From: Jiangella anatolica
GTDB taxonomy: Bacteria; Actinomycetota; Actinomycetes; Jiangellales; Jiangellaceae
Assembly: GCF_003236295.1 (NCBI RefSeq)
Contig: NZ_POTW01000074.1
Location: 1 to 34,595, forward strand
Reading direction: 5' to 3'
DNA length: 34,595 nt
Position numbers and translations under genes: made by a program. Below, piece by piece: positions 1 to 34,595 of the stretch (positions are counted from its first letter, which is position 1; each line of letters starts with the position of its first letter). The notes beneath the pieces are model-generated. The model saw only the letters and a program-made list of their open reading frames with translations, was not told where the DNA came from and did no database searches.

Positions 1-1
1 C

Positions 2-118
2 GCCGCCTCCATCGCGGGGCTGTTCCTCACCACCGAGGCCGTCGTCGCGGACAAGCCGGAGAAGACCCCGGCCGCTCCCGCCGACCCCAGCGGTGGCATG
101 GGCGGCATGGACTTCTGA
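2..118 (+). CDS. groEL: Chaperonin GroEL, C-terminal end (partial)
   Basis: The last 38 codons of a 60-kDa chaperonin; the rest lies before the window. The reading frame encodes an equatorial-domain ending with [10 protein letters not shown] followed by a flexible Pro/Ala segment and the tail GGMGGMDF. GroEL forms the ATP-driven cytosolic folding barrel with GroES. The Gly/Met tail is the one found on the housekeeping actinobacterial GroEL, as opposed to the His-rich tail of the second GroEL copy that many actinomycetes carry. Nothing can be said about its promoter from this window. Confidence 0.93.
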
Positions 119-327
119 GTCCCGCCGGGTCCAGCCCGCGACGCGATCCCCGGCCGGCGCCGCGCCGCCCGCCGCGGACGACGACGTCCGCCGGAGGTCC
201 GATCAGGACGCCGCCGACGAGCGGGCCGGCGCCGAGCGCAACGGCAGACTCCCGCACTCGCGCACCGGCACGGCCTGGGTCGCCATCTGCGTGACGGTGC
301 TGGTGCTCGCTGCGCCGGTTCCACCGC

Positions 328-348
328 CGCGGCTGAGCGCCAGCCGCG
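328..348. terminator. Hairpin after the AraC-type gene
   Basis: Seven-base arms CGCGGCT and AGCCGCG around a 7-nt loop, directly against the stop codon of the minus-strand regulator gene. There is no T-run, as is usual in high-GC actinomycetes. It could serve both this gene and groEL, which converges on it. Positions 119-327 hold nothing else that I recognise. Confidence 0.45.
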
Positions 349-1335
349 TCAGGTGCGCAGCGTCCGGCCGGGCGACCGGCCGTACAGCTCGCGGTATTCC
401 GCGGCGAACCGGCTCGGCTTCGCGAAGCCCCACGCGGCCGCGATCGCGGCGACGGTCGCGCCGGACGTGGGGTCGGCGGCCTGCAGCTCCCGGTGGGCGT
501 GCTCCAGCCGGACGCGGCGCAGGTACGCCAGCGGCGTCGTCCCCAGGTGCCGGGCGAACGCGTACTGCATCGCCCGCACGCCGACGCCCGCGGCCGCGGC
601 GATCTCGGCGACGGTGAGCGGCGCGGCCGCGTGCGCCTCGATGAAGGCCTTGGCCCGGCGCAGCGCTCGCGGCGCGACGTAGCCGGGTCCGGCGACGTGT
701 GCGGCGGTCATGGTCGTGTTGGGGAACGTCGCCAGCGCCGCCGCGGCCGCGTGGCGGACCATCTCCTCGGCGATCAGCGGATGCGCCGCGGCCGACTCGT
801 CGGCCATCAGTTCGCGGCCGACCGCCGCGCAGACGCTGCGGAAGTACTGCCCCAGCCGCGGCGTCACCGGCAGCATCGACTCGAACCGCAGGTCGGCGGC
901 GTCGATGCCGAAGCGTTCGGCGGCCAGGTCGGCCGCGGTCGAGAGCGGCAGCCGCAGGATGCCGGCGTCGAGGTCGGCCCACTGCGCCGCCACCGGCGAG
1001 CCGGGCGGGAACAGCACGACGTCGCCGGCGCCCGCCCGGCACGCCTCGTCGCCGATCGCGACCGCGAAGATCCCGTTCACGACGGAGAGCGCGAAGAGGT
1101 AGTCGAACGGTTCGGTGGCGGTGCGGAAGTTGACGGTGACGTGCACCCGGTCGGCGCCGAGCGAGCCGGCCCGGACCGGGGCCCGCGCCGACACCACCCG
1201 GAACTCCGTCCCGGCGTGATCGCGGCCCAGCCGCGGCTCGTGGCCGATGTAGACCTGCCGGATCACCTCAGCCGACTCGTTCATGGTGCGCGCGACGATC
1301 ATGGAACGTTCGACGGGCACGGTGCTGGTCGCCAT
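349..1335 (-). CDS. AraC-family transcriptional regulator
   Basis: A 328-residue regulator with the classic two-part layout. Residues about 20-190 resemble the cupin-like sensing half of AraC_binding_2 proteins, with a run ending in AGDVVLFPPGSPV. Residues about 225-328 are the double helix-turn-helix (LTVAEIAAAAGVGVRAMQYA, then the second helix pair around VAAIAAAWGFAKPSRF). The length fits the family. The start at 1335 is preceded by GGGGGTGA; a start at the internal ATG of MIVARTMNES is also possible. It is divergent from the flavin oxidoreductase operon at 1690 across 354 nt and may regulate it, but no AraC-type direct repeats were found. The effector is unknown. Confidence 0.88.
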   Translation of the reverse strand: MATSTVPVERSMIVARTMNESAEVIRQVYIGHEPRLGRDHAGTEFRVVSARAPVRAGSLGADRVHVTVNFRTATEPFDYLFALSVVNGIFAVAIGDEACRAGAGDVVLFPPGSPVAAQWADLDAGILRLPLSTAADLAAERFGIDAADLRFESMLPVTPRLGQYFRSVCAAVGRELMADESAAAHPLIAEEMVRHAAAAALATFPNTTMTAAHVAGPGYVAPRALRRAKAFIEAHAAAPLTVAEIAAAAGVGVRAMQYAFARHLGTTPLAYLRRVRLEHAHRELQAADPTSGATVAAIAAAWGFAKPSRFAAEYRELYGRSPGRTLRT

Positions 1336-1656
1336 GGGTCACCCCCGTGGGTGTGCGGCCGACGGCCCAGCGTACGCACGATCTGCCCGGATTGCGCAAG
1401 GGTGCGGCCCGCGGTTGTTCCGGCGGCCCGCCGGCCGGGATTACGGTGCCGATGCGGCCGATGCGCGGGGTGTTCGGGGGAGCGACGCAGGCCGCGGCGA
1501 TCCGGGGGGTTTCGAGAGGCGGCTCCTCGGATCACCGTCCCCCGGCCGCGTCCGGCGCGAGCCGCCGAGGCAGGGGGCGCGGCCGGGGCCCACGGACCCC
1601 GCCGCCGGGCATCGTCATCCCGCCCAGGAGCCCGGCGGCGGCCCGCCGAGCACGGA

Positions 1657-1662
1657 AATAAT
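1657..1662 (+). promoter_or_regulatory. Possible -10 element before the flavin oxidoreductase operon
   Basis: AATAAT sits in the only AT-rich patch of the 1336-1689 gap, 4 nt before the ATG at 1667. No good -35 is visible. If it is the -10, the transcript would begin at or within a few bases of that ATG. The rest of the gap is GC-rich and shows no gene. Confidence 0.35.
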
Positions 1663-1673
1663 TGACATGTCAA
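1662..1673. promoter_or_regulatory. Perfect 12-bp palindrome, possible operator
   Basis: TTGACATGTCAA is perfectly self-complementary and lies 16 nt before the flavin oxidoreductase start, overlapping the likely transcription start. The size and symmetry resemble sites of MarR-type dimeric repressors. No MarR gene lies in the window, so the cognate regulator is unknown. Confidence 0.45.
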
Positions 1674-1693
1674 CCTCGTTCGAGCTGGCATGA
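1667..1693 (+). CDS. Mini-ORF (8 codons) overlapping the next start
   Basis: ATG at 1667 opens an 8-codon frame encoding MSTSFELA. Its TGA (1691-1693) overlaps the ATG of the flavin oxidoreductase as ATGA. The frame starts inside the TTGACATGTCAA palindrome and just after a possible -10, so it could be translated from a leaderless mRNA and hand ribosomes to the downstream gene, which lacks a clear ribosome-binding site. This is inference. A second case of the same layout lies at 25092. The peptide itself need not have a function. Confidence 0.35.
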   Translation: MSTSFELA

Positions 1694-2727
1694 CCAGCGA
1701 CCTCAGCTTCGGGCTCGACACCTTCGGCGACGTTCCGGAGGGTGACGACGGCGTACCCGTCAGCCACGCGGCCGCGATCCGCCAGGTCGTCGAGGAGGCC
1801 GTCATGGCTGACGACCTGGGCGTCGACGCGATCGCGCTGGGCGAGCACCACCGCCCGGAGTACTCGATCTCGACGCCGGAGACGGTGCTCGCGGCGATCG
1901 CCGCCAGGACGTCGCGCATCCGGCTCGGTTCCGGCGTGACGGTGCTCAGCTCCGACGACCCGGTCCGGGTCTTCCAGCGCTTCGCCACCGTCGACGCGGT
2001 GTCCAACGGCCGGGCCGAGGTGATCCTGGGCCGCGGCTCGTTCACCGAGTCGTTCCCGCTGTTCGGCTACGACCTCGCCGACTACGACGAGCTGTTCGAC
2101 GAGAAGCTGCAGCTGTTCGTGCAGTTGCTGGACGAGAAGCCGGTGACGTGGAGCGGGACCAAGCGGGCGGCGCTGGAGAACGCCGACGTGTTCCCGAAGA
2201 CCGAGTCCGGCCGGCTGACCACGTGGGTCGGCGTCGGCGGCACCCCGCAGTCGGTCGTCCGGACCGCGTACCACGGGCTGCCGCTGATGCTGGCGATCAT
2301 CGGCGGCGCGCCGGATCGGTTCGCGCCGTACCTCGACCTGTACCGGCGCGCGGCGGACCAGTTCGGCACCGTCGCGCACCCCGTCGGCATGCACTCGCCC
2401 GGCTTCGTCGCCGACACTGACGAGGAGGCCAGGGAGATCTACTACCCGCGGTTCAAGGTCAACCGGGACCGCATCGGCCGCGAGCGCGGCTGGCCGCCGA
2501 TCACGCCGCGCGAGTTCGAGCACGAGATCGAGTCCGGCTCGCTCTACGTCGGCTCGCCGGAGACCGTCGCCCGCAAGATCGCCCGCGCCGTCCAGACCCT
2601 CGGCGTCGGCCGGTTCGACCTCATCTACACGGCCGGCTCGCAGCCGGTGAGCGCACGGCTGCGCGCCGTCGAGCTCTACGGCTCCAAGGTGGTCCCGATG
2701 GTGCGCGACCTGGTGAGCGCGCCATGA
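1690..2727 (+). CDS. LLM-class flavin-dependent oxidoreductase
   Basis: A 345-residue bacterial-luciferase-like TIM-barrel protein. Family landmarks are the opening FGLDTFGDV strand, the GEHHRPEYS segment near residues 55-65, the [21 protein letters not shown] stretch that follows it in halves, and [12 protein letters not shown] near residue 110. Such enzymes use FMNH2 or F420H2, supplied by a partner reductase, for oxygenation or hydride transfer. The gene overlaps the next one, an NADP/F420-reductase-like protein, by ATGA, which suggests a functional pair. No strong ribosome-binding site precedes ATG 1690; a mini-ORF ending in the same ATGA may provide coupling. Substrate unknown. Cofactor choice (FMN or F420) cannot be decided by eye. 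Confidence 0.92.
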
Positions 2728-3410
2728 CGACGATCGGGATCCTCGGCGCCGGCAAGGTCGGCACCGTGCTCGCCCGGCTCGCCGTCGCCGCCGGGTACCG
2801 GGTGCTGATCGCCGGCTCCGGCGCGGCCGAGAGGATCGCGCTGATCGTCGAGATCGTCACCCCGGGCGCGGTCGCCGTCACCGCTGCTCAGGCCGCCGCG
2901 GAGGCGGACGTCGTCGTGCTGGCGCTGCCGCTGGGGAAGCACCGCGACCTGCCCGTCGAGGAACTGCGCGGGAAGCTCGTCCTCGACGCGATGAACTACT
3001 GGTGGGAGGTCGACGGCGTCCGGCCCGACCTCACCGACCCGCGGACGTCGTCGAGCGAGCTGGTGCAGGGGTTCCTCGCCGGGGCGCGCGTCGTGAAGGC
3101 GTTCAACCACATGGGCTACCACGACCTCGACGAGGGCGCGCGGCCCGCCGGGACGCCCGGCCGCAAGGCCATCGCCGTCGCCGGAGACGACCCCGCCTCC
3201 GTCGCGGAGGCGGCGTCGATCGTCGACGCGCTCGGCTTCGACCCGGTGGTCGCCGGGCCGCTGGCCGAGGGCGTGCGGATGGAGCCGTTCGCCGAGGCCT
3301 TCGGCGCCAACGTCGCGGCGGACGAGCTGCGGGCGATGCTGGACCGGTTCCCGGACAGTCCGCGCGGACTCGAGGTGGCGGCGGCCCGCGCCGGTATGTT
3401 GACAGGATGA
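2724..3410 (+). CDS. NADP/F420-dependent reductase-like Rossmann protein
   Basis: A 228-residue protein opening with the dinucleotide-binding motif [16 protein letters not shown] (residues 4-19), followed by [13 protein letters not shown] near residues 61-73 and the LVLDAMNYW segment near 91-99. This order matches the F420_oxidored family (NADPH:F420 reductase and relatives), which passes hydride between NADP and a deazaflavin or flavin. Its start overlaps the flavin oxidoreductase stop (ATGA) and its stop overlaps the start of the membrane protein (ATGA), so all three should be made in step. A role in regenerating reduced cofactor for the upstream enzyme is inferred, not shown. Confidence 0.85.
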
Positions 3411-3922
3411 CCCAGGGCCACGGTCGCGGTGAGGAGTTGCCGGCGGCCGAGCGGGCCGACATCCTCAAGGAACGCGTCTACATCACGTTCACCGCGCTGG
3501 CGGTCGTGCTGGCGCTGCGCGCCCATGCCGTCTCCGCCGGTGAGGCGGCCCTCTCCCTGGTCGTCGTCGTGCTCGGCACCGTGCTGGCCGTCTTCGTCGC
3601 CGACATCGTGTCGCACCTGGCCGTCCACGAGGCGCTGCCGGTGGGCAGCGAGCTGCGGCACATGGCGCGGGTCAGCCTCGGAGCGCTGGGCGCGCTGGCG
3701 CTACCGGCGATCTTCATCGGCCTCGCGGTCGCCGGCGTCTGGGAGATCGAGCCGGCGTTGCGGGCGGCCAGCATCGCCCTCGTGGCGGCGCTCGCCGGCA
3801 TCGGCTACCTGGCGGTGCGCCGCGCCAGGCTGCCCGTCTGGCAGCGGGTGATCGTCCTGTTCGCCGAGGTGGTGCTCGGCCTCCTGGTCATCGGCCTGGA
3901 GCTGCTCGCCCACAACCTCTGA
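3407..3922 (+). CDS. Four-helix integral membrane protein
   Basis: A 171-residue protein with a charged 25-residue N-terminus and four hydrophobic segments: [56 protein letters not shown], and two closely spaced stretches ending in [21 protein letters not shown] do not recognise the family. ATG 3407 overlaps the preceding stop by ATGA, making this the third gene of the coupled operon that begins at 1690. A role as membrane anchor, transporter or resistance partner for the redox pair is possible but unsupported. The 3' end lies in the terminator hairpin at 3899-3935. Confidence 0.8.
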
Positions 3923-3935
3923 GGGCGAGCAGCTC
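3899..3935. terminator. Bidirectional terminator hairpin containing a stop codon
   Basis: Perfect 13-bp arms GAGCTGCTCGCCC (3899-3911) and GGGCGAGCAGCTC (3923-3935) around an 11-nt loop. The loop contains the TGA of the membrane protein, and the convergent MFS gene stops 8 nt away at 3943. It is symmetric and has no T-run, so it could act on both strands. Confidence 0.7.
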
Positions 3936-3942
3936 CACGCCG

Positions 3943-5310
3943 TCACGCCTGCGGGCGAGGGGTGAGGACGGACGCGACGAGGGCGGACACCCCGGCCGCC
4001 ACGGCGGCGACGACGAAGGCGTTGGTGAAGCCGTCGAGGGTGTCGCCGACGATGCTGGCGGCGGCGATGCTGGAGACGACGGCCGCGCCGCCGGCGGCGC
4101 CGAACTCGTGGAACGTGCTGACGATGCCGGAGGCGACGCCCGCCTCGTGCGGCGCGACCTGGCCCAGCGCCGTCGCCGACGCGACGACGAAGATGGCGCC
4201 GGTGCCGGCGGCCGCCACGGCGACGCCCACGACCACGACGGCCGGCTCGAGCCAGAGCGCCGGCACCGCGAGCCCGGCGGCCGCCACCAGCAGCCCGGCC
4301 ACCGCGAGCGGACGCGCGCCGAACCGGGCGATCGACCGTCCGGTGAGGTTCGCGCCGGCCATCGTCGCCAGCGCGACCGGCAGGAACAGCAGCCCCGTCC
4401 GCAGCGGGCCGTAGGAGTGCGCGTGCTGGAAGTAGAACGTGCCGAGGAAGAACACCGCGATCATCAGGGCCGTCGCCAGCAGGATGAGGAACGTCCCGGT
4501 CGCCACCGGCCGCCGGGCCAGCAGGCGGACGTCCATCAGCGGGGTGCCGGCCCGCCGCTGCCAGGCGACGAACACCAGGTAGCCGGCCGCGGCGGCCAGC
4601 ACCAGCAGCCCGGTCGTCGCCGTCGCCCAGCCGTCCTCGCCGGCCTGGATCAGGGCGTAGATCAGCGTGCCGGTCGACGCGGTGACGAGGAGCGCGCCCA
4701 ACACGTCCAGCCGGCCGCGCGACGCGGGCACCACCGGGCGGGGCAGCATCCGGGCCAGCACCGCCGCGATGACCAGGCCGATCGGCACGTTGACGTAGAA
4801 CACCCACGGCCACCCGGGACCGGCCGTCAGCAGCCCGCCGAGCAGCACGCCCAGCGCCGCGCCGCCACCGCCGAGCGCCGACCACACGCCGAGCGCCCGG
4901 TTGCGCTCGTCGCCGTCGAACAGCGTGACGACCAGGGAGAGCGCCGACGGTGACAGCAGCGCGGCGCCGACTCCCTGGGCGACCCGCCCGGCGATCAGCA
5001 GCTCGGACGAGTCGGCCAGGCCGGTGAGCAGCGACGCCGCCGAGAACACCAGCAGCCCGGCGAGCACGACCCGCTTGGCGCCGAGGATGTCGGCGAGCCG
5101 GCCGCCGAGCAGCATCAGGCCGCCGAACGCGAGCGCGTACGCGCTGACGGTCCAGGTCAGCGCCGCGCGGCTGGCGCCGAGGTCGGTCTCGATCTGCGGC
5201 AGCGCGATCGCCACCACGGTGACGTCCAGGATCAGCATCAGCTGGGCGACGCCCAGGAAGCCCAGGATCCGCCACCGCCAGGGGTGCGGCGTCACAACCG
5301 TCTCGTTCAT
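3943..5310 (-). CDS. MFS drug/proton antiporter, DHA2-like
   Basis: A 455-residue polytopic exporter. Helix 1 carries LMLILDVTVVAIALPQIETD, typical of the drug:H+ antiporter-2 family (LDxTVVNVALP). The loop between helices 2 and 3 carries GGRLADILGAKR, the MFS motif A. The segment ALGVWSALGGGGAALGVLLG resembles antiporter motif C. About 14 hydrophobic segments fit the DHA2 group of QacA/EmrB-type exporters, which expel amphipathic drugs through the inner membrane. AGGAG lies about 6 nt before the ATG. The divergent TetR gene at 5398 and two matching palindromes between them indicate substrate-inducible repression. Substrate unknown. Confidence 0.92.
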   Translation of the reverse strand: MNETVVTPHPWRWRILGFLGVAQLMLILDVTVVAIALPQIETDLGASRAALTWTVSAYALAFGGLMLLGGRLADILGAKRVVLAGLLVFSAASLLTGLADSSELLIAGRVAQGVGAALLSPSALSLVVTLFDGDERNRALGVWSALGGGGAALGVLLGGLLTAGPGWPWVFYVNVPIGLVIAAVLARMLPRPVVPASRGRLDVLGALLVTASTGTLIYALIQAGEDGWATATTGLLVLAAAAGYLVFVAWQRRAGTPLMDVRLLARRPVATGTFLILLATALMIAVFFLGTFYFQHAHSYGPLRTGLLFLPVALATMAGANLTGRSIARFGARPLAVAGLLVAAAGLAVPALWLEPAVVVVGVAVAAAGTGAIFVVASATALGQVAPHEAGVASGIVSTFHEFGAAGGAAVVSSIAAASIVGDTLDGFTNAFVVAAVAAGVSALVASVLTPRPQA

Positions 5311-5323
5311 CGCCTTCTCCTAA

Positions 5324-5343
5324 CTCGTATGTGGAGGTACGAG
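5324..5343. promoter_or_regulatory. TetR operator 1 (exporter-proximal)
   Basis: Inverted repeat CTCGTA-N8-TACGAG, 14 nt before the MFS start codon. It shares arms and spacer length exactly with the site at 5365-5384; their centres are 41 bp apart, about four helical turns, so two repressor dimers would bind the same face of the DNA. Confidence 0.82.
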
Positions 5344-5364
5344 ATAGGGAACGGAGGCGGTTAA

Positions 5365-5384
5365 CTCGTATATTCCCGTACGAG
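5365..5384. promoter_or_regulatory. TetR operator 2 (regulator-proximal)
   Basis: Second CTCGTA-N8-TACGAG palindrome. It ends 1 nt before the likely -10 element of the TetR gene (5386-5391), so binding would block that promoter. The two sites together explain autorepression and control of the exporter. Confidence 0.82.
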
Positions 5385-5385
5385 C

Positions 5386-5391
5386 TAAGAT
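5386..5391 (+). promoter_or_regulatory. -10 element of the TetR gene (leaderless type)
   Basis: TAAGAT followed by 6 nt and then ATG 5398. Transcription would start at or next to the A of the start codon. No Shine-Dalgarno sequence precedes the gene. Confidence 0.55.
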
Positions 5392-5397
5392 TTCTTC

Positions 5398-5985
5398 ATG
5401 ACCACCCGGACCCGCCGCCGCGCCGACGCCGAACGCAGCATCGCCCGCATCGTCGCCGCCGCCCGTGAGCTGCTCGGACGCGACCCGGCGGCGACGATCG
5501 ACGAGATCGCCGCGGCGGCCGGCGTGGGCCGGATGACGCTGTACGGGCACTTCCGGAACCGGGTCGAACTGGTCGAGGCGGCCCTGACGGACGCGCTGGC
5601 CGAGGGCGAGCGCACGCTGTCCGCCGTCGACCTCGACGGGGATCCGGCTGACGCCCTGGACCGGCTGCTCGCCTCCAGTTGGGCGTTGGTCGGCGAGTCG
5701 TCGTCACTGCTCACGGCCGCGCAGGACGTGCTGCCGCCGGGCCGGGTGCGGCAGCTGCACGGCGCGCCGGCCGCCCGCCTGGAGGACCTGGTCCGCCGCG
5801 GCCAGCGGGCCGGGACGTTCCGCACCGACCTGCCGATCGGCTGGCTGGTGAGCGCCGTGCACCACCTGCTCCATGGCGCGGCGGAGGAGGTCCGGGCCGG
5901 CCGGCTCGACGCCGCCGACGTCGCGGCCGTCGTGACGGCGTCCGTCCAGTCCCTGCTCAGGCCTCCGCCAGCACCGCAGAAGTGA
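5398..5985 (+). CDS. TetR-family repressor of the adjacent MFS exporter
   Basis: A 195-residue TetR protein. Residues about 10-60 form the DNA-binding domain, with IDEIAAAAGVGRMTLYGHFRNR as helix-turn-helix and helix 4. The C-terminal helical domain (65-185) ends in a Pro-rich tail and has no recognisable ligand signature. The gene is divergent from the DHA2-like exporter with two identical-design palindromes between, the standard layout for a self-repressed local drug-efflux regulator. Its 3' end overlaps the convergent kinase gene by 29 bp. Confidence 0.9.
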   Translation: MTTRTRRRADAERSIARIVAAARELLGRDPAATIDEIAAAAGVGRMTLYGHFRNRVELVEAALTDALAEGERTLSAVDLDGDPADALDRLLASSWALVGESSSLLTAAQDVLPPGRVRQLHGAPAARLEDLVRRGQRAGTFRTDLPIGWLVSAVHHLLHGAAEEVRAGRLDAADVAAVVTASVQSLLRPPPAPQK

Positions 5986-6826
5986 CGCGGCGCGCCTCGG
6001 CCCGCACCCGGGGCACGTCGCTGTCGTACGTGATCAGCGCCTTCCACAGCGCCCAGCCGCGGGCCCGCGCCCACATCGCCTCGTCGGCCAGGCCGTCCAG
6101 CGACGCCCGGAACGCCGACCGCCCGTCACGCGACAGGAACGTCCACGCCAGGACGAGGTCGCAGGCCGGGTCGCCGACGCCGCAGGTCCCGAAGTCGATG
6201 ACGGCGCTCAGCCGGCCGTCGCGGACCAGCAGGTTGCCGGGCGCGACGTCGCCGTGGAGCCACACCGGCGGGCCGATGAACGTCGCCGCCAGCGCCGCGT
6301 CCCACACCTTCCGCGCCGCCGCGACGTCGAGCCGGCCGGCCAGCGTATCCAGCGCGCGGGCGGTCTCGTCGCCGTAGAACGACACCGGGCCGCCGCGCTG
6401 GAAGTTGTGCGTGCCCGGCCCCGGCCCGCCGGACGCGTCGGCCGCCTGCGGGGCCCGCAGGAACCCGGCGACGTCCCGCGCGAACCCGACGTCGTCGAAC
6501 CCGCCCGACGACAAGGCCGTCGTCCCCGCCAGCCAGCGGTTCACCGACCACGTCCACGGATACCCGCGGCCCGGCCGGCCGACGGCCACCGGCGCCGGGA
6601 TCGGCACCGGCAGCCGCGGCGCCAGCAGCGGCAGCCAGCGCTGTTCCTTGGCGACCTGCTCGCGGTAGTGCGCGGCGCTGGGCAGCCGGACGGACAGCTC
6701 GTCGCCGAGCCGGAACGTGCGGTTGTCGACCCCCTGCAGCTCGACCGGGCGCACCGGCAGCCCGGCCCACTGCGGGAACTGGTCGGCGATCAGCCCGGCG
6801 ACCAGGGCGGCGTCGATGTGCGTCAT
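5957..6826 (-). CDS. Aminoglycoside phosphotransferase-fold kinase
   Basis: A protein of 289 residues (from ATG 6826) with the APH/choline-kinase fold. Near residues 191-200 is the catalytic loop HGDVAPGNLL, with Asp as the base and Asn for metal binding. Near 210-224 is IDFGTCGVGDPACDL, the metal-binding DFG-like segment followed by the usual GDPxxDL. An N-terminal lobe with RLPSA and the ITYDS segment near the C-terminus fit the family. Members phosphorylate aminoglycosides, homoserine, macrolides or other small alcohols; the substrate cannot be read from sequence. A TTG at 6835 would add three residues, but TACCGT 8 nt before ATG 6826 suggests a leaderless start there. Confidence 0.88.
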   Translation of the reverse strand: MTHIDAALVAGLIADQFPQWAGLPVRPVELQGVDNRTFRLGDELSVRLPSAAHYREQVAKEQRWLPLLAPRLPVPIPAPVAVGRPGRGYPWTWSVNRWLAGTTALSSGGFDDVGFARDVAGFLRAPQAADASGGPGPGTHNFQRGGPVSFYGDETARALDTLAGRLDVAAARKVWDAALAATFIGPPVWLHGDVAPGNLLVRDGRLSAVIDFGTCGVGDPACDLVLAWTFLSRDGRSAFRASLDGLADEAMWARARGWALWKALITYDSDVPRVRAEARRVTSAVLAEA

Positions 6827-6834
6827 CGCGGTCA

Positions 6835-6840
6835 ACGGTA
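6835..6840 (-). promoter_or_regulatory. -10 element of the APH-fold kinase gene (leaderless type)
   Basis: TACCGT on the minus strand, 8 nt before ATG 6826. No ribosome-binding site is visible, which fits a leaderless transcript. Confidence 0.4.
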
Positions 6841-6886
6841 GGGACCGCCGCCGTGCCGGCCAACCGGATTTCCGCCGGGGCGGACG

Positions 6887-7072
6887 TCAGGGCCGGGGCT
6901 CGTCGCCCTCCTGCTCGATCAGCTCGTCCAGCCAGGCGGCCAGCGCCTGCCGCTGGTCGCCGCCGCCCGCGCCGGTGCGGTGCGCGTACTCGGCGAAGTG
7001 CGCGGCCAGGCCGACGGCGTCGAGGTCGCCGTCCCACTCCGTGCCGGATGACTCCGGCCGTGACGTGGTCAT
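6887..7072 (-). CDS. Small acidic protein of unknown function
   Basis: A 61-residue protein with many Asp/Glu residues and the pattern FAEYAHRTGAGGGDQRQALAAW followed by LDELIEQEGDE (given in parts). No family is recognised. The ATG at 7072 is preceded by a purine-rich GGAGCGGGGGG about 3-9 nt upstream, a good ribosome-binding site. It is on the same strand as the kinase gene at 6826, 60 nt upstream of it. A frame running further upstream exists but has no comparable start signal. Confidence 0.55.
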   Translation of the reverse strand: MTTSRPESSGTEWDGDLDAVGLAAHFAEYAHRTGAGGGDQRQALAAWLDELIEQEGDEPRP

Positions 7073-7346
7073 GCGCCCCCCGCTCCGCCCCGCGCGCGCC
7101 GACGACCGTCCGTGTCGCCGTCCCGCCCCGGGCCGTTCCGAACTCTGGGTTTGCATGCTACCGGCCAATCCAGACGCTGGTGATCTCCTGGACGTACTGG
7201 CCGATACCCACGAAGGACCACCTCGACACCTGCCAGGAGCACGATCAGGGGTTGCCGAACGGATGGGCAAAGGTCGACGAAAGGCCAGCGCGGGGCTCCG
7301 ATCCGGGACGACGATGGATCCGAGCGCGAAGGGCTGGGGGTTCGGC

Positions 7347-7562
7347 ATGGCCGCAGGGGACATACACACGGTGCCGCGGGGCGATCGGTGGGCGAACGTG
7401 TTCGAGGACGGTGACCGGCTGATCGTCAGCGCGGGCACCAAGGAGACGGCGGCGCGCATGGGCCGCGAGCTGGCCCGGCTGCGCGGTGTCCGGCACATCA
7501 TCCACGAGCCGGACGAGCGGGCCGACGCCGCCGGGCGGGCCCGCGACCTGGTGCGCGGCTGA
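7347..7562 (+). CDS. DUF2188-family protein
   Basis: A 71-residue protein matching the DUF2188 layout: IHTVPRGDRWANVFEDGDR at the start, a short turn, then TKETAARMGRELARLRGVRHIIHEPDERA, where the family has a helix followed by a VIHGxDGR strand. DUF2188 proteins are small cytosolic beta-alpha-beta proteins of unknown role. The ATG at 7347 has GGGGG about 6 nt upstream; ATG 7314 would add 11 residues without family similarity. The 7073-7346 gap holds no other gene that I can support. Confidence 0.72.
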   Translation: MAAGDIHTVPRGDRWANVFEDGDRLIVSAGTKETAARMGRELARLRGVRHIIHEPDERADAAGRARDLVRG

Positions 7563-7583
7563 TTCCGGCGGGGCGGCCGCGCC

Positions 7584-7598
7584 TGTGGTCAGTCCACA
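7584..7598. promoter_or_regulatory. Palindrome before the FAD/Fe-S dehydrogenase gene
   Basis: TGTGGTCAGTCCACA: five-base arms TGTGG/CCACA around TCAGT. It contains TGGT-N3-TCCA, close to the TGGTNNNACCA core of FadR/LldR-type GntR regulators that often govern lactate or glycolate genes. It ends 6 nt before the likely -10 (7604-7609), in the promoter spacer. The regulator is not in the window. Confidence 0.45.
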
Positions 7599-7603
7599 CG
7601 CGG

Positions 7604-7609
7604 TAGGTT
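7604..7609 (+). promoter_or_regulatory. -10 element of the FAD/Fe-S dehydrogenase gene (leaderless type)
   Basis: TAGGTT, then cgcctc, then GTG 7616. The iron-box promoter at 15407 has almost the same layout (TAGGGT-cgcctc-ATG). No Shine-Dalgarno sequence is present. Confidence 0.55.
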
Positions 7610-7615
7610 CGCCTC

Positions 7616-10441
7616 GTGACCCCCGCCATCGACGTCGAGGCGCTGCGCGCCGCCATCGGCCCGGCCCACGTCAGTGACCGCATCGCCGACCGGGCCCGGA
7701 TGGCGCATGACGCCTCCCACTATCTGCTGACCCCGGCCGCGGTGGTGACGCCGTCGTCGGTGCCCGAGGTGGCGGCGCTGCTGGCGACCGCGCACCGCGA
7801 CGGCGTCCCGCTGACGTTCCGGTCCGGCGGGACGAGCCTGTCCGGGCAGGCCGGCACCGACGCCGTCCTCGTCGACACGCGCCGGCACTTCGGCGGCGTG
7901 ACGGTGCTCGACGACGGTGCGCGGGTGCGGGCCGAGCCGGGCGCCGTCGTGCGCCGGGTGAACGCCGCGCTGGCGCCGTACCGGCGGCGGCTCGGGCCGG
8001 ACCCGGCCAGCGAGGCGGCCTGCACCGTCGGCGGCGTCGTCGCGAACAACTCGTCCGGGATGACCAGCTCGACGACGGCGACGGCGTACCGCACGCTGGC
8101 CGGGCTGGAGCTGGTGCTGCCCAGCGGCACGTACCTCGACACCGCCGCGGCGGGCGCGGACGGGCGGCTGGCCGCGCTGGAGCCGGCGCTGCACGCGGGA
8201 CTGGCCCGGCTGCGGGATCGGCTGCGCGCCGACGCCTTCCTGCGCGGGCGGATCGAGCACCAGTTCTCGATGAAGAACACGATGGGCTACGGCCTGAACG
8301 CGTTCCTCGACCACGACGCGCCGGTCGACATCCTGGCCCACCTGGTGGTCGGGTCGGAGGGGACGCTGGCCTTCGTCGCGTCGGCGACGTTCGACACGCT
8401 GCCGGTGCTGCCGCACGTCGCGACCGCGCTGCTGGTGTTCGACCGGCTGGACGCGGCCATCGGCGCGCTGCCGGCGCTGGTCGGGGCCGGGGCGGGCGCC
8501 GTCGAGCTGATGGACGCGACGTCGCTGCGGGTCGCGGCCGCGGACCCGGGCGCGCCGGCGGTGATCCGGTCGCTGCGGGTCGAGCAGCACACGGCGCTGC
8601 TGGTCGAGGTCGCGGCGGCGACGGCGGAGGAACTGGCCGTCCTGTCGGCGGCCGTCGGCGCCGTCGTCGCGCGGCTGCCGCTGAGCGGACCGGCGGCGCT
8701 GTCGTCCGACGCCGCGCAGCGGGCCGCCGCCTGGCACGTCCGCAAGGGCCTCTACGCGACGGTGGCCGGCGCCCGGCCGCAGGGCACGACGGCGCTGCTC
8801 GAGGACGTCGTCGTCCCGGCGCCCGCCCTGGGGCCGGCGGTTCGCGAGCTGCAGGGCCTGTTCGACCGGTACGCCTACGGCGACGCCGTCATCTTCGGGC
8901 ACGCCCGCGACGCGAACCTGCACTTCATGATCACGCCGCGGCTGGACGACCCGCACGAGCTGGACACGTACGCCGCGTTCACCGAGGACCTCGTCGACCT
9001 CGTGCTCGGCGCCGACGGCTCGCTCAAGGCCGAGCACGGCACCGGCCGGATCATGGCGCCCTACGTCCGCCGCCAGTACGGCGACGAGCTCTACGCCGTC
9101 ATGCGTGAGGTGAAGGCGCTGTGCGACCCGCGCGGCGTGCTGGCGCCCGGCGTCGTGCTGGACGAGGACCCGACGGCGCACCTGCGTCACCTCAAGACCG
9201 TGCCGGCGGTCGACCCGGCGCTGGACACCTGCGTCGACTGCGGCTACTGCGAGCCGGTCTGCCCGTCGCGGGATGTGACGACGACGCCGCGGCAGCGGAT
9301 CGCGCTGCTGCGCGAGATCGCCGTCGCGACGCCGGAGGTACGTGCGGAGCTGGAGAAGGCCTACCGCTACGACGCCGTGCAGACCTGTGCCGCGGACTCG
9401 CTGTGCGTCACCGCCTGCCCGGTCCAGATCGACACCGGCGCGGCGATGAAGGCGCGCCGCGCGGAGTCGCTGGGGCCGATCGCGCAGCGGGCCGGCACGA
9501 CCGCGGCGCGCCACTGGGGTGCGGGGGTGACGGCGGCCCGGGCCGGCCTGCGGGTCGCGTCGGCGCTGCCGGGTCCGGTCGTGTCGGGCGCGTCGTCGCT
9601 GGCCAGGGCGGTGCTCGGCACCGAGTGGATCCCGGCGGCGGACGGCTCGCTGCCGGGACCGGGGCGGCCGCGGCCGTCGGCGTCGCCATCGGGCGGGGCT
9701 GCGGAGGCGGTGTACTTCCCGGCTTGCATCGGCGCGCTGTTCGCGCCCGAGGGCGACGGCGACGGCGTCACGGCGGCGTTCCTCGCGCTGGCTCGACGCG
9801 CCGGTGTCGACGTCGCGATCGCCGAGCGGACGCCGTCGCTGTGCTGCGGCACGCCGTGGGCATCGAAGGGGCTGAAGGCCGGCGCCGCCGTGATGGCGCA
9901 GCAGGTGTTCGCCGCGCTCTGGCCGCTGACCGACGACGGCCGACTGCCGGTCGTCGCCGACGCGTCGTCCTGCTCGCACGGGCTGGCCGGTCTCGGGTCA
10001 TCGCTGCCCGCGTCCGACGCCGCCCAGTGGGAGCGGGTGACGGTGGTCGACGCGGTCGCGTTCGTCCGGTCGTCGGTGCTGCCGCGGCTCGCGCCCGTTC
10101 CCGACGCACACCGGCTGGACCGCGTCGTGCTGCATCCGACCTGCGCCAGTGTCCATCTCGGCGACGTCGACGACCTGGTCGCGCTCGGGTCCGCCGTCGC
10201 GCGGGAGGCGGTCGTGCCGTCGGACTGGGGCTGCTGCGGCTTCGCCGGCGACCGCGGCCTGCTGCATCCCGAGCTCACCCGCGGCGCGACCGCGGCCGAG
10301 GCGGCCACCGTCGCCGCCGTGGGGGAGGCGGGCGGGTACGCGTCGTGCAACCGCACCTGCGAGCTGGGCATGACCCGCGCCACCGGCAAGCCGTACCGTC
10401 ACGTCCTGGAACTGCTGGAGGAGGCCACGCGCCCGGCCTGA
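7616..10441 (+). CDS. FAD-binding and Fe-S dehydrogenase, D-lactate/2-hydroxyacid type
   Basis: A 941-residue single-chain enzyme starting at GTG 7616. Order of domains: FAD_binding_4 (about 35-220, with FRSGGTSLSGQAGTDAV and the VVANNSSGM flavin loop); FAD-oxidase C-terminal domain (about 240-520, with HARDANLHFMI and AEHGTGR); two 4Fe-4S motifs (CVDCGYCEPVCP near 538, and CAADSLCVTACP about 55 residues later, Asp in place of one Cys spacing as in this family); and a CCG-type domain (SLCCGTPW, DWGCCGFAG, CNRTCELG). This fuses what GlcD and GlcF, or LldEFG-like proteins, supply separately. It would oxidise a 2-hydroxy acid such as D-lactate and pass electrons through the Fe-S clusters to quinone or another acceptor. 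Its end overlaps the convergent TetR gene by 43 bp. Confidence 0.93.
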   Translation: MTPAIDVEALRAAIGPAHVSDRIADRARMAHDASHYLLTPAAVVTPSSVPEVAALLATAHRDGVPLTFRSGGTSLSGQAGTDAVLVDTRRHFGGVTVLDDGARVRAEPGAVVRRVNAALAPYRRRLGPDPASEAACTVGGVVANNSSGMTSSTTATAYRTLAGLELVLPSGTYLDTAAAGADGRLAALEPALHAGLARLRDRLRADAFLRGRIEHQFSMKNTMGYGLNAFLDHDAPVDILAHLVVGSEGTLAFVASATFDTLPVLPHVATALLVFDRLDAAIGALPALVGAGAGAVELMDATSLRVAAADPGAPAVIRSLRVEQHTALLVEVAAATAEELAVLSAAVGAVVARLPLSGPAALSSDAAQRAAAWHVRKGLYATVAGARPQGTTALLEDVVVPAPALGPAVRELQGLFDRYAYGDAVIFGHARDANLHFMITPRLDDPHELDTYAAFTEDLVDLVLGADGSLKAEHGTGRIMAPYVRRQYGDELYAVMREVKALCDPRGVLAPGVVLDEDPTAHLRHLKTVPAVDPALDTCVDCGYCEPVCPSRDVTTTPRQRIALLREIAVATPEVRAELEKAYRYDAVQTCAADSLCVTACPVQIDTGAAMKARRAESLGPIAQRAGTTAARHWGAGVTAARAGLRVASALPGPVVSGASSLARAVLGTEWIPAADGSLPGPGRPRPSASPSGGAAEAVYFPACIGALFAPEGDGDGVTAAFLALARRAGVDVAIAERTPSLCCGTPWASKGLKAGAAVMAQQVFAALWPLTDDGRLPVVADASSCSHGLAGLGSSLPASDAAQWERVTVVDAVAFVRSSVLPRLAPVPDAHRLDRVVLHPTCASVHLGDVDDLVALGSAVAREAVVPSDWGCCGFAGDRGLLHPELTRGATAAEAATVAAVGEAGGYASCNRTCELGMTRATGKPYRHVLELLEEATRPA

Positions 10442-11103
10442 TCGCGCAGCCGGTCCAGGCCGTCGAGCACGAGGTCGAGGGCGAACTCGAACTCGACCTG
10501 GTCGTCGCACCCCGGTCCGACCACGCTGCCGTGGTCGTGGCTGATGCCCATGACCAGCTCGGCGATGTGGGGGAAGCGCTCGGCGAGCTCCGGTGGCGGT
10601 GGGGGCGCGTCGGCCGGCCCGGAGTCCTCGAACAGCTCCTGCGAGAAGCCCAGCAGCCGGCTGCCCATGACGTGCATGGCGTGGTGGGTCAGGTCGATCG
10701 AGAAGCCACCGGCCCGGAAGACCCCGATCATCGAGTCCATGTAGGTCATCACCGCGGGGGTCGGGTCGGGCCGCGCCCTGGTCCGCTCCTCGATCACCCG
10801 GGACGCCCACGGGTGGCGCAGCAGGACGCGGCGGGCCGACAGCACCCGGCCGCGGACGATCGCCTTCCAGTCGGTCCCGCCGCCCGGTGGGTCGATCTCG
10901 CCGACCACGGCGTCGACCATGCCGTCGAGCAGCTCGTCCTTGTTCTGGACGTGCTTGTACAGGGCCATGGGCACGACGCCCAGCTCATGAGCGATCTTGC
11001 GCATGCTGAGCGCCTCGACGCCGCCGGCGTCGGCCAGGGCGACGGCGGCGGCGAGCACGCGCTCCTTGCTCAACGGCGCCCGGGGCCGCTCCCGCGTGGT
11101 CAT
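10399..11103 (-). CDS. TetR-family regulator with TetR-type C-terminal domain
   Basis: A 234-residue regulator (from ATG 11103). Residues about 10-55 hold the HTH (MRKIAHELGVVPMALYKHVQ), with the LYKHVxNKDELLDGMVDAV run typical of the TetR_C_1 subgroup. The C-terminal domain includes HPWASRVIEERT and an acidic loop with five consecutive prolines. AGGGAGG lies about 8 nt upstream of the ATG; a further in-frame ATG at 11139 lies inside the operator region and is unlikely. It faces a small membrane-protein gene across a strikingly symmetric operator pair, so it probably represses both. Ligand unknown. Confidence 0.9.
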   Translation of the reverse strand: MTTRERPRAPLSKERVLAAAVALADAGGVEALSMRKIAHELGVVPMALYKHVQNKDELLDGMVDAVVGEIDPPGGGTDWKAIVRGRVLSARRVLLRHPWASRVIEERTRARPDPTPAVMTYMDSMIGVFRAGGFSIDLTHHAMHVMGSRLLGFSQELFEDSGPADAPPPPPELAERFPHIAELVMGISHDHGSVVGPGCDDQVEFEFALDLVLDGLDRLRDQAGRVASSSSSRT

Positions 11104-11117
11104 CCGTCCATCCTCCC

Positions 11118-11146
11118 TTGACAGGTGTACGGCGTCCACCTAGCGT
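11118..11146 (+). promoter_or_regulatory. Promoter of the small membrane protein gene
   Basis: TTGACA (11118-11123), 17-nt spacer, TAGCGT (11141-11146). The spacer is exactly the operator at 11124-11140, so repressor and RNA polymerase would compete. Confidence 0.65.
11124..11140. promoter_or_regulatory. TetR operator, imperfect copy
   Basis: GGTGTACG-G-CGTCCACC, a 17-bp palindrome with one mismatch, filling the spacer between -35 and -10 of the plus-strand promoter. Confidence 0.75.
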
Positions 11147-11156
11147 AGTGGACAAC

Positions 11157-11173
11157 GGTGTACGCCGTACACC
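11157..11173. promoter_or_regulatory. TetR operator, perfect copy
   Basis: GGTGTACG-C-CGTACACC, a perfect 17-bp palindrome 33 bp from the first copy. On the minus strand it is preceded by CTGACA (-35-like), mirroring the plus-strand layout, so it probably blocks the regulator's own promoter. The 15-bp segments 11119-11133 and 11164-11178 are exact inverted copies. Confidence 0.8.
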
Positions 11174-11197
11174 TGTCAGCAGGATGGAGGGCGAGCC

Positions 11198-11584
11198 ATG
11201 GTGACCGCCGACTTCCGCGACGACGTGTCCGTCGCGTACGAGACCCGCAAGGAACTGGGGCCCGAGTACGAGCGCGCGGTGCTGGAGTCCTTCGTCGACC
11301 GCGCCGCCGCGGCCATCGACCAGCGGGTGGACGCCCGGCTGGCGCAGCTCGGCGTCGGCGCGGCGCCGGCGCCCGCCCGGCCGAAGCAGCGCCAGGGGGA
11401 GCAGCCCGACAACGCCTACGTGGCGGTGCCGGTCTTCTCGCTGATCTTCGGCGTCGGCGGCTCGATCTGGCTGACCGGCATCGCCCATGCCGATGCCGAC
11501 GCCGTCTTCGCCATGTGGCTGGGGATCGTGCTGCTCAACCTCGTCTTCGCGCGGCTGGTCAGGGGCCTGCGCCGAGGAAGTTGA
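11198..11584 (+). CDS. Small two-helix membrane protein under TetR control
   Basis: A 128-residue protein. The first 60 residues are charged and helical (ERAVLESFVDRAAAAIDQRV), then a basic Pro/Gln linker, then two hydrophobic segments (YVAVPVFSLIFGVGGSIWLTGI and AVFAMWLGIVLLNLVFARLV, given with slight trimming) and an Arg-rich end. I do not recognise a named family. GGAGGGCG precedes ATG 11198. The promoter spacer is a TetR operator, so the protein should be induced when the adjacent regulator is released. It may serve envelope stress or export, but this is a guess. Confidence 0.75.
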   Translation: MVTADFRDDVSVAYETRKELGPEYERAVLESFVDRAAAAIDQRVDARLAQLGVGAAPAPARPKQRQGEQPDNAYVAVPVFSLIFGVGGSIWLTGIAHADADAVFAMWLGIVLLNLVFARLVRGLRRGS

Positions 11585-11650
11585 TCTTGGAGTAAGGCCG
11601 GTATCTATCGGACAAATGCGCCTGCGATAGCGGCTTCACTCCAGATCAAC
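11580..11650. terminator. Long imperfect hairpin after the two-helix protein gene
   Basis: Outer arms GTTGATCTTGGAGT (11580-11593) and ACTCCAGATCAAC (11638-11650) pair with one bulge, and the inner halves AAGGCCGGTATC and GATAGCGGCTT continue the stem with small defects around a loop of about 20 nt. It contains the stop codon of the upstream gene and ends 16 nt before the convergent MBL gene. It is probably a bidirectional terminator; it may also belong to a dispersed repeat family. Confidence 0.55.
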
Positions 11651-11665
11651 GTTGATGAGCGGGGG

Positions 11666-12463
11666 TCAGGCCGACCACAGGCGTCGGCCGTCGCGGCTGG
11701 TGACCCGGCCGAAGCGCAGACCGGGGAAGTGGGCTCCGGCGCCGACGGTGCCGGGGCGTTCGAGCTCGGTCCAGAGCCAGGCGCGGCTGCGTTCGGCCCG
11801 CTCGGGGTCGACGTCGCCGAACGAGTGCCACGCCGGCTCGGTGAGCTGGGCCGGGACGGTGATCGCGTCGCCGGCCAGGATGACGCGGTCGCCGCCGGAC
11901 GACACCACCACGGCGAGGTGCCCGGGCGTGTGTCCGGGCGTGGCGACGACGTCGACCCCCGGCGCGACGGCGCGGTCGCCGTCGACGGGCCGCAGGTCGG
12001 CGGACGTCGCGCGGAAGCCGGCGCGAACGTGCTCGGCCATCTCGCCGTCGCCGTCGACGAACCAGGCCCCGTCGGCCGCGCCGAACCACACGGTCGCTGC
12101 CGGGAAGACCGGCCGGCCGTCGTGGCCGAACAGCCAGCCGACGTGGTCGGCGTGCAGGTGCGTGCACACGACGTCGGTCACGTCGCCGGGATGCGTTCCG
12201 CCGGCCTGCAGTGCGACCGGCAACTGGCCCCCGACCAGCGCCATGCCGTCCGGAAGCGCGGTGCGCGCCGGGCCGAGGCCGGCGTCGATCAGGACCACGC
12301 GCTCGCCGGTGCGGACGAGGAAGCAGCCGATCGGCAGCCACGCGACGCCGCTGGCGTCGAACGGCTCCGGTGGGTCGTGGACCGGCTCGCGGGTGAAGTA
12401 CGAGGGCCGGGCGACGAAGGTGCCGTCCGACATCGGCACCACGTCGATCTCGCCGAGCCGCAT
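11666..12463 (-). CDS. MBL-fold metallo-hydrolase
   Basis: A 265-residue metallo-beta-lactamase-fold enzyme. It carries THLHADHVGW (the HxHxDH zinc motif near residue 101), a downstream GHTPGHLAVVV histidine and VILAGDAIT with the bridging Asp, then AHFPG near the end. This order matches lactonases, quorum-quenching AiiA-like enzymes and related ester hydrolases. No signal peptide, so cytosolic. It lies 15 nt downstream of the alpha/beta hydrolase gene on the same strand, so the two are probably co-transcribed from the TetR-controlled region at 13585. Substrate unknown. Confidence 0.9.
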   Translation of the reverse strand: MRLGEIDVVPMSDGTFVARPSYFTREPVHDPPEPFDASGVAWLPIGCFLVRTGERVVLIDAGLGPARTALPDGMALVGGQLPVALQAGGTHPGDVTDVVCTHLHADHVGWLFGHDGRPVFPAATVWFGAADGAWFVDGDGEMAEHVRAGFRATSADLRPVDGDRAVAPGVDVVATPGHTPGHLAVVVSSGGDRVILAGDAITVPAQLTEPAWHSFGDVDPERAERSRAWLWTELERPGTVGAGAHFPGLRFGRVTSRDGRRLWSA

Positions 12464-12478
12464 CGTGCCTCCAGGTCG

Positions 12479-13273
12479 TCAGCCGCGTCCTGATGCCGAC
12501 TGTACGAACCGAGCCAGCTCGGCCGCCATGGGTGCGGACTCCCAGGTGTGGTCAGCGCCCGGCATCACCTTCTTCACGCTGCCCGGGATGGCGGCCAGCA
12601 CCGAGGCGGCGGCGACGTGCATCTCGTCGAACGTCTTCTCGCCGAGCAGGAACGCCGTCGGCACCCGGACGTCCGCGAACAGCTCGGCCTGCGGCCCGGA
12701 GTCGGCCCAGACCAGCGACTCGCCGTCGGCCCGGTAGCTGACCACCTGGGCGGCGAACATCTCGTACATCGGATCCTTCTTCGCCTCCGCCAGCCACTCC
12801 GGCGGCATGTCCTTCATGTAATGGGTCAGCGCGCCGTCGCAGTCGCCGGCGTCCATCCGCCGCTCCACCTCGCCGATCCACTCCGCGACGGTGCCGACCG
12901 GCGCGATCGGCGCCTCCCACAGCGCCAGCGCGGTCACCGGCAGCCCGTTCGCGGCCGCGGCCAGGGAGATCGAGCAGCCGGACGAGTGCCCGCACAGCGC
13001 CGCCTCGCCGCCGAGCAGGTCCATCAGCGCGCGCAGCGCGGCGAGCTCGCGGTCCAGGCCGATGCGGCCGGTGGCCTCGCTCTCGCCGCGGCCGATGCGG
13101 TCGTAGACGATCGTCGCGATGCCCCGTTCGGCGGCCAGTTCGGCGGTCTCGGTGGTGACGGGGTCGATCGCGCGGAACGGCCCGGCGCCGGCGACGAAGA
13201 TCAGCCCGGGGCCGTCGCCGTAGCGGTCGAAGGCGACCCGGTCGCCCAGGGCGGTGGTGACGTACTCGGTCAT
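12479..13273 (-). CDS. Alpha/beta hydrolase
   Basis: A 264-residue alpha/beta-hydrolase. It shows the family's early LIFVAGAG strand-loop (oxyanion hole region), IVYDRIGRGES near residues 62-72, the nucleophile elbow CGHSSGC (Ser within GxSxG-like GHSSG near 115), a cap region, and the late PGADHTWE histidine. Members cleave esters, lactones or C-C bonds. AAGGAG lies 8 nt before the ATG. Upstream on the same strand is a DUF1905 remnant, then the divergent TetR gene with two operators; downstream is an MBL hydrolase. The set looks like a regulated degradative or detoxifying unit, substrate unknown. Confidence 0.9.
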   Translation of the reverse strand: MTEYVTTALGDRVAFDRYGDGPGLIFVAGAGPFRAIDPVTTETAELAAERGIATIVYDRIGRGESEATGRIGLDRELAALRALMDLLGGEAALCGHSSGCSISLAAAANGLPVTALALWEAPIAPVGTVAEWIGEVERRMDAGDCDGALTHYMKDMPPEWLAEAKKDPMYEMFAAQVVSYRADGESLVWADSGPQAELFADVRVPTAFLLGEKTFDEMHVAAASVLAAIPGSVKKVMPGADHTWESAPMAAELARFVQSASGRG

Positions 13274-13292
13274 CTGATGCTCCTTCGTCGGG

Positions 13293-13433
13293 TCAGTGGC
13301 GGTGCTGGAGGTGGACGGCGACGTCGTCGCCGGCGCCCTTGCCGATGGCCTTCCGGACGGCGGCCTTGACCGGGACGATGTGCGTCCCGTCGCCCAGCGG
13401 CAGCAGCGTCGCTTCGAACGGGTGGCCGTCCAT
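13293..13433 (-). pseudogene. DUF1905 remnant, C-terminal half only
   Basis: 46 codons matching only the second half of DUF1905 proteins: a start at DGHPFEATLLPLGDGTHIVP, then VKAAVRKAIGKGAGDDVAV. DUF1905 proteins are normally about 90-100 residues and begin with another beta-rich half, which is missing. The frame stays open upstream, but there it reads into the palindromic element at 13441-13565 and shows no family similarity. The remnant stops 19 nt before the alpha/beta hydrolase start. It may be a genuine short protein from ATG 13433, but truncation by rearrangement at the palindrome is the simpler reading. Confidence 0.6.
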
Positions 13434-13440
13434 CGTGCCG

Positions 13441-13565
13441 GCCGTGCCCGGCATTGGAGGGGCGGGGCGCTGCGCCGGCTCCGCATTTCGTGGCGGAAAA
13501 GCATGCCACGAAATGCTCTTTAGACGCCGGCTCCGCACACCCGCCCCTCCAACGCCGGGCACGGC
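13441..13565. repeat. Nested palindromic element (about 125 bp)
   Basis: Outer arms 13441-13466 and 13540-13565 are 26 nt each and pair at 25 positions (left arm begins GCCGTGCCCGGC). Inside them is a second inverted repeat, GCATTTCGTGGC (13483-13494) and GCCACGAAATGC (13505-13516), with a 10-nt loop. The 13-mer CGCCGGCTCCGCA occurs as a direct repeat at 13473-13485 and 13525-13537. It encodes no evident protein and lies between the DUF1905 remnant and the TetR operators. It looks like a miniature mobile or REP-like element, or a cruciform-forming block; it is far longer than a terminator needs. Confidence 0.75.
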
Positions 13566-13584
13566 TCTCACCTCCGGGTTTGCT

Positions 13585-13605
13585 CATACTGGACCGTCCA
13601 GTATG
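13585..13605. promoter_or_regulatory. TetR operator, perfect 21-bp palindrome
   Basis: Arms CATACTGGAC and GTCCAGTATG around a central C. It covers the -35-like TGGACC (13590-13595) of the TetR promoter. Confidence 0.85.
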
Positions 13606-13607
13606 GC

Positions 13608-13628
13608 CAGACTAGACTGTCCAGTATG
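13608..13628. promoter_or_regulatory. TetR operator, second imperfect copy
   Basis: CAGACTAGAC-T-GTCCAGTATG, same length as the first site, with an identical right arm and two changes in the left. It covers the -10-like TAGACT (13613-13618), 17 nt from the -35. Centres are 23 bp apart. Confidence 0.75.
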
Positions 13629-13664
13629 ATGACGTCAGCAACGGGATCCACGAGGGGAGCGACG

Positions 13665-14294
13665 ATGGCGGAGGCCGGGGCACGGCCGTGGGCGCGATCG
13701 GACGAGAAGCACCAGGCGATCGTCCGGGCGGCGCGCGAGGTGTTCCTCGACAAGGGCTACCTCGGCACGAACATGGACCTGATCGCGTCCCGGTCCGGCG
13801 TGTCGAAGCAGACGGTCTACACGCACTTCGGCAGCAAGGAGGCGCTGTTCGTCGAGATCGTCGGCTCGATGACCGGCGCCGCCGGCGACCGCGTCCACCA
13901 CGACCGCCCGGAGCTGGGCGACGGGGACCTCGAGGCGTACCTGCGCGCGTTCGCCGAGCGGCAGCTGCGCATCGTCACCGAGCCCGAGCTGCTGCGACTG
14001 CGCCGGCTGGTCATCGGCGAGGTGGGCCGCTTCCCGGAGCTGGCGAAGGTGCTCTACGAGCGTGGGCCGCAGCGGGCGATCGACGAGCTGACGGCGATGT
14101 TCGAGCCGCTGCGCGAGCGGGGACTGCTCGCCGGCGATCCCGCCGCGATGGCCGAGTGGTTCAACTGGCTGGTCATGGCGGCGCCGCTGAACCGCGCCAT
14201 GATGCTCGGCGACGCCGCCGTCCCCGCCGACGACGACCTGCGCCGCCACGTCGCCGAGGCCGTCCGCATCTTCCTCGCCGCCTTCGCCCCATGA
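13665..14294 (+). CDS. TetR-family regulator
   Basis: A 209-residue regulator. Residues about 12-60 carry the HTH in AREVFLDKGYLGTNMDLIAS and SGVSKQTVYTHFGSKEALF; the C-terminal half resembles the TetR_C_33/AefR-like type with LRLRRLVIGEVGRFPELAK near 107-125. I chose ATG 13665 for its GAGGGGAG ribosome-binding site; ATG 13626, 7 nt after TAGACT, could be a leaderless start adding 13 residues. Two 21-bp operators cover the promoter, so it represses itself and probably the divergent hydrolase genes. Its stop codon lies in the palindrome at 14289-14344. Confidence 0.88.
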   Translation: MAEAGARPWARSDEKHQAIVRAAREVFLDKGYLGTNMDLIASRSGVSKQTVYTHFGSKEALFVEIVGSMTGAAGDRVHHDRPELGDGDLEAYLRAFAERQLRIVTEPELLRLRRLVIGEVGRFPELAKVLYERGPQRAIDELTAMFEPLRERGLLAGDPAAMAEWFNWLVMAAPLNRAMMLGDAAVPADDDLRRHVAEAVRIFLAAFAP

Positions 14295-14344
14295 TCATCG
14301 GCGATCCGCCACACCCCGCTGTGGGCGATCGCCGATGATCATGG
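14289..14344. repeat. 56-bp palindromic repeat, copy 1
   Basis: Arms of 25 nt (14289-14313, 14320-14344) pair except at two positions, with loop CCCCGC. The left arm begins CCATGATCATCGGCGATC. The copy at 15319-15374 differs at only two of 56 bases and has the same orientation. The inner TGATCA at 14292-14297 supplies the stop codons of both convergent genes (TGA on each strand). It can act as a bidirectional terminator, but the near-identical second copy marks it as a repeat. Confidence 0.85.
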
Positions 14345-15257
14345 GAGCGGGGCAGGACGGAGCGCACGGACGTGCGGCGCCGGTCCAGCCTCGGGCTTGC
14401 AGCAGTCGGGCCTGCTCGGCGGCGACGGCGCAAGGGTCGCCGAAGACGTCGGCGTGGCCATACCGCAGCGTGGCATGGCCGTCGATGGTCGCCCGGTTGT
14501 CGCGGCGTCGGTCACGGAACCGGCCCTCGCCGACGTGGCCGATGCGCACCTGGTACTCCGTGTAGTCGACGTCGATCCAGATGACCCGGTTGCCCGCGAT
14601 GCGGCGCTGGCGGTGACCGGTGGGCAGTCCGTGGGCGCGTTCGACCCGGCGCAGGTGGCGCAGTTCCAGCGGCGACTGGGCTCCGGCGGCGACGTCGGCC
14701 AGCATGGCTTCGACCATGGGCCGCCAGCGGATCTTCTTGCGCCGGGCGAGCGCGTCGGCGAGGCGTTCCGGTGTGGAGAGGCGGCGTTGGCAGGCCGCGG
14801 TCACCCAGCCGTCGACGTCGCGTGGATGCGGTGCGACGTCGACGAGGTCGAGCACGGTCTCGTCGAGGCGGGTGCGCGGCGGGGACTTCGATGGGTGACG
14901 GGTGAGCGGGAGGCGGTGGGCGTAGTGGATGCGGACGCCATCGGTCTTACCGCGGACGTGCCGTTCGGCCGGCGCGGTCACGTGGACGACCGGTCCCGGG
15001 TCGTCGCAGAGTCCGTCGAGGTAGGCGGCGGTGCGGTGACTGGCCACGGCGCCTCGTCCGGCGCGCAGGATGGCTGCCCACACCTGCGCCTCGAAGGTCA
15101 GCGGACCCGTGAACGTCGCGTACACGCCGTGGTGGATCCGCCGCCAGCGGCAGGACTCGACCCGCCACTCGATGCGTCGGTCACTCAGCCCACACGCGTG
15201 CGCCTGAGCGCGGCCGATCAAGCCGTGCTGCGCCGCTAGGAGGCCATCAAGATCCAC
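14295..15257 (-). CDS. AbiEi-antitoxin-like / DUF559-type protein
   Basis: A 320-residue protein (from GTG 15257). The N-terminus, LDGLLAAQHGLIGRAQAHACGLSDRRIEWRVESCRWRRIHHGVYAT (given whole only by position, residues 2-50), is the winged-helix segment of AbiEi-type antitoxin proteins (residues about 3-60). The C-terminal 90 residues, with IWIDVDYTEYQVRI, RRRDNRATIDGHATLRYG and CAVAAEQARLL, match the DUF559/Vsr-like nuclease fold. No toxin (AbiEii-like nucleotidyltransferase) gene is adjacent. GTG 15257 fits the usual family start; the frame extends to GTG 15344 inside the palindrome. Both ends of the unit are marked by 56-bp repeats; the last residues are encoded by the repeat. DNA binding or cutting is possible but not shown. 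Confidence 0.7.
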   Translation of the reverse strand: MDLDGLLAAQHGLIGRAQAHACGLSDRRIEWRVESCRWRRIHHGVYATFTGPLTFEAQVWAAILRAGRGAVASHRTAAYLDGLCDDPGPVVHVTAPAERHVRGKTDGVRIHYAHRLPLTRHPSKSPPRTRLDETVLDLVDVAPHPRDVDGWVTAACQRRLSTPERLADALARRKKIRWRPMVEAMLADVAAGAQSPLELRHLRRVERAHGLPTGHRQRRIAGNRVIWIDVDYTEYQVRIGHVGEGRFRDRRRDNRATIDGHATLRYGHADVFGDPCAVAAEQARLLQARGWTGAARPCAPSCPAPMIIGDRPQRGVADRR

Positions 15258-15317
15258 GCGGCCAGCCTGCGCGACCAGGTATCGCGGCCGCCACCCCGAT
15301 TTCTCCGCCTGTGGATA

Positions 15318-15375
15318 CCCATGATCATCGGCGATCCACCACACCCCGCTGTGGGCGATAGCCGATGATCATGGG
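15318..15375. repeat. 56-bp palindromic repeat, copy 2
   Basis: Second copy of the element at 14289-14344, two differences within the shared 56 bp (15319-15374) plus one further pairing base at each end. Same orientation and same CCCCGC loop. It lies between the 5' end of the AbiEi/DUF559-like gene and the iron-regulated lipoprotein promoter, where no terminator is needed for convergent genes. Confidence 0.85.
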
Positions 15376-15390
15376 GGCCGGGGATGTTGG

Positions 15391-15410
15391 TTAGGTGATC
15401 CTAAGTTAGG
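15391..15410. promoter_or_regulatory. IdeR/DmdR-type iron box
   Basis: TTAGGTGATCCTAAGTTAGG; its first 19 bases match the actinobacterial iron-box consensus TTAGGTTAGGCTAACCTAA at 13 positions, with TTAGG/CCTAA half-sites. It overlaps the promoter of the siderophore-binding protein gene. Fe(II)-loaded IdeR/DmdR would repress it in iron-replete cells. Confidence 0.75.
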
Positions 15411-15412
15411 GT
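15407..15412 (+). promoter_or_regulatory. -10 element of the siderophore-binding protein gene (leaderless type)
   Basis: TAGGGT, 6 nt (cgcctc), then ATG 15419. It overlaps the right end of the iron box. No ribosome-binding site precedes the ATG. Confidence 0.5.
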
Positions 15413-15418
15413 CGCCTC

Positions 15419-16381
15419 ATGAACTTGTTCCGTTTGGTTCCTCTTGCGCTCGGGCTGACGGTGGCGCTGGCTGCCTGTGGCGGTGACGATGGTGACGCCG
15501 CGCCGGCGGCCGGCACGACCGACGCCGTCACCGTCGAGCACCAGTTCGGCACGACGGAGATCACCGGGGTGCCGGAGCGGATCGTCACCATCGACCTGCA
15601 GTGGACCGACGTCATGCTGGCGATGGGCGTCGAGCCGGTCGGGTACTCCGTCGACGCGTTCATGCCGGAGTCCGGCGTGCCGTGGCAGGAGCTGCCCGCC
15701 GACGCCGAGGCGCTGCCGCTGGTCGACGGCCCGCCGATCGAGCAGATCGCGGCGCTGGAGCCGGACCTCATCGTCGGCAGCTACTCGATCGCCGACCAGG
15801 GCGTCTACGACCAGCTCGCCGCCATCGCGCCGACCATCGCCGGCGCGGACGAGCTGCAGGTGACGCCGTGGCAGGACCTCGTGCGGACGGCGGGGGAGAT
15901 CCTCGGCGAGCCGGACCGGGCCGAGGAGGTCATCGAGGACGTCGACGGCGAGGTGGCCGCGGTCGCCGCGGCGCTGCCCGGGCTGGCCGGGAAGACGTTC
16001 TCGCTGGCCCAGTACGTCGTCGGCGACTCGATGTACGTGGTCGCCGACGAGCAGGACGGGTCCAGCGTGTTCTTCCAGCAGCTCGGCATGACGATGTTCC
16101 CGGCGGTCCGGGACGAGGGCGAGGCGACCGGCGACACCCGGATCATGGTCAGCCCGGAACGCTCCGACCTGCTCCGCGCCGACCTGCTGGCGTTCCTCGT
16201 CAACGGCGGCGACGAGAGCGACCTCGCCGACATCGCCGGCTTCGACCAGCTGCCCGGCACCGTCGCGGTGCTCGACTACCCGACCATCGTCGGGCTGAAC
16301 ACACCGTCGCCGCTGTCGATCCCGTACGCGCTCGAGCAGCTCCGGCCCTACCTGGACGAGGCCGCCGGTGCGGCGGGGTGA
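15419..16381 (+). CDS. Iron-siderophore ABC transporter substrate-binding lipoprotein
   Basis: A 320-residue FepB/FecB-type binding protein. Residues 1-20 are a lipoprotein signal ending in ALAAC (Cys20), so it is anchored outside the membrane. The mature part follows the Periplasmic_BP_2 plan: GVPERIVTIDLQWTDVMLAM after the linker, LEPDLIVGSYS, then the long connecting helix, and a C-terminal half ending in PYALEQLRPYL. It would deliver a ferric siderophore to a permease, but no permease or ATPase lies in the window. The iron box upstream and a siderophore-interacting reductase overlapping its 3' end by 14 nt support the function. Confidence 0.9.
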   Translation: MNLFRLVPLALGLTVALAACGGDDGDAAPAAGTTDAVTVEHQFGTTEITGVPERIVTIDLQWTDVMLAMGVEPVGYSVDAFMPESGVPWQELPADAEALPLVDGPPIEQIAALEPDLIVGSYSIADQGVYDQLAAIAPTIAGADELQVTPWQDLVRTAGEILGEPDRAEEVIEDVDGEVAAVAAALPGLAGKTFSLAQYVVGDSMYVVADEQDGSSVFFQQLGMTMFPAVRDEGEATGDTRIMVSPERSDLLRADLLAFLVNGGDESDLADIAGFDQLPGTVAVLDYPTIVGLNTPSPLSIPYALEQLRPYLDEAAGAAG

Positions 16382-17264
16382 GGCGCCGGCGCCGCGGGCG
16401 CCGGGCGTGCGGCTGTCGTACAGCGAGCTGCGGGTCGTCGGCTGCGCGCCGGTGACGCCGCGGATGCGCCGGATCACGCTGGCCGGCGACGGGCTGGCGG
16501 AGTTCACGCCGGTCGCGCCGGACCAGCAGGTCAAGTTGTTCTTCGCCCGTGACGGCGGGGTGCCGGAGGTGCCCGACCCGCCGGCCACCCTGGACGACGT
16601 CGGGAGCTGGTACCAGCGCTATCTGGCGATGCCGGACGAGCGGCGGCCGTGGCTGCGGACGTACTCGATCCGCCGGCACCGGCCCGCAGCGCGCGAGGTG
16701 GACGTCGACTTCGTCCTGCACGGCGACGGTGCGCACTCCGGACCGGCGGCGCGGTGGGCGGCGTCGGCGCGACCGGGAGACGTCGTCGGCCTGTACGGGC
16801 CGTCGGTGAGCCACCTGCGCACGCCCGGCCGGCACGACTGGAAGCTGTTCGCCGGCGACGAGACCGCGCTGCCGGCGATCGGCGCGTGGCTGGAGTCGCT
16901 CGGGCCGGACGAGCGCGCCGTCGTCGTGGCCGAGGTGGCCGGGCCGGCGGAGGAGCAGCGGCTGGAGTCGGCGGCGGACGTGACGGTGGTGTGGCGGCAC
17001 CGCGGTTCCGTCGCCGCCGGGCGGTCGTCTGCGCTGATCGACGCCGTCCGCTCGCTCGACTTCCAGGACGGCGAGCCGTTCGCCTGGGTGGCCGGCGAGG
17101 CGTCGGCCGTGCGCGCCGTCCGGCGTCACCTTGTCGACGAGCGCGGGCTGGACCGGCGGTCGGTCGCGTTCGCCGGCTACTGGCGGGTCGACCGCACGCA
17201 CGACGACGCCTCGACGGCGGAGGAGCTGGCCGACCACGCCGAGGAGGCGGCCGCGGCCGGCTGA
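16368..17264 (+). CDS. Siderophore-interacting protein, FAD-dependent ferric reductase
   Basis: A 298-residue protein of the ViuB/SIP family. The flavin-binding segment is LRTYSIRRH (residues 96-104; family RxYTxR), preceded by PDQQVKLFF. The NAD(P)H-binding half includes WKLFAGDETALPAIGAWLE and ends with FAWVAGEAS and SVAFAGYWR, both family hallmarks. It reduces Fe(III) in imported siderophores to release iron in the cytosol. GTG 16368 lies inside the upstream gene (14-nt overlap), so translation is coupled and the gene shares the iron-box promoter. Confidence 0.93.
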   Translation: MRRGEAPAPRAPGVRLSYSELRVVGCAPVTPRMRRITLAGDGLAEFTPVAPDQQVKLFFARDGGVPEVPDPPATLDDVGSWYQRYLAMPDERRPWLRTYSIRRHRPAAREVDVDFVLHGDGAHSGPAARWAASARPGDVVGLYGPSVSHLRTPGRHDWKLFAGDETALPAIGAWLESLGPDERAVVVAEVAGPAEEQRLESAADVTVVWRHRGSVAAGRSSALIDAVRSLDFQDGEPFAWVAGEASAVRAVRRHLVDERGLDRRSVAFAGYWRVDRTHDDASTAEELADHAEEAAAAG

Positions 17265-17289
17265 CGACCTGCCTCCCGCCGGCGTCAGC
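17260..17289. terminator. Hairpin spanning both convergent stop codons
   Basis: Arms GCTGACG (17260-17266) and CGTCAGC (17283-17289) around a 16-nt loop. The left arm holds the siderophore reductase stop, the right arm the metI stop. It could terminate on both strands. Confidence 0.5.
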
Positions 17290-17947
17290 GGTGCAGCGCC
17301 TTGCGGGCCAGCCAGTTCCCGAGCAACTGGGCCAGCTGCACCATGCCGATGATCACCAGCACGGTCACCAGCGTGACCTCCCAGTTGAACCGCTGGTAGC
17401 CGTAGACGATGGCGAAGTTGCCCAGCCCGCCGCCGCCCACGTAGCCGGCCAGCGCGGACATGTCGACGATGCCGATCAGCAGGAACGTGTAGCCGAGGAT
17501 CAGCGGCGCGAGCGCCTCCGGCACCAGCACCGTCACCAGGATCCGCAGCCGTGACGCGCCCATCGCCCGGGCCGCCTCGATCACGCCCGGGTCGGTGGCG
17601 ACGAGGTTCTGCTCGACGATGCGGGCGGTGACGAACGTCGCCATGATCGCCATCGCGAAGATGACCGCGTCGTTGCCGATGGTGGTGCCGACGACGGCCA
17701 GCGTCACCGGACCGACCGCGGTGATGAAGATGATGAACGGGATCGGCCGCACCACGTTCACCGCGACGTTGAGGATCGTGAAGACGACGACGTTCTGCAG
17801 CAGGTTGCCGCGCCGCGTCGCATACAGCAGCACGCCCAGCACCAGCCCGAGCGCGCCGCCCACGCCCACCGTCACGCCGACGATGTACAGCGTCTCGCGC
17901 ACCGACTCCCACAGGATCGGCGACAGCTCCGACCAGTCGCGGTTCAT
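17285..17947 (-). CDS. metI: Methionine ABC transporter permease MetI
   Basis: A 220-residue permease with five to six hydrophobic segments. The EAA-loop coupling region reads EAARAMGASRLRILVTVLVPEA (residues about 126-147), the contact site for the MetN ATPase. The features VNVVRPIPFIIF and SALAGYVGGGGLGNFAI are hallmarks of MetI. It forms the inner-membrane channel for methionine and related sulfur compounds. Its start overlaps the metN stop by ATGA. It is the last gene of metQ-metN-metI. Confidence 0.95.
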   Translation of the reverse strand: MNRDWSELSPILWESVRETLYIVGVTVGVGGALGLVLGVLLYATRRGNLLQNVVVFTILNVAVNVVRPIPFIIFITAVGPVTLAVVGTTIGNDAVIFAMAIMATFVTARIVEQNLVATDPGVIEAARAMGASRLRILVTVLVPEALAPLILGYTFLLIGIVDMSALAGYVGGGGLGNFAIVYGYQRFNWEVTLVTVLVIIGMVQLAQLLGNWLARKALHR

Positions 17948-18975
17948 GCCGGCACCCCCGCCGTCCCCAGGTCTTCGACATCCGTGCGCGAGCGCAGGTC
18001 GGCCAGCAGCGCGTCGATCGCCGCGTCGGAGCCGGTCAGCTCCAGCGTCAGCGAGCCGAACGGGCGCTCGTCGATCTCGGTGATGCCGCCGAACACGATC
18101 GTGCCGTCGACGCCGTGCGCCCGCAGCGCCGCGGTGACGTCGACGCCGGCCTCGCGGATCGTGACGGTGACGATGCGGCCCGGGTGCCGGTGCCGCAGCC
18201 GCTCCAGCGCCTCCGGCGTCGGCCGGTCCTTCAAGGTCGTCGCGACGAACCGGCGGGTGGCGCGCTCGCGCGGCGCGGCGAACACGTCGTACACCGGGCC
18301 GTGCTCGATGACCTTTCCGTCCTCCATGACGGCGACCCGGTGCGCGAGCGAGCGGATCACGTCCATCTCGTGCGTGATGACGACGACGGTGACGCCCAGC
18401 TCGCGGTTGACGCGGCGCAGGAGCGCCAGCACGTCCTGCGTCGTGTCCGGGTCCAGCGCGCTGGTGGCCTCGTCGGCGAGCAGGATCCGTGGCTCGGTCG
18501 CGAGCGCCCGGGCGATGCCGACGCGCTGCTTCTGCCCGCCGGACAGCTGCCGCGGGTACGCCTTCGCCTTGTCCGCGATGCCGACGTAGTCCAGCAGCTC
18601 GGCGACCCGTGCCGCTCGCTTCGCCTTCGGCCAGCCCGCGACCTTCAGCGGGTACGCGACGTTGCCGGCGACGGTGCGCGAGTTCAGCAGGTTGAACTGC
18701 TGGAACACCATGCCGATGCCGGCGCGCACCCGCCGCAGCTGCGACTCGCCGAGTGCGGTGACGTCCTGGCCGTCGACGAGCAGACGGCCGGACGTCACCG
18801 GCTCCAGCGCGTTGACCAGCCGGACCAGTGTGCTCTTGCCGGCGCCGGAGTAGCCGATGACGCCGAAGATCTCACCGGCCTGGATGTCCAGCGTCACGCC
18901 GTCGACGGCGCGGACGGCCGTGGCGCCGGACCCGAAGACCTTGCCGACGTCCTGGAAGCTGATCAGGGGTGCCAT
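17944..18975 (-). CDS. metN: Methionine ABC transporter ATPase MetN
   Basis: A 343-residue ATPase. Walker A is GYSGAGKST (about 38-46), the signature is LSGGQKQRVGIARALA (about 143-158) and Walker B is ILLADEATSALDP. After residue about 265 comes a NIL domain (RIVTVTIREAGV to LADLRSRTDV), the C-terminal regulatory domain that binds methionine and causes transinhibition. It powers import with MetI and MetQ. Its start overlaps the metQ stop by one base (TGATG). Confidence 0.96.
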   Translation of the reverse strand: MAPLISFQDVGKVFGSGATAVRAVDGVTLDIQAGEIFGVIGYSGAGKSTLVRLVNALEPVTSGRLLVDGQDVTALGESQLRRVRAGIGMVFQQFNLLNSRTVAGNVAYPLKVAGWPKAKRAARVAELLDYVGIADKAKAYPRQLSGGQKQRVGIARALATEPRILLADEATSALDPDTTQDVLALLRRVNRELGVTVVVITHEMDVIRSLAHRVAVMEDGKVIEHGPVYDVFAAPRERATRRFVATTLKDRPTPEALERLRHRHPGRIVTVTIREAGVDVTAALRAHGVDGTIVFGGITEIDERPFGSLTLELTGSDAAIDALLADLRSRTDVEDLGTAGVPA

Positions 18976-19859
18976 CAGTGCGCGGCGAGGTCCGTCTGGA
19001 TGCCGTCGAGGATCTCCGACAGCTCATCGGCCGGGTTGTCGGTGAACACCGCCGTCCCGCCGGACGCCGCCGCCGACGCCTCCTCGACCTCGGGCGAGTG
19101 GTACAGCTCGACCAGCCGCTGGAACGTCTCGTTGTCGACGTCCTCGGACCGGGCCACCCACACGTTGATGTACGGGCGCGCGCCGGGGGAGTCGGCCTGG
19201 TCCTGGTACAGCGCGTCGGCCGGCTCCAGTCCGGCGTCGGCGACGAAGTCGTTGTTGATCACCGACGCGTCGACGCTGTTCAGCGCGGTGGCGGTCTGCT
19301 CGGCCGCGACCGGCGTGACGGTGACCCGCGACTCCTCCTCGACGACGTCCGACGGCAGCGACGTCGAGCTGCCGCCGCCCTCGAGCGTGATCAGGCCGGC
19401 GTCCTGTAGGACGAGCAGCGCCCGGGCCTGGTTGGTCTCGTCGTTCGGGATGGCGACCTCGCCGCCCTCGGGGATGTCCTCCAGCGACTGGTGCTGCTGC
19501 GAGTACAGGCCGAGCGGGTAGATCGCGGTCGCGCCGATCGGCGCCAGGTCGTCGTCGTTCGACACGTTGTACGCGGCCAGGTACTGCAGGTGCTGGAACT
19601 GGTTGAGGTCCAGCTGGCCCTGGGACAGCGCCGGGTTGGGCTGCGTGTAGTCGGTGAAGTTCACCAGCTCCACGTCGATGCCCTCCGCGTCGGCCAGCTC
19701 GGTGAAGGCGGACCAGTAGTCCTCGCTGGCGCCGACCACGCCGATGCGGATCGGGTCGCCGGACTCGCCGGACGCGGTCTCGGTGTCGCCCCCGCCGCAG
19801 GCGGCCAGGACGACGGCGGCTCCGGCGAGTGCGACGGGCAGAAGGATGCGGCGGTTCAT
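18975..19859 (-). CDS. metQ: Methionine-binding lipoprotein MetQ/NlpA
   Basis: A 294-residue NlpA-family binding protein. The signal ends in VVLAAC (Cys21), so it is a surface lipoprotein. The mature protein carries IRIGVVGAS, VNFTDYTQPNPALSQGQLDL and NQFQHLQYL, the family's substrate-pocket strings, then PNDETNQARALLVLQDAGLI. It binds L- or D-methionine or a related sulfur compound. AAGGAG lies about 11 nt before the ATG. It is the first gene of the operon and follows a Met/Cys-rich leader ORF, indicating attenuation by sulfur amino acid supply. Confidence 0.94.
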   Translation of the reverse strand: MNRRILLPVALAGAAVVLAACGGGDTETASGESGDPIRIGVVGASEDYWSAFTELADAEGIDVELVNFTDYTQPNPALSQGQLDLNQFQHLQYLAAYNVSNDDDLAPIGATAIYPLGLYSQQHQSLEDIPEGGEVAIPNDETNQARALLVLQDAGLITLEGGGSSTSLPSDVVEEESRVTVTPVAAEQTATALNSVDASVINNDFVADAGLEPADALYQDQADSPGARPYINVWVARSEDVDNETFQRLVELYHSPEVEEASAAASGGTAVFTDNPADELSEILDGIQTDLAAH

Positions 19860-19903
19860 GGCGTGCGGGTCTCCTTGATGAGGGGTGTGGTTCGCGCGGG
19901 GTG

Positions 19904-19920
19904 GGCGCGGGGAGCGCGCC
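19904..19920 (-). other. Hairpin between leader ORF and metQ
   Basis: On the minus strand GGCGCG, 5-nt loop, CGCGCC, located 76 nt after the leader ORF stop and 45 nt before metQ. It may be the terminator half of an attenuator; no T-run follows. The competing structure was not resolved by eye. Confidence 0.3.
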
Positions 19921-19995
19921 GGATCGCGGGCTCGACGGGGTCGCCGGCCGGTTCCGGGGCGGGGGCCTGCCGCTCGAGGTGACGTCAGGACGGCG

Positions 19996-20094
19996 TCAGC
20001 AGCAGCGGCAGCGGCGCATTCGCGGACACATGGACATGCCGCGGCGGGCAGCCGTGGTCATGATCCGGGCGGTGTCGGACGAAGCGCGAGACAT
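19996..20094 (-). CDS. Met/Cys-rich leader peptide upstream of metQ
   Basis: A 32-codon ORF 136 nt upstream of metQ on the same strand. The last 13 residues are MSMCPRMRRCRCC, giving three Met and four Cys codons just before the stop. GGAAG lies about 9 nt before ATG 20094; ATG 20061 (MTTAARRG) is an alternative start. In mycobacteria, short ORFs ending in Cys codons act as cysteine-responsive attenuators of downstream operons. Here the amino acids match the sulfur role of metQNI, so ribosome stalling when charged tRNA-Cys or tRNA-Met is scarce probably raises transporter expression. Too short for most gene finders. Confidence 0.68.
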   Translation of the reverse strand: MSRASSDTARIMTTAARRGMSMCPRMRRCRCC

Positions 20095-20113
20095 GCGTCC
20101 ATCTTCCCGACTG

Positions 20114-20124
20114 GACCAATGGTC
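20114..20124. promoter_or_regulatory. Small palindrome before the metQ leader
   Basis: GACCAATGGTC has 5-bp arms (GACCA/TGGTC on the minus strand) and lies 20 nt upstream of the leader ORF, where the promoter should be. No known sulfur-regulator consensus is matched convincingly. It could be chance. Confidence 0.25.
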
Positions 20125-20217
20125 TCCAAATAGAACGCGATGTGATCTCATATAGTGAACAAAACTCGATCAGAATGTGAGACGAATGACTCCGGGTGCG
20201 CTGGCACAATGCGTCCC

Positions 20218-21435
20218 ATGCTGAGTGATCCACCCGACGCTGTCGAGCTCGTGGCGGGCAGCGATGCGATCGTGGCGCAAGGGCCGGACGCCCCGGCCGA
20301 CGTGGCCGCGGCGGTGACCGCGGCACTCGAGTCACTGAAGGACGCGGCGGCGAACCAGGAGCGGCTGCGCGACCGTCTCCAGGCCTGCGTCTACCTGGCC
20401 GTCGCCGTGGCCTGGCTGAGCATCGGGGTGGGGCGCGAGTGGTCGAAGCCGTGGTCGTTGGGCCGGTTGTGGGGCGTCGTGGCTCCGCTGGCCGCGACGG
20501 CGTGGGTGGTGGTGGCCGTCGCAACCGTGACGATCGTCGTGCTCGTGGTGGCGCGGGTGCTCCGGCGCCGGCCCGGGCAGTCCACCAGATCGGCCCTCGT
20601 CGAGCTGTGGGAGTCCCTCGGGCGCTGGCCGGCGGATCGCCAGGATCAGTGGTTCACGATGTTCGGGCCACTGCTGAATGTCGCGGTGCTTGGTGTCGCG
20701 GGCCTGTTGCTGTGGCCCCGTGAGCCGTACGGCGACTGGAATGTCGTCGTGCCGCCGCTGGCGACCCTGGTGGTGCTCGTCGGACTCCTGTTGTTCGCGG
20801 AGGCGGTCGTGCTGGCGCGGCACCGTCAGGACCCGAGGGACGGCCTCGTCACCGCCCTCTACCAGACCTATGCGACCGCCGTCGGGGTCGCCATCAGGGC
20901 GGACGACCCTGTCGACTGGCGGCAATCGCGCCGCACGCGTGCCGATCTGGCGGGCGGGCTGAACCAGGCCGCGGTCGCCGCCGAACGCGACTTCAAGCGC
21001 ATCGCACCGCACCGACTCGCCGATGCCCGGCGGCGGGCCGGCGACCTTGGGCAGCGAATCGCGGTCGGCTTCCGGGTGCACGCGAACGCCGTCCTGCTCG
21101 GCGGGCGGGATCGGGACGATCGGCTGGCGCCCGCCCTGGCCGCCGGGCTGGTGGCGGCCAGCCGCGGTCAGTGGGAGGAGCTGGCCAGGGCCGAGCCGGC
21201 CAGCGCCGCGCCGCGCATCGTCACGTCGATCGTGCGGCGTGTTTTCTTCGCCGCCCTGATCGTCGGCGCCGGCCTGCTGCTGTCAGCGCCGTTCGACGAC
21301 GCTGGGATGCGGGAGCAGCTGCGCGGCGTCTTCCTCACCGCCGCGCTGCTCCCGCTCATCACTCCGCGCAGCGCGCTCCAGCAACTGGGCGACCAGGTGC
21401 GGCAGACGGCGGGTCTGGCATCCTGGCCGGCGTGA
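20218..21435 (+). CDS. Membrane protein of unknown function
   Basis: A 405-residue protein (from ATG 20218). Residues about 15-60 form a charged helical segment (ALESLKDAAANQERLRDRLQ). Two hydrophobic helices follow near 60-120 (VYLAVAVAWLSIGV; WVVVAVATVTIVVLVVARVL), two near 150-205 (LLNVAVLGVAGLLLW; LVVLVGLLLFAEAVVLA), then a soluble region with Arg-rich helices, and a final pair (FFAALIVGAGLLLSAPF; LRGVFLTAALLPLI). No family recognised. CACAAT lies 7 nt before ATG 20218; earlier in-frame starts at 20155 (GTG) and 20209 exist. The GTGA overlap with the lactonase gene links the two. Confidence 0.72.
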   Translation: MLSDPPDAVELVAGSDAIVAQGPDAPADVAAAVTAALESLKDAAANQERLRDRLQACVYLAVAVAWLSIGVGREWSKPWSLGRLWGVVAPLAATAWVVVAVATVTIVVLVVARVLRRRPGQSTRSALVELWESLGRWPADRQDQWFTMFGPLLNVAVLGVAGLLLWPREPYGDWNVVVPPLATLVVLVGLLLFAEAVVLARHRQDPRDGLVTALYQTYATAVGVAIRADDPVDWRQSRRTRADLAGGLNQAAVAAERDFKRIAPHRLADARRRAGDLGQRIAVGFRVHANAVLLGGRDRDDRLAPALAAGLVAASRGQWEELARAEPASAAPRIVTSIVRRVFFAALIVGAGLLLSAPFDDAGMREQLRGVFLTAALLPLITPRSALQQLGDQVRQTAGLASWPA

Positions 21436-22301
21436 CGAGCCTCCTCGCCGACGGCGCCGCGCTGGAGCGGCTGCACACCGGGACCGAGTGGGCGGAGGGC
21501 CCGGTCTGGCTGCCGCGCACCCGCCGCGTCCGGTGGAGCGACATCCCCAACGACCGCATCCTCGAGTGGGACGCCGCCACCGGCGAGACGACCGTCTACG
21601 GCAGCGGCGTCGAGTACACCAACGGCCGCACCCTCGACCTCGACGGCCACGTCGTGCAGTGCTCGCACGGCCGGCGCCGGGTGGAGCGCGACGTCGACGG
21701 CGTCGTCACCCCGATCGTCGACGCCGTCGAGGGACGGCGGTTCAACTCGCCGAACGACGTCGTGGTGGCCGGCGACGGCGCGATCTGGTTCACTGACCCG
21801 CCGTACGGCATCCACGAGAGCGGCCGCGAGGGTCACCCGGGCGAGCAGGAGTACGGCGGCTGCCACGTCTTCCGCTACGACGAGGCCGGCGGCGAGCTGC
21901 GCGCCGTCGTCACCGACATGGCGCACCCGAACGGCCTCGCGTTCTCACCCGACGAGTCGGTGCTGTACGTCGCCGACACCGGCGGGGACGAGCGCGCGAT
22001 CCGCGCCTACGACGTGGTGGACGGGCGGTGCGGGAACGGCCGGATGCTCGCGACGGTGCGCCCGGGCGCGGCCGACGGCATCCGGGTCGACGAGGAGGGC
22101 CGGGTATGGGCGTCCAGCGCCGACTCGGTCCAGGTCTTCACGCCCGGCGGCGAACGGATCGCCGTCGTGCCGATGCCGGAGACCGTCTCGAACCTCTGCT
22201 TCGGCGGCGACGACGGCACCGAGCTGTTCATCACCGCCACCACCAGCCTGTACCGGATCCGCACCGCGACGCGGCCGGCGCCGCGGCACAGCGCCGCCTG
22301 A
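21432..22301 (+). CDS. SMP-30/gluconolactonase-family hydrolase
   Basis: A 289-residue six-bladed beta-propeller of the SMP-30/gluconolaconase/LRE family. The metal ligands are placed as expected: Glu in EWAEGPVWLP (residue about 20), Asn in FNSPNDVVV (about 105) and Asp in VLYVADTGGDE or PNGLAFSPDES (about 165). The DGAIWFTDPPYGI string is characteristic. These cytosolic enzymes hydrolyse sugar lactones and some organophosphates with a divalent metal. GTG 21432 overlaps the preceding stop (GTGA), so translation is probably coupled. Confidence 0.92.
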   Translation: MTSLLADGAALERLHTGTEWAEGPVWLPRTRRVRWSDIPNDRILEWDAATGETTVYGSGVEYTNGRTLDLDGHVVQCSHGRRRVERDVDGVVTPIVDAVEGRRFNSPNDVVVAGDGAIWFTDPPYGIHESGREGHPGEQEYGGCHVFRYDEAGGELRAVVTDMAHPNGLAFSPDESVLYVADTGGDERAIRAYDVVDGRCGNGRMLATVRPGAADGIRVDEEGRVWASSADSVQVFTPGGERIAVVPMPETVSNLCFGGDDGTELFITATTSLYRIRTATRPAPRHSAA

Positions 22302-22317
22302 GCGGCCGGCTCAGCGG
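22294..22317. terminator. Hairpin spanning both convergent stop codons
   Basis: Core arms CTGAGC (22298-22303) and GCTCAG (22309-22314), extended by CCG/CGG with one bulge. It contains the lactonase TGA and the stop of the small minus-strand gene. Confidence 0.5.
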
Positions 22318-22514
22318 TCGGTCTCGGCCTCGTCCGCCGGCACCTCGGTCGGGACGCCCGGGCGATCCGTCGCGGCGGGGTCGTCGTCCGCGGGCGGCTC
22401 GGGGTCGTGCCACTCCTCGGCCCGGCTCGAGCGGTTGCCGCGGATCGTGCCGTCGAGCTCGTGCTCGAGCTGGTCGTCGGCGCGCGGGCCGTGCTTGTCG
22501 CTGCCTCGTTCCAT
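22311..22514 (-). CDS. Conserved small hydrophilic actinobacterial protein
   Basis: A 67-residue, highly charged protein beginning ERGSDKHGPRADDQLEHELD, with RAEEWHDPEPPADDDP in the middle. I recall similar short proteins (RGSDKHxPRxDDxL...RAEEWRxPEP) as common in actinomycetes, function unknown; this is from memory, not a search. GGAGGGAT lies 5 nt before ATG 22514, a strong start. No membrane segment; probably disordered and cytosolic. Confidence 0.72.
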   Translation of the reverse strand: MERGSDKHGPRADDQLEHELDGTIRGNRSSRAEEWHDPEPPADDDPAATDRPGVPTEVPADEAETDR

Positions 22515-22582
22515 CGAGATCCCTCCTGCCCGTCGCGTACCCAGGAGGGGCCGCCGCACGCGGGTGCCGGCGGCGACGCCGG

Positions 22583-22765
22583 TCAGCCGGCCGGGGTGTC
22601 GATCTCGATCAGCGTGGAGTCGCCGCCGTCGGTGGTGCTGTTGAGCAGCAGGACCGACGTGGCGATCATCAGAACCGCCATGACCAGCAGGACGGCGAGC
22701 TTGGCCGGTGACCCGGACTCGATGAGCCAGCGGCGCAGCGGCGCCAGAGCGTGGCGGTCGGACAT
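22583..22765 (-). CDS. Small single-helix membrane protein
   Basis: A 60-residue protein with a charged N-terminus (SDRHALAPLRRWLIESG), one hydrophobic segment (KLAVLLVMAVLMIATSVLLL) and an acidic outer tail (TTDGGDSTLIEIDTPAG). GAGAGGAC precedes ATG 22765. No family recognised. It may be an envelope or modulator peptide. The frame extends upstream without a better start. Confidence 0.55.
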   Translation of the reverse strand: MSDRHALAPLRRWLIESGSPAKLAVLLVMAVLMIATSVLLLNSTTDGGDSTLIEIDTPAG

Positions 22766-22858
22766 CGTCGTCCTCTCGTCATGGGGCAGCGTCATTCCGA
22801 CCGTATGTGACAAGGACCCTGACTGGCCAGCCAAATCCGTAGATCTGGAAGAAACCGC

Positions 22859-23800
22859 TCACTTCCGGCCGTATGCCTCGCCGAGCTCCGCCAGTAGGCC
22901 GGCGGTCAGCGGGCGTCCGGCGATCGCCGTCAGCGCCGCGCCCCACCCGGCCACGAAGTAGTCCCATCCGTCGACGGCGGCCACGCCCGAAGCGCGGGCG
23001 TCGGCGAGGAACGTCAGGTCGCCGCGGTAGTTGAAGTCCCAGGCCGTCGCGGTGGCGGGGAGGACGGCGCCGGGCGGCAGCGGCGAGCCGGGCCGGTCCT
23101 TGCCCAGCCCGGTCGCGTTGACGACGAGCGCGCGGGGCGGGATCGGCGCCGGCGTGCGGGCGTCGAGGAGGGTGAGCCGGTCGGTGACGCCGCAGCGCTC
23201 GGCGGTCGTGCGCAGGGCGGCCAGCGCCGCCTCGTCGGTGTCGAGGACGGTGACGCGGTGACGTCCGCCCCGCACCGGCGCGCCCGCGGCCAGCGTCGCC
23301 TCGACGTCCAGCGTGAGCGCCAGCAGCAGCGCCGTCCCGGCCCCGCCGGCCCCGTACACGACGACGTCGCCGGGTGCGGGCCGGTCGCGCAGGACGGCGG
23401 CGAGGGCCAGCGGGTCCCGTGCGTGCGCGTCGACGCCGTCGCCGGCGCGGACCAGCGTGTTCACCTCGTGCATCAAGGTCGTCAGCGCGTCGGTACGGCG
23501 GAACCTCCCTGTCGCCGCGCGGTGCAGGCGCAGCTTGTGGCTGGTGACGACCGCCCCGGCGACGCGCGGGTTGGCGGCGATCGCCTCGACCAGCTCGACA
23601 TAGGCCGGCGCGGGCGTCGTCGGCGGGAGGTCGAGGCCGCGCAGCGTCCAGTCCGGCCGGCTCAGCGTCGCGGCCCAGGCGGGAAACGCGTCGTGGCTGC
23701 GCGACCCGCCCGTCGCGACGCCGACGAACACCACCAGCTCGCCCGGCCCGGCCCAGCGCCGCACTCCGCCGACGTCGATCAGCCGGTCATCGTGCGTCAT
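22859..23800 (-). CDS. Shikimate dehydrogenase-like protein, atypical
   Basis: A 313-residue protein with the AroE two-domain plan. The N-terminal half has AGAVVTSHKLRLH (residues 81-93), where Lys89 fits the catalytic Lys of AroE's NVTxPxK, although the Pro is Ser-His here. The Rossmann half begins VVVYGAGGAGTALLLAL (about 147-163), and ALVVNATGLGKDRPGSPLP matches AroE's NATPxGM region. The usual GxNTDxxG is replaced by GDGVDAHARD, so it may act on something other than shikimate. The leaderless-type -10 TAGGTT lies 6 nt before the ATG. It is not an obvious part of an aromatic-amino-acid operon. Confidence 0.8.
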   Translation of the reverse strand: MTHDDRLIDVGGVRRWAGPGELVVFVGVATGGSRSHDAFPAWAATLSRPDWTLRGLDLPPTTPAPAYVELVEAIAANPRVAGAVVTSHKLRLHRAATGRFRRTDALTTLMHEVNTLVRAGDGVDAHARDPLALAAVLRDRPAPGDVVVYGAGGAGTALLLALTLDVEATLAAGAPVRGGRHRVTVLDTDEAALAALRTTAERCGVTDRLTLLDARTPAPIPPRALVVNATGLGKDRPGSPLPPGAVLPATATAWDFNYRGDLTFLADARASGVAAVDGWDYFVAGWGAALTAIAGRPLTAGLLAELGEAYGRK

Positions 23801-23806
23801 GCCGCC

Positions 23807-23812
23807 AACCTA
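23807..23812 (-). promoter_or_regulatory. -10 element of the shikimate-dehydrogenase-like gene
   Basis: TAGGTT on the minus strand, 6 nt before ATG 23800, no ribosome-binding site: leaderless type. The hexamer and gap match those of the gene at 7616. Confidence 0.5.
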
Positions 23813-23826
23813 CGGCCCGGCTGGGC

Positions 23827-23832
23827 TAGCGT
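23827..23832 (+). promoter_or_regulatory. -10 element of the phosphodiesterase-fold gene
   Basis: TAGCGT, 8 nt before ATG 23841. The two divergent -10 elements are only 14 nt apart, so polymerases would compete. Confidence 0.45.
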
Positions 23833-23840
23833 GACGAGCC

Positions 23841-24554
23841 ATGCCGGTCACCCGGATCCTGCACTGGAACATCCACTCCTGGCGCGACGACGCCGGCGTC
23901 CCGAACGTGGACACCGTCGCCGCCCTCGTCGAGGAGACCGATCCCGACGTCGTCTCGCTCGTCGAGGTCGACGAGCCCTGGCCGCGGCCGACGAGGCTGG
24001 CCGGGCTGGCCGAGCGGCTCGGCTACACCTGGCTCTTCCCGCCCACCGTCCACTACGGCGACGAGGCCGGCCCGCGCGGCGGCTACGGGAACGCGCTGCT
24101 GGTCAGGGCGCCGATCCTGGCGCTGCAGCAGTGGCAGCTGCGGTGGCCGCCGCGGCTCTACGACGGCACGGAGTCGTCGGAGGCGCGGACGATCGTGCTG
24201 GCCAAGCTCGACCCGGGGGTCTGGGTCGGCAGCACGCACCTGCCGAGCCGGTCCGAGCCGGCCCGCTCGGCCGCGCTGGCCCGGCTGCTGGCGCTCACCG
24301 GCGAGCTGGACGCGCCGTGGCTGATCTGCGGCGACTTCAACACCTCGCCGGCCGGCTGGATCCCGGTCGACGGCTCGGTGCAGGTGCGCCCCTGGCCGCC
24401 GGAGCCGTCCTACCCGACGCGGTCGCCGGCCAAGCCCATCGACTACGTCCTCGCCTCGCCGTCGCTGCCGCTCACCGCCGCCGTCCTCGGCCGGGCCGGG
24501 TCGGACCACCTGCCGCTGCTCGTGGAGCTCGCCGGTACCGGTCCGACGGGATGA
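23841..24554 (+). CDS. Endonuclease/exonuclease/phosphatase-family protein
   Basis: A 237-residue EEP-fold enzyme. Catalytic landmarks are ILHWNIHSW (Asn10), SLVEVDEPW (Glu42), WVGSTHLPSR (His133), LICGDFNTSP (GDFN 164-167), IDYVL (200-204) and GSDHLPLL (Asp222-His223). This is the Mg-dependent phosphodiesterase set shared by DNase I-, sphingomyelinase- and exonuclease III-like enzymes. It has no signal peptide. The stop overlaps the start of a flavoprotein gene (ATGA). Substrate, nucleic acid or small phosphodiester, cannot be decided. Confidence 0.88.
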   Translation: MPVTRILHWNIHSWRDDAGVPNVDTVAALVEETDPDVVSLVEVDEPWPRPTRLAGLAERLGYTWLFPPTVHYGDEAGPRGGYGNALLVRAPILALQQWQLRWPPRLYDGTESSEARTIVLAKLDPGVWVGSTHLPSRSEPARSAALARLLALTGELDAPWLICGDFNTSPAGWIPVDGSVQVRPWPPEPSYPTRSPAKPIDYVLASPSLPLTAAVLGRAGSDHLPLLVELAGTGPTG

Positions 24555-25063
24555 TCGCCCTCGTCGTGACCGGCGCGCCGCTGACCCGGCACGTCCACCG
24601 CGGGGTCGCGCTGGCCCGCGCCGGCGGCCGGCCCGTCGCCGTCATCGCGACCGCCGCCGCCGGCTCCTGGCTCGACCACGACGAGCTGGCCCGGCTCGAC
24701 GTGCCGGTGCTGGACACGCACCGGCCGCCCGGCACGCCCAAGCGGCTGCCGCCCCCGGACGCCGTCGTGCTGGCGCCGGGCACGTTCAACACGATCAACA
24801 AGCTGGCCGCCGGGATCGCCGACACCTACGCGCTCAGCGTCCTCTGCGAGGCTCTCGCGACCCGCCACCCCATGGCCGTCGTGCCGTTCGTGAGCCGGTC
24901 GCTGGCCGGGCATCCGGCGTGGCCGCGCTCGCTGGCGACACTGGCGGAGGCCGGCGCCCGCCTGGTCGATCCACGCACCGGCGGACCGTGGTCCGGCGAT
25001 CCGCTCGAGCCCGGCACCGGCGACACGGTCGCGGCCGCGTTCGACTGGCGGTGGGTGCTGTGA
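24551..25063 (+). CDS. Flavoprotein of the phosphopantothenoylcysteine-decarboxylase fold
   Basis: A 170-residue HFCD-family flavoprotein. It opens IALVVTGAPLTR, has a middle strand PPDAVVLAPGTFNTINKLA (residues about 73-91; the family's APxSANTIAK) and then GIADTYALSVLCEAL. These proteins bind FMN and catalyse decarboxylation or related chemistry, as in CoaB-C, Pad1/UbiX and lantibiotic enzymes. The His typical of decarboxylases is not clear. ATG 24551 overlaps the preceding stop as ATGA. What links it to a phosphodiesterase-fold partner is unknown. Confidence 0.78.
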   Translation: MIALVVTGAPLTRHVHRGVALARAGGRPVAVIATAAAGSWLDHDELARLDVPVLDTHRPPGTPKRLPPPDAVVLAPGTFNTINKLAAGIADTYALSVLCEALATRHPMAVVPFVSRSLAGHPAWPRSLATLAEAGARLVDPRTGGPWSGDPLEPGTGDTVAAAFDWRWVL

Positions 25064-25075
25064 GCCCGCAGCCAC

Positions 25076-25081
25076 TATTCT
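25076..25081 (+). promoter_or_regulatory. Possible -10 element before the polytopic membrane protein
   Basis: TATTCT, 10 nt before the mini-ORF ATG at 25092 and 30 nt before the main ATG at 25112. Confidence 0.35.
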
Positions 25082-25091
25082 GTCGTCCGCT

Positions 25092-25115
25092 ATGACCATG
25101 GATGACCTGCGATGA
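25092..25115 (+). CDS. Mini-ORF (7 codons) overlapping the next start
   Basis: ATG 25092 encodes MTMDDLR and stops with TGA 25113-25115, which overlaps ATG 25112 as ATGA. It starts shortly after a possible -10 (TATTCT) on a near-leaderless transcript. This repeats the arrangement at 1667-1693. It could be a coupling device for the main gene, which has no clear ribosome-binding site of its own. Confidence 0.35.
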   Translation: MTMDDLR

Positions 25116-26419
25116 CCGTGACCCAGGCGGGGGCCCGGCCGGGACTGGGCCGGACGCTGCGTTCCGCCGGCGCCGACCTGTTCGTCGTCGTGGGGCGGGC
25201 GGGGCGGTTGCTGGTACGGCACTGGCCGGTGCTGCTGGCCATCCTGTTCGCCGGCGAGGCCGGCCGGTACGCCGCGCTGTGGGCGGCGGTGGAGATCAGC
25301 GACCACAACAGCACGCTCGGCGTCCTCGTCCTGGTGCTCGGCCCGCTCGCGGCCGTGTCCGCGCTGATCGCGGCCCTCTACGCGCTGCGCCACTCCCTCC
25401 CGTCCCTGCAGGCGACCGCGGACGAGGCGACGGCGGACGAGGGAGCGGACGAGAAGCGCCCCACCAGCGTTGTCACCGTGCTCGGCAGCGTCATGATCCC
25501 GTTCCTCGCCATCTACGCCTCCTACGGCTACCTCTCCGAGGACGTCTTCCGGTTCGTGAACACCGCCGTCGCCGACGAGCTGTTCAACAACCCCGACCTG
25601 CTGCTGGGCACCGGCGAGGCCGACCCGAACCGGACCGCGCTGGCGACCGGCTGGCTGGCGATGGCGCTGGTGGCGATCGCGATCGTGCTGCGGTACGGCC
25701 TCACCGTCCTCGCCCAGCGCAAGCCGATGCGGTGGATCCCCTGGGTCGCCGCCTACGTCGAGGTGCTGTGGCTGGTCACGCTGGCCCGCATGCTCGTGAG
25801 CCACCAGGACGCCGCCATCCGGTGGGTGTCCGAGCGCCCGGCGGTCGAGGCGCTGGCAGACTGGTGGCGGACGGTGATCGACTTCTTCGGGCCGGTCGGC
25901 AGCGCAATCGACGCGGGCAGCCGGTGGCTGCTGGAGCTGCTCGGCCAGGCCGACGCGCTGCTGGTCATCCCGGTGGCGTGGCTGACGGTCGGCGCGGTGG
26001 TCTACGGGCAGCAGCTGCGCGACCCGGAGCGGCGGACGGCGTCGCACCGGCGGCCGCGCGGCGGACTGGTCCGCCGTATGCACGCACCGGCCCGGCAGGT
26101 CGGCAACGAGCTCACCGGCGGCCTCGGCGACCGGTTCGGCGCGCTGGCCGGCGGCCTGCGCCGCCTCGCCGTCGCCGGCCTGGCGCCGATGCTGCTGTTC
26201 GCGCTCGCGTTCGTCGTGGCGCAGCGGCTGGAGTACGCCGTCGACCTGCTGTGGCGGGAGCTGATCGGGCCGCTGCCACTGGGCGCCTACCTGGCCTTCG
26301 GCCCGCACACGTCGATGGTGTCGCACGTGATCGGCACGGTCGCCGTGGTGTGCCTGCTCGGCGCCGCCATCGACCGCGTCCTCGACCGCGGGACGCGCGA
26401 CACGATCAGCCTGCGCTGA
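25112..26419 (+). CDS. Polytopic membrane protein of unknown function
   Basis: A 435-residue protein with about eight hydrophobic segments, among them HWPVLLAILFAGEAGRYA, LGVLVLVLGPLAAVSALIAAL, VTVLGSVMIPFLAIYASYG, GWLAMALVAIAIVLRYGL, VAAYVEVLWLVTLARML and a last one, VIGTVAVVCLLGAAI. A soluble acidic loop near residue 100-113 has a short tandem repeat (ATADEATADEGADE). An Arg-rich loop (about 305-330) separates the C-terminal pair. No family recognised. It converges on three genes for anchored beta-rich proteins, which may be partners. Confidence 0.72.
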   Translation: MTVTQAGARPGLGRTLRSAGADLFVVVGRAGRLLVRHWPVLLAILFAGEAGRYAALWAAVEISDHNSTLGVLVLVLGPLAAVSALIAALYALRHSLPSLQATADEATADEGADEKRPTSVVTVLGSVMIPFLAIYASYGYLSEDVFRFVNTAVADELFNNPDLLLGTGEADPNRTALATGWLAMALVAIAIVLRYGLTVLAQRKPMRWIPWVAAYVEVLWLVTLARMLVSHQDAAIRWVSERPAVEALADWWRTVIDFFGPVGSAIDAGSRWLLELLGQADALLVIPVAWLTVGAVVYGQQLRDPERRTASHRRPRGGLVRRMHAPARQVGNELTGGLGDRFGALAGGLRRLAVAGLAPMLLFALAFVVAQRLEYAVDLLWRELIGPLPLGAYLAFGPHTSMVSHVIGTVAVVCLLGAAIDRVLDRGTRDTISLR

Positions 26420-26421
26420 TC
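26404..26421. terminator. Hairpin spanning both convergent stop codons
   Basis: GATCAGC-CTGC-GCTGATC, a 7-bp stem with 4-nt loop. It contains the stop of the polytopic protein and the stop of the opposing gene, which overlap by 14 bp. Confidence 0.55.
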
Positions 26422-27020
26422 AGCAGCCCGTCCGGCGGACCCCAGCTGAGCAGCACCTGCGTCACCTCGACCCCCTCGGGCAGTAGGACGACGGGGCTGA
26501 CGGCCCACTCGTCGGGGCGGCGCGGGCCGGTGTCGGGGTCCAGGCCCTCGAACAGGTCCAGCTCCGGGCCGCGCGCGTCCGGCGGCACGCACGGCGACGT
26601 CGCCTGGCTGATCGACGGCGACGAGGACTGGTACTCGTACTCGGTCCCGTCCGCGTCGCGCAGCACCAGCGAGCAGCCGGCCAGCGGCACGTCCGGCGCG
26701 GCGGCGAGGGTGAGGTCGACGGCGACGGCCTGGACACCGTCGGGCAGCTCCAACGGATCCTCCGAGCCGAACGGCGCCGACGCCGTGCGCACCTCGTCGA
26801 GGCGCACCCGCACGGTGAACGGCACGTCGCCGGTCCGGTCGTACTGCGACGCGGAGAACTCCACCCACTCGCCGCGGGAGCCGTCGGCGAGGTCGCGCGG
26901 CTTCTCCAGCCACCAGTAGTCCTCGACGCGGTACGAGCTGGCCGCCAGCGCCGCGGCCGCCGCCACCGGGAGCGCCACCAGCCCCCAGCGGTTGCGCCGC
27001 CACCAGCCCGGCGCGCTCAC
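26406..27020 (-). CDS. Membrane-anchored beta-rich protein 3
   Basis: A 204-residue protein from GTG 27020, whose first bases overlap the preceding stop (GTGA). An Arg-rich start (WWRRNRW) is followed by one helix (GLVALPVAAAAALAASS), then an extracellular domain with alternating hydrophobic strands: VPFTVRVRLDEV, VQAVAVDLTLAAA, LAGCSLVLRDADGTEYEY and VSPVVLLPEGVEVTQVLLSW. Two Cys residues could form a disulfide. The strand pattern resembles DUF4352/Ig-like domains, but only loosely. Last gene of the three-gene set. Confidence 0.68.
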   Translation of the reverse strand: MSAPGWWRRNRWGLVALPVAAAAALAASSYRVEDYWWLEKPRDLADGSRGEWVEFSASQYDRTGDVPFTVRVRLDEVRTASAPFGSEDPLELPDGVQAVAVDLTLAAAPDVPLAGCSLVLRDADGTEYEYQSSSPSISQATSPCVPPDARGPELDLFEGLDPDTGPRRPDEWAVSPVVLLPEGVEVTQVLLSWGPPDGLLISAG

Positions 27021-27655
27021 GGCGCGGTCCCGTCGGCGGGGTCCTCGACAGGCAGGGGCTCCTCGGCGGCCGCCCACGCCTCCGCGTCGTCGGACGTGAG
27101 CCCGAGATCGACGACGGCGATGTCGTCGCGGCGGTGGTTCTCCGGGTTCTGCTCCATCGTGACCAGCAGCTCCGCGCCGGCGACGGCGTCGACCGGCACC
27201 TCGATCGCGGCCGTCACGCGGCGGGGGATGCCCGGCTGGGCGGCCCCGCCGGAGCTGTACGGGTTGCGCTCGACGCTGGTGCGGAACACCCGCCCCTCGG
27301 TGTCGCGGATCGCCACGTACGACGGGATCTGCGGCTCGCCGGCGGCCGTGTAGGTCCAGCCGACGACGACGTACACGCCGCTGGTCACGTGGACGGCGCC
27401 GTAGGGGTCCGCGATCCGCGTCGACCCCTCGACCGACGTCACCTCGACCTCGCCCCAGCGCAGCGCGATCTCGTCGCCGACGCCGCCGGTCCGCTCGAAC
27501 GGCGCCGAGGCGTCCTCCGAGACCGGCAGCAGCTCCTGAACCGCGCGCCCGGTCGCGAGCGCGGCCACCAGCAGGACGGCGAACGCGGCCCGCCGTGGCA
27601 ACCGGCCGAACCGGCTCGGCGGCTCCGCCCGCACGACCCGCCGGGCGCCGCCCAT
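27017..27655 (-). CDS. Membrane-anchored beta-rich protein 2
   Basis: A 212-residue protein. A basic start (GGARRVVRAEPPSRFGRLPRR) precedes one helix (AAFAVLLVAALATGRAV). The outer domain begins at GDEIALRWGEVEVTSVEG and continues with VTSGVYVVVGWTYTAA, IPSYVAIRDTEGRVFRTS and VTAAIEVPVDAVAGAELLVTM, a layout like DUF4352 domains: two early strands, a central VVV strand, then a residue pair x-D-xxGRxF. A C-terminal acidic tail follows. Its start overlaps the preceding stop by one base (TGATG). No catalytic motif seen. Confidence 0.7.
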   Translation of the reverse strand: MGGARRVVRAEPPSRFGRLPRRAAFAVLLVAALATGRAVQELLPVSEDASAPFERTGGVGDEIALRWGEVEVTSVEGSTRIADPYGAVHVTSGVYVVVGWTYTAAGEPQIPSYVAIRDTEGRVFRTSVERNPYSSGGAAQPGIPRRVTAAIEVPVDAVAGAELLVTMEQNPENHRRDDIAVVDLGLTSDDAEAWAAAEEPLPVEDPADGTAP

Positions 27656-28302
27656 CAGGAGTCCTCCGCGGACGGCGCCGTCACCTCGAGGTCGCCGGCC
27701 ACGATCGGGGCCGGGTCCAGCCACTCCATCGTGTGGTCGATCGAGCTCTCCCGCAGCGTCCGCCCGACCAGCACCAGCCGCGCCGACTCGGGCACGTCCG
27801 CCCGGCTGTCCTGCTCCCAGACCAGCGCGACCTCGTACTCCAGTCCCGGCTGGACGGCGTCCAGCCGGGTCCCGTCGGCCATGACGTAGACGTCGCCGGC
27901 CGGCACCGGCCCGTCCTCGGCGCCGCCGCCGGCCGGCACGCCGGGCACGCCGTCCAGCGCGACGCTCCCGGACAGCATCGAGCCGTACTCCGTGGTCGTC
28001 CCCGTCGCCGTGACGGTCGCGACCAGCGCCAGCACCCGCGTCTCGTCGTCGCCCTCGGAGATGCCGGGCAGCTCGTCGACGACGCGCAGCCGCTCGGGCG
28101 TGATGGTGACCGGGCCGAGGTCGACCGTCTCGCCGGCGGTCAGCGGCGGGACCTCGGGCGCCGCCGCATCCGCCAGCGGGTCGAAGCCGCCGGCCACGAG
28201 CACGGCCAGGCCCACCGCGCCCAGCGCGCTCCCCGCCAGCGCCAGGTGCTGACGCGAGGCGCTCAGGGCCACGCGTCGCAGCCGGCCCCCCGAGTCCGAC
28301 AT
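27655..28302 (-). CDS. Membrane-anchored beta-rich protein 1
   Basis: A 215-residue protein. A short basic cytosolic start (SDSGGRLRRVALSASRQHLA) is followed by one helix (LAGSALGAVGLAVLVAGGF). The outer part has ETVDLGPVTITPERLRVVDE, TRVLALVATVTATGTT, LEYEVALVWEQD and ARLVLVGRTLRE, repeating the fold plan of the two following proteins. The start is either ATG 28302 or GTG 28305, directly adjacent; TACACT lies 7 nt before the GTG. First gene of a tightly overlapped three-gene operon. Function unknown. Confidence 0.7.
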   Translation of the reverse strand: MSDSGGRLRRVALSASRQHLALAGSALGAVGLAVLVAGGFDPLADAAAPEVPPLTAGETVDLGPVTITPERLRVVDELPGISEGDDETRVLALVATVTATGTTTEYGSMLSGSVALDGVPGVPAGGGAEDGPVPAGDVYVMADGTRLDAVQPGLEYEVALVWEQDSRADVPESARLVLVGRTLRESSIDHTMEWLDPAPIVAGDLEVTAPSAEDS

Positions 28303-28312
28303 CACGGACCAG

Positions 28313-28318
28313 AGTGTA
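28313..28318 (-). promoter_or_regulatory. -10 element of the three-gene array
   Basis: TACACT on the minus strand, 7 nt before GTG 28305 and 10 nt before ATG 28302, consistent with a leaderless mRNA. Confidence 0.45.
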
Positions 28319-28350
28319 AGGCCGCCGGCCGCCGGGGGCCGCGCAACGCC

Positions 28351-28380
28351 TTGACACTCCGGCCGGGCGGGCGGCAGTCT
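28351..28380 (+). promoter_or_regulatory. Possible promoter of the PfkB kinase gene
   Basis: TTGACA (28351-28356), 18-nt spacer, CAGTCT (28375-28380). The -35 is perfect, the -10 poor. GGGGA lies 4 nt before ATG 28390. Confidence 0.4.
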
Positions 28381-28389
28381 GCGGGGATC

Positions 28390-29343
28390 ATGACCGTGCC
28401 CGACGATCGCGCCGCGGAGATCGCGATCGTCGTCGGCGAGGCGCTCACCGACGTCATCGTCGAGCGCGACGGCGCCGAGGCCCGGCACCCGGGCGGCAGC
28501 CCCGCCAACGTCGCCTACGGGCTCGGACGGCTCGGCCGGGCGGCGACGCTGGTCACCGAGCTGGGCGACGACGCGGACGGCGCCGCGATCCGGGCCCACC
28601 TGGCCTCCGCCGGCGTCGACGTGCTGACCGGCGGGCCGGCCGCGTCCGCCGCCCGGACGTCGTCGGCGATCGCCCGGCTGGGCGCCGACGGCTCGGCCGA
28701 GTACGAGTTCGACCTCACCTGGGCGCTGCCGCCGGGCCTGCCGCTGCCGCCGTCGCCGCTGGTGCTGCACACCGGCTCGCTGGCGACGACGGTCGAGCCC
28801 GGCGCCGCCGCCGTCGCCCGGCTGATCGACGACGTCCGGCCGACCGGCACCATCAGCTACGACCCGAACATCCGGCCGGACCTCATGGGCCCGGCCGGGC
28901 CGGAACTGCGCGGCCGGATCGAGGCGCTGGCCGCCGTCAGCGACGTCGTCAAGGCCAGCGACCAGGACACGGCCTACCTCGTGCCCGGCAGCGACCCGCT
29001 CGACGTCGCCCGCGACTGGCTCCGGCTCGGCCCGGCGCTGGTCGTCGTCACGCTCGGCGGGGCCGGCGCCGTCGCCGTCTGCGCCGCGGGGGTCGTGCGG
29101 GTGCCGGCCGTGGAGGTGACCGTCGCGGACACCGTCGGCGCCGGCGACTCGTTCACCGCCGGGCTGCTCGACGGGCTCTGGGACGAAGGCCTGCTCGGCG
29201 CCGCGGCCCGGCCGCTGCTGCGCGCCGCGGGCACGGACATCGTCGAGCGTGTCGTCCGCCGGGCGTCGCTGGCCGCCGCCGTCACCGTCTCCCGGGCCGG
29301 CGCCAACCCGCCCACCCGCGCCGAGCTCGACGCGCTACGATAA
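28390..29343 (+). CDS. PfkB-family carbohydrate kinase
   Basis: A 317-residue ribokinase-fold kinase. The N-terminal substrate signature is RHPGGSPANVAYGLGRLGR (residues about 36-54), and the C-terminal ATP/anion-hole motif is VADTVGAGDSFTAGLLDGL (Asp base in GAGD, about 255). LGDDADGAAI and ISYDPNIRPDLM are typical of fructokinase-like members. It phosphorylates a sugar or nucleoside in the cytosol. It stands apart from the ABC sugar operon at 30667, so its sugar is not implied by context. Confidence 0.9.
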   Translation: MTVPDDRAAEIAIVVGEALTDVIVERDGAEARHPGGSPANVAYGLGRLGRAATLVTELGDDADGAAIRAHLASAGVDVLTGGPAASAARTSSAIARLGADGSAEYEFDLTWALPPGLPLPPSPLVLHTGSLATTVEPGAAAVARLIDDVRPTGTISYDPNIRPDLMGPAGPELRGRIEALAAVSDVVKASDQDTAYLVPGSDPLDVARDWLRLGPALVVVTLGGAGAVAVCAAGVVRVPAVEVTVADTVGAGDSFTAGLLDGLWDEGLLGAAARPLLRAAGTDIVERVVRRASLAAAVTVSRAGANPPTRAELDALR

Positions 29344-29346
29344 TTA

Positions 29347-29362
29347 CTGGACAATCGTCCAG
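29347..29362. promoter_or_regulatory. Palindrome before the SMR-TetR operon
   Basis: CTGGAC-AATC-GTCCAG, 28 nt before the SMR gene. Its arms equal the core of the operator at 13585 (TACTGGAC/GTCCAG), with a 4-nt rather than 1-nt spacer. It is probably the operator of the TetR at 29715. A TTTTT run after the hairpin means it could also terminate the PfkB gene. Confidence 0.6.
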
Positions 29363-29389
29363 ATAGTTTTTCGTGAGTGAGGCGGGACC

Positions 29390-29713
29390 ATGACCTGGGT
29401 GTTCCTGACGCTGGCCATCGCGGCCGAGGTGACGGCGACGATCGCGCTGCGGTTCTCCGAAGGGTTCACCAAGCTCGTGCCGAGCATCGTGCTGGTGGCG
29501 GGGTATCTCCTCGCGTTCACGATGCTGTCGCTCGCGCTGGAGCGCGGCATGCGCATCGGCGTGGCGTACGGCGTGTGGGCGGCGGCGGGCGTCGCCCTGG
29601 TGGCGCTGATCGGCGCCGCGTTCCTCAGCGAGCCGCTGACGACGGTGCAGGTGGGCGGCATCGCGTTGATCATCGGCGGGGTGCTGGCGCTGGAACTGGG
29701 CGGCGCGCACTGA
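29390..29713 (+). CDS. Small multidrug resistance (SMR) family exporter
   Basis: A 107-residue, four-helix protein. Helix 1 carries AIAAEVTATIALRFSEGF with the essential membrane-buried Glu13 (EmrE Glu14). Helix 3 has GVAYGVWAAAGVALVAL, the family GxAYAxWxGxG motif. Length and layout are exactly those of the EmrE/SugE/QacE group, dimeric proton-coupled exporters of cationic drugs or guanidinium. GAGGCGGGA precedes the ATG. The TetR gene starts 2 nt after the stop, so the two form an operon under a shared palindrome. Confidence 0.93.
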   Translation: MTWVFLTLAIAAEVTATIALRFSEGFTKLVPSIVLVAGYLLAFTMLSLALERGMRIGVAYGVWAAAGVALVALIGAAFLSEPLTTVQVGGIALIIGGVLALELGGAH

Positions 29714-29714
29714 C

Positions 29715-30260
29715 GTGGCGGAGACGACGGACGGACGGCGCTCGCGCGGGCAGCAGACCCGGCGGCGGCTGCTCGACGCGGCCATCCGGGTGGTCGGCCG
29801 GGACGGCCCGGCAGGGGTGACGCATCGCTCCGTCGCGGCCGCGGCCGGAGTGACGAAGTCGCTGGCCACGTACCACTTCGCCACCATCGAGGAGCTGCTG
29901 ACGGCGGCGCTGGCCGAGTGCACCGAGGAGTACGCGGCGCGGCTGGCCGCGGAGCTCCCGCCGGACGCCGCACCGGCCGACCTCGCCCGCTACCTGGCCG
30001 CGTCGTTCGAGCAGGACCGGCCGGCCTGGCTGGCGTCCTACGAGCTGCTGCTGTACGCCGTGCGCCGGCCGGAGCTGCGCGAGGCCGCGCTCACCTGGTC
30101 GCGGTGGACCGCGTCGGTGGCCCGCCGCTACACCGACGACCCGGCCGCGGTCGACGCGTTCGTCGGCGCCGTCGACGGCGTCGGCCTGCTGGCGCTGCTC
30201 TCCGACGACCCGCTCGACGTGGAGCGGCTGGTGCGGCTGTTCGAGCGGCTGCTGGGCTGA
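29715..30260 (+). CDS. TetR-family regulator of the SMR exporter
   Basis: A 181-residue TetR protein from GTG 29715. The HTH reads VTHRSVAAAAGVTKSLATYHF (residues about 36-56, given without its flanks), followed by ATIEELLTAAL. The C-terminal domain resembles TetR_C_17-like (YELLLYAVRRPELREAALTWSRW, split here by position about 110-132). It is co-transcribed with the exporter and probably represses the operon at the palindrome 29347-29362. Confidence 0.88.
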   Translation: MAETTDGRRSRGQQTRRRLLDAAIRVVGRDGPAGVTHRSVAAAAGVTKSLATYHFATIEELLTAALAECTEEYAARLAAELPPDAAPADLARYLAASFEQDRPAWLASYELLLYAVRRPELREAALTWSRWTASVARRYTDDPAAVDAFVGAVDGVGLLALLSDDPLDVERLVRLFERLLG

Positions 30261-30295
30261 CGACACCCCGCCGCCGTCTCGCATGGTGAGAGCCG

Positions 30296-30319
30296 GGTCA
30301 CAGTAACGGAACTGTAACC
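30296..30319. promoter_or_regulatory. Inverted repeat in the sugar operon leader region
   Basis: GGTCACAGT-N6-ACTGTAACC, 9-bp arms with one mismatch, 36 nt after the TetR stop. It might be an operator or terminator. Confidence 0.4.
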
Positions 30320-30449
30320 GGGGCGTCCCGGGCCGGCCGGCGGTGCGACGGTGGAACCGGGCCGGTCCCGGACAGCGGCTCCGCCCAGCTGTGTCAGCGG
30401 GCCGTCGCGGCTCGTACGCGGCGGCGCAACCGCTGGACGACGGCCCGGG

Positions 30450-30462
30450 CGTGTCAGACACG
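30450..30462. promoter_or_regulatory. Palindrome upstream of the sugar ABC operon
   Basis: CGTGTC-A-GACACG, a perfect 13-bp palindrome. The core GTGTC/GACAC spacing is short for LacI sites. Function unknown. Confidence 0.4.
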
Positions 30463-30504
30463 AGCCGCGGCGTTGTCAGCGACCGGACAACACGAGCGGC
30501 GACA

Positions 30505-30523
30505 GCGGACAGCCGCTGTCCGC
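30505..30523. promoter_or_regulatory. Second palindrome upstream of the sugar ABC operon
   Basis: GCGGACAG-CCG-CTGTCCGC, perfect 8-bp arms. It lies 64 nt before the likely -35. The rest of 30261-30666 shows no gene. Confidence 0.4.
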
Positions 30524-30586
30524 CCGGCCCGCCGCCGCATCGGACGACACCGCGCCGGACGGCCCGCCGAACCGCCACCGGCCGCG

Positions 30587-30616
30587 TTGACACTGGTCAG
30601 CGGCCCGGCCTCTACT
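30587..30616 (+). promoter_or_regulatory. Promoter of the sugar ABC operon
   Basis: TTGACA (30587-30592), 18-nt spacer, TCTACT (30611-30616; four of six match TATAAT). It lies 51 nt before ATG 30667, which is preceded by GAGAGGA and GGAAG. Confidence 0.55.
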
Positions 30617-30666
30617 GGCGCCAGCCCCGGCAGTTCCAGAGCCGACCCACCGAGAGGACGGAAGCA

Positions 30667-32010
30667 ATGACGCTCCCCACCACGGCCCGCCGCGGCATCC
30701 AGGCCGGCCTGGCGCTCTGTCTGGGCGCCACGATGGCCGCCTGCGCCGGCAGCGCCGACCCCGAGGAGTCCGCCGACGGCGGCAGCGGCGACGGGCAGAC
30801 CGTCTCGTTCCGCTCCTGGAGCCCGATCGAGCAGACGACCCGGCAGATGATCGACTCGTTCACCGAGGCCAACCCGGACGTCACGATCGACTCGACGATC
30901 TTCAACTACCCGGAGTACCTGGTCGACCTGCAGACGCGGGCGTCGTCCGGGACGATGCCGGACATCGTCGGGCTGCAGCCGGGCGCGCTGACCCAGCAGT
31001 ACCGCGAGAAGCTGATGCCGCTGGAGGAGTGCGCCGCCCGGGTCTGGGGCGATGACTGGGAGAGCAAGTTCCACCCGGTCGGCCTCGAGCAGGCCCGGAT
31101 GGGCAACCCCGAGGGCGACGAGCACTACTACGCGCTGCCGCTGCTGGTGCAGACGGTGAACCTGTGGGCCAACTCCGAGCTCCTCGACGCGGCCGGGGTC
31201 GAGCCGCCGGCCACCTGGGACGACCTCAAGGCGGCCGTCGCCACGCTCGGCGACGCCGGCGACGCGGCCCCGTTCCTGCTGCCGGCGAAGGACGGCTGGC
31301 TGCGCAACGTCGTGTTCCTGCAGATCGCCAACAACCTCGAGCCGGGCCGCGTCTACCAGGCCGAGAACGGCGAGGTCCCGTGGACCGACGCGCGCATCGT
31401 CGAGGCGTTCGACTACTGGAGCCGCCTGTTCACCGAGGGCATCGCCCAGGACGGCGCGCTGGCGCTGGACTCCTACCCGAACGGCGTCAACCAGTTCGAG
31501 GCCGGCAACGCCGCGATGATCCCGCTCGGCGCCTGGTGGATCCAGCAGTCCGACCCGTCGAAGACCGAGATCCCGCCGCTGTCCGACGGCATGTCCGGCT
31601 ACGAGCCGTTCCTCTTCCCGACGCTGCCCGGCGGCGCGCCGGAGTCCCAGCTGGTCGGCGGCATCGACGTCGCGCTGGGCATCTCCACCGACGCCGCCAA
31701 CCCGGACCTGGCCTGCGACGTGCTCACCGACTGGATCGCCGGCGACGGCGCCCAGGTGCTGATCAACACGTTCAACGACCTGCCCGCGGTGACCGGGCTG
31801 GACCCGGAGGAGTTCACCAGCGACAAGCAGGAGCAGATCTGGACCCAGCTCACGCAGGACTGGATGCCCGAGGTGCAGTGGTCGCGGTACTTCGAGAGCC
31901 CGCAGATCGACACCGCGGTCGCCGACGCGCTCGCCGGCGTCGCCGCCGGTCAGCTCACCCCGCAGCAGGCCGCCGAGTCGGTCCAGGCCGTGCAGGATCA
32001 GCAGGGCTGA
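30667..32010 (+). CDS. Carbohydrate ABC transporter substrate-binding lipoprotein
   Basis: A 447-residue SBP_bac_1-type protein. The signal peptide ends in ATMAAC (Cys26), followed by an acidic Ser/Gly linker. The mature region contains VSFRSWSPIEQTTRQMIDSF, DIVGLQPGAL, YYALPLLVQTVNLWANSEL (a sugar-pocket segment) and YPNGVNQFEAGNAAMIPLGAWW. Length and order fit cluster B binding proteins for oligosaccharides. It captures sugar outside the membrane for the two permeases that follow; the ATPase is not nearby, as is common when a shared MsiK serves several systems. The FGGY kinase downstream suggests a monosaccharide or polyol. Confidence 0.92.
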   Translation: MTLPTTARRGIQAGLALCLGATMAACAGSADPEESADGGSGDGQTVSFRSWSPIEQTTRQMIDSFTEANPDVTIDSTIFNYPEYLVDLQTRASSGTMPDIVGLQPGALTQQYREKLMPLEECAARVWGDDWESKFHPVGLEQARMGNPEGDEHYYALPLLVQTVNLWANSELLDAAGVEPPATWDDLKAAVATLGDAGDAAPFLLPAKDGWLRNVVFLQIANNLEPGRVYQAENGEVPWTDARIVEAFDYWSRLFTEGIAQDGALALDSYPNGVNQFEAGNAAMIPLGAWWIQQSDPSKTEIPPLSDGMSGYEPFLFPTLPGGAPESQLVGGIDVALGISTDAANPDLACDVLTDWIAGDGAQVLINTFNDLPAVTGLDPEEFTSDKQEQIWTQLTQDWMPEVQWSRYFESPQIDTAVADALAGVAAGQLTPQQAAESVQAVQDQQG

Positions 32011-32972
32011 TGGCCGCGTCCACCTCCGACGTCCCGGTGACCCACGCCCCCCGGGTCACCGGGACCCGGCCGCGCCGTCCGGCCCGCCGGTTGACCCGCG
32101 AGCGGCTGGTCGCGCTGGGCTTCATCGCGCCGGCGGTCGTGCTGTTCGCCGTGTTCATCGTCTACCCGATCGTCTTCAACGTGCAGTCCAGCCTGCTCGA
32201 CTGGGACGGCGTCAGCGCCGGCACCCCGGTCGGCCTGGACAACTACCGCGACCTGTTCGCCGACCCGACCTTCCACACGACGCTGCGGAACTCGGCGTAC
32301 TGGATCGTGCTGACGATCGTCCCGCAGGCCGCGCTCGGCTTCGCGCTGGCCTGGCTGCTCAACACCCGGCTGCGCGGCCGGACGGTGTACCGGACGCTGT
32401 TCTTCCTGCCGGCGGTGCTGTCGCCGGTCGTCGTGGGCATCGTGTGGCAGCGGCTGCTGGACCCGTTCAACGGCGTGCTCGCCCAGCTCGGCCGGCTCAC
32501 CGGCATCGACGTGCTGACGCGCTCCTACCTGTCCGACCCGTCGACGGCGATCTTCGCGGTGATCGTGGTGAACGTCTGGATGTGGACCGGGTTCTCGATG
32601 CTCTTCTACCTCGCCGGGCTGCAGCTGGTCGACCACAGCGTCGTCGAGGCGGCCCGGATCGACGGCGCCACCGGCTGGCAGCTGATCCGCCGGATCGTGC
32701 TGCCGCTGCTCAAGCCGACCCACCTCGCGCTGCTGCTGCTCGGCATCATCGGCTCGCTGAAGACCTTCGAGCTGGTGTGGGTGCTCACCGAGGGCGGGCC
32801 CAACCACGCGTCGGAGCTGATGCCGACGTACCTGTTCAAGCAGGCGTTCCAGCTGCAGTCGTTCGGCTACGGCGCCACCATCGCCGTCGTCCTGCTGGTC
32901 GTCGCGGTCGGCTCGTCGCTGGCGATGCTGCGCACGTTCGGCTCCGGATTCATCACGGGGGACCGCTCATGA
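32010..32972 (+). CDS. Carbohydrate ABC transporter permease (MalF-type)
   Basis: A 320-residue permease. A 28-residue basic N-terminal tail precedes six hydrophobic segments, starting with LVALGFIAPAVVLFAVFIVY. The EAA loop is EAARIDGATGWQLIRRIVLPLL (about 212-233, given by its parts), the ATPase contact. GTVYRTLFFLPAVLSPVVV and TEGGPNHASELMPTYLFKQAF are typical of the sugar MalF/UgpA group. The start overlaps the preceding stop by one base (TGATG). Confidence 0.93.
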   Translation: MAASTSDVPVTHAPRVTGTRPRRPARRLTRERLVALGFIAPAVVLFAVFIVYPIVFNVQSSLLDWDGVSAGTPVGLDNYRDLFADPTFHTTLRNSAYWIVLTIVPQAALGFALAWLLNTRLRGRTVYRTLFFLPAVLSPVVVGIVWQRLLDPFNGVLAQLGRLTGIDVLTRSYLSDPSTAIFAVIVVNVWMWTGFSMLFYLAGLQLVDHSVVEAARIDGATGWQLIRRIVLPLLKPTHLALLLLGIIGSLKTFELVWVLTEGGPNHASELMPTYLFKQAFQLQSFGYGATIAVVLLVVAVGSSLAMLRTFGSGFITGDRS

Positions 32973-33805
32973 GACGCCGCATCAGGGACGTGGACGCGCC
33001 GCCGCGCTGGGCGCACTGGGTGCTCGGCCCGCTCGCGGTGCTGTGGATGATCCCCGTCGTCATGGTCATCGGCATCTCGCTGCTGCCGACGTCGAACCCC
33101 TCGACGACCGGGCTCGGGCTCGTGCCCGAGGAGCCGACGCTGCGCAACTACGTGACCATCTTCGAGACCAACCCGATCGCCCGGCACCTGGTGAACAGCC
33201 TGCTGGTGTCGGTGCCGTCGATCGTGCTGGTGCTGCTGCTCGGGTCGATGACGGCGTTCGCCCTGGCCCGGCTGCGGGTGCCGTTCAAGGGCGTGGTGTT
33301 CGTCGGTCTCATCCTGGCGCTGGTGCTGCCGATGGCCGGCGTCGTCACGGCGATGTTCAAGATCCTGCAGGGGCTCGGGCTCTACGACAACCTGCTCGGC
33401 CTCGTGCTCGCCTACACCGCGCTGGGGCTGCCGTTCGCCGTCATCATGATCCGCACCACCTACCTCGCCATTCCGGACGAGACGTACGAGGCGGCGCTGG
33501 TGGACGGCTCGTCGACGTGGACGATCTTCTGGCGGATCTACTTCCCGCTGGGCAAGGCGGCGGCCGCGGTCGTCGTCGTGTGGCAGCTGATGATGAGCTG
33601 GAACGACTTCCTGCTGCCGCTGGTCGCGATCGGCGACAACGACCTCAAGCCGCTCACGCTGGTGCCGCTGGCCTACCGCGGCATCTACCTGAGTCAGCCC
33701 GGCGCGCTGTTCGCCGTGCTGGTGCTGATCTCCGTGCCGATCGTGCTGGTGTACCTGTCGGTGCAGCGCTACCTGGTCAACGGACTGGCGGGGTCGGTCA
33801 AGTGA
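32969..33805 (+). CDS. Carbohydrate ABC transporter permease (MalG-type)
   Basis: A 278-residue permease with six hydrophobic segments. The EAA loop reads YEAALVDGSSTWTIFWRIYF, and the C-terminal MSWNDFLLPLVAIGD string is the MalG/UgpE hallmark. It pairs with the MalF-type permease to form the channel. ATG 32969 overlaps the preceding stop as ATGA. Confidence 0.93.
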   Translation: MRRRIRDVDAPPRWAHWVLGPLAVLWMIPVVMVIGISLLPTSNPSTTGLGLVPEEPTLRNYVTIFETNPIARHLVNSLLVSVPSIVLVLLLGSMTAFALARLRVPFKGVVFVGLILALVLPMAGVVTAMFKILQGLGLYDNLLGLVLAYTALGLPFAVIMIRTTYLAIPDETYEAALVDGSSTWTIFWRIYFPLGKAAAAVVVVWQLMMSWNDFLLPLVAIGDNDLKPLTLVPLAYRGIYLSQPGALFAVLVLISVPIVLVYLSVQRYLVNGLAGSVK

Positions 33806-34595
33806 GCTTCCTGGGCATCGATCTCGGCACGACGGGTTCGCGGGTCGCGGCCTACGATGCGGACGGGCACGAGCTCGCGGCGCGGTCGCAGCGCACCGCC
33901 GTCGTGCGGCCGGCGCACGGACGCGCGGAGATCGACGCCGACGCCGTCCGGGCCGCCGTGGTCCGGCTGGTCGGCGAGGTCGTCGCGGACCCGGCCGTCG
34001 TCGCCGACCCGGTCGAGGCGCTGTCGTTCTCGACACTGGGCGAGGCGATCGTGCCGGTCGGCCCGGACGGCGCCGCGCTCGGCCCGGCGCCGCTGAGCAT
34101 GGACCTGCGCGGGACGGCGTCGGCGGAGAAGCTGGCCGCCGCGCTCGGCGCTGACCATGTCCAGCAGCTCACCGGCCAGCCGCTGCACCCGATGTTCTCG
34201 GTGCACAAGATCCGCGAGCTGCTGCCCGGCGGCGCGCTGCCGGCGGCGGTGCGGACGGTCGACGACCACGTGGCCGGCTGGTTCGGCGCGGCGCCGGCGA
34301 TCGACCTGACGATGGCGGCCCGGACCGGCGCGTTCGACGTCGACGCCGGGCGCTGGTCCGACGAGATCCTCGGCGCGCTGGGCGTGCCGGGGGCGCTGCT
34401 GTCCGAGCCGGTCATGGCAGGCACGGCGATCGGCGTCGTCTCGGCGGACGCCTCCGCCGCGACCGGGCTGCGTCGCGGTGTGCCGATCGTCGCCGGGACG
34501 CACGACCAGGCGGCCGCGTTCCTCGGTGGCGGTGGGCGGGCGGGGGAGCGGTCGGTGTTCTCCTTCGGCTCCAGCGACTGCCTCACCGTCGGGAC
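33802..34595 (+). CDS. FGGY-family carbohydrate kinase (5' part)
   Basis: The first 264 codons of an FGGY kinase, cut by the window end. It opens FLGIDLGTTGSRVAAYDADG, the phosphate-binding beta hairpin, then GPAPLSMDLRG and GTHDQAAAFLGGG (Asp in HDQ being the likely catalytic base of this family). It phosphorylates a sugar or polyol, probably the one imported by the upstream ABC system. GTG 33802 overlaps the permease stop (GTGA), so it is the fourth gene of this operon. A xylulose-, glycerol- or erythritol-type substrate is possible, not decided. Confidence 0.9.
   Translation, partial: MSFLGIDLGTTGSRVAAYDADGHELAARSQRTAVVRPAHGRAEIDADAVRAAVVRLVGEVVADPAVVADPVEALSFSTLGEAIVPVGPDGAALGPAPLSMDLRGTASAEKLAAALGADHVQQLTGQPLHPMFSVHKIRELLPGGALPAAVRTVDDHVAGWFGAAPAIDLTMAARTGAFDVDAGRWSDEILGALGVPGALLSEPVMAGTAIGVVSADASAATGLRRGVPIVAGTHDQAAAFLGGGGRAGERSVFSFGSSDCLTVG

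Follow-up and report, generated by a model that had tools for sequence, protein, structure and literature searches.

A conserved methionine- and cysteine-rich leader ORF upstream of metQNI in Jiangella anatolica and related actinobacteria

In this study we have examined a window of 34,595 nucleotides from Jiangella anatolica (the whole stretch of DNA analysed, on contig NZ_POTW01000074.1), in which the methionine importer genes metQ, metN and metI lie on the minus strand (Table 1). The scores of metN and metI against TIGR02314 and NF008049 are below the curated NCBIfam cut-offs, so these two genes are assigned at family level only. Ahead of metQ stands a short ORF (minus strand, 20094-19996) of 32 codons and a TGA stop, coding for the peptide MSRASSDTARIMTTAARRGMSMCPRMRRCRCC. 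Its 3' terminus reads MSMCPRMRRCRCC, metQ begins 136 nt further on, and the last 13 residues include three Met and four Cys, the latter all within the final ten codons and so clustered next to the stop. The sequence-only reading that we followed up had described the ORF in these terms, and the sequence confirms it. The peptide matched no NCBIfam or Pfam model and the five to six related leader peptides compared with NCBIfam matched none either. A search of the genome for a second copy of the leader found none, the next best match being 21 bases. The window strain is slightly atypical when set against the nine other Jiangella, whose peptides end in ...MCPMRMRRCR or similar: it has one ATG codon fewer and two extra TGC codons.

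Table 1. Features of the metQNI locus, with positions in the window
Feature	Position	Strand	Basis and remarks
metI, permease	17285..17947	-	NF008049 E 6.1e-42
metN, ATP-binding protein with NIL domain	17944..18975	-	TIGR02314 E 6.9e-96; PF09383 E 8.8e-12
metQ, substrate-binding lipoprotein	18975..19859	-	PF03180 E 4.8e-67; ATG at 19859
C-rich, G-poor spacer, leader stop to metQ start	19860..19995	-	136 nt; C-over-G skew 0.33; no terminator
metQ ribosome-binding site AAGGAG	19871..19876	-	from sequence; identical in all ten Jiangella
Leader ORF	19996..20094	-	32 codons + TGA, MSRASSDTARIMTTAARRGMSMCPRMRRCRCC; sensor region = last 13 codons; conserved in 10/10 Jiangella and 6/6 Phytoactinopolyspora-type loci
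Predicted hairpin within leader ORF	20014..20087	-	RNAalifold and pair counts; 3' strand holds one ATG and one TGT sensor codon and the edge of another ATG
CGA-ATG, rare Arg codon right before sensor Met codon	20017..20022	-	in 39/53 leaders
Candidate -10 hexamer GAAGAT	20101..20106	-	6 nt before leader ATG; putative leaderless transcript
Palindrome GACCA-T-TGGTC in promoter spacer	20114..20124	.	candidate operator
Candidate -35 hexamer TTGGAG, 17-nt spacer	20124..20129	-	putative; conserved pattern, weak consensus match

The purine-rich stretch GGGAAGATGG before the ORF, noted in the earlier reading, is probably not a ribosome-binding site and more likely a -10 box. GAAGAT here, and the CATGAT which occupies the same place in four of the six loci of the sister genus, would each suit a -10 hexamer located 6-8 nt ahead of the leader ATG. 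The pattern TTG(G/A)AG-17-(GAAGAT or CATGAT) occurs in 9/10 Jiangella and 4/6 sister-genus loci; a scan for consensus promoters found none here and left the candidate -10 unscored. Within the promoter spacer, GACC-N3-GGTC recurs in eight of ten Jiangella and three of six sister-genus loci. From the hexamers we infer that the leader transcript is leaderless and starts at the leader ATG.

Is the ORF more than a chance reading frame? A Met/Cys-rich short ORF was present upstream of metQNI or metNIQ in 63 of 196 loci. Dinucleotide shuffling gave one in 20 of 3920 sequences, and the reverse-complemented regions gave one in 4 of 196. Removing ten same-species duplicates that came from a second collection left 53 of 186, among which unrecognised duplicates may persist. 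The sample from the class-wide search comprised 100 of the matches listed, and loci L011 and L036, at contig ends with too little upstream DNA, were dropped before counting. The 53 leaders are a lower bound, since the five-Met-plus-Cys criterion misses five loci of group f17 (L212, L213, L223, L225 and L230) in which the alignment nevertheless shows a leader. All ten Jiangella and all six Phytoactinopolyspora-type loci carry the leader. It occurs in both operon layouts, metQ-first and metN-first, and recurs across families whose peptides otherwise differ; indels within the ORF are of 3 and 6 nt and keep the frame. The only one of 12 Jiangella genomes without a MetQ match (G006) also lacks the leader, and the three DNA matches that came closest fall in long coding frames. 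By the same criterion no leader was found in 33/33 Bifidobacteriaceae, 13/13 Microbacteriaceae-like and 13/20 f15 loci, so the importer operon does not need it. The earlier proposal was to stand or fall with conservation of the ORF and its terminal codons among relatives, and both are conserved in Jiangellaceae, with Met/Cys-rich ORFs of this kind recurring in several other families. That the leader ORF is real and conserved is thus confirmed at the level of sequence.

The two kinds of sensor codon occur together. Tails selected on Cys alone (at least three) carried at least two Met in 32 of 41 cases, compared with 4 of 202 shuffled and none of seven reverse-strand tails, and tails selected on Met alone (at least three) carried at least two Cys in 32 of 33, compared with 2 of 20 and 1 of 2, respectively. 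Met21, Cys26, Met30 and Cys33 are invariant in the 16 Jiangellaceae leaders, in which between-genus identity was 312/378 at Met/Cys residues and 580/1424 at other residues. These codons sit within a few codons of the leader stop. An in-frame CGA-ATG occurs in 39 of the 53 leaders, and all 39 CGA codons found in the tails stand before ATG; CGA is rare in the window, accounting for 4 of the 191 Arg codons counted over eight ORFs. The pair is missing from the Sanguibacter and Cellulomonas leaders. It is likely from these patterns that both sulfur amino acids are sensed by one leader. The cys operon of Jiangella served as a control, its leader being Cys-rich with no internal Met in all four loci read with that cysH group. 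Read by eye, an overlapping frame right after this Cys leader codes for a further Met- and Cys-containing peptide. At 14 f17 cys operon loci the same criterion gave no convincing Cys leader, the single match (L332) being unconvincing, and the control is therefore available in Jiangella only. Cys-rich tails at PF01053 loci were rejected, as they lay in short GTG frames, in long frames or on the opposite strand and none was convincing.

Structure prediction suggests that the leader RNA of Jiangellaceae folds into a conserved, covarying hairpin. Over 16 leaders 93.8% of 336 cells were paired and covariation was 0.200 versus 0.118 in shuffles, a value reached by 0 of 500, but for the count of pairs with both partners altered 53 of 500 shuffles did as well. 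RNAalifold's covariation term spoke for the hairpin in the sister genus alone (-2.00) and against it in Jiangella (+0.45) and in all 16 leaders together (+0.66); the single-sequence fold of locus L040 did not contain the hairpin. In the f17 loci, and likewise in three of group f15, the sequence is near-invariant from the sensor codons across the stop and on into a hairpin CTCGC...GCGAG. The f17 loci also have a near-invariant segment before metN which is complementary to the sensor codons and whose core is without covariation. Rfam covariance models at gathering score gave no match in the window, and among 13 related loci they found only SRP RNA and tRNA, in four, with nothing at the leader. 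A SAM or other Rfam riboswitch was rejected on these scans of the leaders.

The sequence-only reading also held that pausing exposes or relieves a structure downstream, and this part found no support. The scan of positions 19800-20300 returned no terminator-like site and no hairpin with a U tract, and RNAalifold found no convincing structure in the Jiangella spacer. Duplex energies between the last 42 nt of the leader and the 60 nt before the start resembled those of shuffled sequences in 63 loci, p<=0.05 being reached in three, two of which are one species; in this test the start codons of several metN-first loci are poorly placed. Pairing of the leader with the ribosome-binding site as a universal device was rejected on these energies. 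When a stalled ribosome was masked in 41 of the 53 leader loci, the predicted unpaired fraction around the start barely shifted, and no consistent start-sequestering structure appeared. In Jiangella it was 0.40 in the free RNA, 0.38, 0.42 and 0.47 with the ribosome at each of three stall positions, and 0.52 with it at the stop; on stalling it went from 0.42 to 0.50-0.52 in four Phytoactinopolyspora-type loci, from 0.55 to 0.53-0.55 in 14 Cellulomonas/Isoptericola/Sanguibacter-type loci and from 0.45 to 0.42-0.44 in 13 f17 loci.

A different property of the spacer is its C-over-G skew, which is 0.31-0.42 across the ten Jiangella. The median was 0.26 in leader-bearing loci versus 0.11 in 90 high-GC loci where none was detected, a comparison which is uncorrected for relatedness and whose second set includes the five f17 loci with a leader visible in the alignment; DNA upstream of the leader at leader-bearing loci had a median of -0.02. 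The six Phytoactinopolyspora-type spacers are not C-rich (0.01-0.14), and a single Rho mechanism for all leaders was rejected on that account.

What the sequences show is a conserved ORF, Met and Cys codons that are retained together and a predicted leader hairpin that is conserved too; the leaderless start, the stalling, which way the importer responds and the output step are what we infer. We consider it probable that the ORF encodes a leader peptide which regulates metQNI, in which stalling at Met or Cys codons raises expression of the importer when either amino acid is short. A leaderless transcript would be translated from the first AUG of the leader, and with charged tRNA-Met or tRNA-Cys in short supply the ribosome would slow down on reaching the Met and Cys codons towards the 3' end. 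It would then hold the leader hairpin open and cover the leader stop and the beginning of the spacer. Transporter expression would rise, and methionine-type compounds would be imported when either sulfur amino acid is short. The output that we favour is premature termination in the C-rich spacer, probably dependent on Rho, which the paused ribosome would block; alternatively, the metQ start may be sequestered. The earlier reading of the ORF as an attenuator leader thus holds for its position upstream of the operon, the joint Met and Cys codons, their closeness to the stop and the parallel in Streptomyces discussed below; the downstream structure is the part that found no support. We put forward more tentatively, as something that may or may not prove correct, that this is a widespread class of actinobacterial leaders in which one ribosome run reads both charged tRNA-Met and charged tRNA-Cys, with a hairpin in the ORF and a slow CGA codon that tunes the pause.

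Perhaps only the Cys or only the Met codons act and the others are kept by RNA structure or descent. Since the invariant ATG (column 21) and TGT (column 26) are both base-paired within the hairpin, an RNA constraint could fix a codon in place, and the authors who described metL of Streptomyces lividans read it as methionine dependent (PMC8079986). Yet codons of both kinds are retained in lineages whose peptides differ greatly, and they turn over within the Met/Cys set, as in the window strain with its one Met fewer and two more Cys; a single-amino-acid sensor is therefore unlikely, if worth keeping in mind. We give still less credence to an RNA or arrest-peptide element acting in cis, built from the hairpin and CGA-AUG and answering to a signal other than charged tRNA, such as SAM or a protein, with translation secondary. 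The compensatory changes in the hairpin, the recurrence of CGA-AUG in 39/53 leaders, the TGT at column 26 in 16/16 Jiangellaceae and the near-invariant f17/f15 block would suit such an element. Against it, the 3- and 6-nt indels keep the frame, the Met/Cys composition recurs without the nucleotide motif (Sanguibacter and Cellulomonas having no CGA-ATG), and an Rfam match is absent at the leader.

Cys and Met are soft metal ligands, and the peptide itself could be functional, for instance as a small metal-binding or redox-sensing protein. This appears very improbable, as the spacing of the Cys residues varies between families and neither the window peptide nor its five to six relatives had a domain match. 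GC-rich DNA abounds in short ORFs (65 of at least 25 aa overlap positions 16000-23500), but a chance ORF is scarcely credible in view of the conservation, the joint Met and Cys codons, the invariant positions and the hairpin covariation.

The kind of leader that we favour, a regulatory peptide read by the ribosome, is already known from metL of S. lividans and the Cys uORFs of mycobacteria. The metL ORF (SLIV_29928, strain TK24, MSTTSDRTPATEATTTPGARCMCRRMCAF) lies upstream of metNIQ and is reported to have a leaderless start and no clear terminator (PMC8079986). Like the Jiangella leader, it precedes genes for methionine import, has its Met and Cys codons grouped close to the stop and is followed by no clear intrinsic terminator; the leaderless start is reported for one and proposed here for the other. 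The N-terminal peptides differ, and metN comes first in S. lividans whereas metQ does in Jiangella. In describing metL as methionine dependent, its authors mention methionines and threonines, not cysteines (PMC8079986). The leader hairpin was examined in Jiangellaceae only.

Cys-rich leaderless uORFs have been described in mycobacteria (Shell et al. 2015, PMC4633059) and cys leader peptides by Seliverstov et al. 2005 (PMC1262725), and the work of Canestrari et al. 2020 on the Cys uORF of M. smegmatis is described as translation attenuation (PMC13236596). In what these sources describe, the sensor codons also stand by the stop of a short ORF, sulfur genes follow and no obvious terminator is present. 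Unlike this Cys-only class, which precedes cysteine genes, the Jiangella leader is enriched in Met too and precedes metQNI. The uORFC-8-2 upstream of cysS in Rhodobacterales likewise has its Cys codons within a conserved stem, but it is described with tandem Cys codons only and an intrinsic terminator with a U run (PMC8632094).

Other leader peptides can be compared as well. In E. coli, TnaC is a tryptophan-dependent arrest peptide in a Rho-dependent leader; there too the sensing site adjoins the stop codon and C-rich RNA comes next, whereas no arrest motif is established for the Jiangella leader. The thrL leader senses Thr and Ile and has a terminator hairpin. We know of no leader with a Met/Cys sensor pair. 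The tna operon has been cited as a model (PMC1262725), and IlvL carries Val, Ile and Leu codons (PMC8079986). Both ilvL and thrL, like the Jiangella leader, combine more than one type of sensor codon, although they sense branched-chain amino acids or Thr/Ile and have terminator hairpins. The earlier suggestion that sensing two amino acids would be unusual is therefore too broad, although the pair of Met plus Cys was unreported in the literature searched, as were the hairpin in the leader and the recurrent CGA-ATG.

A comparative study of 2005 reported no conserved RNA structures for actinobacterial methionine operons (PMC1262725), and the leader would offer a route to the regulation of methionine uptake in these bacteria. 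If the more tentative reading of a leader class that integrates both amino acids is correct, the control of metQNI by its leader would be separate from the control that the cys operon of that cell receives from its own Cys leader and, as tRNA-Met and tRNA-Cys would be read on one leader, methionine import would be set by total sulfur amino acid status. It would also provide a simple system in which to measure the share of each codon type in one pause. A single annotated leader, metL of S. lividans, and the Cys leaders of mycobacteria would then be extended to a family sensing two sulfur amino acids.

The sequence-only reading had described a short ORF ending in mixed Met and Cys codons upstream of metQ. 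Our ORF reading of the minus strand gave exactly the same ORF, the same last 13 residues and the same 136-nt gap. The genes that follow it, all on the minus strand, are tightly packed, with successive overlaps of one and four bases. MetQ of the window is 86-95% identical to its counterparts in ten other Jiangella genomes; against J. rhizosphaerae, J. endophytica and J. aurantiaca the value is 95%.

Positions of the leader ORF and of a palindrome in its promoter region
Feature	Position	Strand	Remarks
Leader ORF, 32 codons	20094-19996	-	followed by metQ, metN, metI
Palindrome GACCATTGGTC	20114-20124		between candidate -35 and -10

How widely does such a leader occur? The metQ loci came from genus and family searches, from one collection of named genomes in which 80 of 117 relatives were kept, and from 393 genomes drawn across the class, of which 161 have a MetQ at E 1e-40; 100 loci were read among the class-wide matches listed, and the counts below cover the loci from all these sources. 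A leader was scored when a short ORF at most 500 nt upstream had at least five Met plus Cys in its last 18 residues, with at least one of each. It was found in 63/196 loci vs 4/196 on the reverse strand and 20/3920 shuffles, and in 53/186 loci once recognised duplicates were removed. Jiangella (10/10), the sister Phytoactinopolyspora-type genus (6/6), Cellulomonas (2/2), the Isoptericola/Oerskovia/Antribacter/Puerhibacterium type (9/9), Sanguibacter (3/4) and one Cellulomonadaceae MAG carry it, as do 14/19 loci of the Streptomyces-like group f17 and 7/20 of another group, f15. Only one of 62 further loci, L200, has it. By the same measure it was absent from Bifidobacteriaceae (0/33), Microbacteriaceae-like genera (0/13), metQ-first Pseudonocardia (0/4) and Paraoerskovia, Ruania and Serinibacter (0/3). 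By tblastn order, metQ comes first in most loci, and metN in 19 f17 loci (fourth batch) and 16/20 f15 loci. In L044, L046, L054 and L151, from genomes of the Isoptericola/Sanguibacter type, the DNA before metQ holds a tRNA gene and the gene for the small SRP RNA.

The two kinds of codon are kept together. We picked ORF tails by one amino acid alone, so that the selection did not presuppose the pairing. Tails with at least three Cys in 15 residues had at least two Met in 32/41 cases, vs 4/202 shuffled and 0/7 reverse-strand tails; those with at least three Met had at least two Cys in 32/33, vs 2/20 and 1/2, counts that are not independent events because the loci share kinship. The peptides otherwise diverge strongly between families (...MMCCRAGLMPGGCCR, ...RCMCRMCAF, ...MGCTCRCRMCSH, ...MSMCGTSMRRCCM). 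Conservation of the ORF and of four Met/Cys positions among relatives was borne out in all ten Jiangella and all six sister-genus leaders: these 16 all share Met21, Cys26, Met30 and Cys33 (numbered by alignment column), as well as the start, Arg3 and Ala15. Jiangella Met/Cys residues are retained between genera in 312/378 comparisons vs 580/1424 for others. The leader of the window strain has one Met codon fewer and two Cys codons more than those of nine Jiangella relatives. Codon choice is also peculiar. CGA, which makes up 4/191 Arg codons in eight window ORFs, stands in frame directly before a sensor ATG in 39/53 leaders, and every tail CGA (39/39) has this context, although Jiangella and f17 supply much of these cases, which are thus not independent events. 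This CGA may act by slowing the ribosome or as a signal in the RNA. Leader Cys codons are TGT 83 times and TGC 82 times; TGT accounts for 1/9 Cys codons in the eight window ORFs.

RNAalifold predicted a hairpin inside the ORF from the 16 leaders; its 3' strand contains two sensor codons, one ATG and one TGT, plus the edge of another ATG. Codon-column shuffles were as low in energy in 0/200 cases for the joint set and 1/200 for Jiangella alone; RNAalifold's covariation term in the joint set was against the hairpin (+0.66). In the MAFFT alignment 93.8% of 336 cells are paired; 14 cells, spread over five pairs and none of them in the outer helix, have changes on both sides. None of 500 shuffles (mean 0.118) and no slid version of the structure (at most 0.065) reached its covariation score of 0.200, and the number of pairs altered on both sides was matched by 53/500 shuffles; these tests used the same sequences that yielded the structure, a bias in its favour. 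The single-sequence fold of locus L040 lacks it. While on the sensor codons, a ribosome would keep this hairpin open.

The f17 loci and f15 loci L236, L243 and L245 share another near-invariant block, in which GGGCCCC and a hairpin CTCGC-N-GCGAG follow the sensor codons and stop. In L211-L230, L236, L243 and L245 the near-invariant hairpin, CTCGCGCCCCGAAGCGAG, comes soon after the leader stop; Rfam gave no match to the post-leader hairpin in the scanned L213, L220, L230, L243 and L245. L211-L230 also have a near-invariant GCAC-T-CGACAGTGACGGAA segment right before metN. This segment is complementary to the sensor codons TGTCGA..GTGC, and RNAalifold pairs the two. Eight f15 loci (L236, L242, L243, L244, L245, L247, L248, L249) have a second small, conserved ORF just before metN, ending SH(A/L)P(Y/F)(P/H)PG(T/S/R)...; this end resembles Pro-Pro-Gly and could make ribosomes stall, and the one of the eight that was searched had no NCBIfam match.

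The proposal that pausing exposes or relieves a downstream structure fared less well. We found no intrinsic terminator after the leader and no general leader-to-start pairing across loci, and a mock stalled ribosome had little effect on predicted access to the start, in Jiangella (0.40 without a ribosome, 0.38-0.47 when stalled, 0.52 with the ribosome at the stop) as in other groups. In most leader loci the leader-to-gene spacer is C-rich and G-poor (median skew 0.26, Jiangella 0.31-0.42), compared with 0.11 in 90 high-GC loci without a detected leader. This fits Rho, but Phytoactinopolyspora-type spacers (0.01-0.14) do not. We therefore take the ORF to be a translation-coupled leader which likely senses Met and Cys; as its output in Jiangella, our guess is Rho-dependent termination in the spacer, the likeliest option.

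Jiangella leaders are preceded by TTGGAG-17 nt-GAAGAT-6 nt-ATG in 9/10 loci, sister-genus leaders by TTGAAG-17 nt-CATGAT-7 or 8 nt-ATG in 4/6, and f17 leaders have TTTACT 6-7 nt before the ATG. For metL, the short ORF before metNIQ of Streptomyces lividans, PMC8079986 reports a leaderless start. With these hexamers, it suggests that the purine-rich site noted before the ORF is more likely a -10 box; a consensus promoter scan gave the GAAGAT candidate no score. The tabulated palindrome is of the form GACC-N3-GGTC, which occurs in the promoter spacer of 8/10 Jiangella and 3/6 sister-genus loci. It could be an operator, at which a regulator may act.

The Jiangella leader is an element of the metL kind; the same paper describes metL of S. 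lividans as methionine-dependent, from RNA-seq. Cys leaders were proposed in 2005 (PMC1262725) and 2015 (PMC4633059), and PMC13236596 cites 2020 work that reportedly showed mycobacterial ones to be cysteine-responsive. In our searches of open-licence papers, neither a conserved leader with joint Met and Cys codons nor the leader hairpin or CGA-AUG came up.

Eight stretches around sulfur genes were also compared. Four share one cysH group (PF01507) and have a leader MA(P/R)C..CCPSF(L/H)CC(W/S), without internal Met; no convincing Cys leader was found at 14 f17 cysH loci. Just past the Cys leader an overlapping frame, translated by eye, reads VSRRHVDYGRMDSMLCLAF, with Met and Cys. The Cys-leader stop overlaps a GTG opening the frame SRRHVDYGRMDSMLCLAF, identical by eye in four Jiangella (L309, L312, L314, L316). 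The Cys leader and the GTG frame would be tandem leaders, possibly coupled, ahead of the cys operon. In Jiangella the Cys leader sits 168-183 nt before an ORF which we take to be a sulfite reductase. The same cell thus has two separate leaders, a Cys leader at the cys operon and a Met/Cys leader at the methionine importer, a comparison that the overlapping frame with Met and Cys and the f17 result oblige us to read with caution.
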